47,573 nucleotides of DNA, from positions 2,232,987-2,280,559 of the forward strand of contig CP070691.1 of NCBI GenBank assembly GCA_020353195.1, given 5' to 3'. This document shows positions 1-47,573 of this stretch, piece after piece; position 1 is the first letter of the stretch, and each line of letters opens with the position of its first letter. The position numbers were made by a program, and so were the translations under genes. This DNA comes from Phycisphaerales bacterium (GTDB lineage Bacteria; Planctomycetota; Phycisphaerae; UBA1845). The notes under the pieces are model-generated. The model saw only the letters and a list, made by a program, of their open reading frames with translations. It did not search any database and was not told the DNA's origin.

Positions 1-73
1 GGCCTTTGCAGAGGATGTCAAAGCGCTGGTGCCTGACTTCGAGGAACTGTTGGCGGGAACCGAGGAGCAGTAG
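1..73 (+). CDS. C-terminal end of an unidentified gene
   Basis: Reading from base 2, 23 codons run without a stop to TAG at 71-73. They give an acidic tail, AFAEDVKALVPDFEELLAGT followed by EEQ. The composition looks coding, but the piece is too short to name. The GH43 gene on the same strand starts about 75 bases downstream, so the two could be co-transcribed. Confidence 0.5.
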   Translation, partial: AFAEDVKALVPDFEELLAGTEEQ

Positions 74-147
74 CCCGGGTGCGCGGCAGAGCGTGGTCAG
101 GCGATATCATCTCATCGACGAGTAAGATGGTGATTCGGACAGAACCG

Positions 148-1821
148 ATGCAAGCTCGCGCGCTCATGTGCGGCGTCTTCCTGCTCGGCAATGCTGTCGC
201 CGTGCGCAGCCCGCCGCCTGACGAGATCCCGCCCAAAGCAGCTACCACGCCGTCGGTACGAGTGCGGGGGGATGTGTCGGCCGAGCCTGCAGAGCCCACG
301 TTTGTCAACCCGATCTACGAGGGCGCGGATCCCTGGGTCACGCACCACGAACGGCACTACTTCCTCTGCCGCTCGGAGGGCGACGTCGGGATCTCGGTCT
401 GGAAATCGGCGAAGCTCACCGATCCGGGGATCAAACGTATCGTCTGGAAGGCGCCGTCGTCCGGATGGAACTCGCGTCAGGTATGGGCGCCCGAACTCCA
501 CCGCCTTGATGGCCGATGGTACATTTACTACGCAGCCAGCGACGGCCGGAACCGGAATCACCGTACCGGGGTGCTCGAAGCGGTTACTGACGATCCTCAA
601 GGCTCTTACCGCGATCGCGGGGCACTCTATACGGGCGATGATTGCGCGGGCAGCATGCAGAACCGATGGGCAATTGACGCGACGCCGCTGGAGCTCGACG
701 GCCGACTGTACCTGATCTGGTCCGGCTGGCCCGCTGATGAAGACATTCAATACCTCTACATCGCGCCGATGGCGAATCCGTGGACGATCAGCGGCAACCG
801 CGTGCGGCTCTGCGCGAACGACACGCATATCTGGGAGCGTGTGCGTGAAGACCCGGCGCAGCGTGGTCTGAACGAGGCGCCGCAGGTCCTACGGGACAAC
901 GGTCGCGTGTTCGTCGTGTATTCCTGCAGCGGATCCTGGGAACCGACGTACAAGCTTGGCTTGCTCGAGCTGAAGGAGCGAGCGGACCCTCTGCGCCCCG
1001 GCAGCTGGCGCAAGCACGGCGAACCGGTGTTTCAGCCGACGGAGAGCGTCTTTGGGATCGGCCACGCGAGCTTCGCCAAGTCTCCCGACGACCGTGAGGA
1101 CTGGATCATCTACCACGCCAAGGTGTCCCGCAAGCCGGGCTGGCAGCGCACCGTCCGAGCGCAGCCGTTTACATGGACACCTGACGGCCGACCGATTTTC
1201 GGGACTCCGATTCCGTCGGCCGAGCCCCTGCGCGTGCCTTCCGGCGAGCCTGCCAACCGATTCGGTGGACACTTCCATGACACGTTTGACAAGGACGCCT
1301 GGGACGGCTGGGTCTTTTACGGCAAGAACGGTTGCGTCCGGGTCGCCGACGGGCACATGAGTCTTGGCGTGACGCCACCTTGGGGTAAGGTGAATTACTA
1401 CCGGCCGGGCGAGAAGGCTCTTGTCCGCGGCCGCGAATGGTCTGACGTTAGCGTTCAGACGCGCGTCTACGTCAAAAACGGCGGGCGCGACGCGGGCATT
1501 CTGTTTCGTATCCGTGAGCCGTCGGTCGGGTATGATGCGCAGAAGGGCTATTTCGCGGGTCTGATTCCGGGCACGCAGAAGGTCGTGCTCGGCAAAACGA
1601 ACGGCCGGCATTGGCATGAGCTCGCTCTGGTCGACCATCCCGTCGTGATGAAGCGCTGGTACACACTGGGCGTCGAGGCGTCGGACGATTCGATCCGCGT
1701 GCTCGTAGATGGTGAGATCAGGATCGCAGTGGCCGATTCGGATTACCGGCGCGGGATGGTTGGTGTGCGCGTGGTCGATTCGCAGGCGTGGTTTGACGAG
1801 TTCGAAGTGGCGCCCAGATAG
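148..1821 (+). CDS. Secreted glycoside hydrolase family 43 enzyme with C-terminal LamG-like domain
   Basis: This is a predicted exported five-bladed beta-propeller hydrolase, probably acting on arabinose- or xylose-containing glycans. The three GH43 catalytic acids are visible: the base Asp61 in NPIYEGADPWV, the pKa-tuning Asp177 in WAIDATPLELDG and the acid Glu243 in GLNEAPQVL. The block QVWAPELHRLDGRWYIYYAA is typical of the family. From about residue 370 a second domain begins (HFHDTFDKDAWDGWVFYG) and runs to DSQAWFDEFEVAPR. It resembles the concanavalin-fold LamG/DUF1080 domains often attached to planctomycete hydrolases. The ATG at 148 was chosen because MQARALMCGVFLLGNAVAV is a plausible signal peptide; ATG 127 and GTG 79 are in frame. 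No clear Shine-Dalgarno sequence is seen. Exact substrate is unknown. Confidence 0.85.
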   Translation: MQARALMCGVFLLGNAVAVRSPPPDEIPPKAATTPSVRVRGDVSAEPAEPTFVNPIYEGADPWVTHHERHYFLCRSEGDVGISVWKSAKLTDPGIKRIVWKAPSSGWNSRQVWAPELHRLDGRWYIYYAASDGRNRNHRTGVLEAVTDDPQGSYRDRGALYTGDDCAGSMQNRWAIDATPLELDGRLYLIWSGWPADEDIQYLYIAPMANPWTISGNRVRLCANDTHIWERVREDPAQRGLNEAPQVLRDNGRVFVVYSCSGSWEPTYKLGLLELKERADPLRPGSWRKHGEPVFQPTESVFGIGHASFAKSPDDREDWIIYHAKVSRKPGWQRTVRAQPFTWTPDGRPIFGTPIPSAEPLRVPSGEPANRFGGHFHDTFDKDAWDGWVFYGKNGCVRVADGHMSLGVTPPWGKVNYYRPGEKALVRGREWSDVSVQTRVYVKNGGRDAGILFRIREPSVGYDAQKGYFAGLIPGTQKVVLGKTNGRHWHELALVDHPVVMKRWYTLGVEASDDSIRVLVDGEIRIAVADSDYRRGMVGVRVVDSQAWFDEFEVAPR

Positions 1822-2022
1822 CCGCATCTGCCGGGCTCGAATAGTCGCATTCATCCGACCCAGAGGGGATCGGTACGCTTGATACCGACGCGCGACGGCG
1901 GCTGCGTCTCGTTCTTCACCTGGAAAGCCTGCTCGCCACACCCGTAGGACCATGGCAGCCGTCTACGCCTGCCTAAGAGAAGCGATGTTGTCAGACGGCG
2001 GACGGAAAGTTACAGTGGCGCC

Positions 2023-3384
2023 GTGATTGTCGGACTTCGAATTCCCGGTCGGCCAAGCTGTCGGCTTCTCGCGCTCTTCACACTCGCCGTCATGAGCCGT
2101 GGCGACGCCCGTGAGCCATACGATCCTGTCGCGACCGGCGAACGTCCGCAGTACATCTTCTTCAACAAGTCGCCCACCGCAAGAAGTCCCATGGCGTGGC
2201 GGCAGTCGAGGCCCGAGTCGTTCAGCGCGGCCTCGTGTCGGGAGATCGTCGAGACTTTGGGCACGCGCGGCAACGCCCGGCTGCGCGCGGGCGTGCATTT
2301 CCCGTTCTCGATTCTCGACGGCGACGCCGAGACCTTGGCCGCCTCGCTTCGGCGCCTGCTGGAGGCGGCCAGGGAGGCCGACCTACCCGTGCTCGTGACG
2401 CTGGATGGGCAGAACTGGTGGGGATATCGCTCGGACTTGTGGAACTGGTGGGACCCGAATGCCCCTGGCTACGACCCCGACAACCGGCTGAACGTGGAAT
2501 GGACCGACTGGGGGCCGGAGCATGCAGTCAAGATCTGCTGGCGCGACTGGGGCAGGCAGATTCGCGTAAGGCCCGCTCCGAACATCGCGTCGCCACGCTT
2601 CCTGGCCGAGCACTGGAAGCAGTATGACGTACTGATCCCGATTCTGCTCGAGTGGTACGGCCGACTCCCCGACGACAGGAAGTACCTCTTCGGTGGTGTC
2701 AAGCTGGGCTGGGAGACTTCAATCAACGTCAACGCGTACTACTATGCAGACGGTGACCGGCTCCTGGCCCAAAACCCCAACGACGTATCCCGAGACCCGC
2801 GTGATCACGACCCGGCGAAGGGGTGGACGTTCGGAAACGTTCCGCTTGGCTACGCGGCCGTTTCCACGTCCGGCCTCAAGCAGCGCGGCGAGCTAACGAA
2901 GGAGGACCTCGAGAAGGTGGTGTATGAGTATCTCCGGCGGTGCAGTTACGAAGTGAATCGGCGCGGGGTGCCGGCACATCTGATCTTCACACACCAGGGT
3001 GGAACATACGCGCCATGGGACAAGCACCTGTCATTCAAGGCGGCGATAAACGAGTTCTCGATCCCCGGTTGGAGCTTCTACTCACATGACCCGCCTGATT
3101 GTGGCTCGCTGCGCAGCGATCTTGCCACCGCCGGGCGGCGCCAATGGGCGGCCAGTGAGTGGTGGCGCGGCGCCGCTGACGAGGCCGGCTGGTTCGAACG
3201 GTTCGAAAGAACCCTGACGTTCGAGCGCTGCCGGTTGATCACGGTGTACAACTGGGAGACCTTTCGCACGCTTCCGGAGGCACTTGCAGCGGTACGTCGC
3301 TTAGTCGCCACATCAACTTCGGCGTCACAGCGCAGGCCCAGTTCGACGCAGCGTCCAAATGGTCGGAACGAGCATAGTCAATGA
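2023..3384 (+). CDS. Secreted protein of unknown function, possibly TIM-barrel hydrolase
   Basis: I do not recognise the family. The 453-residue product starts at GTG 2023 with a basic and hydrophobic stretch ending near TLAVMSRGDA, plausible as a signal peptide. The mature part is rich in Trp and Tyr (GQNWWGYRSDLWNWWDPN, LIPILLEWYGRL, FGGVKLGWETSINVNAYYYA, WSFYSHDPPDCGS). Strand-like blocks such as LPVLVTLDG, AHLIFTHQGG and RLITVYNWE alternate with helices, which suggests a (beta/alpha)-barrel of glycoside hydrolase type. The position between a GH43 and a fucosidase-like gene supports a role in glycan processing. The last 30 residues are Ser/Gln/Arg-rich and may be disordered. Confidence 0.6.
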   Translation: MIVGLRIPGRPSCRLLALFTLAVMSRGDAREPYDPVATGERPQYIFFNKSPTARSPMAWRQSRPESFSAASCREIVETLGTRGNARLRAGVHFPFSILDGDAETLAASLRRLLEAAREADLPVLVTLDGQNWWGYRSDLWNWWDPNAPGYDPDNRLNVEWTDWGPEHAVKICWRDWGRQIRVRPAPNIASPRFLAEHWKQYDVLIPILLEWYGRLPDDRKYLFGGVKLGWETSINVNAYYYADGDRLLAQNPNDVSRDPRDHDPAKGWTFGNVPLGYAAVSTSGLKQRGELTKEDLEKVVYEYLRRCSYEVNRRGVPAHLIFTHQGGTYAPWDKHLSFKAAINEFSIPGWSFYSHDPPDCGSLRSDLATAGRRQWAASEWWRGAADEAGWFERFERTLTFERCRLITVYNWETFRTLPEALAAVRRLVATSTSASQRRPSSTQRPNGRNEHSQ

Positions 3385-3522
3385 TATCCGTCCTGCAACT
3401 CGACTGCACGGTCGTTCACGGCAAGTACGCGTACCAGAAGGTTGGTCTCGTTCGTGCGCCCGTTGGCGCAGCTTGCGTTCATCCAGTCAGGCTCGTTGTT
3501 TTTGCATGAGGAGGAACCGAGG

Positions 3523-5583
3523 ATGGCCGCGTCACTGGGATTGATCGCCGGGTTCATTATGGTCAGCACCGCAGGCTGTGCGTGCCAGTTTGCACAATCG
3601 CGTGCCACGCCGGAGCCCGACGCGGGTGAAACACGATCGGGCCGCCGCGATGGTCCCCTTCGGCGGGAAAACGCGTTCTTCGGCGTGCATTTCGATCTGC
3701 ACCCGGGCAAGACAGACACGGCGCTCGGCGCGGACGTCAGCGAAGAGAACATCGAGCATCTTCTGACGCGCGTGCGCCCCGACTGGATTCAATATGACTG
3801 CAAAGGGCACGCGGGCTATACGGGCTACCCTTCGCAAGTGGGCTGGCCGTCGCCGGGAATCGTCAAGGACTCACTGGCGATCTGGCGGAAAACGACGGCC
3901 AAGCACGGCGTCACCCTGTTCATTCACTACTCCGGCCTGTGGGATCGGGTAGCTGTCGAGCATCATCCCGAGTGGGCGCGCGTGACTGAGGATGGGAAAC
4001 CGGACCCGAACATCGCGAGCGTGTTCGGCCCGTACGTGGACAAGCTGATGATCCCGCAATTGCAGGAGGTCGTGGCGGCGTACGGGCTGGACGGCGTGTG
4101 GGTGGACGGGGAATGCTGGGCCGCCAGGCCGGACTACTCGCCGGCCGCGTTGAAGGCCTGGCGATCGGAGACCGGCCGCAGCGATGCGCCAAGAAGCGCC
4201 TCCGACCCTGCGTGGCTCGAGTGGAAGATGTTCCACCGCCGAGCGTTCGAGCGCTACGTCTGCCACTGGGTGGATGCCCTGCACGCATTCGACCCGAAGC
4301 TGCAAGTCACGAGCAACTGGATGTACACGACGTTTGCGCCGAAGCCGATCGTCGCGAAACTCGACTTTCTGTCAGGTGATTTCGTGCCATCGGGCGCAGT
4401 CGATCGGGCGCGACTGGACGCGCGATACCTTTCGAGTACGGGGAGGCCGTGGGACCTGCTGGCGTGGGGATTCGTGGGCGGCGAAGGGCGGAACCCGAGC
4501 ATGAAGACCGCGATCCAGCTTCAGGCGGAGGCTGCCATCGTGCTGAGCCAAGGCGGGGCGTTCCAAGTGTACTATCAGCCCACGCGCCCCGGCTACGTCA
4601 GCGAGGGCATCATTGACACACTGGGTCAGGTGGCTGATTTCTGCCGGGCACGGCAGGACGTTTGTCACAAGAGCACGACCGTCGGGCAGATTGCGTTACT
4701 GCTCTCGTCGGAATCGCAGTTCGACCGGTCGGACGCGGTTTTCCATCCCGCCGGGAGCTTGTACGAGCTCGAGGGCGCCTTACACGCGCTGCTCGAACTG
4801 CATTATTCGGTCGACGTGCTGGCCGAGCACCAGCTCATGCCGCGCCTGCAGAACTATCCTGTCGTCGTCATCGCTGACGCTCACCGATTGGCGGATGACG
4901 TCAAGGAAGCATTACGGCAGTACGTTCATCGCGGAGGCAAGCTGTTGCTGCTTGGCGAGAAGTGTGCGCGCCTGTTCACCGCGCTGCTGCGTGTGCGCCT
5001 CGACGGGCCGCCTCGGACGTGGGAGGGCGAACTCCAGTCGTCGGCCGGTCTGGTGAATGTGAAGGGAGTGTGGCAGCAGGTGACGCCGACAACCGCACGC
5101 GTCGTCGGCTACCGGTATGCCACTCGTGATACGCGTAAGCCCGGGCAGGTAGCGGCCACGATCGCGTCGCATGGCAAAGGTCAGGTTGCCGCGGTGTATG
5201 GTCCTGTCGCGCTTCAGATGTACGAGACGCATCACCCGTACCTCCGCCGTTTTGTCGCCGACGTGGCTCGGCAGCTTGTTCCGGATCCGATTGTCGACGT
5301 CGATGGGCCGCCGACCGTGGATGTGGCCTTGCGCCGGACCCGCGATGGCCGATTAGCCCTGCATCTGGTGAACCTCAACAACCAGCCGCTCGGGAACCGG
5401 CAGGTCGTGGATCTCATTCCCGCCGCCGGCCCGATCCAGGTTCGCTGGCGCCTGCCCGCCAAACCCGGACGCGTACAGTGGCTTCCGTCCGGTGAACGCG
5501 TCACGTGGTCATGGTCCGATGGGGTTCTGCTGGTTACGGTGCCGCGCCTGGCCATTCATGGCGCGATTGTGGTCGAACCTTGA
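3523..5583 (+). CDS. Lipoprotein, alpha-L-fucosidase/beta-galactosidase-like hydrolase
   Basis: The 686-residue product starts at ATG 3523, preceded by GAGGAGGA about 9 bases away. It opens with a lipoprotein signal (MAASLGLIAGFIMVSTAGC), so it is probably lipid-anchored on Cys19. The barrel part carries NAFFGVHFDLHPG, RPDWIQYDCKGH, GVTLFIHYSGLWD and GLDGVWVDGECW; the last resembles the nucleophile strand of GH29-type fucosidases. After about residue 380 a Rossmann-like domain (QIALLLSSESQFDRS, YPVVVIADAH, YVHRGGKLLLLG) looks like the trimerisation domain of GH42 beta-galactosidases. A small beta domain with ALHLVNLNN ends the protein. The family assignment is by motif only, so the substrate is uncertain. 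Genes at 15475 and 17820 appear related in layout. Confidence 0.65.
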   Translation: MAASLGLIAGFIMVSTAGCACQFAQSRATPEPDAGETRSGRRDGPLRRENAFFGVHFDLHPGKTDTALGADVSEENIEHLLTRVRPDWIQYDCKGHAGYTGYPSQVGWPSPGIVKDSLAIWRKTTAKHGVTLFIHYSGLWDRVAVEHHPEWARVTEDGKPDPNIASVFGPYVDKLMIPQLQEVVAAYGLDGVWVDGECWAARPDYSPAALKAWRSETGRSDAPRSASDPAWLEWKMFHRRAFERYVCHWVDALHAFDPKLQVTSNWMYTTFAPKPIVAKLDFLSGDFVPSGAVDRARLDARYLSSTGRPWDLLAWGFVGGEGRNPSMKTAIQLQAEAAIVLSQGGAFQVYYQPTRPGYVSEGIIDTLGQVADFCRARQDVCHKSTTVGQIALLLSSESQFDRSDAVFHPAGSLYELEGALHALLELHYSVDVLAEHQLMPRLQNYPVVVIADAHRLADDVKEALRQYVHRGGKLLLLGEKCARLFTALLRVRLDGPPRTWEGELQSSAGLVNVKGVWQQVTPTTARVVGYRYATRDTRKPGQVAATIASHGKGQVAAVYGPVALQMYETHHPYLRRFVADVARQLVPDPIVDVDGPPTVDVALRRTRDGRLALHLVNLNNQPLGNRQVVDLIPAAGPIQVRWRLPAKPGRVQWLPSGERVTWSWSDGVLLVTVPRLAIHGAIVVEP

Positions 5584-5611
5584 GGTCCTCGCTTGCACGG
5601 CAGGCGTGCTG

Positions 5612-6019
5612 CTACTCCATATCAGCGGCTGACGCAGTCACGGGTGCACTGGAGAACGGCAAACAGCTGATCTCCAGCCCATCAAGGCGCGCCATCTGAA
5701 CCGCCCCGTCCGACGGTGTACAGTAATAGACTTCGAGGCCGAGGTCGATCGCAAGCCAGACTTCGAGGCTCGCACCCCTTGATTTCTCCCAGCCCGGCAG
5801 GACGACAACGGCATCCGATTCCAACAACGCCGGAATGTCGAGCCACATATAGAACGAACGTGGTTGCCGCGTGTCACCGTCTTTGTTCTCGGCCGGATTG
5901 AAGACTTCGTGCCCCTGCGCGCGGAGTTGTCGGGCAACAGAATTGAACAGCGGGAAGTTGTACTCGCGCATGCCGGACATGGGGCCCGCGAGGTACAGCC
6001 GTTTCGGGATATCGGTCAT
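5612..6019 (-). CDS. DUF4406 protein, nucleoside 2-deoxyribosyltransferase-like
   Basis: This is a 135-residue cytoplasmic protein. The N-terminal block LYLAGPMSGMREYNFPLFNS followed by GHEVFNPAE is the hallmark of DUF4406, a family with the deoxyribosyltransferase/TIR-like fold that also occurs in phages. The later segments FYMWLDIPALLESDAVVVLP and SRGASLEVWLAIDLGLEVYY fit the rest of the fold. The ATG at 6019 (MTDIPKRLYLAGPM) was chosen because the longer in-frame extension is Arg-rich and not protein-like. The gene converges on the fucosidase-like gene, with only about 28 bases between the stops. Its substrate is not known. Confidence 0.8.
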   Translation of the reverse strand: MTDIPKRLYLAGPMSGMREYNFPLFNSVARQLRAQGHEVFNPAENKDGDTRQPRSFYMWLDIPALLESDAVVVLPGWEKSRGASLEVWLAIDLGLEVYYCTPSDGAVQMARLDGLEISCLPFSSAPVTASAADME

Positions 6020-6349
6020 GCGTCGCACTCTCACTTTCGCCCGCCCGGAGCGGATCGCGCGTCCGGGCCGCTCCATTGTACACGACCCGCGTCGCCTGCT
6101 GGAAGCGCGAGGTCGCGACCGTATTGTACACGAACTAGGCTCCGTGAACGCCCCGATCATCCGGGGCGAATCGATTCAGTCCGCACGGACGGAGGTGAAC
6201 CGCACCTTGCTGACTTCGTGGCGTCCGGCCGCCGTTCATCGCGTATCCGGTGCGGATGCCCCGTATTGAAACACGGTTGACGATTGGCACGCGAGGATTC
6301 ATGATTGACCTGTGGTGCGGTCCGCTCACTCGAACGAAGGAGAATCCAC
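6020..6349. other. Intergenic region between divergent genes
   Basis: This stretch separates DUF4406 (minus) from the NamZ gene (plus), so it should hold promoters for both. No gene is seen. It contains a direct repeat of ATTGTACACGA, listed separately, and a weak TTGACG at about 6275 that could be a -35 element. Confidence 0.4.
6075..6133. promoter_or_regulatory. Direct repeat ATTGTACACGA with TGTACA palindromes, possible operator
   Basis: The 11-mer ATTGTACACGA occurs at 6075-6085 and again at 6123-6133, 48 bases apart. Each copy contains the palindrome TGTACA. The pair lies 55 to 115 bases upstream of the DUF4406 start, where a dimeric regulator could bind. The function is inferred from position and repetition only. 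Confidence 0.3.
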
Positions 6350-7573
6350 ATGCGTGCCCTCTACGCTTTCCATGCCGTGGCGCTCTCGGCTGCCCTGTCT
6401 CTGCTACCGGCCCATTCCGTCAGTGCAGCGTTGCCGTTCGAGGCGCAGTTTTCACAGCTTCAGACGATTCTCAAGGGCAAGCGAGTCGGACTGCTGACGA
6501 ATCCGACGGCCGTCGATTGCCAGTACAACCTGCTTGCCGATCGGCTGCACCAAGCGCCTGAGATCCAACTCGTCTGCTTCTTCGCCCCGGAGCACGGGCT
6601 GCGAGACGATCGTCAGGCGGGCGAGAAGATCGAAGATTACGTGGATGAAATCACCGGCTTGCCCGTCTACTCGGTCTATGGAGCTCGCCGGTCGCCGGAG
6701 CCCGAGCACCTGGCCGAACTGGACGTGCTCGTCTGTGACATGCAGGACGTAGGGGCCCGCTTCTACACCCGCATCTGGACCATGTCGCGGGCGATGGAGG
6801 CCACCGCCAAGGCAGGCAGAGACTTCGTAGTTTTCGATCGTCCCAACCCGATCGGTCTGGCGAGAATGGAGGGGGCACCCATCACGTTCGACGCGGGACT
6901 CATCGGAACGCTCTGGCCCGGCCAGCCCTTCGGCATTCCCACCCGCCACGGCATGACAGTCGGGGAAATTCTCACGCTTGTCAACGAAGAGTGGGCCGAT
7001 CCCAAGGCGAAGCTGACGGTGATCAAGATCCCGGGGTATACGCGGACGATGACCTTTGAGGACACGCGCTATCCCTGGGTCATGCCCTCGCCCAACATGC
7101 CGACGATTGACACGGCCATGGTGTACACCGGCACCTGTGTTTTCGAGGGCACCAACCTCAGCGAAGGCCGTGGGACGACTCGGCCGTTTGAATTGATCGG
7201 CGCGCCGTTTATCGAAGGGTCGAAGCTGGCGCGAAGGCTGAATGCTGCCGGTTTGAAAGGAGTCCGATTCCGACCGGCGTGGTTTACCCCGACCTTTGAC
7301 GACCACGAGGGAAAACGGTGCGCGGGCGTGCAGCTCCACGTGATGGATCGTGAGGCGTTTGAGCCGGTACGGACCGGCCTGACGATGCTGAAGGTGCTCT
7401 GCGACATGTATCCGGACGAGGTTGCCGTCACGGAGTTCGCCAGCCGGCTGATGGGAGTGCCCCAACTGCACAAGAAGATCAGAACGGAGAGTGTTGAAGC
7501 GCTGATCGCAAGTTGGCAGGAGAACCTGAAGGCGTTCGCCGTCAAGCGAAAGCCCCACCTGTTATATCCGTGA
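6350..7573 (+). CDS. namZ: Exported exo-beta-N-acetylmuramidase NamZ-like (DUF1343, GH171)
   Basis: The 407-residue protein has a signal peptide (MRALYAFHAVALSAALSLLP, cleavage probably after SVSA). AAGGAGAA lies about 6 bases before the ATG. DUF1343 motifs run in order: KGKRVGLLTNPTAVD, CFFAPEHGLRDDRQAGE, VYSVYGARRSPEPE, VLVCDMQDVGARFYTRIWTM, VVFDRPNPIG, PTRHGMTVGEI, MPSPNMPTIDTAMVYTGTC and LSEGRGTTRPFELIGAPF. The characterised member, NamZ, removes MurNAc from the non-reducing end of peptidoglycan chains. Here a periplasmic role in cell-wall recycling or in digesting foreign peptidoglycan is likely. The GH20 hexosaminidase encoded at 10893 could remove the alternate GlcNAc units. The length is normal for the family. 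Confidence 0.9.
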   Translation: MRALYAFHAVALSAALSLLPAHSVSAALPFEAQFSQLQTILKGKRVGLLTNPTAVDCQYNLLADRLHQAPEIQLVCFFAPEHGLRDDRQAGEKIEDYVDEITGLPVYSVYGARRSPEPEHLAELDVLVCDMQDVGARFYTRIWTMSRAMEATAKAGRDFVVFDRPNPIGLARMEGAPITFDAGLIGTLWPGQPFGIPTRHGMTVGEILTLVNEEWADPKAKLTVIKIPGYTRTMTFEDTRYPWVMPSPNMPTIDTAMVYTGTCVFEGTNLSEGRGTTRPFELIGAPFIEGSKLARRLNAAGLKGVRFRPAWFTPTFDDHEGKRCAGVQLHVMDREAFEPVRTGLTMLKVLCDMYPDEVAVTEFASRLMGVPQLHKKIRTESVEALIASWQENLKAFAVKRKPHLLYP

Positions 7574-7582
7574 TTGGGGCTG

Positions 7583-7599
7583 CGTCGTTCGGGACGACG
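7583..7599 (+). other. Short hairpin between namZ-like gene and GH43 gene
   Basis: CGTCGT and ACGACG form a 6-bp stem around a TCGGG loop, 10 bases after the namZ-like stop. No T tract follows, so it could be an mRNA-stabilising hairpin rather than a terminator. Confidence 0.25.
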
Positions 7600-7649
7600 G
7601 CAGAACGCCCAGCGCGCACGTTGAGTCACCCATTGCAGAAGGATGAGCC

Positions 7650-8933
7650 ATGTGTAATTGGAAGTTTACGACAGGATGGCTGCTCGTGCTGCTGACCGGC
7701 AACGGTCTCGCGTGGGCTCAGCATGGCGCGACTCGCGGTGTGCACGATCCCGTGATGATTCGGGAGAACGACGCGTACTACGTGTTCTCGTCAGGGGCGG
7801 GTATTCCTGTCCGTCGCTCAAAAGACATGCTCCAATGGAAGCAGATCGGGCGCGTTTTTGACGAGGATGTTCCTGCCTGGGCGAAGAAGGAGATTCCGCA
7901 GGCACAGCATGTCTGGGCACCCGACATTTCGTACTACAACAACCGGTTTCACCTGTATTACTCCGTTTCGACGCTCGGGAGTCAGCGGTCCTGCATCGGG
8001 CTGGCCACGAACAAGACTCTCGACCCATCATCTGGCGAGTACAAGTGGGTCGATCACGGCAAAGTGATCGAATCGTTCCCGGGAAAGCTTGACTACAATG
8101 CGATCGACCCGAACCTCGTCCTTGATGAGCACGGGAATCCCTGGTTGGTCTGGGGCTCATTCTGGGGCGGCATCAAGCTCATGCGGCTGAACATCGATAC
8201 GGGCAAGCCGCTCCCCGATGGCCGGCTTATTTGCAGTCTGGCCGCGCGGCCGCGACGGCACGCCATCGAGGCGCCTTTCCTTGTCCGTAAGAACGCGTAT
8301 TACTATCTCTTCGTGTCGTTCGATCATTGCTGCCGTGGAGTGGCCAGCAACTACAAGATCATGGTGGGGCGCTCGCGCGAAATAGCCGGTCCCTATGTCG
8401 ACTTTGACGGGCAACCGCTGCGTGACGGAGGTGGCACGATCGTGCTGGCGGGCTATGGCGAATGGCGAGGCCCCGGACACAACGGCATTCTGCTCGACGC
8501 GAACGGGGACTGGCTTGTCCATCACATGTACGACGCCCGCAGGAACGGCACGCCGACCATGCAGATTCGCCCACTGATCTGGGGACGCGACGGCTGGCCT
8601 GTGGTCGGTGAACCGATTGCCCCGCGTCTGCCGATGCCACCACTTCAGGCCTCGGACCTTCTCGGCGCCTGGAAGCACTCCGTGAACTTCGGGGCCGAGG
8701 ATTATCTCGAGTTTCTGCCGCAGGGCCGTATGAACTCGGCGGTCGATCAGGCGACCTGGTCGCTCGACGGGGCCCTTCTCAAGCTGCGCTGGCCCGATCC
8801 GGCTGCGCCAGGCGGCGCCTGGATTGACACGTGCCATCTCGCCCCCGACGGACGATCCTACGTGGGCCGGAACCAGAAGGGGTTCGTGATCCGCGGCACG
8901 CGGAGTCCCGAGCAGTCCGTAGCACCCCGCTGA
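7650..8933 (+). CDS. Secreted GH43 enzyme, arabinan endo-1,5-alpha-L-arabinosidase-like
   Basis: The 427-residue protein carries a signal peptide (about MCNWKFTTGWLLVLLTGNGL, cleaved near AWA). All catalytic residues of an arabinanase-type GH43 are present: Asp33 in TRGVHDPVM, Asp153 in NAIDPNLVLDEHGNPWLVWG and Glu207 in AIEAPFLVRK. The segment GYGEWRGPGHNGIL includes a His typical of the active site in these enzymes. After the propeller, from about residue 335, a small beta domain (LLGAWKHSVNFGAEDYLEF) matches the C-terminal lipocalin-like domain often found in this group. The start ATG has AGAAGGA about 7 bases before it. The gene lies 76 bases after the namZ-like gene on the same strand, so the two may share a transcript. 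Confidence 0.88.
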   Translation: MCNWKFTTGWLLVLLTGNGLAWAQHGATRGVHDPVMIRENDAYYVFSSGAGIPVRRSKDMLQWKQIGRVFDEDVPAWAKKEIPQAQHVWAPDISYYNNRFHLYYSVSTLGSQRSCIGLATNKTLDPSSGEYKWVDHGKVIESFPGKLDYNAIDPNLVLDEHGNPWLVWGSFWGGIKLMRLNIDTGKPLPDGRLICSLAARPRRHAIEAPFLVRKNAYYYLFVSFDHCCRGVASNYKIMVGRSREIAGPYVDFDGQPLRDGGGTIVLAGYGEWRGPGHNGILLDANGDWLVHHMYDARRNGTPTMQIRPLIWGRDGWPVVGEPIAPRLPMPPLQASDLLGAWKHSVNFGAEDYLEFLPQGRMNSAVDQATWSLDGALLKLRWPDPAAPGGAWIDTCHLAPDGRSYVGRNQKGFVIRGTRSPEQSVAPR

Positions 8934-9012
8934 ACGGTGCGCCTTATCGGCGCCTTGACGTTGAGAGGAAATCGGTCGTCTTGCCCACGGATGTCACGAA
9001 GCACGAAGCGTT

Positions 9013-10581
9013 TCACGCCAAGCATGCCCACTCAATCGGTGTCCTCTTCAACGCATACCCCACCTCGCGCAGGTAGTCGCCGTAGACGAGCATCCAGTGG
9101 AAGCCGCGCATTTCCTCGGTCAGCCGGTCGCCATCGCCTTGAAACCGCACGTCGATCTGCGAGCGGCAGATCGGGTGAAACGGGGCGTCCACGATCTCAC
9201 CGCTGATGCCGAGCCAGCGCTCCGCGGCAAAATCAGGGTTGATGATCGTCACCTGCTGGCCCTTCCGCATCTCCACCTTGGGAGCCGCCCCATAGTCGGA
9301 CTCATAGTGCGTGACAATCCGTGCCGGCTCAAGGGTCTTACCGTCCATCTTCCGCGGGGCCGTGCAATGGGCCAATGTGATGATGCCCTTGTGGGGGTAG
9401 GTCGGATTGTGCAGGAAAGGAGGACGGCCGGAGATCGCCGATAGCAGAATCCCCGATGGAATCACGACGAAGTCCGACTCGCAGAACGCCAGATAACCCG
9501 CGTCGTTCAAAAGCGTGAGGTTCAGACAAGCCGTCGTCTCCGAGACGGGCATGATGGTGCCCATGCAGGCGTTGATCGTAATGGCTCGGGCTTCGGCTTT
9601 GGCGAGCAGGCTGTGGAAGACCTGGTCCATGACGAAGCAGTTCTCCACGAACGCCTTGTCGGTCTCCAGCACGACGCCCGGGGCGCTCAGGTAGGCCGCT
9701 GCTTCGTCGCGGGCGCGCCGCACGGCCGCCTCGTCCGAGCGAGCATCCTTCAGCAGTTGCCCCAACTCAGCGTAGGAGACGGTCTGGATGTCGAGCTTGA
9801 AGCGCTCGCGTGCCAACTCCGGCGCCCTTGCTCCACCTTGGCTCCAGCCGCCCGGACCGCCAATCGCGATGATCCGCGTTCCGATGGCGTTCTTGAGCCC
9901 GCACAACGCGCGCAGGCGCCAGAGGACCTCCTCCTGCTCGTCCACCACCACGTCATGGAAGTCAAAGCCCTTCTGAGCCGGGTGGTCTGTGTGCGCCCGG
10001 AGGAAGCGCGGGTGGACGATTTCATACCAGAGGTACACGGGGCCCGACTTGTAGCGGACGAACATGATCATGTCTTTTCCCAATGCCGCGAGGGCGTCCA
10101 GAATCTCCGCCCAGCCTCCGGCGGCATACACCAGGATCGCGTCGGCCTGGCCGGCGTCGGTCATATTGCCTACGTCGCCCGCATTGCGGACTGGCGACAG
10201 CGGCAGGACGTCGAGCGGGAAGTCGGCCATCTTCTGCAGGGCCTGCAACTCGCCGTGGATCTTGCCCCGCTCCGCATCCACGTCCTGCGGCGTCTGGATG
10301 CCTCCCCAGCTTCGCCAACTCGTCTGTGGCCTGGACGTATAGGTCTCGTACATGAGAACCGGTTTGACGACCAGGGGCTTTCGCTTTGGCGCAGCGAGTG
10401 CCGTGGCACTGACCTGAGCCAGCGCCGGCCAGGACAACTCGCCGAGCGCCCAGCCGCCGACGGCGGCCGCTCCCAGCCCACCGATGAAGCTGCGGCGGGA
10501 GATTCCTCTGCCGCACGAAATCGCCCCGCTCGAGCAGCAGGCGTGTCCGATCCGTCGTCCCGCATGTGCGTCGCTACCCAT
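9013..10581 (-). CDS. Tat-exported L-fucose/arabinose isomerase-like protein
   Basis: The 522-residue protein begins with a twin-arginine signal, GISRRSFIGGLGAAAVGGWA, followed by a cleavage-like PALA. It is therefore probably exported folded, perhaps with a bound metal. The body resembles L-fucose isomerase-fold proteins: QADAILVYAAGGWAEILDAL, GTRIIAIGGPGGW, ARAITINACMGTIMPVSETT and then ACLNLTLLNDAGYLAFCESD. The C-terminal part (TLAHCTAPRKMDGK, GQQVTIINPDF) matches the metal-site domain of the same fold. A cytoplasmic isomerase fold with a Tat signal is odd, and the substrate is unknown. ATG 10581 was chosen because AGGAGG lies 7 bases before it; an in-frame TTG two codons upstream is too close to that site. 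Confidence 0.75.
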   Translation of the reverse strand: MGSDAHAGRRIGHACCSSGAISCGRGISRRSFIGGLGAAAVGGWALGELSWPALAQVSATALAAPKRKPLVVKPVLMYETYTSRPQTSWRSWGGIQTPQDVDAERGKIHGELQALQKMADFPLDVLPLSPVRNAGDVGNMTDAGQADAILVYAAGGWAEILDALAALGKDMIMFVRYKSGPVYLWYEIVHPRFLRAHTDHPAQKGFDFHDVVVDEQEEVLWRLRALCGLKNAIGTRIIAIGGPGGWSQGGARAPELARERFKLDIQTVSYAELGQLLKDARSDEAAVRRARDEAAAYLSAPGVVLETDKAFVENCFVMDQVFHSLLAKAEARAITINACMGTIMPVSETTACLNLTLLNDAGYLAFCESDFVVIPSGILLSAISGRPPFLHNPTYPHKGIITLAHCTAPRKMDGKTLEPARIVTHYESDYGAAPKVEMRKGQQVTIINPDFAAERWLGISGEIVDAPFHPICRSQIDVRFQGDGDRLTEEMRGFHWMLVYGDYLREVGYALKRTPIEWACLA

Positions 10582-10892
10582 CGTCAAACCTCCTGCGCCA
10601 GAACAGTCTCTCGCAACGTCCGCCGGGCTTCTCGACCCGGCAGTCGCTCGCTCGGCAAACGTCCAGCCGCAGCACCGGGGGCCATGCGCCGCAACGATGC
10701 CCCCCCAGCACAGCGATCAGAACCGCCGGTCCCGATTCACTGAACCTACAATCAGTATCCTACGGCCACAGGCCGCCCATCCGCAAGAAGTGATCGCAAG
10801 CTACACTGTGGCCCCAGACTGCGCCGTAGTTGCGCGATGCCGAAGGCGCAGGCGTTTCACTGGATTAGACGTCCACGTCGCACCACGCGGAG
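10582..10892. other. Intergenic region without recognisable gene
   Basis: About 310 bases separate the isomerase-like start from the GH20 stop, both on the minus strand. Next to the GH20 3' end a 7-bp stem, CTGCGCC with GGCGCAG, can form on the minus-strand transcript around a 19-base loop. No T run follows. Nothing else stands out. Confidence 0.4.
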
Positions 10893-12584
10893 TCATCGAG
10901 TACGCGACGCTGCGGCCGGTTTTTGCCGGTAGTAGTTTACGCCCATGGCGTCGAGTCGCTGCTGATGCACCTCCAGGCGAGAGGAGAAATCGTTCCAGTC
11001 GCGCAGGGTGGCCGGCGTCCACGTGACCTCGGCCAGTGCACACATACGCGGGAAGACCATGTACTCGACCTGCTCGGGCGTGGCGATGTATTCCGTCCAG
11101 ACGTTTCCCTGCGCTCCGAGAATATGCTTCGCCTCATCCGCGGTCAGGTCCGCCGGCGTCGGCTCAAACGAATAGACCTTCTCCAACGTCACAACGTGGC
11201 TACCTGCGTGACCCGGCTCGTCCGCCCCCGGCGCCTGCTTCATGTTCAAATAGCAGTGCGTGCCCGGGGTCATCACGACGTCGTGCCCCATCCTGGCGGC
11301 CGCGATACCGCCCTTGATCCCTCGCCAGGACATCACCGTCGCGTCGGGGGCCAGCCCGCCCTCGAGAATCTCGTCCCAGCCGACCAGTCGCCTGCCCTTG
11401 CCCGCGAGGAACCGGGAGATCCGCTTGATGAAATAGCTCTGCAGCTCGTGTGCGTCGGCAAGCCCCTCCGCCTGGATCCTGGCCTGGCACTTCTTACACG
11501 CCTTCCAGCGAGTCTTGGGGCACTCGTCACCTCCGATATGAACATAGCGGCCGGGGAACAACTCCAGGACCTCGCTGAGCACGTTCTCGAGGAACTCAAA
11601 CGTCCCATCGTTTCCCGCGCAATACACATCCTCGAAGATGCCCCAGCGGGTGGGCACTTCGAAAGGCCCGCCCGCGCACGAGAACTCGGGATAGGCAGCC
11701 AGCGCCGCAAGGGAATGACCCGGCAGTTCGATCTCGGGGACGACCGTAATGAAACGGGCCGCCGCGTAGGCCACGATCTCCCGGACCTCGTCCTGCGTGT
11801 AGAAGCCTCCATAGCGCTTCTCCTTCTCGCCGCGCCAGGCGGCCACCGTCGTGAGCTTGGGATATTTCTTGATCTCCAGACGCCAGCCCTGATCTTCCGT
11901 AAGGTGCCAGTGAAACACGTTGAACTTGTGCAGGGCCAGAAAATCGATATAGCGCTTGACGAATTTGGCCGGCATAAAATGGCGGCCAACATCAAGATGC
12001 ATTCCCCGCCATTCGTAGCGAGGCGTGTCCATGATGTGCACACACGGCAATGCAATCGCGTGGGCATCCTGAGCGCCTGCAACCTTGGCGTCCTGCCCAT
12101 CCGGGGGAAGCAGTTGACGCAGCGTCTGAACACCCCAGAACAAGCCACGTAGTTTCGCCGCGCGCAGGAGGACCGAGTCCGCTTCGATCGTCAGCTCGTA
12201 ACCTTCCTCCGCAAGCGATGCATCGCCTTCAACGATTGCGAGGCGAATCGTACCGGTCGCCGCTGCTCCTTGAGGCTGTGTGCGTATGCTGACATCCGAG
12301 TGCGTCACCTGCCGTAACACTGCGGCCAGATGCTCCGCGATGGGCTTAACGTCCCAGTCGCCTTCGTCCACGACAACCGCAGTCGACGTGCTCACAATGA
12401 ACATACCGGGGCTCATTTTCATGTGGGCCGGACGGGGAATAACCGCAGCCGGAAGAGCACGACTCGCGACTACGCCCGCGGCCGGTGTCTCCTGTGCCAC
12501 ACCCTGCTGTCCTGACACAACACCCGGCGTAAGAACAAGAAAGACGACGACTGCGCCCTCGACGAGTGTCAAACGATGCCTCAT
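10893..12584 (-). CDS. Secreted GH20 beta-N-acetylhexosaminidase
   Basis: The 563-residue enzyme hydrolyses terminal GlcNAc or GalNAc by substrate-assisted catalysis. A signal peptide (MRHRLTLVEGAVVVFLVLTP) is followed by a GH20b domain (ALPAAVIPRPAHMKM, LRAAKLRGLFWGVQTLRQLL). The catalytic barrel holds MHLDVGRHFMPAKFVKRYID, NVFHWHLTEDQGWRLEIKKY, VVPEIELPGHSLAALAAYPE and the Asp353-Glu354 catalytic pair in HIGGDECPKTRW. LVGWDEILEGGL and VMSWRG complete the family signature. The reading frame stays open 132 codons further upstream, but that extension has no signal peptide, so ATG 12584 was chosen; a GGGCGG just before it is a weak ribosome site. Substrates could be host or algal glycans, or peptidoglycan fragments together with the NamZ-like enzyme. 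Confidence 0.92.
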   Translation of the reverse strand: MRHRLTLVEGAVVVFLVLTPGVVSGQQGVAQETPAAGVVASRALPAAVIPRPAHMKMSPGMFIVSTSTAVVVDEGDWDVKPIAEHLAAVLRQVTHSDVSIRTQPQGAAATGTIRLAIVEGDASLAEEGYELTIEADSVLLRAAKLRGLFWGVQTLRQLLPPDGQDAKVAGAQDAHAIALPCVHIMDTPRYEWRGMHLDVGRHFMPAKFVKRYIDFLALHKFNVFHWHLTEDQGWRLEIKKYPKLTTVAAWRGEKEKRYGGFYTQDEVREIVAYAAARFITVVPEIELPGHSLAALAAYPEFSCAGGPFEVPTRWGIFEDVYCAGNDGTFEFLENVLSEVLELFPGRYVHIGGDECPKTRWKACKKCQARIQAEGLADAHELQSYFIKRISRFLAGKGRRLVGWDEILEGGLAPDATVMSWRGIKGGIAAARMGHDVVMTPGTHCYLNMKQAPGADEPGHAGSHVVTLEKVYSFEPTPADLTADEAKHILGAQGNVWTEYIATPEQVEYMVFPRMCALAEVTWTPATLRDWNDFSSRLEVHQQRLDAMGVNYYRQKPAAASRTR

Positions 12585-12988
12585 CCGCCCGCAAAGCCCA
12601 GCCAAACGCCGAGTTGCTGCTTCCCTGGCGGGCTCGGTAGGATGAAAGTCATAGCACCATTCTGCAACCGGAACCGAATCATTCTGCCGCAACACGTGAA
12701 TTCTCCTTCTGTTGGGGGCAACGCGCCCGCCCGCAACAACTGCCCCGAATACCGGCACCTGGAGATCCGCGGCAACCAGTGCCCCCTGCCGGCCCTCTAT
12801 AGCCGAGCCGGGGGAGAACGCAAGACCTGGCCAGCCGGATGTAAGTTGAGATACTCCGAATGAAGCTGAGCCGGCAGCCCACGATTCGCCGGCAGAACCA
12901 GACCTTTCAGACCGGATCCAGAGTTCTGCGGGACGATCCTCCGCTCTGGTCACCCCGTCTTCGGCGACTGCGTCGGCCATGGTTTGCC
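12585..12988. other. Region upstream of GH20 gene
   Basis: The GH20 frame remains open to 12980, but its translation is rich in Ala, Arg and Gly without domain character. It is probably untranslated leader. No other gene, repeat or clear promoter is seen. Confidence 0.4.
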
Positions 12989-13525
12989 CTAATCAGGGCA
13001 AGGGAACGTTGGATCCACGGCGCACCTGTAATAAGTCCTGAACGCCGCAATAGCCTCGTCCAGACCCGGGATATTGATCATAATATCGCCCTCTGTGTAG
13101 TAGTCCCTTGCATAATAGACCTGCGTTTCGTTGGGGCGGAATTTCATGATCGACATGCCCTTGGCACTATAGGGAACACCGTTGAAACTGCCCGCCATCG
13201 TCCACGTCGCTGTGTATATGCCATTGATGCAAATCTCGTCTTCAACCGTAGTGATCAGATCCGGAGTGCTGGCAAACAATCTCGCGTAGAATTCCGACAT
13301 GATGTCGATTCCCTGGATGGTGACGATCGGATCATTGTATTCAATATCATCGGTGTAGTATTGTAATAACGAGGGCCAATTCGTGGCTTGCACCTCGAGG
13401 AGCGCGCGCCCGATCGCCTTGCGTTCCCGATTGATACGACTCATATCACTTTCGGCGCTGACCATCATAGGCAGCAGCAGAATAATGACAACGAGTACTG
13501 CGGACGTTACGATGTACTTCTTCAT
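12989..13525 (-). CDS. Exported SnoaL/NTF2-like protein
   Basis: The 178-residue protein opens with a clear signal peptide (MKKYIVTSAVLVVIILLLPM, cleaved near VSA). AGGAGG lies about 6 bases before the ATG. The rest resembles a SnoaL-like/NTF2-fold cone: an N-terminal helix (RKAIGRALLEVQATNWPSLL), LQYYTDDIEYNDPIVTIQG, EFYARLFASTPDLIT and a final sheet (GMSIMKFRPNETQVYYARDY). Such folds bind small ligands or act as isomerases, and the specific role here is unknown. The coding sequence is visibly richer in A and T than its neighbours, with codons such as ATA and AAT common, and it lies directly beside an IS1380 remnant. This suggests horizontal acquisition. Confidence 0.75.
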   Translation of the reverse strand: MKKYIVTSAVLVVIILLLPMMVSAESDMSRINRERKAIGRALLEVQATNWPSLLQYYTDDIEYNDPIVTIQGIDIMSEFYARLFASTPDLITTVEDEICINGIYTATWTMAGSFNGVPYSAKGMSIMKFRPNETQVYYARDYYTEGDIMINIPGLDEAIAAFRTYYRCAVDPTFPCPD

Positions 13526-13639
13526 CTTCAGCCTCCTATCAGTTGTACCCTAATTCAAAACCCTCTAGACCCAGATTTCCCCTATGACCTGGCCCGGCAA
13601 CGCCGCCAGACCGTGTTCGCCCAGTATACAGCGCCCCGC

Positions 13640-13816
13640 CCCCCCACGGAAGTACTTTGCGATGTCCAAGTCGCGATAGCGGGTAACCACCGGCTCCAGT
13701 ACCGCGCGCTATTCGTCGGCGCTGGCCACGTTCCCATTCGGCAGCAACACCCGCTCCAGATCGCCCAGGCGGTTAAAGCTGAACGGCGGGTGGTAGCGGG
13801 TGCTGACGAAACATGC
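13640..13816 (-). pseudogene. IS1380-family transposase remnant
   Basis: On the minus strand the frame starting at 13810 reads FVSTRYHPPFSFNRLGDLER, then VLLPNGNVASADE, a TAG at 13709-13711, and RAVLEPVVTRYRDLDIAKYF. This follows the IS1380-type transposase pattern, in which a conserved RYHPxFxFNxxGDLE block precedes a GNVxSADGWRxVLxPVxxRYRD block and a YFRxDAAFA block. The TAG stands where Trp (TGG) is expected, and similarity fades after YFRG. Only about 55 codons from the middle of a roughly 450-codon transposase are left. No inverted repeats were found. The remnant lies between the amidohydrolase stop and the low-GC SnoaL-like gene. Confidence 0.7.
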
Positions 13817-13839
13817 TCTCCAGCCTATCTCCAGCCGCG

Positions 13840-15138
13840 TCAACTTGCCTCCTTCATCGACGCGTGTAATGCGGCGCGCGTGCCTTCCAGATCGAAGACG
13901 TCGCGCTGGTTCTCGCGCATCACAAGCGTGGCGAGTTCCATCGCCTGCTTTTCACTGAGCAGCCTCTCGTCCACTTCCGCCTGCAGCGCCCGCGTCAGCC
14001 AGCGGCGGCACTGTGCAGCGTATCCCACGGACTGCGCCGCCCAGCACGCGTCGCCTCCGAAGGCGAACAGCTTATTCACCGGCGCAGTATGAATCCACCG
14101 GCGGACGAAGTCACAGAGATTGAACGGATCGATGCTCCAAGCCCAGCACAGATCAATGAACACGTTCGGAAAATGCTTGGCCAGAGCAAGAAGTTCACCG
14201 CCATAGGGATAACCGCAATGCATGAGCACGAACTGCGCCTGCGGGTATTTCACCAGGAGCGGGCACAGATGTGCAGGGCGCGTGCGCTCCAGGACCATTT
14301 CGCTGTGTCCGGCGCAGTAGCCCGTATGATGCTTGAACGGCAGGTTGTGCTGGGTCGCAAGTTCGATGCCGCGCGCCCAGCACCAGTCGCCCAGGCAAAG
14401 ACGATCGTCGTCAGTAAGCTCATGACCAGCGAGTTGTCTCTGCAACACACCCTCTACGTCTGCGTCAGACCGATCCTTCCAGCGCAACGTTCGCGTGTAG
14501 GCGTGCGGAGATTTTACGCCGATGGCGCACGGCGCGTGTTTGGCGAAAATACCCGTCATCGCCTCCCGGAGCGATTCGAGATCATACACGTCGACACCGA
14601 CCTCCGCGTGGATGGCCTCCGCATCGATCTGGCCGTTGACGAACGATACCCAGGAAATATCGCTCAAGAAGAATTCAGGCGCTTCCGGGTCGGCCTTACA
14701 CGGCCAAGTGGCATCGTCGATCTGCACGTATTCGATGTTCGCCATCTCCCTCAGCAGCCGTAGCCGCGCCCGCGGCTGCCATAGCTCCGCGTCACGCGCC
14801 CGTGCCGTTTCAACTGCCTCGGCGGAGATCTCCTCCATCCCGTACACGAGCTTCGCGGCGAGGCGGAGGCCCTCACCGTACCCGGTGTGCTGGCAATGCT
14901 GCCAAGCGTCGCTGATGGCGTTGAAACGCCCCCGAACGTCGTGGTCGCTCGAGTCCACCAACCGCTCAACGGCCTGGGGATCCGCTCCAGCGACGACAAG
15001 GTCGGCCGTGATGTACGTGCCTCCGAACAGGGTCTGGAGCACGTCAGGTGACTTGTCGGCGACCTCCGCGGCGGAACTGATATGCTCATGCGTGTCGGCC
15101 AACGGCGTTTGTCGAATGTGATGTTCCAGGTCGGTCAT
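13840..15138 (-). CDS. Amidohydrolase-fold metal-dependent hydrolase
   Basis: The 432-residue protein has no signal peptide. It fits the amidohydrolase-2/uronate isomerase branch: the N-terminal metal motif DTHEH (His17, His19), PFKHHTGYCAG in the middle, FVLMHCGYPYGGELLALAKH with a further ligand His, NVFIDLCWAWSIDP and the C-terminal Asp in FAFGGDACW. The reaction is probably hydrolysis, decarboxylation or isomerisation of a small, perhaps sugar-acid, substrate. Start ATG 15138 (MTDLEHHIRQTPLADTHEHI) was chosen because upstream in-frame sequence is not protein-like. The gene is divergent from the hydrolase-like gene at 15475, about 340 bases away. Confidence 0.8.
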   Translation of the reverse strand: MTDLEHHIRQTPLADTHEHISSAAEVADKSPDVLQTLFGGTYITADLVVAGADPQAVERLVDSSDHDVRGRFNAISDAWQHCQHTGYGEGLRLAAKLVYGMEEISAEAVETARARDAELWQPRARLRLLREMANIEYVQIDDATWPCKADPEAPEFFLSDISWVSFVNGQIDAEAIHAEVGVDVYDLESLREAMTGIFAKHAPCAIGVKSPHAYTRTLRWKDRSDADVEGVLQRQLAGHELTDDDRLCLGDWCWARGIELATQHNLPFKHHTGYCAGHSEMVLERTRPAHLCPLLVKYPQAQFVLMHCGYPYGGELLALAKHFPNVFIDLCWAWSIDPFNLCDFVRRWIHTAPVNKLFAFGGDACWAAQSVGYAAQCRRWLTRALQAEVDERLLSEKQAMELATLVMRENQRDVFDLEGTRAALHASMKEAS

Positions 15139-15474
15139 CGCAGGCTCACAGTACTGAACAAGCCAGCCTTCCCCGCGGGGGACCGGAGGCCATCCACACC
15201 GGCCCTTCAAACCCGCGCGCCCTGTCTTCCGGGCACGTGACCGGCATCCTACGCCTACAAGCTGGTCGACCGCAACCTCAAACGGCAGTGCCAGCAGTTC
15301 GCGGGGCGGCAGATACCGGGCATGCGATGGGCACAGGCGACCGCGGCACCGCAGCGACGCCCCAGACGCAAAGTCTGCTTCAGTGCACATCGGCTCTTCG
15401 ATACGCCGTTTCAGCGGTTGTGTGGGGCAGACAGACGACATAGAATCGTCATCGTTACTCGGGACGCAAGAAGA
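15139..15474. other. Divergent intergenic region
   Basis: This stretch lies between the amidohydrolase gene (minus) and the 732-residue hydrolase-like gene (plus). It should carry both promoters, but I see no convincing -35/-10 pair, repeat or small gene in it. Confidence 0.35.
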
Positions 15475-17673
15475 ATGAGCCGCTTGAACGTATTCCTGAC
15501 CGGGATAGCCTGGACTTGGTCGTGCATCCCGACTCTCGGGGGCGACATGAATGCGGACCCGCAAAGCGCCGCGACGTCCTTCCTGAACGCCAAGACACTG
15601 TTTCAAACTAACGTGCCGTACGACCCGCGGATCGCCATTGCTGTCGATGGCGTCATTGTTCACCAGCATGGCGCAGACATCGAGCCGCTGCGCCGCTCGC
15701 TCGCCTCATGGAAACGAGAAGGCTACATCGTGGGACGGATGTTCTTCGCGGACTCAGACGCGCAGAACGAGTATTGGACCGGCAAATGGGACGGCACACC
15801 GCATCCGGATGATGTCGAGCGTGACGCCACGGGAGCCGTCATCAAGTGCGCCGGCGTCCGGCCGTATATGCTCCCGACCGATGGCTGGACGCGTTACCTG
15901 CAGGAAATGACCGTCGAGTCCATCGATGCGGGGGCTGACGCCGTCCTTCCTGAGGAACCACTTGCCCACGCGTTCAGCGGGTACGAGAAGAGTTTTCGGC
16001 AACTCTGGGCTCGGCGATTCGATCGGCCCTGGGAAGCGGAAAGTGCTTCCGCTGCGGCGCGCTTCCTCACCGGGCAACTGAAGAATGAACTCTACGCTGA
16101 TCTGGAACGGCGGTTGCTTGAAACCACAAAGCAGCACGCGCGACAGGTTGGCAGAGACGTCGCATTCGTTCTTCCGGTCCACTCGCTGTACAGCAACGCC
16201 GCCGCTCAGCTTGTGGCACCGCTTGGCACCTCGCTGTCCATCGAGGGGATCGACGGCTACATCGGGCAAGTCTGGACCGGTCCCGTGAACTGGGCTCTCG
16301 GGCAATACGAAAGTCCACAAGCATCCTTCTTCACCTCCGCGTACGCCCTGTACGACTACTTCGTGCAGCTGGTGACCGGCAGCGGCAAACGCCTGTGGCT
16401 GCTCGCCGACCCCGTCGAAGATAACCCGAACCACAAGTGGTCGGAGTTCGAACAGTGGTATCGGCATAGCGTTGTGGCGAAGCTGCTGTTTCCCGAGGTG
16501 AATGCGTTTGAGGTCATGCCCTGGCCGGATCGGATCTTCCTGCCCGGTTACGCCTCCGGAGGCGGGACTCCCGCGCCCCAGCGGTACCGGGTGGTCATTC
16601 TCTCCGCGATCCAGGTGCTCCAGGAAGTGCCTGCGGGTGGCTGTTGGTGCCGATCGCCAACGTCTGGTCGCCGGACTGAGCCCACCGCCGGGATTGGCGT
16701 GGCCGTCGCGGACTCAGTCCTCTGGGAGAAGGATCCCCGGGCAGTCCTTCAAGGCCTGTACGGTGCTCTGCAACCGCTTCTGCACGCGGGTGTTCCTGTA
16801 TCAACCTGTATCACGGAGCGTGCCGGTCAGCCGGACTACCTGTCGAGATTCCGTGTGATCGTCCTTTCATACGAGACGTGGAAACCCGTGGACGCTGCGT
16901 TCCACGCTGCGCTGGCGGACTGGGTGAGACAGGGCGGTTCACTGATAGTCGTAGGCGCGCCACACAGCCTGAGCGATGAGGCGTTCTGGTGGAAGGACAG
17001 CGGCTATCCGTCACCTCTGCATCACCTGCTGGCGGAATTGGGTGTTGCTGACCAGGCTGACGGCGACCATCCGGTCGGCCGAGGCTGGGTGCTGCGGCGG
17101 AATGTCTCCCCACGCGGATTCGCTGCCCCCGCTACCGCCAGGCGCGAGTACCTGCCCCTGGTGAAACGAGCGATGCAGAAAGCTGGCATGGCGACTGGCC
17201 TCCAGACGCCCGGGCACTTCTGCATGCGGCGCGGGCCGTTTGTCATCGCGAGCTCGACGCGCACTCCGCTCCTGATCCCCGGAAAGCTCGTCGACGTCTT
17301 CGATCCGGAGTTTCCCGTGCTGGACGGCGTGCGGCTCGAGCCCAATCAGAGCGGCCTGTACCGCGACGTGAGCGAGATTCTGAACCCAGACTCTCTAACG
17401 GATAGCAAACCCTGTGTGCTCCATACGACGCACCGGCTGATGTCCACTCGGTTCGTCGACGAAACGTTGTGCGTGACGATCAGGGGGCCCACCGAAACTC
17501 CGGCTGTCGTTCGTGTCTTTCGAGCAGGACGCGATGTTCAATCCGCCAAGGTCCGCAACAGTCTTGGACAGGAGGTGGCCCTGTCTCTGCAGCCGGACAA
17601 GGCGACGGTCCTGGCGCGTTTCCCCAACGACCCCGACGGCAGTGTACTCGAGATACGATGGCAGCAGCCATGA
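15475..17673 (+). CDS. Exported TIM-barrel hydrolase-like protein, family unknown
   Basis: The product is 732 residues from ATG 15475. The N-terminus, MSRLNVFLTGIAWTWSCIPT, is signal-peptide-like. The first half looks like a (beta/alpha)-barrel with WKREGYIVGRMFFADSDAQN, SIDAGADAVLPEEPLAHAF, GRDVAFVLPVHSLYS and KRLWLLADPVEDNPNHKW. The pair Glu-Glu in VLPEEP is a candidate acid/base. The second half is Rossmann-like (GIGVAVADSVLWEKDP, FRVIVLSYETWKPVD, WVRQGGSLIVVGAPHSLSD), as in GH42-type trimerisation domains. The segment GGCWCRSPTSGRRTEP, just before GIGVAVADS, breaks the flow of that domain and could reflect a small paired frameshift at about 16630-16680. Its layout resembles the gene at 3523. 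Confidence 0.65.
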   Translation: MSRLNVFLTGIAWTWSCIPTLGGDMNADPQSAATSFLNAKTLFQTNVPYDPRIAIAVDGVIVHQHGADIEPLRRSLASWKREGYIVGRMFFADSDAQNEYWTGKWDGTPHPDDVERDATGAVIKCAGVRPYMLPTDGWTRYLQEMTVESIDAGADAVLPEEPLAHAFSGYEKSFRQLWARRFDRPWEAESASAAARFLTGQLKNELYADLERRLLETTKQHARQVGRDVAFVLPVHSLYSNAAAQLVAPLGTSLSIEGIDGYIGQVWTGPVNWALGQYESPQASFFTSAYALYDYFVQLVTGSGKRLWLLADPVEDNPNHKWSEFEQWYRHSVVAKLLFPEVNAFEVMPWPDRIFLPGYASGGGTPAPQRYRVVILSAIQVLQEVPAGGCWCRSPTSGRRTEPTAGIGVAVADSVLWEKDPRAVLQGLYGALQPLLHAGVPVSTCITERAGQPDYLSRFRVIVLSYETWKPVDAAFHAALADWVRQGGSLIVVGAPHSLSDEAFWWKDSGYPSPLHHLLAELGVADQADGDHPVGRGWVLRRNVSPRGFAAPATARREYLPLVKRAMQKAGMATGLQTPGHFCMRRGPFVIASSTRTPLLIPGKLVDVFDPEFPVLDGVRLEPNQSGLYRDVSEILNPDSLTDSKPCVLHTTHRLMSTRFVDETLCVTIRGPTETPAVVRVFRAGRDVQSAKVRNSLGQEVALSLQPDKATVLARFPNDPDGSVLEIRWQQP

Positions 17674-17819
17674 CAGGTAGGCCACAGCTCACGACTGTTT
17701 TCACGCACAGTGGCCGCCACGCCCTGCCGTGGGCGCCAGGCCCGCAAGGACAACACCCTCGGCCTCGAGACCGCAAGTACAAAGCCCGCAAGTTGACTCA
17801 CACGGTTCCGCGACGCACC

Positions 17820-19220
17820 ATGATCCAGGGCTTCGCAATGTGTGCAGTGATTTGCGCCGCGTTCATCTGTCCGAGCGGCATGGCAGACGAGCCCCTGCCG
17901 ATCTACGGGCCGAGTGTCATCATCGACCCGAGCTTCTCCTACTACCGCAACCGTACGGTGCAGAGCATCGCCGCGGAAGTGCGCGCGAATGGCTATACCA
18001 TCGTGCGCTACGTTTTGACGGCCGACAGCAACCTCGATCCCGCCCTGGTCAGCGCTTTCCAGCGCGAGAATATCGGCGTGTGGTACCTGACCTTCGGCAA
18101 CGGCACGTATTCAACAAAGGACCTGCCGGAGGGCTGGCAGGCCTGGAAAATGGTGACTCGAACCGACTTGGAGGGCGGGTCCCACAGCGACGGCTTCACG
18201 CGTCTGTGCCTGAACAATTCGAGCTATCGCAGCTGGAAGAAATCACAGATCGCGCGGACGCTTGCACGCTGCCCGTTCCAGGGCGTGGACATCGCCGAAC
18301 CGCATTGGCCGGAGTACCCCGGTGTCGAGAGCCCCGCGTATGCCTGCTTCTGTCCGTCGTGCCTAGCGGCGTTTCAAAAGATGTTCCCCGGCGAGACAGC
18401 CCTGCCCAACATAATCGACGCCGGATCGCCGAGAAGTCCAGCGCGAAACCCGGGATTGTGGACCAAATGGCTTGCGTTTCGACAGACCTCTCTAACCACC
18501 TTCCTCGATGATCTGGTTAACGGGCACGACGGCGTTCGCGAAGAAGCACCAGGCGTAAAAGTGTCGGTCTGGACGCTGGCCTTGGCCGGCAAGGATGGCA
18601 TGCGCAGCGTTCAAGAGGACAGCGGCGAGGACGCCTGCCAGATCGTCGGCGTCGTCAAACCAGACCTGCACTGCCTGCAGACCCATTGGCCGGACTGGCT
18701 GCGGCCGGATCTCAAACCCCACTACGTCGACGCCTATGCCCCGTTCATTCAGCAAATTCGCCGTGTCGCTCCGAACCTGCCGTTGATGATCCAGGCCGAC
18801 ATCGGCTCGAAGCAGGAGAACAGGAGATCATGGGAGTGGATCAAGGCGTTTGAGCGGGCGTGTGCTCGTCTGGGAGCCGACAGTACGACCCTTTACGAGT
18901 ACTCTCTGGGCCGGTACATGTACACCGATCCACCGCGCATCACGGAGGTCCGCACGCACGGCAAGCGGCTGGAGCTTCGCTTCACGAAGCGGCTCGAAGC
19001 CTCGTCGGCGGCCGATGTGAGTCACTATCAACTTGCCCCGGGCACCATCGTTGGTGCCGAGGTGGACGGCAATCTCGTCCTCTTGTCCGTGACGGGCGTC
19101 GAGCCCGGCACGCCAAGTGTGCTCACTGCTCGTGGTCTCGCCGACGCCCCCGATCGGCGGTTCTTTCACGATCATCCCCTCACGGTGCTGAGGTCACAGA
19201 CGGTTCGCTTCACATTCTGA
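17820..19220 (+). CDS. Exported barrel-like protein with C-terminal Ig-like domain
   Basis: The 466-residue protein starts at ATG 17820 with a signal peptide (MIQGFAMCAVICAAFICPSG, cleaved near MADE). The main part resembles a glycoside-hydrolase-type barrel: YGPSVIIDPSFSYYRNRTVQ, GYTIVRYVLTADSNLDPALV, IGVWYLTFGNGTY, GVDIAEPHWPEYPGVESPAY and LMIQADIGSK. A small Cys pair, CFCPSCLAAFQ, sits where putative family-14/GHL-like barrels have a metal or loop site. From about residue 375 the segment ITEVRTHGKRLELRFTKRLE, followed by VSHYQLAPG and VLTARGLAD, matches SbsA-type bacterial Ig-like domains. The gene follows the 15475 gene by 146 bases on the same strand. Function is unknown. Confidence 0.6.
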   Translation: MIQGFAMCAVICAAFICPSGMADEPLPIYGPSVIIDPSFSYYRNRTVQSIAAEVRANGYTIVRYVLTADSNLDPALVSAFQRENIGVWYLTFGNGTYSTKDLPEGWQAWKMVTRTDLEGGSHSDGFTRLCLNNSSYRSWKKSQIARTLARCPFQGVDIAEPHWPEYPGVESPAYACFCPSCLAAFQKMFPGETALPNIIDAGSPRSPARNPGLWTKWLAFRQTSLTTFLDDLVNGHDGVREEAPGVKVSVWTLALAGKDGMRSVQEDSGEDACQIVGVVKPDLHCLQTHWPDWLRPDLKPHYVDAYAPFIQQIRRVAPNLPLMIQADIGSKQENRRSWEWIKAFERACARLGADSTTLYEYSLGRYMYTDPPRITEVRTHGKRLELRFTKRLEASSAADVSHYQLAPGTIVGAEVDGNLVLLSVTGVEPGTPSVLTARGLADAPDRRFFHDHPLTVLRSQTVRFTF

Positions 19221-19302
19221 GTCAAGCGCGGCGCCTTGGCGACTCCGGAGAAATGCAAAACCCCAACTCTACGCGTCCATTGTGTCGAGCCGCAAGCGGC
19301 GA

Positions 19303-19337
19303 GACCACCGCGGGACGCGGTGGTCAAACTGACCACC
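19303..19337 (+). promoter_or_regulatory. Overlapping alternative hairpins, attenuator-like
   Basis: GACCACCGCG (19303-19312) pairs perfectly with CGCGGTGGTC (19316-19325) around a GGA loop, giving a 10-bp stem. The right arm's GGTGGTC (19319-19325) can instead pair with a second GACCACC at 19331-19337 around AAACT. The two structures exclude each other. No T run follows, so a simple intrinsic terminator is doubtful. The element lies 83 bases after the 17820 gene stop and 120 bases before the radical SAM gene start. Confidence 0.5.
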
Positions 19338-19456
19338 AGTAAGACAGGCCGAGGGCTCGCACGCGCAAGCGGTGCCAAAGAAACAGATTCCTCATCCCCA
19401 TAGACAAAGCAAGTAACAGGGGAGTATCCTCGAGGAAAAGGACCTGACGACCTGAG

Positions 19457-20344
19457 ATGAGCGACGGCGACCAAGTACCATTGTTCGATCTGGGCGAAAC
19501 ACCGCCCCCCGTGAGGCGCTTCGGCGGCCAAGATGTCGTCGTACGCGAGGTGCGATGCAAGAGTCTGCTGAACCGTTGCAGAATCGATGACTACTCCTTC
19601 AACTGCTACGTCGGTTGCGGCCACGGCTGCAAGTACTGCTACGCGCGGTTCATGCAGCGGTTCCATCCCCACGCTGAGGAATGGGGCAAGTTCGTGGACG
19701 TCAAGATCAACGCCGTTGAGGTCCTGGCCCGACAATTGCGCAGGCTCAAGCCCGGGCAAGTGTTCACGTGCAGCGCCTGCGACGGGTGGCAACCCGTTGA
19801 GCAGCACTACCGGCTGACGCGTGAATGTTGTCGGCTACTTCTGAATGCCGGCTTCCGCCTGAGCATCCTGACCAAAAGCCGGCTCGTCCTGCGGGATCTG
19901 GACATCTTCGGCGGCCACAACGTTCGACTGGGCGTCACGATCACGACGCCCGACGAATCGTGGGCCCGGATCTGGGAGCCTTCGGCGTCATCCGTCTCGG
20001 ACAGGGTGGACGTCCTCCGCCAAGCGAAGAAGGCCGGTCTGGAAACGGCTATCATGTTCGGCCCGCTCCTGCCGAAGATCAGCGATACCGATGAGGCGCT
20101 GGCGGAACTCTTCGCCTTGGCGGCCGATACCGACGTTGGCCAGGTCTGGACCGACATGCTGAACCCGCGCCCCCGCGTCTGGCCCAGTGTCCAGCAAGTG
20201 CTGCAACACCACCGCCCCGACTTGTACGAGCATTATCGCCGCCTGATGTTCGACTCAGCCCATCGCCGCGCGTACCAGCGTCAGCTTGACGGACGCGTCC
20301 GCCGAGCGGCCAAGAACGCCGGCCTGGCCAACCGGTTGACCTGA
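19457..20344 (+). CDS. SplB-like radical SAM protein (COG1533 type)
   Basis: The 295-residue cytoplasmic protein contains a radical SAM cluster motif CxxxCxxC (Cys54, Cys58, Cys61) in NCYVGCGHGCKYCYARF, binding a 4Fe-4S cluster and S-adenosylmethionine. Later blocks fit the family related to spore photoproduct lyase and Rv2578c: FTCSACDGWQPVE, FRLSILTKSRLVLRDLD, VRLGVTITTPDESWARIWEP, SDRVDVLRQAKKAGLETAIM and FGPLLPKISDT. True spore photoproduct lyase is not expected in this lineage, so the reaction is unknown and a role in DNA repair is only possible. The ATG has GAGGAAAAGGA about 14 bases upstream, a loose ribosome site. Confidence 0.85.
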   Translation: MSDGDQVPLFDLGETPPPVRRFGGQDVVVREVRCKSLLNRCRIDDYSFNCYVGCGHGCKYCYARFMQRFHPHAEEWGKFVDVKINAVEVLARQLRRLKPGQVFTCSACDGWQPVEQHYRLTRECCRLLLNAGFRLSILTKSRLVLRDLDIFGGHNVRLGVTITTPDESWARIWEPSASSVSDRVDVLRQAKKAGLETAIMFGPLLPKISDTDEALAELFALAADTDVGQVWTDMLNPRPRVWPSVQQVLQHHRPDLYEHYRRLMFDSAHRRAYQRQLDGRVRRAAKNAGLANRLT

Positions 20345-20678
20345 ACCCCCCACCGCCATGCCTGGGATCCTCTTGGGGATCATCGATGCCCGCCCCCCGC
20401 TCCCGAGAGTGCGGCTGATCAGGCCAACACGGCTCCCCTCGTCGCACGCGCGTCCACCACCGGAGGACTCGACAGAACCCCGCCGGACCGGTTGTTACCC
20501 AGGTGTTACGCAACTTTCACGCCGGATTCGCATAAGAAACCTGGAACCCGAGGCGGCGCAGCGCCGTCTAAGCACTGGACTGCGTAGCCGGTCTGTCCCT
20601 CAAGAGACGGGGCGCGGACATGTATTTCGTGCGTCCACGGTGTCGACCATTCCCCTCACACGTCCAGGAGTAAGCAAG
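20345..20678. other. Leader region of the giant macroglobulin gene
   Basis: About 330 bases lie between the radical SAM stop and the ATG of the macroglobulin gene. The frame of the large gene is open upstream to 20358, but its translation there is Arg/Pro-rich and not domain-like. No clear promoter or structured RNA is seen. Confidence 0.4.
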
Positions 20679-23600
20679 ATGTTGCGAGCGAATCTAGGGT
20701 CGATTGCGCTGTTGAGTCTGGTTGCCCCCCTACCGCTCTCGGCCGGCGAGAAACCGCACCCGTCCGCCGGACCGGAGATCGCCATCACGCACGCGCTGCA
20801 CGCTCGCGAATACGAGCGGGCTGTCGAACTCGTCGATGCCGCCCTGCCGGCGGCAGAAACCGCCGACCGCGAGCACTTCATGTACTACCGCGGACTGGCG
20901 CTGCTGCATGCCGGACGGCACGAGGACGCACTTCAGCAGTTCGCCGAGCAGCTCGAGCAGTTCCCCGACGGTCCGTGGGCCCCCAAGGCCCGCTTTCGCA
21001 AGGCCGACGCTCACGTGGCGCTCAAGCAGTTCGAGGCGGCCGAGCGTATCTACGGAGATTGCGTGCGCGCGCTGGTCGGCGAGGGACGCAGGGCCGAGAT
21101 CGCCAAAGTGTATCTCGAATTCGCTGAGGAATACTACAGCCCGCCGGAAGCTCTCACCAAGCCCGACTACCAGCGCGCCCGCGGCTTCTACGAACGGGCC
21201 CTCGAGCTGGAGCCCGGCGAGGCACTACGCGACGAAATCCTCTACAAACGCGCCTTGTGCAACCACATGCTCGAGGAATGGGCCACCGCCGTCTCTCAGT
21301 ACGAACAGTACCTCATCATCTTCGACCCTGACTACCGCGCCCTGGAGAAGCAGCGGCGGCAGAACGCACCGCTGCCCGCGGCCGCGCGGCAGACCGGCAA
21401 GCGCAGGCTCGCCGCCCGTCTGGGGCTCGCCCAGAGCCGATTCTTCATGGGCAACATGATCGACGCCCGTCGGGCATGCCAGGACCTGCTCACGCTCCTG
21501 GACAAGGCCGGCAAAGACCGGGAGCGATCCCAGGAAACGACCGACATCTGGATCAAAGCCACGTACCTGCTCGCGAAGACCTACGGCATCCCCGAGCCGC
21601 CGGACGCAGAATCGCTCGCCCTTGGCGTCCAGACGCTCGAGAAGCTGCTGCACGCGCATCCTGCGGCGAAGCAAGCCATTCAGGCGGCGCACGACATTGG
21701 TGCGGCCTACGCCCACCTTGGCCGAAACGATGAGGCCATCACGGCATTCCGGGCACTGCTGGAACGAGACGCCATCGACCCCAATACAGACGAAACGCGC
21801 AAGCTCGCCGAGCAGCTCTCGCAGGACGCGCTATTCCAGATCGGGCAACTGTATTTCGGGCAGAAGAAGTACAAGGAGGCCATCGACGAGTGGAATCAAT
21901 ACGTCGCCCGCTACCCGGCCGGCCCGCTCTGGTCCGCCGCTCAGCAGGCGATCGTGAATGCCGAGTACAAAATAGGCGCCGACGCAGCTGCCGAGAAGCA
22001 GTACGACGCGGCCCGTGAGGCCTGGACGCGCTTTCTGCAGGAATACCCACTCGACAACCGCGCCCCCGGCATCCTGTTTGCCTTCGGCTCGATGGCCTAC
22101 GCCGAGCAGCGCGAGCACGAGAAGGCCGGCGACAAGCCCGACTGGAACCAGCCGATCGCACACTGGGAGCGGCTGGTGAACAAGTTCCCGAAGACCGAGG
22201 AAGCCGGCCAGGCCCAGTTCGAGATCGGCCGGGTCCTGGAGGACAAGATTCAGGACCTCGACGCGGCGATCAAAGCCTATCGCAAGCTGGACTGGTCGGA
22301 CTGGGCCGCCCGCGCCAAACAGCGCATCGCCGAGATGCAGGCCACGCGGCTACTCGTGCGCACCGAGCGCAGCTTCCGCGCGGACGAGCCGGCCAAAGTC
22401 CGTGTCGACGTGCGCAACATCGACAAGGTCAGCGTCAAGCTCTATCGCATCGACATGCAAGACTACTTTCGCAGGAGCCACACGGTCGGCGGCGTGGAGC
22501 GGCTGGACCTGCTGCTGATCGATCCCGATCAGACGATCGAGGTTCCCATCGACGCATTCGCGACCTACAAGCCGATCACGCAGGAGATCGAGATACCGTT
22601 CGAAGGCCCCGGCGTCTACGCCGTCAACGTCAGCAACGAGACCGGCGAAAAGGAGCCACCGGGCGGCGGGCCGATTCAGCGCGTTGAGGCGACCACGCTG
22701 GTGATCCGCTCGAACATCGACGTGATCATCAAAAGCTCGCGCCGGCAGCTGCTCGTCTTCGCCCAGGACATGAGCACACAAGAGCCGGCCGGGGGCGTCA
22801 AGATCCTTGTCTCCGACGGCGGCAAGATGCGCTTTGAAGGTCAGACCGGCGAAGACGGCGTCTGGCTGTCGAAGTCGAAAGACCTGAAGGATCTCGGGCA
22901 GCTTTCCGTCCTCGCCCTGCGCGACGAGCACGTTGCCGGCAACGCGCTATCGCTGCAAGGGCTGGAGTTTTCGACCGGTTTGCAGGCCCGCGGCTACATC
23001 AACACCGACCGGCCCGTCTATCGCCCAGGCGAGGCCGTCAACATCTGCGGCATTCTGCGCGAAGTCAAAGACGGGCAATACTGCCTGCCGACGCAGCCGG
23101 AGGACGAGCGGCTCGGCTGGAAGCTGGACGTCGTCGACGCCAAAGGCCGCGTGCTCCGAACCGAGCCGGTCAGCCTCAGCGACTTCGGCTCGTTCGCCAC
23201 GCAGTTCCGCGTCGCCGATGACGGGCCCACCGGCGAGTACAAGCTCATCGTGCGGCGGCCGGAGGGGCCGACGTTCACCGGACGCTTTAACGTGCAGGTG
23301 TACGAGGTGCCCAAGGCCCTGCTGCGCTTCGAGTTCGACGAGCCCGTTGTCATGCGCGGCGACAAGATCAAGGGCAGCCTGGTCGCGACGTACACGTACG
23401 GCGAGCCGGTGGTCGGCAAGACCGTCGAATACAACATGCAGCTATGGACTGGTGAGCCGCTGAACCGCGTGGGCGTCACCGACGAGGAAGGCAAAGTCGC
23501 GTTCGAGTTCGACTCGACGCTGTTCCCGGAAGAAGGCGGCGTGCTGCTCCAGGCTCGCCAGGCCGACCTCGAAATCGCAACGTCCGGCACCGTGTTCATC

Positions 23601-26600
23601 GCCGTGCGGGCTTTCCGGGCCACCGTGAAGACGGTTCGACGTGAGGCGGTGTTCCTGGCGGAGGAGCCGGTCGAGGTGACGGTCGAGACCAAGAACCTCA
23701 AGGGCGAGCCGATCGCCAAGGACATGACGCTCACCGCCTTGCTGCGGACGCACAGCTGGACGGAGACCAAGGTCGCATCGGCCGAGGTGCACACTGATGA
23801 GAAGACCGGCGTCGGACGCGTGACCCTCCGCCTGGACAAGGGCGGCACGTACGTGCTGCGGGCCGAGGGCAAGGATCGCTTCGGCCACGTCGTGCTGGCC
23901 GAGGCGCAGATCCTGGTGTCCGACGACGAAGACAGGACGCGGCTGCGGCTCTTCAGCGACCGCCAGCACTACAAGGTCGGCGAGACGATTGACCTGAGCA
24001 TGCACTCACGGCTCGGTGAGCAGGAAAGGCAGGGAGACCAGGAACCGCGGGCTTCAGCCGGTTCGCGAGGCACCGCGCCGGCGTTTCTGGCGCTGGTCAC
24101 CTATGAAGGCGACGAGATCATCGGCTACCGCACCGTCCGCATCGCCCCTGGTCACAACCCGCTGCAAATCCCGGTCGAGAACGCCCACTTCCCGAACTTC
24201 GCGGTCGGCGTGGCCGTCATGGAGCCGGGCGCGACGGACGTCTCGCACGCCACCAGACGTGGTCGCCTGCACTCGGCCACTCGCGAGTTCACCGTCGAGC
24301 GACAGCTCACCATCACCCTCAAGCCCGACAAAGAGACCTATCACCCGCGCGAGGAGCTTACTCTTGACGTCACCGTGACAGACCAGCAGGGCAACCCGGT
24401 TGAGGCCGAGGTCGGCCTGGCAATGATCGACAACGCCCTGCTCTCGCGCTACCCGGACCCGACGCCGCACATCGTGAGCTTTTTCCAGGAAGGCGCCCAT
24501 CGCCGCGCCGCGCTGCGGACCGAGACAAGCTGCACGTTCCGCTACAACGCCCGGACACGCGCGATGGTCACGGAACTCCTGGCCGAAGCCCGGCGGGAAG
24601 CCGAAGAGGCCGCGCGCTACGCACTGGCTCCTGCCGCAGTTGGGGGCACGCCAGATGCTTCGGTGAGTTACTCGATTCCATTCCGAGTTTACCCACTCAG
24701 CCACAGGGACGCGGGCGAGATGCGTGATGTCCTAGAGAGGTTGTTCTCCGGAAGCCGGCGCAAGGAGGGCAGCGCCTCGAGCGACCGAATCGCGCCGCGG
24801 ATCGAGGTCGATTCGCGCTCGAACTCGCTCCTCGTCTCCGGCGATCCGCGCCTGCTGGAGCAAATCGCTGTGATCGCCCGGCAACTCGACTCGCCCGCAT
24901 CCTGGACTGCGAGTAGTGACACCGCGTTGCGTGACCTGCAAGTCGAGCGCGGACCGATGATGGCGGCATTAGCACCTGAGTTCTTGCTGGAAGAAGGAGC
25001 CGGACACGCGTGGTCCTTCACAAGGGGGGGCGACTTCTCCTACGCCGCCCAGTTCCTTCCCAGTGACGATCTCATGCGCCAAGGCCTGGGTGGTAGCGCT
25101 CGCGGCATGGTGTTCCGGGCCGGTCGACCCGCGCAGCAGGCTCAGCAGCAACTCGCCCAGAGCGCGCTGCAGTTGGGTGAAACCTACGACTTCGAACAAT
25201 ACGGACGCCTCTCCTACGGCTACTCGGTTCCGGGCGCCGAGAGGTACGCCGGCCGGCGCGGCGTGCAGCGCGCGCTGCGCGACAAGACTGCCCAAGTGCG
25301 CGCCAAACTCGCCAACGTGGCACCGCGCGATATCCCCGCCATCGGAGCAGAGCTCAACACGTTTGTCCGCGAGGCGCCGCCACGGACCTACTTCCCCGAA
25401 GTGGCGTACTGGAACCCGCGCATCACGACCGACGCCGACGGCAAGGCTACGGTCAAGATCATCGTGCCGGACTCGAGCACGAAGTGGAAGTTCATCGCCC
25501 GTGGGGCCACGCCCGAGACTCTGGTCGGCCGCGGAGAAGCCCAGGTGCTCAGCAAGCATGACTTCTTCGTCGAGCTGATCACACCGTCAACGCTGATCGA
25601 GGGCGACAAGTTCCAGCCGCGCGCGACAGTGCACTGCCTGACGCCCTACGAGGGCAAGGTCGACGTGACGCTGCGCGCCAGCCGACGAGGCGACGCGCAA
25701 TCCGAGGGCGAAGCGCAACCGGCGGATTATCAGCCCCAGACCCGTACGATCGACGTGAAGGGCACCGGGACGTTTGACGTGACCTTTGATGCGCTGACGG
25801 TCGGCGAGCCCGGCGAGATCGTGTTCGACCTGTCGGCCCAGACGCAAGAGCAGGTGTCGGAGACGGATAAGCGCAAGCTCGGCGACGTGACGGTATGCGA
25901 CGTACCGATCCGACCATGGGGCATGGCGATCGAGGCCCATGCGGCCGGCGTCGGGCAGGACACCGATTTCGTCGAGATCGAGCTGCCGCCCGTTACCGAC
26001 CCACAGCGTGAATACCACGACGTGCAACTGACGGTGGCCGTCGGGCCCAGCATGCAGCGCTGGCTGATCGAGGAGGCGCTCGAAAGCGGGCCGCGCTGGC
26101 ATTACATCGAGCACCAATTGGCCGCCAGCCGCATCGCCCCGCCGCGGACGCACGCCGATACGGCCTCGTCGCTGCTGGCTTGCCTGCACGCGGCGGATTA
26201 CGTGCGGTCGCAGGACACACCGTCGAGCGCGGATGTGCGCGTGCTCGACGAGCGCGTCGCGGGGCTCATCGCGCAGCTTCTGGCCACCCAGGACGAGAAC
26301 GGCGGGTGGACGTGGTGCGGCAAGGGGCGCGAGGCCGATCCCTGGACGTCAGCCTGCGTGGCGTGGGCACTCGGCAAGGCCCGGCACAACGGGCATCCGG
26401 TGGCCGACCAGGCCGTGCAGAAGCTCGTCAACTACCTGCGCAAGGTTTTCGCAGACGCCAACCCCAGCCAGTACGAGCTGAAGGCGACCGTGCTGCACGG
26501 GCTGTCGTGGTTCGATACGGTGGATTTCGCGCACGTCAACCGCCTGCACCGCAGCCGTGAGAACCTCAGCAACGCCGCCCTCGGACACCTGGCCCTCACA

Positions 26601-29525
26601 TTCGTCCGCCTGGACCGCAATTCCGCCGCCGGGGAGGTGCTGGCCGTGCTGCAGCGGCGCGTGAGCGAAGGCCGCGGCCCGCGGCGCGTGTGCTGGCTGT
26701 CGAACAAGGGCAACTCGGCCTGGATGAACAGCGAGCTGGAGGTCACGGCGCTGGCGCTGTTGGCGCAAATCTCGGTTGACGCACGCGTGACAACCGTGCC
26801 GAAGATGGTGGCCTACCTGACGGCAGCCGCCCGTGCTGACGGCTGGCGACCGCACAAGGCCCGCGGCACCGTGCTGGCCGCGCTGGCCACGTACTACGCC
26901 CGCGCGGAGCAGCAGGCGGCCAACTACACGCTGGCTGTCAGCATCAACGGAGAAGAGGTGCGGAAGCTCACCTCGGACGACACCGGATCGCTGCGGATCG
27001 ACGTGGGGCAAGACGAGTTGCGACCCGGCAAACAGCGCGTCGACTTCGCCTTCAGCGGGCGTGGGGAATACGCGTACGCCATCACGCTGCGCGGCTTCTC
27101 GCGCGGCTTCCCGGATACGAACGAAATGCCCAGAAACGTGCTGCGCGTCTACGAGCGGGCCGTCATGCCGCCGGCCATTGAGTATCGGGGTCGAGTGGTG
27201 CCGGCCGGCTTCTCGGTTGCCCAGGAATACGACTGGTTCCGCAACAAGGCCCGCCATCTGCCGGTCGGCGAGGTGGCCTCGGTCGAGGTCAGCCTGCGGC
27301 GCTATAACCGCTCAGAGAACACGGCTGGCGACCGTGACTACGTCATCGTCAAGGAGACCATCCCGGCCGGTTTCCGGCTGCTGGAAGAGACGGTCAGCGG
27401 TGAGTTCCTGGCGTCCGACTACACGGACAACGTGCTGACGCTGTATTACGGCAGCCGGCGCGACCTGGGCGGGCTGAACTACCGTATGGTCGCCACCACG
27501 CCGGGCGATTATCCCCTGCCACCGACAATCATCCGCAGCCTCTATCGGCCTGAGGTCGTGCACGTGAACAAGGCCGATGAGCTGCTCACGGTTCTGTCAC
27601 GCGGCTCGAAGAACCCGGACGATTACCGCATGACACCCGACGAGCTGTACAACCTTGGCAAGCTGCACTTCGACGATGAGGTCTACGCGCCGGCCGCCGA
27701 GCATCTCGAGGCACTGCTCGCCGGCAAGTGGCTGCTGCGCGACGAGCCCTATCGCGAGTCGGTGCGCATGCTGCTGAGCGCCGCCCTGGACCGCGACGAT
27801 CCGGACGCAATCGTCAACTACTTCGAGATTCTCAAGGAGAAGTATCCCGACCTGGTCGTCCCGTTCGAGCAGATCATCCGAGTGGCCGCCGCGTATTCGC
27901 GTACGGGCCAGTACGAGCGGGCCTACCTGGTCTACCGGGCAACGGCCGACGCGTCCTTCGTCCGCGATTCGGCGGTCGGCGGCACGCTGCAGGACGAGGG
28001 TCGCTTTCTGGAGAGCATCGACTTCCTGGAGAATCTGTGGCGGGCCTATCCCGACACGCCGCAGGTGGAGAGCACGTACTATGCCCTGGCGCAGACGCTG
28101 GCGGCGCAAGCACAGAACCCGAGCGCCGTCCGGCCACGGCGGGCGGCGGACGGAGGGAAGAAGTACGTCACGCGCGAGGATATCCTGCGCGAGGCCATCG
28201 CGCTGCTCGAAAAGTTCCTGGCGCTGTATCCGGAAAGCCCGGTCGCGGACGAGGCTTCGTACTCGCTGGCGGCGGCGTATCTCGAGCTGGACGAGTTCAC
28301 GATCGTCATACGCCGCACGCAGGGGTTCGTCGAGCGTTTCGTCAAGAGCAAGTGGCTCGACCGCTTCCGCTACATCCAGGCGCTGGCACTGTTCCACCGC
28401 GGCGAGTTCGAGCAAGCCCGCGCGCTGGCGCAGCTCGTATCCGAGGCCACGTATCGCGACGACCAGGGTGTCGAGCGGCCAAGCCCAAACAAGTGGCTGG
28501 CGCTGTACATCATCGGGCAGATCTTCCACGCGCAGGGTAAGACGGCCGATGCCATAGCGTTCTATGACAAGGTCCGCGACCGCTTCTCCGACGCGGATGA
28601 GGCCGTCAGCTACTTCGAGCACAAGTACGTCGAATTGCCGGAAGTCACGATCTTCCACCCGGACGAAGACGGCTTTCGCGAAGCGGATGAGTGGTCCCGG
28701 CATTTGCGCAACGACAAACCCGAGCACAAGCCGCCGCCCTCCCCCACTGCTTCACCGCTCCACGATAACCCGTTCATCCGAATCGACTATCGCAACGTCA
28801 AATCCGCCGTCTTGCAGGTCTACCGAGTGGACCTGCTCAAGCTCGCGCTGATCGGGAAGAACCTGACGCAGATCACCGCCGTCAATCTGGCCGGGATCAA
28901 GCCGATCGTCGAGAGGACCGTGACGCTCGGCGACGGGCACGACTACGTGGACAAGTCCTTCCGTGTGATGCTCGATGGGCTCAGCGCCGAAGAAGGCGTC
29001 AGGCCGGATGATCCCGCGTCGGCCGTGGGCGCGTACCTGATCATGTGCCGCAGCGACGATCTGTTCTCCAGCGGGCTGGTGCTGGTCACGCCGCTGGCGG
29101 TCGAGGTGCAGGAGGACGTCCCGGCCCGGCGGACACGAGTGAACGTGGTCAACGCCATCACGCGCTCCGGCTTGAGTGACGTGCATTTAAAGGTGATCGG
29201 CACCGAGATGAAGAGCTTCGTCTCCGGCGAAACGGACCTGCGCGGCGTGTTCGTGGCCGACGGCGTGTCAGGCTATCCCACGGCTGTCGCCCGCGACGCC
29301 GCAGGACATTTCGCCTTCTATCGCAGCGACGGCGCCACGCTGGCGATGGCCGCGCTTAGCCAGCCCTCCGCAGCTGAGAAGGAGCTGACCGATAAGGACC
29401 GCAAGACCGACTACCGCCTCAACGTATCGCAGGAGCAGAGGCGGATCCAAGGCGCCAACGCAGTCCAACTGGAGGGCATGTTCAAGAAGGGCCAGAAGGG
29501 CGTCAAGATAAAGAGCTCCCAGTAA
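20679..29525 (+). CDS. Giant exported TPR / alpha-2-macroglobulin-like protein
   Basis: The product has 2,948 residues. The ATG at 20679 is preceded by AGGAG at 8 bases and opens a signal peptide (MLRANLGSIALLSLVAPLPL, cleaved after SAG). Residues 30-550 are TPR-like helices (AIEAYRKLDWSDWAARAKQR-type). Macroglobulin strands begin near 560 (KVRVDVRNIDKVSVKLYRID), with the MG2 hallmark GYINTDRPVYRPGEAV near 772. A secretin N-like module occupies about 1335-1407. The A2M/MG8 core starts near 1576 (YWNPRITTDADGKATVKIIV), followed by a helical thioester-type domain about 1807-2080. In that domain the CxEQ motif is absent and GGWTWCGKGREADPWTSACV remains. More TPRs fill 2314-2647, and a last macroglobulin-like part ends at 2940. 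Such proteins probably protect the periplasm or serve as large envelope scaffolds; here covalent trapping through a thioester is not possible. Confidence 0.9.
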   Translation: MLRANLGSIALLSLVAPLPLSAGEKPHPSAGPEIAITHALHAREYERAVELVDAALPAAETADREHFMYYRGLALLHAGRHEDALQQFAEQLEQFPDGPWAPKARFRKADAHVALKQFEAAERIYGDCVRALVGEGRRAEIAKVYLEFAEEYYSPPEALTKPDYQRARGFYERALELEPGEALRDEILYKRALCNHMLEEWATAVSQYEQYLIIFDPDYRALEKQRRQNAPLPAAARQTGKRRLAARLGLAQSRFFMGNMIDARRACQDLLTLLDKAGKDRERSQETTDIWIKATYLLAKTYGIPEPPDAESLALGVQTLEKLLHAHPAAKQAIQAAHDIGAAYAHLGRNDEAITAFRALLERDAIDPNTDETRKLAEQLSQDALFQIGQLYFGQKKYKEAIDEWNQYVARYPAGPLWSAAQQAIVNAEYKIGADAAAEKQYDAAREAWTRFLQEYPLDNRAPGILFAFGSMAYAEQREHEKAGDKPDWNQPIAHWERLVNKFPKTEEAGQAQFEIGRVLEDKIQDLDAAIKAYRKLDWSDWAARAKQRIAEMQATRLLVRTERSFRADEPAKVRVDVRNIDKVSVKLYRIDMQDYFRRSHTVGGVERLDLLLIDPDQTIEVPIDAFATYKPITQEIEIPFEGPGVYAVNVSNETGEKEPPGGGPIQRVEATTLVIRSNIDVIIKSSRRQLLVFAQDMSTQEPAGGVKILVSDGGKMRFEGQTGEDGVWLSKSKDLKDLGQLSVLALRDEHVAGNALSLQGLEFSTGLQARGYINTDRPVYRPGEAVNICGILREVKDGQYCLPTQPEDERLGWKLDVVDAKGRVLRTEPVSLSDFGSFATQFRVADDGPTGEYKLIVRRPEGPTFTGRFNVQVYEVPKALLRFEFDEPVVMRGDKIKGSLVATYTYGEPVVGKTVEYNMQLWTGEPLNRVGVTDEEGKVAFEFDSTLFPEEGGVLLQARQADLEIATSGTVFIAVRAFRATVKTVRREAVFLAEEPVEVTVETKNLKGEPIAKDMTLTALLRTHSWTETKVASAEVHTDEKTGVGRVTLRLDKGGTYVLRAEGKDRFGHVVLAEAQILVSDDEDRTRLRLFSDRQHYKVGETIDLSMHSRLGEQERQGDQEPRASAGSRGTAPAFLALVTYEGDEIIGYRTVRIAPGHNPLQIPVENAHFPNFAVGVAVMEPGATDVSHATRRGRLHSATREFTVERQLTITLKPDKETYHPREELTLDVTVTDQQGNPVEAEVGLAMIDNALLSRYPDPTPHIVSFFQEGAHRRAALRTETSCTFRYNARTRAMVTELLAEARREAEEAARYALAPAAVGGTPDASVSYSIPFRVYPLSHRDAGEMRDVLERLFSGSRRKEGSASSDRIAPRIEVDSRSNSLLVSGDPRLLEQIAVIARQLDSPASWTASSDTALRDLQVERGPMMAALAPEFLLEEGAGHAWSFTRGGDFSYAAQFLPSDDLMRQGLGGSARGMVFRAGRPAQQAQQQLAQSALQLGETYDFEQYGRLSYGYSVPGAERYAGRRGVQRALRDKTAQVRAKLANVAPRDIPAIGAELNTFVREAPPRTYFPEVAYWNPRITTDADGKATVKIIVPDSSTKWKFIARGATPETLVGRGEAQVLSKHDFFVELITPSTLIEGDKFQPRATVHCLTPYEGKVDVTLRASRRGDAQSEGEAQPADYQPQTRTIDVKGTGTFDVTFDALTVGEPGEIVFDLSAQTQEQVSETDKRKLGDVTVCDVPIRPWGMAIEAHAAGVGQDTDFVEIELPPVTDPQREYHDVQLTVAVGPSMQRWLIEEALESGPRWHYIEHQLAASRIAPPRTHADTASSLLACLHAADYVRSQDTPSSADVRVLDERVAGLIAQLLATQDENGGWTWCGKGREADPWTSACVAWALGKARHNGHPVADQAVQKLVNYLRKVFADANPSQYELKATVLHGLSWFDTVDFAHVNRLHRSRENLSNAALGHLALTFVRLDRNSAAGEVLAVLQRRVSEGRGPRRVCWLSNKGNSAWMNSELEVTALALLAQISVDARVTTVPKMVAYLTAAARADGWRPHKARGTVLAALATYYARAEQQAANYTLAVSINGEEVRKLTSDDTGSLRIDVGQDELRPGKQRVDFAFSGRGEYAYAITLRGFSRGFPDTNEMPRNVLRVYERAVMPPAIEYRGRVVPAGFSVAQEYDWFRNKARHLPVGEVASVEVSLRRYNRSENTAGDRDYVIVKETIPAGFRLLEETVSGEFLASDYTDNVLTLYYGSRRDLGGLNYRMVATTPGDYPLPPTIIRSLYRPEVVHVNKADELLTVLSRGSKNPDDYRMTPDELYNLGKLHFDDEVYAPAAEHLEALLAGKWLLRDEPYRESVRMLLSAALDRDDPDAIVNYFEILKEKYPDLVVPFEQIIRVAAAYSRTGQYERAYLVYRATADASFVRDSAVGGTLQDEGRFLESIDFLENLWRAYPDTPQVESTYYALAQTLAAQAQNPSAVRPRRAADGGKKYVTREDILREAIALLEKFLALYPESPVADEASYSLAAAYLELDEFTIVIRRTQGFVERFVKSKWLDRFRYIQALALFHRGEFEQARALAQLVSEATYRDDQGVERPSPNKWLALYIIGQIFHAQGKTADAIAFYDKVRDRFSDADEAVSYFEHKYVELPEVTIFHPDEDGFREADEWSRHLRNDKPEHKPPPSPTASPLHDNPFIRIDYRNVKSAVLQVYRVDLLKLALIGKNLTQITAVNLAGIKPIVERTVTLGDGHDYVDKSFRVMLDGLSAEEGVRPDDPASAVGAYLIMCRSDDLFSSGLVLVTPLAVEVQEDVPARRTRVNVVNAITRSGLSDVHLKVIGTEMKSFVSGETDLRGVFVADGVSGYPTAVARDAAGHFAFYRSDGATLAMAALSQPSAAEKELTDKDRKTDYRLNVSQEQRRIQGANAVQLEGMFKKGQKGVKIKSSQ

Positions 29526-29536
29526 CGCGACCTGTA

Positions 29537-29565
29537 GCGACCTGCACATCTGCTGTACAGGTTGC
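29537..29565 (+). terminator. Possible terminator hairpin after the macroglobulin gene
   Basis: GCGACCTG (29537-29544) pairs with CAGGTTGC (29558-29565) with one G-U pair, giving an 8-bp stem and a 13-base loop. GCGACCTG is also present just upstream at 29527-29534. The hairpin begins 11 bases after the stop codon. There is no T run, so termination strength is uncertain. Confidence 0.3.
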
Positions 29566-29583
29566 TGCGCGCGCGCATGCCGA

Positions 29584-29700
29584 TCACGTTCCCGCGCGAA
29601 GCAACCACACGAAGCCGGCCACCAGCAGCCCGACGGCCAGCCACCCTGCAAGGAAACCGACAACCGAGACGACACTGGGACGCGGAATCTCAAAGTCCGG
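29584..29700 (-). pseudogene. Membrane-segment ORF fragment
   Basis: On the minus strand a frame ending at TGA 29584-29586 reads DHPDFEIPRPSVVSVVGFLA, then GWLAVGLLVAGFVWLLRAGT. This is one strong transmembrane helix with a charged end. There is no ATG or GTG start in frame before an upstream stop, and the residues upstream look random. It could be the tail of a decayed gene or a tiny TTG-started protein. Confidence 0.25.
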
Positions 29701-29723
29701 ATGATCCAGCCAGACAGTCCGTT

Positions 29724-30035
29724 GTGCGGGAGTGGTTCCAGGATGGCTCAATCCTGGTGAACGGGAAACGCAAGGACAGCGAATACGACCTGTTCATCGG
29801 AACGCGCGAGCAGATTGCGCTGCAATCGGACGAGAACGGTCACGAGTCCGTGCCTCGTGGCCCGCCCTGGGATGCGCACCTGGCGGACGTCCAGGGCCGG
29901 GCGTTCCGGCTGTTCGAGGCGAATCGAAAACAGGACGTCGGGGTCCTGCTGCTCGCGTAGACGGCGAAGTCGAAGTTGCTGACGAAGGTTGAGACCGAGG
30001 ATCGCGCGATCGTCGGCGTGATCTTCCTTCAGTAG
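29724..30035 (+). pseudogene. Degenerate ORF with possible S4-like segment
   Basis: From GTG 29724 the frame reads MREWFQDGSILVNGKRKDSE and continues to a TAG at 29958-29960. The same frame then runs on as KLLTKVETEDRAIVGVIFLQ to TAG 30033-30035. GSILVNGKRKDSEYD resembles the strand-turn of an S4 RNA-binding domain, but the match is short. The two blocks look protein-like and are in one frame, so a gene broken by an amber codon is one reading; chance is another. With the membrane fragment beside it, the 29526-30044 gap looks like decayed sequence. Confidence 0.25.
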
Positions 30036-30044
30036 ACGCCGGCC

Positions 30045-32285
30045 CTACCGCGGCCCGGTGAAGACGTTCTGGAACAAGCCGAAGTCGCCCAGATCGATGT
30101 CATCATCTCCGTCCAGATCGCCGTGTTCGCAGCCCCCGAAACCTGGCACGCCAGGGCCAGCCAGGCACGTTTCCCACAATGCGTAGTCCTCCAGGTCCAC
30201 ATCGCCGTCAAAATCAAAATCGCCGTCGCCGACGGACGGGTAGACCAGCGGGGCCTCAAACGCCGCGTACGCGACACGCTCGGCCGTATGCCGACGCTCC
30301 GTATCTCCAAGCTGATCTTCGTCGAGCGAAAGGTTCAGCGCCGCGGCGGTAGCGAGCGTCGGGCCGTACGCCTGGGCCCACGACCCGTCGGCTCCGATCA
30401 TCCCCGCCTGGCTCAGGATAGCCACGGTCGGGGCGCTGGCGAAGCCGATGTCGAAGGGATACGGGTATGGCGGTGTGTTGTCGACGCCCTGGACGGTAGC
30501 GTCGCCCACACGGGCCTCGAACTCCACGCCACCTATCGTGGAGTGACCGGCTTCGATCACGACGACGCCGATTGTCTCTGGCGCGCGGGTCACGTCGAGA
30601 TCCGAGCCCACGTGCTTGCCGATGCGCAGGAGCGTCGGGCTCGGGGGATCGCCGGCGGTCGCCCCCTGACACCAGAACACCGACCAGTCAGAATCGTTCT
30701 CGCTCATCACCTGCCCCAGCACGACGGGGTTGACGTGGCTTCGGTGGTAGCGCCGCAGTTCGCCGACCCAACTGAGATTGAGGTCGACGACGGTCGAGGT
30801 GTAGGTCCAGGCCTCGAACTCCACGCCGTCAATCGTGCTCACACCTTCCTCGATCACCAGGTAGCTGACATTGTCGGTCGTCACGGGGTCGCCGCACGGA
30901 TTCTGAAGGCGCACGTCAAAGCTGCTGGCAGTGACGTTGCTGACGCGGGAAACGACGGGCAGGGTGTTGTTGTCGTACTGCACCGAGCACACGACAATGG
31001 GGCTGTCGTAGCTGTTCTCCAGGGTCACGGTGACGGCGGAATCACCCACCGCAACGACGCCGCACTCGAGGCGGGGCTCGACCTCGCAGGAGTCGGGGAC
31101 GCCGTTGAAGTTGAGGTCCAGACCCGGATCGACGGCGATCTCGCAATTGTCGGGAACGGCGTTGCCGTTGCAGTCCGGACTGTCGCATTCGTCGGGAATG
31201 AGATTGGCGTTGCAGTCGTTTCCGCTGATCTGGCACTCATCGGGCACGATGTCGCCGTTACAGTCCGGGCTGGTTCCCTCGGCGACATCGCAGTCATCGG
31301 GGACGGAGTTGCCGTTGCAGTCCGGCTCGCAATCGTCGGGAACGCCGTTCGCGTTACAGTCGTTTCCGTCGAGCTGGCATTCGTCGGGCACGACATCACC
31401 GTTGCAATCTTCGCTTGTTCCGTCGGCGACATCGCATTCGTCAGGCACGAGGTTGCCGTTGCAATCCTGGCTGGTGCCGCCGGAAATGTCCTGATCATCA
31501 GGGACGCCATTGCCGTTGCAGTCGACGATGACGAAGGGCCAGGTCATGATCGCGGCCTGGAACACTTCGGCCCGGTTCGAAAGGGGGCTGGTGTCCTGTG
31601 GCTCCTGCGCCCAGGCGATGATCTTGATATCTTCCCGGTTCGCCCAACTCGTGGCGTCAAACGTGAAATCTCTCTCGATCGTCTGGCATTGTCCGGGGGA
31701 CAGCGCGATGTCCTGCGTCGATGCGGCCTGCTTGAACCCGTTGCGCGAATAATCAGGTGGAATGGGCCAGTAGTCCAAGACGTGAACCATGTAGATGCGT
31801 AGGTTCTTGCCGATTCCTTCCGGTTCCAGGCACACCGCTGCTTGCACACGATAGGTCCACATACCAAGCCAGTCACCGACGAGTTTGATCGTGACGTCAG
31901 TGGGCACAGCGCGCCGAGCCAGGTAATCGTTCCAATAGACCATGTAGCTCGAGGACCCTCCCCGCCGGATCGTGCCGTCGAAATACGACGTGGGGTACCC
32001 CCCGAAATCGGTGTAGAAGTCTGCCCGGGCGTTTCCCCAGAGCGTAGCGTAGCTGTCACCATGGTGAATCTGGACGAAGGCGAACGTATCCGGGTAGATA
32101 TCCATCAACTGGCTGAACGCGGGACCCGCGCTTGCGCAACCCGGTCACCACATCGCCGTGAATTCCTCGCACAGAACCACCCGTTCCGCCGCCAGGGTGG
32201 TCTGAGGAACGGCTCCGACCACAAGGGCGGCTACCGCCCACCCGAATCGGATGCTGGTACCGGCAGTGGAACGAAGCTCGTTCAT
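30045..32285 (-). CDS. Selenoprotein: thioredoxin-like (Omp28-type) domain, calcium-binding repeats and dockerin
   Basis: The full product is 746 residues if UGA 32147-32145 is read as selenocysteine. ATG 32285 has AAGGAGGT 5 bases before it. A signal peptide (GWAVAALVVGAVPQTTLAA) is followed by VVLCEEFTAMW, UGA and PGCASAGPAFSQLMDIYPDT, so Sec47 and Cys50 form a UxxC redox site where relatives have WCxxC. The fold continues with FAFVQIHHGDSYATLWGNAR and GGYPTSYFDG. Nine DCNGNGVPD-type repeats, two beta domains with VEFEA motifs, and a C-terminal dockerin pair (GDFDFDGDVDLEDYALWETC, GDLDGDDDIDLGDFGLFQ) follow. The protein is probably a secreted thiol or selenol oxidoreductase anchored at the surface. 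Annotation pipelines would split it in two; without Sec decoding only a 46-residue stub would be made. Confidence 0.8.
31083..31527 (-). repeat. Nine tandem DCNGNGVPD-type calcium-binding repeats
   Basis: Within the selenoprotein gene nine units follow the pattern DCNGNxVPDxCD with spacers such as VADGTSE, QLDGN and SP. Examples are DCNGNGVPDDQD, DCNGNLVPDECD, DCNANGVPDDCE and DLNFNGVPDSCE. The pattern resembles thrombospondin type 3 repeats, where Asp and Asn ligate calcium and Cys pairs stiffen the rod. The DNA repeats closely enough (GTTGCAGTC and variants) to allow copy-number change. Confidence 0.85.
32110..32147 (-). promoter_or_regulatory. Putative bacterial SECIS element after in-frame UGA
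   Basis: Counting from the base after UGA (+1 = 32144), bases +13 to +29 (32132-32116) fold as AGCGCGGGUCCCGCGUU. This gives a stem of about 6-7 bp with apical GGUC at +19 to +22 (32126-32123). A lower stem can form between GGUU (+4 to +7) and AGCC (+31 to +34). As I recall it, the E. coli fdhF SECIS has GGUC in its apical loop at the same distance from UGA. The bulged U of fdhF is not conserved here (G at +14). Confidence 0.65.
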
Positions 32286-33086
32286 CCCTAACCTCCTTGT
32301 GACACGAGAACCACGTACATGACGAACAGCCGTTTCCCGATCGAGAAGCCGCCACGTCGCGCCCCCGCCGTCGCTAGCGGACACTCCAACCGCACACACA
32401 TCCCCGTCACCATTGGCCAGGCCGTATTAGATGTCCACCAACCTGAAACCTCCGGTCCGTTGGCTGGCCGTCACGCTGCTGACCACCTGTGCCGAGTTGG
32501 CCCGCGCGGTCCCGGCCGCCGTGAAGATCGAGCCCGCCACTACCTCGAGTCCCCGCACGATCGCTCTAGTGGTCGCAATACCTCGCTTCCACCAAATGTC
32601 TCGACCGGCTTGGCGACCCGGTGGCCGCGGTCTGCCCATTACATCATTCAACTGCCCCGCATCGACAGCCGTGCATCGGACCACCTGTCGCCCACAGTAG
32701 TCGTACGAAGCTCATGACGAGAGGCGATCCGCTGAGCGTCCCGCTCTCCTGTCAACTCATGCCTTGGATGTGTGACTTCATCGTATGAAAACGGATCTCT
32801 TCATGCAATGGAGAAATGAACGCATGGACGGGCGATTGTGGCATCCCGCACTATTGGTGAAGTAAGACTGCATGGATGACCTTCGGGTTTTCCCCAATAC
32901 GCTCCCCAAGGTGAGGGGGCTTGACGTCGCATGTTTCCAGTGGCTCACAGGTCGTCCGTTCGGCGAGGTGCTGTACATGGCCGACACACGCGACGACGCT
33001 CCTCGATGGGACCAGGAGTACTACGGCATCGGCGCGCCAAGGTGGAAGACTAAGCACGGCAATCGATAGCGGCATCGATCCCTGCG
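32286..33086. other. Gap of about 800 bases upstream of the selenoprotein gene
   Basis: Apart from a short ORF at 32872-33069, no gene is convincing here. Several overlapping ORFs on both strands at 32319-32717 have low-complexity Arg/Pro/Thr translations and are probably not expressed. The selenoprotein promoter should lie just above 32285, but no clear element was found. Confidence 0.4.
32872..33069 (+). CDS. Small hypothetical protein
   Basis: A 65-codon ORF starts at ATG 32872 (MDDLRVFPNTLPKVRGLDVA) and ends in APRWKTKHGNR. Segments such as CFQWLTGRPFGEVLYMADTR and WDQEYYGIG are aromatic and of protein-like composition, but there is no good ribosome site and no recognised domain. It could be a small gene or a fragment of a lost one. 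Confidence 0.3.
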   Translation: MDDLRVFPNTLPKVRGLDVACFQWLTGRPFGEVLYMADTRDDAPRWDQEYYGIGAPRWKTKHGNR

Positions 33087-33635
33087 TTAGGTTCCATGGG
33101 AGCCGCGCCCGTCATCTAGGATCGGCGGGATGATCACACCGCCCTGCTCGCGAATCCTGCGCAACCCCTCCGCTTCGTGCCGTCTACGTTCGGCCTCCTC
33201 AGCGGAAGACAGCCGCGCGGTTGCTCCCAAGACCATAACCTCGTATCCGGCGAAGACGTGCTTGTAGATCAACTCGGCGCGCTGACAGTGAAAGTCGGAC
33301 GTGATGACGTAGATGCGCTGCACGCTGTGGTTTTCCAGCATCCGGCGGGCCAACACCGCCTCCTCCACGGTGTTCGAGCCTTCGGCGAACCCCACAATGT
33401 CATCCCCGGACACGCCGTTGCGGATCAGGTGCTGAGCCACGTAGTAAGCATGGGGCCTGCTCGTCGTGTTGAATCGTTCGCCGAACCCGCCGCCCAGCAG
33501 CACATTGCAGCCTGGGCGCTTCCGGTATTCCTCGATCGCTCGACGTGCCCTGGCCAGCGCGATCGCCGAGAGTGCCCCAGCGGCATCATTCGGGGCGCCG
33601 AGCACAATCACGATGTCGCGTTCATCACTCATCAT
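33087..33635 (-). CDS. YdcF/DUF218-like protein
   Basis: The 182-residue protein starts MMSDERDIVIVLGAPNDAAG and has the DUF218 pattern: IVIVLGAP, a helix with ALARARRAIEEYRKRPGCNV, the glycine turn LLGGGFGERFN, YYVAQHLIRNGVSGDDIVGF with AEGSNTVEEA, VQRIYVITSDFHCQRAELIY and a final YEVMVLGA. E. coli SanA, ElyC and YdcF belong to this family and act in envelope biogenesis or bind nucleotides. This copy has no membrane segment and is probably cytoplasmic. The frame is open to ATG 33755, where GGAAGG abuts the start too closely, so the start just before the domain was preferred. The extra 40 residues cannot be excluded. Confidence 0.75.
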   Translation of the reverse strand: MMSDERDIVIVLGAPNDAAGALSAIALARARRAIEEYRKRPGCNVLLGGGFGERFNTTSRPHAYYVAQHLIRNGVSGDDIVGFAEGSNTVEEAVLARRMLENHSVQRIYVITSDFHCQRAELIYKHVFAGYEVMVLGATARLSSAEEAERRRHEAEGLRRIREQGGVIIPPILDDGRGSHGT

Positions 33636-34098
33636 ACCAACCAACGTATCTGGCCCCCACGCTCCGGGCGCGACAGCGAACCGATCGCCGACCAACACAT
33701 TCTGCCCTAGCCCGGCCTTCGCCGCCACCCGACAAGACTCTCTATTCTTCTCCATCCTTCCGATTTAGAGGGAGCGCGGCGCAGGATGTAGCAACAGCAT
33801 CAGCAACAGGGCTTGGGCCCCTGCCCGATTCCGTCCAGTGCCGCGCGAATCGCGCGACACCGAGCTGCAAAGCGCGTCTGATTCCAAGCCCCGGGGCGCA
33901 TTCCACGGTTGCGGGTTTCGGTCGTTCAGCCATCGGGTAGAATCTTGACGCAATCTCCGGGGACCGGGATGACCGGCTTTGACGGGATGCTCACGACAGG
34001 GACTCCGGGCGGAGAGGCTCGCAACGTTCTGCGGCCTGTTCGGCAACGCACGTGAGGTCGTCGAGTTCCACATTGACGCGAACTGAGAGTGAAGCACA
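33636..34098. other. Divergent intergenic region
   Basis: This stretch lies between the YdcF-like gene (minus) and the DUF1428-like gene (plus). Its upper part may encode an N-terminal extension of the YdcF-like protein. No other gene or clear regulatory element is seen. Confidence 0.35.
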
Positions 34099-34452
34099 AT
34101 GGTAATAGCCATCTACGTCTACCGCGTGCGGCGCGATGCAGTCGGTCAATTTCTCCGCATCCACGAACAAGCGAAAAGAATCCTGCTCGAGTTGGGTGTG
34201 TTGGACCTGCGACTGTACGCCGCGTCCGATCTTGCCCCAAAGTACGGTTGCACCTCCTTTATCGAAGCGCTGGCAGTCGAGGAGGACGAGGCTATCTACC
34301 TTGAACTGGACGAGTTCCGCGATCCAGCCCACATGACAGACGTCATGGCGCGCGTCGATCGGGACGGCCGGATCGCCACCCTTTTTAGAGCTCTCAAGTC
34401 CATCGTGCAGCTGCAGCGCGCAGTCCGCGGCGAGTTCCAACGCGTGTCGTGA
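34099..34452 (+). CDS. DUF1428/YbaA-like small protein
   Basis: The 117-residue cytoplasmic protein resembles the DUF1428 group within the dimeric alpha-beta barrel superfamily. Visible features are a first strand, MVIAIYVYRVRRD, a helix FLRIHEQAKRILLELGVLDL, a core SFIEALAVEEDEAIYLELDE and the family-type FRDPAHMTDVMARVDRDGRI. A longer minus-strand ORF overlaps it but lacks domain-like structure. The cellular role is not known. The gene is divergent from the YdcF-like gene and ends 21 bases before a stem-loop. Confidence 0.7.
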   Translation: MVIAIYVYRVRRDAVGQFLRIHEQAKRILLELGVLDLRLYAASDLAPKYGCTSFIEALAVEEDEAIYLELDEFRDPAHMTDVMARVDRDGRIATLFRALKSIVQLQRAVRGEFQRVS

Positions 34453-34472
34453 TGCCCCTGCCGGCCGTTCGC

Positions 34473-34516
34473 CCGTGATACCACCCGGTTCAGCTCTGCG
34501 AGAACGAGTATCACGG
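34473..34516 (+). terminator. Stem-loop after the DUF1428-like gene
   Basis: CCGTGATAC (34473-34481) and GTATCACGG (34508-34516) form a perfect 9-bp inverted repeat. An inner GTTC/GAAC pair can extend the hairpin. TTCTTTT occurs 12 bases further on, so weak termination is possible. Confidence 0.4.
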
Positions 34517-34558
34517 TCACGTGTAAGTTCTTTTGGCGCAAGGGCGCTCGGACGGCAC

Positions 34559-34578
34559 CGGACCGCAAGATCGGTCCG
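34559..34578 (+). promoter_or_regulatory. Hairpin in the leader of the TIGR03790 gene
   Basis: CGGACCG (34559-34565) pairs perfectly with CGGTCCG (34572-34578) around CAAGAT. It lies 170 bases before the start of the TIGR03790 gene. I could not match it to a known riboswitch class; the GEMM (c-di-GMP) signature is absent. Confidence 0.3.
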
Positions 34579-34747
34579 ACGGACGGAGCAAATGCCCGGC
34601 TTTCCCGGCGAAACCCCTGTTTTCGTTTGGATTCACCGCCCTCATCAGATAGGATAGGGACTCAACAATCGACAAGCGGAAAACCCCCGATGATAGGGTT
34701 ACCGTCTCTATTTACGCGTCCAGAAAGCACGAAAGGCAAGTGGGAAG

Positions 34748-36259
34748 ATGGGAAAGAAGCAGGTCGTTTATTGGATTGCGGTCGTCGCGGTCGCTCTCAG
34801 CGCCGCGCCCCTGGCCGCCGACATCGCCGACGACCAGGTCCTGGTCGTGTACAATTCCGCGTCGCCCGAGGCCGTCACTCTCAAAAACACCTACCTGTCG
34901 GCGCATCCGGGCATACCCGCCGCGAATCTGCTGGACCTGAATGACGCCTCTCTGTTGCTCGCGAACATCACCCAGGCGGCATTCGTCACCAAGGTCCGCG
35001 ACCCGATTCGGGCTTACCTCGCGGCTGCCGGCGATCCCCAGCCCAGCGACATCATCGTCATACTCTTGCTGCGCCCCTTCCCTCATCGCATGTACGACAC
35101 CGACGCTCCGCTCGTCGGCGACAGCCCCAGCAACGCCGCCAACGAGGTCTATCCGGGTGGAGACGCCACCTATGCCTCCGTCGACGCGGAACTGGTGCTG
35201 CTCTGGCAAAACCTGAACACTGGCGAGGCCGGTGGGATGATGGACAGCAAATCCGACAACATGATCGACAATCCCTACCACCAGAGCACGGCATCGATCG
35301 ATGCGTTCAGCCGCGCGTGGATCACCACGGCTAAGACCTTTACCAACCGGTCAAATGTCGTCTGGGTTCTCGGTGGCGCCGGCTCGACTCGCCTGCAGCC
35401 GGGAGACATGTATCTTGTCTGCCGTATCGACGGAACGACACTTGCGGACGCCCAGGCCGAAATCCAGCGAGCTCAGGGGATCCGAGCCAACCGCGGCGCC
35501 GTTCGCGTCGTCCTGGATGAATACGATCTGAATATCGCCGGCGACCTGGACGATGATCCGCTCTTCACGACCGGCGACCCGTTCCTGGCCGGCGACGACT
35601 ATGAGGAAACCGACGCCCTGCTAACGGCGGCGGGCTGGGACGTCCGCTACGATGACACGTTCAACTTCATCTCCGGCGACGAAGAGACCACCCCGCTGAT
35701 CGCGTACGCCTCGTACGGTGAGAACCACGACCTCAACGGAGCAGGTGAGAATCCGCCTGGCACCGCAGTCTACATTAACTCGTTTACCTTCGCCCAAGGC
35801 GCGATCTTCAACACCGTCGAGTCATACAATGCCCGAGCGTTCAACGGGCTCGGTACGCTGTTCGGTCTCGAGCAGTCCGCCGATTTCATCACGGCGGGAG
35901 GGACCTTCGCTGTGGGGCACGTTTTCGAGCCGTTCACCTTCACGCTTGCGGACAACGAGTTCCTGTTTTCGAACATGCTCATCCACGGCCGGCAGTGGGC
36001 TGAGGCCGCCTACGCTTCCATTCCCGCGCTGAGCTGGCAACACGTGGTCGTCGGTGACCCGCTCGCACGCATCCACTTGCTCGGCGATCTCGACTTCGAC
36101 CGGGACGTGGATCTCGGAGACTACGCGCTGTGGGAGACCTGCTTGGCCGGACCGGACGTCCCGAGCGCGGGCGGCTGCCAGGAGGGCGATTTCGACGGCG
36201 ACGACGATGTGGATCTGGGCGACTTCGCTCAGTTTCAGACTGCGTTCACTGGTGGATAG
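34748..36259 (+). CDS. TIGR03790 family exported protein with dockerin
   Basis: The 503-residue protein begins with a signal peptide (MGKKQVVYWIAVVAVALSAA). TIGR03790-type motifs follow: DQVLVVYNSASPEAVTLKNT with YLSAHPGIPAANLLDL, a domain of predicted strands (IIVILLLRPFPHRMY), VWVLGGAGSTRLQPGDMY, LIAYASYGENHDLNG and the family end-motif ASIPALSWQHVVVGDPLARI. Caspase-like or surface roles have been suggested for related folds, but no activity is established. The last 60 residues form a dockerin pair (GDLDFDRDVDLGDYALWETC, GDFDGDDDVDLGDFAQFQ), nearly the same as in the selenoprotein at 30045. GTGGGAAG lies just before the ATG. Confidence 0.85.
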   Translation: MGKKQVVYWIAVVAVALSAAPLAADIADDQVLVVYNSASPEAVTLKNTYLSAHPGIPAANLLDLNDASLLLANITQAAFVTKVRDPIRAYLAAAGDPQPSDIIVILLLRPFPHRMYDTDAPLVGDSPSNAANEVYPGGDATYASVDAELVLLWQNLNTGEAGGMMDSKSDNMIDNPYHQSTASIDAFSRAWITTAKTFTNRSNVVWVLGGAGSTRLQPGDMYLVCRIDGTTLADAQAEIQRAQGIRANRGAVRVVLDEYDLNIAGDLDDDPLFTTGDPFLAGDDYEETDALLTAAGWDVRYDDTFNFISGDEETTPLIAYASYGENHDLNGAGENPPGTAVYINSFTFAQGAIFNTVESYNARAFNGLGTLFGLEQSADFITAGGTFAVGHVFEPFTFTLADNEFLFSNMLIHGRQWAEAAYASIPALSWQHVVVGDPLARIHLLGDLDFDRDVDLGDYALWETCLAGPDVPSAGGCQEGDFDGDDDVDLGDFAQFQTAFTGG

Positions 36260-36472
36260 ACCCCGGCATCCGGTCCCGAACACGACCGTATCACCTCTGC
36301 ACCGACCGACCGCCTCGACGACCGGACCACCGCAGAACCACTGTAGCCCGCACTCTTGGTCAGCTCACTGCAACCACCTTCATCGCGCCGCCGTTCGCAT
36401 CATACTCGCCTGGTGGCAACAACTACACTACCTCGCAGAGCACGCCCGGCGCCACTGCGCCCAACACCGTCG

Positions 36473-38764
36473 TCATATCACGGCAGTCCGCACCGTCACG
36501 CTCTCGGCGCCCGTGCCACAGCCGACGCACCGCGGGTGGACAGCCCGCCCGCCCGACAGACATGGCAAATCCAGGGCTGTGGCCACCGCCGGCGGAGTGC
36601 GCTCGGCGATCCAACCCTCCGCCTCCTCGATCGCGGCGGCGAACCTGTCCCGGGCGCTCATCTCCTCGGCGTACGAGGCGACCTCCTTCTCTAGCCGCGA
36701 CGCATTCCACACCGACACCCCCGGGATCGACGACAGACCACTGGTAGACCCGAACGTATTGAAGTCGATGACGGTGAGTGGCCTGTCCGAGAAGTCGCGG
36801 ACTCCGCGAAGGTCATCTGCCTTCAGCACCGGCTCATCGGCGTCAATGCCGAAATAAACCACGTCCGCCCCGGCGATGGCCTCGATCACCGCCTGTTCGG
36901 TGTAGACCTGCACGCGCAGGCGCCTCCCGTTGCCGATCGCCTTGCGCAGCAACTTCATCTGCCCGCCGCGATGGCTGCGGTAAACCAGGGTCATCCGCCG
37001 GTGGTTCACGTCGAAACGGTCCCGCAGCGTGTGCAGCACGGAGCACGAGGTGGTCGAACCGCCCACGACGACGTGCTCGCACCCGGGCAGATCCAGTCCC
37101 GCCGCCTCGCGGATCCGCGAAACCGTCGCCAGGCAATAGCCCGGATCATGCTGCCCCCATTCCGTCTCACCGCGCACCGACTCGACCAGGCTCGTCGCCT
37201 CGTCGAGCAGGCGCTTCAAACGGGGACCGGCGGTCCCGGCACCCTCGGCCACCCGATGCGCCGTCTGAAGCTGCGCGACCACATCGGCGTCGCCGGGCAG
37301 ACCGCTGTTAAGACCGGCAGCCGTACGGGCCAAGTGGTGCCACGCCTCCTTGCCGAACAGCACGTTCACCTCCAAACCCGGAGGCTCTTTGTCGAAGAGC
37401 CGGCTCCGCGCCCGGGCCACCGCGCAGACACCTTTGCCAGGCTTCTCCAGCCAACCGTAGAACTCGAACCGGTGGCAGGTGTTCCAGACAAGGGCCTCGC
37501 GCGCCACGCCCGCCTCGCGAGCGCTGCGCAGCAGCACAAGAACGTCGTCCTGCGGCTTCTTGATCGATGCGAACGCCCTCGGTTCGGTGTAGTCGAGCCG
37601 CGGCCCACGCCCGGGGCCCTGCCGACTCTCGAGCGAGGCCCCGATCATCACCAGCGACTTCAGGTCACGGTCCGCGGGCCGCTCGCAAGGCTCGGCGGCC
37701 AGCAGCGGCTTCAAGCCGGATCCCCATGAAGTCACCCGCTGCGGACCGCGCAAGGCCAGGTTCTTCAGCGCGTCAATGAAAGGACCGTAGTCGTTCAGCA
37801 CCGGGCAGACATGCAAAGCGCCCCCGCGCGACTCGAACTCCTCCCGGCAGCGAACATCCATTTCCTCCAGCGTCTCCGGGCAGTCCACCGCCAGACTGAT
37901 CGGGCAAACCAGCACCCGCCTCTCGCCCGCGTCGCACAACTCCTTGAGCACTTCGCGAACGCCCGGCTTGAGCCACGCGCCGGACCACGTCGGGCTCTGG
38001 TAGGCCAACGTGCAACGATCAGCGGGCCAACCCAGCCTCTGAGCTACCAGCGCTGCCGACTGTTCCACCTGACTGACGTATGGGGCACCCGGGCTGACGT
38101 GCGACACCGGCAGACCGTGCGCCGAGAACACGAGGTGCGTGTCGGCAGGCTTGAGCCCACGGCGCAACGCATACTCGGCGACCAGCTTCGCTTGGGCGCT
38201 CAGATACCCTCCGTCGTCGTACCATGTCGTCCGCAGGCTGACGCGAAGGTGCCGCCCGACCTCCCTGAGGGCCCGGTACACCTCGCCGATCACCGCCCCC
38301 GTCGTCGTCCGGCTGAACTGCGGATACATGGGCACCATGACCAATTCTTCGATGCCGGCGGCGACGATCTCTCGCGTCACATCAGCGATCGCGGGTCCCC
38401 CGTGACCCATCGCAACGAACGCACGCCAGCCATCGGGTAGCGCCGACTCCAAAGCCGAGGCCTGCTCCGCCATGATGACGCGCGGCAATGACGCGCGTTC
38501 GATCGACGTCCGCCGGTGAAGTTCCCCCAAGCGCCCCGTCCCTAACCGGGCGATCAACCGCCCGAGCCCGCCCCGCAGCCATCGCAAGCATGCGCGCCAT
38601 CCAACAACGATCGCCTCCCCCGGGTACCTGCGCGCACAGGCAACATCGGCCGTTGCCGGCGCCCCAGTGTTGATCAGCAACACCGCCCGCCGAGGGACCG
38701 GCGCGGACCGTCCGCCATCAACACAGTTCTCCCGCTTCTTCTTGTCCGGAAAGCACAGCGACAT
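36473..38764 (-). CDS. Ferrochelatase / glutamyl-tRNA reductase-like fusion
   Basis: The 763-residue protein joins the last and first enzymes of heme synthesis by the C5 route. Residues about 25-360 are HemH-like: AVLLINTGAPATADVA, RAFVAMGHGGPAIADV, MVPMYPQFSRTTTGAVIGEV, His216 in LVFSAHGLP and Glu297 in AVDCPETLEEMD, the two usual catalytic positions. Residues about 388-735 are HemA-like: VMIGASLES, the nucleophile region LVWNTCHRFEFYGWL (Cys430), AAGLNSGLPGDADVVAQLQT, GPRLKRLLDEATSLVESVRG and an NADPH domain (HVVVGGSTTSCSVLHTLRDR, ADVVYFGIDADEPV). The GExQ motif of normal HemA is altered to GDAD and the dimerisation helix is short, so reductase activity is less certain. GGGGGA precedes the ATG by about 9 bases. 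Neighbouring genes include a multiheme cytochrome, which implies high heme demand. Confidence 0.82.
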   Translation of the reverse strand: MSLCFPDKKKRENCVDGGRSAPVPRRAVLLINTGAPATADVACARRYPGEAIVVGWRACLRWLRGGLGRLIARLGTGRLGELHRRTSIERASLPRVIMAEQASALESALPDGWRAFVAMGHGGPAIADVTREIVAAGIEELVMVPMYPQFSRTTTGAVIGEVYRALREVGRHLRVSLRTTWYDDGGYLSAQAKLVAEYALRRGLKPADTHLVFSAHGLPVSHVSPGAPYVSQVEQSAALVAQRLGWPADRCTLAYQSPTWSGAWLKPGVREVLKELCDAGERRVLVCPISLAVDCPETLEEMDVRCREEFESRGGALHVCPVLNDYGPFIDALKNLALRGPQRVTSWGSGLKPLLAAEPCERPADRDLKSLVMIGASLESRQGPGRGPRLDYTEPRAFASIKKPQDDVLVLLRSAREAGVAREALVWNTCHRFEFYGWLEKPGKGVCAVARARSRLFDKEPPGLEVNVLFGKEAWHHLARTAAGLNSGLPGDADVVAQLQTAHRVAEGAGTAGPRLKRLLDEATSLVESVRGETEWGQHDPGYCLATVSRIREAAGLDLPGCEHVVVGGSTTSCSVLHTLRDRFDVNHRRMTLVYRSHRGGQMKLLRKAIGNGRRLRVQVYTEQAVIEAIAGADVVYFGIDADEPVLKADDLRGVRDFSDRPLTVIDFNTFGSTSGLSSIPGVSVWNASRLEKEVASYAEEMSARDRFAAAIEEAEGWIAERTPPAVATALDLPCLSGGRAVHPRCVGCGTGAESVTVRTAVI

Positions 38765-38942
38765 ACAACGTTTCCCCCTGGACCGTAATCCAGTTCATCC
38801 CCAGCCGCCCGCCGGATCGGCCGCACTCCTGCACCGTCATCGCCCTTCGTTGCGATCCTCCGGTCCAGAAAAGCCGACAAGTGCGGACATCGGTCGTGCC
38901 GGCGCTCGTCAGTCGTTCCGTGGTAGTTCGACGGTTAGGGAA

Positions 38943-39659
38943 TCAGACGGGAGGAGCCCGCGGCGTGCACAAGCATGCGGTCAACGCCGCGTGGCAGCGC
39001 GCCGGTGAACGCGCCCACCCTGCGGCTATGGCCGGCGTCCGCCACCGACGCCGGCTGCGTTCCCGGTCGGCCGCCGAGAACATAGCGTCAAGCCTACCCT
39101 GGACGCCCGCCAGACCCGCCGCAAGCAGGGTGGTAGCGCCAACCGGAACAGCCTTCGGCACCGTGCCGAACTGCAGGCATGCTTCGATTGCGTTGCCGTG
39201 GATCAGCACCAGTGCGATGGCAACGGTCAGGACCGCACGACGGTTCGTTCCGAACTCAAGAGCCTTCACGCCCCAGATCTTCGCCAGGAAGAACAGCATC
39301 GAGAGGGCCAGCGCCACAAAGCCCCCCGCACGGCTGGGATCCAGCCCACTCCCGATGAAACTCTCGAATGACGTGACCAGCGCAGGTCCGTGGATCGCCG
39401 CCACCGCCCCCCAGAGCCAACGGGCTCCGGATCCCGCAGCCGTCCAACGTGGTGGTTTGCTTGGCCGCTTGGCCACTCGTAATCCCCCAAGGCTTCCGGC
39501 CTGGCTGGAGGGCCCCTGCGTATCCGCAGCAAGACCTCCAGTATGGGCAATGCAATGTCCGTGCCAGACTCCCGCCAGTGCCGGCCCGCCGCGAAAGACG
39601 AAAAAAGCCGGCTGACAGCGACGCTTACCCGCCCGCGCAGCCGGATGTCTGACAATCAC
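38943..39659 (-). CDS. Small membrane protein of unknown function
   Basis: The reliable part runs from about residue 80: WLWGAVAAIHGPALVTSFES, a helix GGFVALALSMLFFLAKIWGV, a second AVLTVAIALVLIHGNAIEAC and a third VPVGATTLLAAGLAGV. This gives three to four membrane spans. The first 75 residues from GTG 39659 look less protein-like, so the true start may be further in. The C-terminal Arg/Ala-rich tail is also uncertain. The gene is upstream of the heme fusion gene on the same strand, 178 bases apart, so a link with heme or electron transfer is possible. The family is not recognised. Confidence 0.55.
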   Translation of the reverse strand: MIVRHPAARAGKRRCQPAFFVFRGGPALAGVWHGHCIAHTGGLAADTQGPSSQAGSLGGLRVAKRPSKPPRWTAAGSGARWLWGAVAAIHGPALVTSFESFIGSGLDPSRAGGFVALALSMLFFLAKIWGVKALEFGTNRRAVLTVAIALVLIHGNAIEACLQFGTVPKAVPVGATTLLAAGLAGVQGRLDAMFSAADRERSRRRWRTPAIAAGWARSPARCHAALTACLCTPRAPPV

Positions 39660-39819
39660 CCGAGCAAATGGGCCGGACTCGCAGACCGGCCTCCACCAGG
39701 ATCAAGCCCCGGATTCCCGATATCGAGAGCCAACGTTGGAACTGGGAAACAGCCAGGTCGTGTGCTCCCCCTGGCCTGCTCGCGGCCGTCGCCATGCGGG
39801 ATCGGCCGGCCGACCGAAA

Positions 39820-40893
39820 CTACCCCACGTTACCGCGGCGCGCCGCATGGACCAGGCGAAGCCCGGCCAGAGCCAGGCAAAGGATCGCAATCGTCGCTGG
39901 CGAGGTGGCCCCACAGGCGCTCCCGCCGCCGGCCTCGCCCTCCTCGCCGAGTTCCCCATGCAGCGCATCGATGTCACACGGGACCATCCGCTCGGCATGA
40001 ACCATGTCGCCCTCTCGCCCGAAGGTACCACTCCAGGCCGCATAGCAGGCCTCGACCTCCCACTGCACAACGGCGTCCTCGACTTCTCCCACATCCACCT
40101 GAATCCGCCGCTCCGACCGGGTCTGACAGCTGGTCCCGTTTGCATCGCGCAGCTCGATCTCGAGCCACAGCGACGTCGTGCCCGCGGGAATGTCGTAAAA
40201 CCCCACTGCGGTCCGTTCGCTTGAGTCGATGAAGACCCTTTCGCCGACCAGACTGTCGCTCGTCAGTGCTGGACTCGTGTAGATGCCGGCGACCAGCGCG
40301 CGATCGCTCCCGGCCAGCTTCTCGAACGTGATCGCGACGGGTGCGGTGTCGCCGGTGGCCACTTGGTCCGACTCGTCCGTCGCGTCCCCGCTGCCGTTGG
40401 CCGGCTCGCCCGCAGCGCCTTCGCCGCCCGCGTCGTCATCGTCCGGCTCAGCCCCGTCTTCCCCTACACCGAAGGCGGCTGGGTTCGGCCAGTCGTCGTA
40501 TGAGTCGTAAGCCCAACTGTCGTGGGCCTCGTGATAGAAGGCCACCTCCACGCGGTCCGCATAGACGCTCAGCTTGTGGTCCCTCGCGAATTCCTGACGG
40601 GCCCAGCTCATGCCCGACCCGGCGCTGTCGCCCTCGAAATACAGCGTGATGCTCTGACCGCCGCCGCCGAAAACGTATTCCTGGCACTCACCGACAGCGA
40701 TAGGCGTGTCAGATCGACTAATCAGGCCTCCGTTTCCGTCGTAGATCTCGCACACCACGGCACGTTTGACGGGAAAGGGCTCATACGGCCAGGAGTAGCC
40801 CCGGCCCGTGTTACAGACCTCGAGGGTCTGGGCGGCCGTACCGGCACCGATCATCGCCGACACCAAGGCCCCGAATAACAGGTTGCGAAACAT
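39820..40893 (-). CDS. Exported protein with C-terminal sorting-type tail
   Basis: The 357-residue protein starts at ATG 40893 with AAGGA about 9 bases before it and a signal peptide (MFRNLLFGALVSAMIGAGTA, then AQ). Two beta-rich parts (TLEVCNTGRGYSWPYEPFPV; VAITFEKLAGSDRALVAGIY) are joined by an acidic, low-complexity linker (DGAEPDDDDAGGEGAAGEPA). The C-terminus has the three-part form of a sorting signal: GGGSACG, a hydrophobic helix (ATIAILCLALAGLRLV) and a basic end HAARRGNVG. This resembles GlyGly-CTERM or Myxo-CTERM tails with an added Cys. Function is unknown. It lies just downstream of the cytochrome gene, but a hairpin separates them. Confidence 0.7.
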   Translation of the reverse strand: MFRNLLFGALVSAMIGAGTAAQTLEVCNTGRGYSWPYEPFPVKRAVVCEIYDGNGGLISRSDTPIAVGECQEYVFGGGGQSITLYFEGDSAGSGMSWARQEFARDHKLSVYADRVEVAFYHEAHDSWAYDSYDDWPNPAAFGVGEDGAEPDDDDAGGEGAAGEPANGSGDATDESDQVATGDTAPVAITFEKLAGSDRALVAGIYTSPALTSDSLVGERVFIDSSERTAVGFYDIPAGTTSLWLEIELRDANGTSCQTRSERRIQVDVGEVEDAVVQWEVEACYAAWSGTFGREGDMVHAERMVPCDIDALHGELGEEGEAGGGSACGATSPATIAILCLALAGLRLVHAARRGNVG

Positions 40894-41212
40894 CACACTC
40901 GTCCTTCCGACAGAGCTCCTCGGGGCCCGCCGCTGCCCGAGATGTCGACCTGCGTAGCTGCGACAGCGTCCGTCATGACCAGCGCCTGCGCTTGGACCCG
41001 ACAGTCTGCCACGACGGTTAGCGCCATCCGCGCCCAAACGCCCAAGAACACTGTGCCTCGAGACATCCCTGCCCTTTTCGGGATCATTCTGTTTCAGCCC
41101 CCGCGCGAGCCCCGCCCGCACGACAGTCCGACTGCAGTACCTAGCAAAGACGGGCGGAAGCGCTCAGACGCGCCTCCGCCCGGCTTGGTCACTTTCTCCT
41201 ACACGGCGACTG
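40894..41212. other. Intergenic region downstream of the cytochrome gene
   Basis: This stretch holds the terminator-like hairpin at 41152-41181 and, nearer 40893, the presumed promoter and ribosome site of the next gene. No further gene is seen. Confidence 0.4.
41152..41181 (-). terminator. Terminator-like hairpin after the multiheme cytochrome gene
   Basis: GGGCGGA-A-GCGC (41152-41163) and GCGC-C-TCCGCCC (41170-41181) form an 11-bp stem with one A-C mismatch and a TCAGAC loop. It lies about 30 bases after the cytochrome stop on its strand. The following minus-strand sequence, GTCTTTGC, has only a short T run. It probably ends or attenuates the cytochrome transcript. Confidence 0.5.
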
Positions 41213-44200
41213 CTACGGCGTCGCGTGGACGGCCTCGACGGAGTAAGCGGCCCCGACGCCGTGACAGGTCACGCACGTCTCCGTGAACGTTCCGGCAAGC
41301 GTCGTCGCGTCCACGTGAGCCGCTGTCCCGGCCGAGTCGTGGCACGACGTGCAGGCCACCATCCAGGTCCGCATGTTCGACCGGACCGGCGGCGTCTTCC
41401 AATCATCGTTTACGTGGCACTCGTGGCACTCGGCCGCCTCACCCGGCATCGAGGAGATCAGCAGGTGGCTGAAGTCCGTGAGCCCGCCGTGCCCGGCCAT
41501 CTCGTAGGGCAGATTGGTCAGGTTCCGAGCGTTGTGTAGCTTATGGACCATGATCCGCAGGTCCACGCTCTCATAGGTTCCGCCGTCCTGCGTTCCCGCC
41601 GTATGGCAGGCCAGGCAGCTCTCGACGCCATAACGCTGGAAGCCGTGGAAGGCCAGCCGCCCGTGGCAGGCGTTGCAGGAGGCCGTATCCACCGTACCCG
41701 CGTACGGGACAATCGCACCGCCCGCCCCGAACGCCACGTCAAAGACGTCGGTCAGATAGGGCTCACGCTCACCATCCGTCGGCGTCGTCCGCCGGCCGTA
41801 CACGACCACCGAGTACGTGCCGTTGTCCAGCGGAGACCCGCCGGCCGTGTACTGCTGACCCCAACCCCCGTCGTACGAGAAGATCTGCTCAGCCGGCGGC
41901 TCGCCTATCGTGTTGAGCTGCGCCGGATAGTCAGCAGGCCATGGGTCCTCCGAGATGAACGTGTAGGTTCCGTCCACTGCGAAGTTGTCGATCCAGTTCG
42001 CCGGAGCGACCCCCAGAGCGCTGTTGTTCCACGGCCGCTGCGCCGGAATGATCGTCTGGTACAGCGACGTCGGCCCCGCGATGATCACTTCCATGCGATC
42101 CAGCGTGCTACCGTCGCCGGGGATGATTTCCAGCGGGTTGGCCGTGTCGTCCATCAGTTTGAACGTGACCTGGAAGAAGTCGCCGGGCTGGAAGAACGTG
42201 CCGCCGCCGCCGCTCATGCCACCGACGCTGACGATCTCAACCGCCGGGTTCGTGCCTTCCTGGGCCGGGTCGGTCGGGTGCTGGTGCGCCACTTCGGCAT
42301 CAGCGAACATGCCCGCCCCGTGACAACCTACGCACGTGGTGTCGTCGGGGAAGATATGGCTGATGCCGCCCGGCGCGACCCGGTACGTCGGGTCGCTCAG
42401 GTCTGCTTCGGTCAGCAAGCCGTCCGCGACCGCCGGGATAGTCTGATCCAGGATCGTGCCGGCGACGAAATCGATATCATCATGGCAGCTCGAGCAGTGC
42501 GACCGCGTAATGGCCGTGTACGCCTGACCTCCCTGGGCCGCGCCGCCGTGGCAGGCCTCACAGTCCATGGCCGCTTCGGGAATGATGGGGAATCCCACAT
42601 CAGAGAAGTCGTGCACGGACTCGCGATGCCCAATGACCTCGTACCGGTAAGGGTCGGCACCGTTCGCCGTCGCGGCCACGTTGGGCAGAGAGTGTCCTTG
42701 GTGCACCTTGTGAATCATCTCGGCCAGGTTGATGGTCACGCCCGGAGTCGTTGCCGGGTCGGTGATCAAGTCCTCGCCGCCCGCCGTGTGGCAGACGACG
42801 CAGCCGGTGACCGCAAAACGGTTGTTGCCGTGGATCTGGATATCGTTGTGGCAGGCATTGCACGCGTCGCGCGTGACGACCTGCCGCGCAGCCGGCGCCG
42901 GCGGACTCAGTGGGTCGTTCGCGACCACGAAATCGAACGTGGCATCGCCCGCCTTGCGGATGCTGCCGAACACGCGGCGCGACTCGATCAGGACGGTGTA
43001 AGTGCCATCCACGAGAGCCAGACCGGTGAGTTCGCCGTCGGCGGGGCCGTAGAACGGTGAGTCGTTCTCCGGCGCGGCATACACAGCGGGGAATGGATCA
43101 ACCGCGGTGTACGTATACGACCCGTCCGGGTTCTGGGCGAAGTGAGACACGTCGTTGTCCACCTCGATGACCCGCTGATAGTTGAACGACGGGCCGGACA
43201 CGTAGATCTGCAGACGGTCAAGGTCGCCGATATCGATCGGGTCACTCAGCTCATCCGTGACGGTAAAATCCACGGTGAATGCGCCGCCGGGCTCAACCGC
43301 AGCGCCGCCGTTGACATCGGTGATCGCGACGACCGTTTCGCCGAAGCCCGCCGGCGTATAGCGCAGGGCAGCGTCGGCCAGTGGCGCACCCGTCAGCGCC
43401 TCGTAGGCTGCCTGCAGCGCGCCCACCGCGTAGTCAGTGTTGTGCACGCCCAGGCTGCCGTCGTTGTCGACGTACTCATAGTTCCAGATTGCGTCCCTGA
43501 CTGTCTGCTCCAACGCGGGGTCCACTCCAGCGAGATCCCAATATGGGTAACTCCCGAGGAATACGGCGCCCGTACCCTCGATCGCTGCAAACACGACGTT
43601 GAGCAAACCTTCAACCTCGTCCTGGACACCGTCGATCGAGCCGTTGCCGTCAAAGTCGCCGAAAGCAGGCCGGTTGAAAACCGTAAGCGCACCGGTGTCG
43701 CCGTGACACGCGGATGCGTTGCAGGCGTTCTCGACGTTCTCGAACCCGTAGTCCGGGTCGTCCGGATCGTGAACGGCCATGTTGAACGAGTGCCCGCCGA
43801 CCTTCCCCGCGCCAGGGGCGGGGGCAGTGGGACTGGCCGCCATGTGGCAATCAACGCAGGTCGCCACCGTCGTGTGCCTCGAACTGCTCAGCGTAGCGCC
43901 AAAGTCGGCGGCGTTGATGCCTTGGAGCATTACGCCACCCAGCAGGTAGTGCGGCGTGAGGCTGGTGCCGCCAGGTGTCCGCCGCCCGTTGTGGCAAGTC
44001 ATGCAAGTTGCATTCGGCCCGGCATCGGCGAGCGCGACCCCCCCGGGTAACGTGACATCGTCAAACACCCGCAGCAGATCCTCCGACTGGGGCTTGCCGT
44101 GAGCCGCGTGGCATACCGAGCAGTCGAGCACACGGAACTCGCCGCTTTGGTCCCCGCTGGCCAGACCTTCGGAGAAGTCGATGAAGCCGTTGCCAGAGTG

Positions 44201-45853
44201 GCACATCCGGCACGAGGCCCGGTTCGGCTGGGTCCAATCATAGTGGCTCCAGGGGTCGGCTTGCTCGTCGGCGTGCCCGGCGTGCTGCCACTCAGCCCCT
44301 TCGGCGTGGCACGAACCGCAGAGCTGCGCCCCGCGGGTGTCCCGTCGCAGGAACGGCGTGCCGGCGTCGTTGTTGTGCGGTTCATGGCAGGTGCCGCACC
44401 GTACGCTGGTTCCGTCCAGGTGCAGCGCGATCTCGCTGCCCGCCTCCGGACCCGCAACCCCGCCCGCAGTTGCACTCATTCCCCAGTTGTGCGTATTGCC
44501 GTCCGAGCCGTCGCCCATCATGGTGCTCATGGCCCGACCGCCCGCCATGTGGCACGAACGGCACAGGTTCTCCTGGCCCTGGACGTCCAGCATCCCACCG
44601 GCAGGATCACCGTCCATGTCGTGGCACCGCCCGCAGGTGTACCTGATGTCGACCATGTGCGGAGGCTCCAGCGCTCCTCGAGTCGCGCCGGCCAAAGAGA
44701 GGCCGTCGCGCTCAAGCAGATCCCCGATGGATCCGACGCCGACGCCATCTACGGAAACCACCACGTTCTCGACATTCACGCCCCGGACGCCGCTGACCCC
44801 CGCCCTGCGAGGCGAAGAGCCGTCGGCGAGGGCGCGCCCGATTGAAGCTGGCGCGCCCCGCGCCGCCCGGCCCGGATGCAGAAGGACATCGTCCGCCTGG
44901 GCACTGAGCCGAGAGGGATCCCCGACCATCCCTATCCCCCTCAAGCCCCCAGTCGTGCAGACGACGTCGTATACCTCAATGGCTGAGTTGTTCTGGCTCG
45001 CCACGAACAGCCGGCCGCTGCCGTCGATCGCCACGTCGCAGGGCAACCGTACCTCACCCGGCCCCGTGCCATAGTGAATCAGCGGCTGGAACGTGGGGTC
45101 TAGCTCAGAGCCCGTCGAGCTGAACGCCCGGACCGTCCCCATCAGGGCGTCGGTAACGTAGATGTTGCTGCAGGAATCGACCGCCAGGCCCTCGGCGCGC
45201 GCAAACCACGCCTGCTCCGTGCCGCCGACGTACAGCGTCCGATAGCCAAACTTGAACTGCAAAAGCCCGGCAGTGTCGAAAACCTGGACCCGGAAATTAT
45301 CCACGTCGCTGACGATCACGTGGCCCAGAGCTGAGTCGATGGCGATGGCCTGAGGCGACTGGAACTCAGCGAGCCCAGAACCCTGCGACCCCCACACACG
45401 GGCCAACGCACCCGTCGCGCCGTCGAACACCAGAATCCGGTGCTCCTCACTGTCAGTGACGTACACCTCGCCGTTGGTGGAATCGATGGCGATGTCATTC
45501 GGTGCGGTCATCGTGAACGGTGTTGGATCCACCGTACCCAGACTCACAAATGACGCGTCATAGATGCCGACCGCCCCGTCCAGCCGGGAGATGAATACCC
45601 GACCATCGGGGTGAACGGCGATGCCCACCGGCGACTCCGCGATGGCGTAGACGTTGGCCACCGCTCCGGCCGCGTCGTATTCGACGACCTGGCCGCCCGG
45701 CGTGTCGGTCACATAGACACCGCCGCCTGGCGCTGGGGCCAGGCGTGCCGGATGATCAGTCCCACCAGTGAACGTGTCCGAATGCGTTACTCCCGTCGTC
45801 TGGCCGAGCACAGCACTCACGAGAACCATAAGAGTTGTAGCCGTCGTTTCCAC
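41213..45853 (-). CDS. Giant multiheme c-type cytochrome: NHL propeller plus MtrC/OmcA-like decaheme module
   Basis: The 1,546-residue exported protein has 18 CxxCH motifs plus one CxxxxCH (CNASACH, about residue 711), so up to 19 hemes. A signal peptide (ETTATTLMVLVSAVLGQ) leads into an NHL-type propeller (about 30-300; IAIDSTNGEVYVTDSEEHRI). Residues 407-720 hold nine heme sites (CGRCH first). Then comes an MtrC-like order: beta-barrel (about 838-950; LDRLQIYVSGPSFNYQ), five hemes (993-1181), beta-barrel (1208-1378; LDRMEVIIAGPTSLYQ) and five hemes (1388-1531). Each pentaheme opens with CNACHxxxxxHGxxRxxVxxCxxCH. In metal reducers such proteins pass electrons to extracellular acceptors. No porin or periplasmic partner is in the window. 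GTG 45853 was chosen because it has GGAG 7 bases upstream and starts a signal peptide; TTG 45967 is also in frame. Confidence 0.9.
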   Translation of the reverse strand: METTATTLMVLVSAVLGQTTGVTHSDTFTGGTDHPARLAPAPGGGVYVTDTPGGQVVEYDAAGAVANVYAIAESPVGIAVHPDGRVFISRLDGAVGIYDASFVSLGTVDPTPFTMTAPNDIAIDSTNGEVYVTDSEEHRILVFDGATGALARVWGSQGSGLAEFQSPQAIAIDSALGHVIVSDVDNFRVQVFDTAGLLQFKFGYRTLYVGGTEQAWFARAEGLAVDSCSNIYVTDALMGTVRAFSSTGSELDPTFQPLIHYGTGPGEVRLPCDVAIDGSGRLFVASQNNSAIEVYDVVCTTGGLRGIGMVGDPSRLSAQADDVLLHPGRAARGAPASIGRALADGSSPRRAGVSGVRGVNVENVVVSVDGVGVGSIGDLLERDGLSLAGATRGALEPPHMVDIRYTCGRCHDMDGDPAGGMLDVQGQENLCRSCHMAGGRAMSTMMGDGSDGNTHNWGMSATAGGVAGPEAGSEIALHLDGTSVRCGTCHEPHNNDAGTPFLRRDTRGAQLCGSCHAEGAEWQHAGHADEQADPWSHYDWTQPNRASCRMCHSGNGFIDFSEGLASGDQSGEFRVLDCSVCHAAHGKPQSEDLLRVFDDVTLPGGVALADAGPNATCMTCHNGRRTPGGTSLTPHYLLGGVMLQGINAADFGATLSSSRHTTVATCVDCHMAASPTAPAPGAGKVGGHSFNMAVHDPDDPDYGFENVENACNASACHGDTGALTVFNRPAFGDFDGNGSIDGVQDEVEGLLNVVFAAIEGTGAVFLGSYPYWDLAGVDPALEQTVRDAIWNYEYVDNDGSLGVHNTDYAVGALQAAYEALTGAPLADAALRYTPAGFGETVVAITDVNGGAAVEPGGAFTVDFTVTDELSDPIDIGDLDRLQIYVSGPSFNYQRVIEVDNDVSHFAQNPDGSYTYTAVDPFPAVYAAPENDSPFYGPADGELTGLALVDGTYTVLIESRRVFGSIRKAGDATFDFVVANDPLSPPAPAARQVVTRDACNACHNDIQIHGNNRFAVTGCVVCHTAGGEDLITDPATTPGVTINLAEMIHKVHQGHSLPNVAATANGADPYRYEVIGHRESVHDFSDVGFPIIPEAAMDCEACHGGAAQGGQAYTAITRSHCSSCHDDIDFVAGTILDQTIPAVADGLLTEADLSDPTYRVAPGGISHIFPDDTTCVGCHGAGMFADAEVAHQHPTDPAQEGTNPAVEIVSVGGMSGGGGTFFQPGDFFQVTFKLMDDTANPLEIIPGDGSTLDRMEVIIAGPTSLYQTIIPAQRPWNNSALGVAPANWIDNFAVDGTYTFISEDPWPADYPAQLNTIGEPPAEQIFSYDGGWGQQYTAGGSPLDNGTYSVVVYGRRTTPTDGEREPYLTDVFDVAFGAGGAIVPYAGTVDTASCNACHGRLAFHGFQRYGVESCLACHTAGTQDGGTYESVDLRIMVHKLHNARNLTNLPYEMAGHGGLTDFSHLLISSMPGEAAECHECHVNDDWKTPPVRSNMRTWMVACTSCHDSAGTAAHVDATTLAGTFTETCVTCHGVGAAYSVEAVHATP

Positions 45854-45971
45854 TCCGAGACTCCGTGTAAAGATCGAGGGTCTATCTGCTCCACGCTGCA
45901 CGCCCGCGTCGGGGCAAGTCAAACGTCCTTCTCCTCGTCGTTTGCGCAGCACTTCCGCTGTGTTCAAGCAA

Positions 45972-45985
45972 GCAATGCGCGTGCC
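45972..45985 (-). promoter_or_regulatory. Candidate sigma-54 promoter for the cytochrome gene
   Basis: The minus strand reads CGGCACGCGCATTGCTT. The core GGCACG-N4-TTGC agrees with the sigma-54 consensus TGGCACG-N4-TTGCW except for the first T, and the GG-N10-GC spacing is exact. Transcription would begin near 45960, leaving a leader of about 107 bases before GTG 45853. The site overlaps the start region of the longer ORF, which favours the shorter one. Confidence 0.45.
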
Positions 45986-46162
45986 GCCAACGGGATGTCA
46001 CGCACGCCAAAGCCCTTGACGCCCCGAATCCGTGAGCTAAACCCCCAATTGCCAAGGTATTAGGCGGCCACAAGGCCCTAGGGCCCATCGTCACGTTCCC
46101 CGGACCGCGTTCCCCGGTTTGAGACCGCACAAGCCCCCAGTCTCGGTTATGAGATGGGCAGG

Positions 46163-46993
46163 TTAGCTGGATGGGGCGAGAAACAGGGACTGGAATTCCG
46201 CGAAATCCGCCAGATCCACGTCCGTGTCGGAATCCAGCTGGAACGCCTCGCAGCCGGCCGCCGCCGCCACCTCCGGACCATCCATGCAATCGGCGAACAA
46301 CACGTAGTCGGCCAAGTCCACCACACCGTCGCCGTTACCGTCGCCGGGGCTGGGCACCCACTCGCTGATGGTAAGGTACGGCTTGCTCGTCGGGTCAGTA
46401 TCCAGGGCGTCGATGAACGCCTGATTCGCGGGCGCGCTGGTGCCCGGGTCGACCTGGAAACGGAAGGCAACCAGGTCGCCCCCGCTGATCAACGCCTCAT
46501 TCACTACCGCCCCGACGTCCAGGCTGTACTCGGTCGGATCCTGGTTCGGCTGGATCGTCACGCTCCCCTGCAGCTCAGTCGGCCCGGAGCCGAAATCGTC
46601 CATTGTCTCGAGGAAATCCGCCGGATAGGAATAAACGTGCACGTCCACGTCCGGGAACGGCCAGATTGGAGCCCCGCGAATCGTGAACGTTAATGTCGCC
46701 GAAACGGGCGGCCCCAGAGTGACGCCGGCAAGGCTGTACTCCCACACGACGCGATGTTCGACGGCCGTGCTCAGAGTGATCGACCCTTCGTAGCTCGATT
46801 CGTTGAAATACCAATCCGCGTCATCGGCCACACCGTCCAACGGGCCATATGTCCCTCCGTCAGCAAGCGTGCCGTCCTTCCCTGGATAAATAGGCGGCTC
46901 GACTGCTGTCACCGAGCCGCAGACCATCGACAGCCCGGCCAGCGCCAGCGCGGCGCCAGTCGTCACGCATTGCCAAGTCGTGTTCTTTGTCAT
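46163..46993 (-). CDS. Exported dockerin protein with DNRLRE-like domain
   Basis: The 276-residue protein starts at ATG 46993 with a signal peptide (MTKNTTWQCVTTGAALALAG, cleaved near VTA). The middle part resembles the DNRLRE/CBM-like beta domain common in surface proteins: GTYGPLDGVADDADWYFNES, VVWEYSLAGV, ATLTFTIRGAP, YSLDVGAVVNEALISGGDLV and TSKPYLTISEW. The C-terminus is a dockerin pair (GDGNGDGVVDLADYVLFADC, DSDTDVDLADFAEFQSLF). The longer in-frame extension to 47410 is Arg/Gly-rich and lacks a signal peptide, so it was not used. The gene probably encodes a surface-attached structural or binding protein; no enzyme motif is visible. Confidence 0.75.
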   Translation of the reverse strand: MTKNTTWQCVTTGAALALAGLSMVCGSVTAVEPPIYPGKDGTLADGGTYGPLDGVADDADWYFNESSYEGSITLSTAVEHRVVWEYSLAGVTLGPPVSATLTFTIRGAPIWPFPDVDVHVYSYPADFLETMDDFGSGPTELQGSVTIQPNQDPTEYSLDVGAVVNEALISGGDLVAFRFQVDPGTSAPANQAFIDALDTDPTSKPYLTISEWVPSPGDGNGDGVVDLADYVLFADCMDGPEVAAAAGCEAFQLDSDTDVDLADFAEFQSLFLAPSS

Positions 46994-47573
46994 TTCTATA
47001 TATATCTCTCTCGCCTCGTTCCTCTGTTCTACCCGCATCGCCCCTGGTCGATCGTAGGCGCGCTGAGCAGTGGGACCACTCTGCGCCAGGCCCTCCACGA
47101 CCGTGCGATAGTGGCCCACACCCGCCGACGAAGCCCGAGCCGGGCGCGTCAGACGCAGACCCGCTGACAACACCATGATCCCGTTCGCGACGCGCTGTGC
47201 CCCCCCGAAATCCCACGGACCCACCGCAGTTGGGGATTGCAGGTTCCGTGCCAGCCAGCCACGCTGCGCCCGGCCACACGCCGGCCTCCGCCCAGCCCCC
47301 GCTAACTCCTGCGTCGAACACGACTTGGCGGCGTAGCGCCGCCAGCCGCCAAACCGGCCAAGGCCTACCTTGCCTCCTTCCCAAGAAACGTCCGGCATCA
47401 TCCTTCTCACTTTTGGGATTCTCCCGTGTGGCTCGCGGCGCTCCAGTGGGCTGGGCTCACCCCCATGCGGGGCGGACCGGCGTGGGCACCGGCCCCACGC
47501 AACTCAGGTTCCCGCTCGCGGCTCAACGGGGCGGGATATCGTACGCTCCAACCGTCACCGAGCTGGCCCGACG
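46994..47573. other. Upstream region of the dockerin gene to window end
   Basis: About 580 bases contain no convincing gene. ORFs on both strands have Arg/Ala/Pro-rich translations. The promoter of the dockerin gene should lie here; the A/T-rich TATATATA just above the start, at about 46998-47005, is the only notable element. Confidence 0.35.

What the first reader, a model, noticed from the sequence alone, without database searches (positions are those of the whole stretch)
30045..32285. Probable new selenoprotein: UGA at the active-site cysteine of a secreted thioredoxin-like dockerin protein
Seen directly: two ORFs in the same frame are separated by a single UGA at 32145-32147. Upstream there is a perfect ribosome site, a signal peptide and VVLCEEFTAMW; downstream PGCASAGPAF continues the fold. 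The UGA therefore sits exactly at the first Cys of a WCxxC site, giving W-Sec-P-G-C. Known: Sec commonly replaces a redox Cys in thioredoxin-fold proteins. Inferred: selenoprotein combined with calcium-binding repeats and a dockerin, an architecture I have not seen described.
Basis: partly seen in the sequence, partly recalled or inferred. Interest (0 to 1): 0.95.

Follow-up and report, generated by a model that had tools for sequence, protein, structure and literature searches.

The report
Secreted selenocysteine thioredoxin with lectin tail
In this bacterial gene a single UGA stands exactly where relatives have the catalytic cysteine of a thioredoxin-like domain; it is most likely read as selenocysteine, giving a predicted exported redox enzyme with a lectin-like and a dockerin-like tail that ordinary gene calling cuts short.

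Summary
One in-frame UGA (32147-32145, minus strand) interrupts a 747-codon frame (30045-32285). The genome has selA, selB, selC and two selD, and three more genes with a UGA at the same site. In 80 distinct relatives the column is UGA in 47, Cys in 31, neither in 2. A hairpin 19 nt after the UGA meets published bacterial SECIS rules; across UGA genes its stem is kept through paired changes at third-codon positions and its loop glycine codon is GGU in 37 of 40, against 3 of 20 in Cys relatives. The modelled N-terminal part matches HBP35, a surface protein with tested thioredoxin activity, with the UGA on its catalytic Cys48. The kind is not new: the UxxC family GOS_C/NF045500 dates from 2008, but this branch scores far below that model's cut-off. 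New, as far as my searches go, are the lectin- and dockerin-like architecture, a branch joined to a nine-haem cytochrome, Acidobacterial members, and about ten Sec/Cys exchanges. Selenium incorporation and activity are untested.

The parts
30045..32285 (-). Complete recoded reading frame, 746 residues with UGA read as Sec
   Evidence: single TGA, stop TAG
32292..32298 (-). Ribosome-binding site AAGGAGG, 6 nt before the ATG
   Evidence: sequence
32187..32285 (-). Signal peptide (about 32 residues), by eye
   Evidence: sequence (positive start, hydrophobic core, small residues at the end); no predictor was run
32145..32147 (-). UGA codon, predicted selenocysteine (residue 47), first position of U-P-G-C
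   Evidence: column is UGA or Cys in 78 of 80 distinct relatives; aligned with catalytic Cys48 of HBP35
32136..32138 (-). Cys50, expected resolving cysteine of UxxC
   Evidence: sequence; nearly invariant column (90% or more) in alignment A3
32112..32135 (-). Predicted bacterial SECIS hairpin: 7-bp upper stem, 3-nt loop GUC starting 19 nt after the UGA
   Evidence: -9.6 kcal/mol alone, -15.0 in the 42 nt after UGA; covariation; codon signature
31902..32192 (-). Thioredoxin-fold domain (from AAERVVL)
   Evidence: model; structure match
31533..31901 (-). Immunoglobulin-like sandwich of Omp28/HBP35 type
31119..31532 (-). DCNGNGxPDECD repeats, possibly calcium-binding
   Evidence: 8 repeats by a text pattern; no relevant Pfam match
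30243..31118 (-). Module with H-type-lectin-like fold, shared with other secreted proteins
   Evidence: weak
30048..30242 (-). Dockerin-like double EF-hand tail
   Evidence: Dockerin_1 21.3 bits, cut-off 22.9

Best explanation
The UGA at 32147-32145 sits at the catalytic-cysteine position of a thioredoxin-like domain and is most likely translated as selenocysteine by the selA/B/C/D system encoded in the same genome, which would yield an exported UxxC thiol-disulfide oxidoreductase. The likely steps are these. SelB with Sec-tRNA is recruited by the hairpin 19 nt downstream. The 746-residue chain is exported by its signal peptide. The Sec at the N-terminal position of U-P-G-C attacks a disulfide or an oxidised thiol, and Cys50 resolves the mixed selenide-sulfide. 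The lectin-like and dockerin-like tail probably holds the enzyme at a surface or matrix. Shown: UGA/Cys exchange, presence of the machinery genes, covariation of the hairpin, a high-confidence model and its match to HBP35. Inferred: Sec incorporation, export, enzyme activity, attachment.
Against: No proteomic or selenium evidence. For the window gene alone the hairpin is not exceptional: 15 of 100 synonymous shuffles score as well; only 2 of 47 UGA genes, and 3 of 31 Cys genes, beat all but 5 of 100, so the SECIS case rests on the group and on the fixed-position test. 6 of 47 UGA genes do not pass the rule as coded, three of them with no hairpin at all. Two relatives lack Cys/Sec (Tyr in L119, Gly in L124). 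Three UGA genes (L075, L099, L102) lack the Cys three residues after the Sec. Tests across genes do not correct for relatedness, and selA is common in the window's order anyway. A reducing partner was not looked for.
Confidence: 0.85

Rival explanations
1. The UGA is a true stop and a shorter protein starts at the downstream TTG or ATG, as gene callers annotate it.
For: The collection holds this protein as 686 residues starting after the UGA; a TTG start is available.
Against: That product lacks the signal peptide and active site, although dN is below dS upstream too (15 codons); 28 of the 40 best of 120 listed database relatives are cut at the same point, while the 11 that include the site have Cys there and 1 is unclear; UGA recurs at one column in genomes with selA or selB.
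Confidence: 0.06
2. Sequencing error or recent nonsense mutation of a TGC/TGT codon.
For: One base separates TGA from TGC and TGT; the genome is a single-contig assembly scored 78% complete.
Against: The same column is TGA in 47 of 80 distinct relatives from many assemblies and in 4 of 4 own copies.
Confidence: 0.02
3. UGA is read by a near-cognate tRNA or a reassigned code as Trp, Gly or another residue.
For: Read-through at low level is known in general (recalled).
Against: TGA ends 10 of 18 long ORFs picked in the window; the partners at this column are Cys in 31 of the 33 non-UGA relatives and Trp in none; hairpin covariation.
Confidence: 0.02
4. It is a selenoprotein, but works chiefly as a peroxidase or a haem/metalloid-binding surface protein rather than a disulfide oxidoreductase.
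For: Sec often serves peroxide chemistry (recalled); HBP35 also binds haem (PMC2907840 abstract).
Against: UxxC with a second Cys and the HBP35 assay favour thiol-disulfide exchange.
Confidence: 0.25

Closest known systems
GOS_C / Omp28-related selenoprotein (NCBIfam NF045500; Zhang and Gladyshev 2008, PMC2398784; review PMC13188914 Table 1)
   Same: Thioredoxin-like fold, UxxC, Sec/Cys exchange, bacterial SECIS; window protein residues 32-290 align to model positions 36-313 of 377
   Different: 26.2 bits here against a cut-off of 200; the four own-genome copies score 20 to 106 bits. How its C-terminal modules compare was not seen, except that the later part of the model rings on repeat-bearing proteins (by position)
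HBP35 of Porphyromonas gingivalis (5y1a)
   Different: HBP35 uses Cys and has another C-terminal domain, proposed for surface attachment (abstract); 14% identity
Omp28 family (Pfam PF11551; 2r2c)
   Same: Many of the more distant proteins found with the profile, from rank 41 of 120 on, carry PF11551; the Ig-like domain matches 2r2c
   Different: The window protein itself gave no PF11551 match at E<=1; the 40 nearest proteins carry none either
ExtKL multihaem selenoprotein (listed in PMC13188914 Table 1)
   Same: A selenoprotein with multihaem cytochrome, as in the L018 relatives
   Different: Listed without a Sec motif; the relatives here join a nine-haem stretch to a UxxC thioredoxin domain

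Membership tests
Bacterial selenoprotein | In-frame UGA aligned with Cys in relatives | tested here: met
   47 UGA, 31 Cys, 2 other of 80
Bacterial selenoprotein | selA, selB, selC, selD in the genome | tested here: met
Bacterial selenoprotein | SECIS: loop 3-9 nt with G in first two positions, stem 4-16 bp, 16-37 nt from UGA, MFE <= -7.5 (rules) | tested here: met
   loop GUC, 7-bp stem, 19 nt, -9.6 kcal/mol alone
Bacterial selenoprotein | Selenium in the protein | not testable with these tools
   needs 75Se or mass spectrometry
Omp28-related selenoprotein NF045500 (GOS_C) | Score over the curated cut-off of 200 bits | tested here: not met
   26.2 bits; 0 of 298 class genomes over cut-off
Omp28-related selenoprotein NF045500 (GOS_C) | UxxC in a thioredoxin-like fold | tested here: met
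Omp28 PF11551 | Pfam match of the protein itself | tested here: not met
   not among matches at E<=1
Thioredoxin PF00085 | Score over 23.5 bits | tested here: not met
   17.5 bits; the fold is met
HBP35-type two-domain fold | Thioredoxin plus Ig-like domain over the whole length | tested here: met
Dockerin type I PF00404 | Score over 22.9 bits | tested here: not met
   21.3 bits; relative L123 27.9
Dockerin/cohesin system | Cohesin partner in the genome | tested here: not met
   0 Cohesin PF00963 matches at E<=0.1; other cohesin families were not searched
H-type lectin PF09458 | Score over 24 bits | tested here: not met
   13.7 bits; module relatives P0123 35.5 and P0126 27.6
H-type lectin PF09458 | H-type lectin fold | tested here: inconclusive
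   Helix agglutinins at E 0.10-0.16, probability 0.98-1.00; no match at E<=0.001

The most novel reading that the evidence does not exclude
A large, unrecognised branch of secreted selenoenzymes in Phycisphaerae and Acidobacteria uses one Sec-thioredoxin/Ig catalytic unit on interchangeable surface modules: lectin, dockerin, FG-GAP, and a nine-haem cytochrome. In the cytochrome form electrons from outside respiration would be fed straight to the Sec, an electrically wired thioredoxin outside the cell, and the window protein would be its sugar-anchored partner.
Probability: 0.3. Interest if true: 0.8.

Novelty: new variant of a known kind. Interest (0 to 1): 0.6.

Why it matters
It adds a branch of predicted exported selenoproteins in two little-studied groups that the curated profile misses at its cut-off and that gene callers truncate, removing the signal peptide and active site. 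Sec outside the cell in a lectin- or cytochrome-linked thioredoxin raises the testable question of how such an enzyme is reduced there. The Sec/Cys pairs with covariation at third-codon positions make a clean natural data set for bacterial SECIS rules.

Tried and rejected
Rfam over the window: 0 matches at gathering score. ARAGORN: no tRNA in the window; selC is elsewhere in the genome. NF045500 as a search probe over the class mostly hit the later, repeat-bearing part of that model, so I used a profile of the thioredoxin/Ig domain alone (A2). One search reports one TGA in a G021 hit (L040) whose catalytic codon is TGC; not pursued. RF01852 also rang over cut-off for a tRNA-Ser and a tRNA-Leu; only the 69.6-bit hit is tRNA-Sec. 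The free-form SECIS score was noisy, so I added the fixed-position pairing test. A cellulosome reading was dropped for lack of a cohesin. A Pfam Cornifin match to the repeats is taken as composition. Phylum-wide search: 29 of 392 genomes match at E<=1e-10 and only the window's own has UGA copies; no same-order genome other than the window's own is among those listed, so it does not measure frequency. Two of the 48 hits are in no count: G216:C363 does not reach the site and G252:C122 was not fetched.

Literature searches: 'selenoprotein'+'Planctomycetes' 19, 'Omp28'+'selenoprotein' 0, selenoproteome terms 10, 'selenoprotein'+'dockerin' 1, a CAZyme tool, 'selenocysteine'+'Phycisphaer' 3, 'HBP35'+'thioredoxin' 25, 'selenoprotein'+'multiheme'+'thioredoxin' 2, 'selenoprotein'+'H-type lectin' 1 unrelated, 'Omp28-related'+'selenocysteine' 0. 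'Not described' means not in these. Papers seen: PMC13188914 abstract, passages, section 5 and part 1 of 3 of section 7; PMC2398784 passages; PMC4807772 passages; PMC2907840 abstract and one section; all others as listings. PMC12013261 is not held.

Full report
What is there. The minus-strand frame 32285-30045 opens at ATG behind AAGGAGG, has one TGA at codon 47 (32147-32145) and ends in TAG. Reading the TGA through gives 746 residues: a signal peptide (by eye), a thioredoxin domain with W-U-P-G-C, an Ig-like sandwich, DCNGNGxPDECD repeats, a lectin-like module and a dockerin-like tail. The protein collection holds this gene product as 686 residues starting after the TGA (P0121), without signal peptide and active site. 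Of the 40 best relatives in that collection (120 listed of 190 matches), 28 start after the site in the same way, 11 include it and have Cys, 1 is unclear.

Machinery. The window lies in a 3.79-Mb single-contig genome. It has selB, selA with its match 32 bp further on, tRNA-Sec(UCA) and two selD genes over cut-off, one of which carries a TGA in SCAGUAGK. TGA also ends 10 of 18 long ORFs that I picked in the window, so the code is not reassigned. The profile NF045500 and then my own profile found four genes in this genome with one TGA at the same column: this one, a copy 79% identical over the whole length (L033), a short one (L032, plus strand) and one with thrombospondin-3 repeats and nine CxxCH haem motifs (L032, minus strand).

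Relatives. Over 298 genomes of the class, 24 match, with 48 hits. In the 46 that I held with the site covered, the codon is TGA in 22, TGC in 22 and TGT in 2. A scan of named genomes gave 27 loci, in records titled Phycisphaerae, Phycisphaerales or Planctomycetota, Acidobacteria, Thermoanaerobaculales or Holophagae, and 'bacterium', with 37 domain hits: 26 TGA, 9 Cys, 1 Tyr, 1 Gly. One of the 9 Cys rows (L131) is the gene already seen as L075, which has the order C-x-x-U, so that the column there depends on the alignment. After dropping L131 and two duplicates, 80 distinct rows remain: 47 TGA, 31 Cys, 2 other. Contig G254 C249 has the length and match position of the Phycisphaerales contig in L117 and is listed as same order as the window's genome, so the window is very probably from that order. 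A tree of 71 rows, with the trait's column masked, needs 10 Sec/Cys changes by parsimony; well-supported branches force 4 (quick method, many open forks). Direction cannot be told from it.

Machinery against UGA. selA is over cut-off in 104 of 298 class genomes. Of the 11 genomes with UGA copies 10 have it; the eleventh, G272, an 87%-complete draft, has selB. Of the 13 with Cys copies only, 6 have selA over cut-off, one (G251) has fragments below it, 6 show none. Of the 20 genomes reached from named loci, 19 have selA and/or selB over cut-off; the one with neither, G317, has Cys only. Four of the 19 lack selB over cut-off (G304, G305, G309, G312) and three lack selA (G298, G301, G311); none lacks both.

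SECIS. I took the published rule from PMC13188914. In the window the 42 nt after UGA fold at -15.0 kcal/mol with a 3-nt loop GUC at 19 nt. Over the set, 41 of 47 UGA genes and 11 of 31 Cys genes pass; moving the frame 45 nt leaves 6 of 46. Against synonymous shuffles the UGA group is lower in energy (mean -13.1 against -9.5, p 2.2e-5) and the Cys group is not (p 0.63), but few genes are significant alone (2 of 47 UGA, 3 of 31 Cys) and the window gene is not (15 of 100 shuffles as good). The sharper test uses fixed positions: in the 41 UGA genes with Gly at codon 7, all four core pairs form in 38 in one of two registers, against 2 of 16 Cys genes. One pair that joins two third-codon positions is G-C in 28 and C-G in 8 of 41; another such pair is C-G in 33 and G-C in 4; 0 of 1000 column shuffles reach the observed pairing of 0.89 (shuffle mean 0.76). 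The loop glycine codon is GGU in 37 of 40 UGA genes, 3 of 20 Cys genes (7 and 11 genes have no such glycine), and 22 of 110 glycines further on in the UGA genes. Two of the three Cys exceptions are in L124; the third, L104, is nearly identical over the site to the UGA gene L106 of the same genome, as expected of a recent exchange; both lie at contig ends.

Tail. The C-terminal module recurs in the same contig in the copy (P0135), in a protein with weak BNR-repeat matches (P0136), in a matrixin-type peptidase (P0142) and in a protease-like gene just upstream of the copy (by eye), and in many proteins elsewhere (289 at E<=0.001, 120 listed). Its model (pLDDT 93.2) matches Helix agglutinins and SLL-2 only weakly (Foldseek E 0.02-0.16, probability 0.98-1.00; that SLL-2 is an H-type lectin is recalled); the top row by E-value is an unrelated-looking phage receptor-binding complex, and nothing reaches E 0.001. 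Pfam H_lectin is below cut-off here but above it in two module relatives. No cohesin was found in the genome, so the dockerin-like tail is unlikely to build a cellulosome.

Cytochrome branch. Eight UGA rows and five Cys rows carry nine CxxCH motifs in the same chain; two further UGA rows, cut by contig or stretch ends, show five and three. Pfam gives Cytochrome_C554 at 2.5e-17 in the own-genome copy and 7.6e-17 and 2.9e-17 in L121 and L122; another UGA gene, L116, has FG-GAP repeats. This is the basis of the bolder reading; electron flow is inferred only.

Place among known things. GOS_C was reported with 74 Sec and 312 Cys sequences from ocean samples, Trx-like fold and UxxC (PMC2398784, passages) and is listed under NF045500 in PMC13188914. 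The present branch aligns to that model at 20-106 bits against a cut-off of 200 (0 of 298 class genomes over it). I therefore call it a new variant of a known kind.

On recount I corrected the identity of P0136 (one search shows it is not the neighbour of the copy), the copy's identity (79% over the whole length), the selA-selB gap, the count of class hits examined (46 of 48) and the wording on silent changes.

Noticed in passing
L032:6793-9375 (minus strand), C1:3112996-3113658: Paralog with UGA at the same site, joined to thrombospondin-3 repeats and a nine-CxxCH cytochrome stretch; nine CxxCH also in L121, L122, L125, L127, L128 and others.
   Followed up: partly
L027 (C1:2970282-2971205, minus): Second selD with an in-frame TGA (SCAGUAGK), a likely Sec-containing selenophosphate synthetase beside a TGA-free selD at C1:1287468.
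   Followed up: partly
L104 and L106 (genome G233): Near-identical gene ends at contig edges, one with TGC and one with TGA at the site and the same hairpin codons: a recent Sec/Cys exchange or two strains.
   Followed up: partly
L075 / L131: Gene with the reversed order C-x-x-U: TGC first, TGA three codons later.
   Followed up: partly
L119, L124 (minus strand): Relatives with Tyr or Gly in the catalytic column, perhaps non-redox.
   Followed up: no
L033:561-3824 (+): Protease-like gene (TSAHC motif, by eye) directly upstream of the second copy, with the same repeats, lectin-like module and dockerin-like tail: tail cassettes move between secreted proteins.
   Followed up: partly
window 34748-36259 (+): 503-residue secreted-looking protein with a similar dockerin-like tail near the finding.
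   Followed up: no
window 30123-31802 (+): 559-codon antisense open frame over the repeats, in codon register with the gene and most likely a by-product of its high G+C third positions.
   Followed up: no
L099, L102: UGA genes with Asp where the second Cys of UxxC would be (L103 has its Cys one residue later).
   Followed up: no
L040 (genome G021): One search reports a TGA in this hit although its catalytic codon is TGC; where that TGA lies was not looked up.
   Followed up: no
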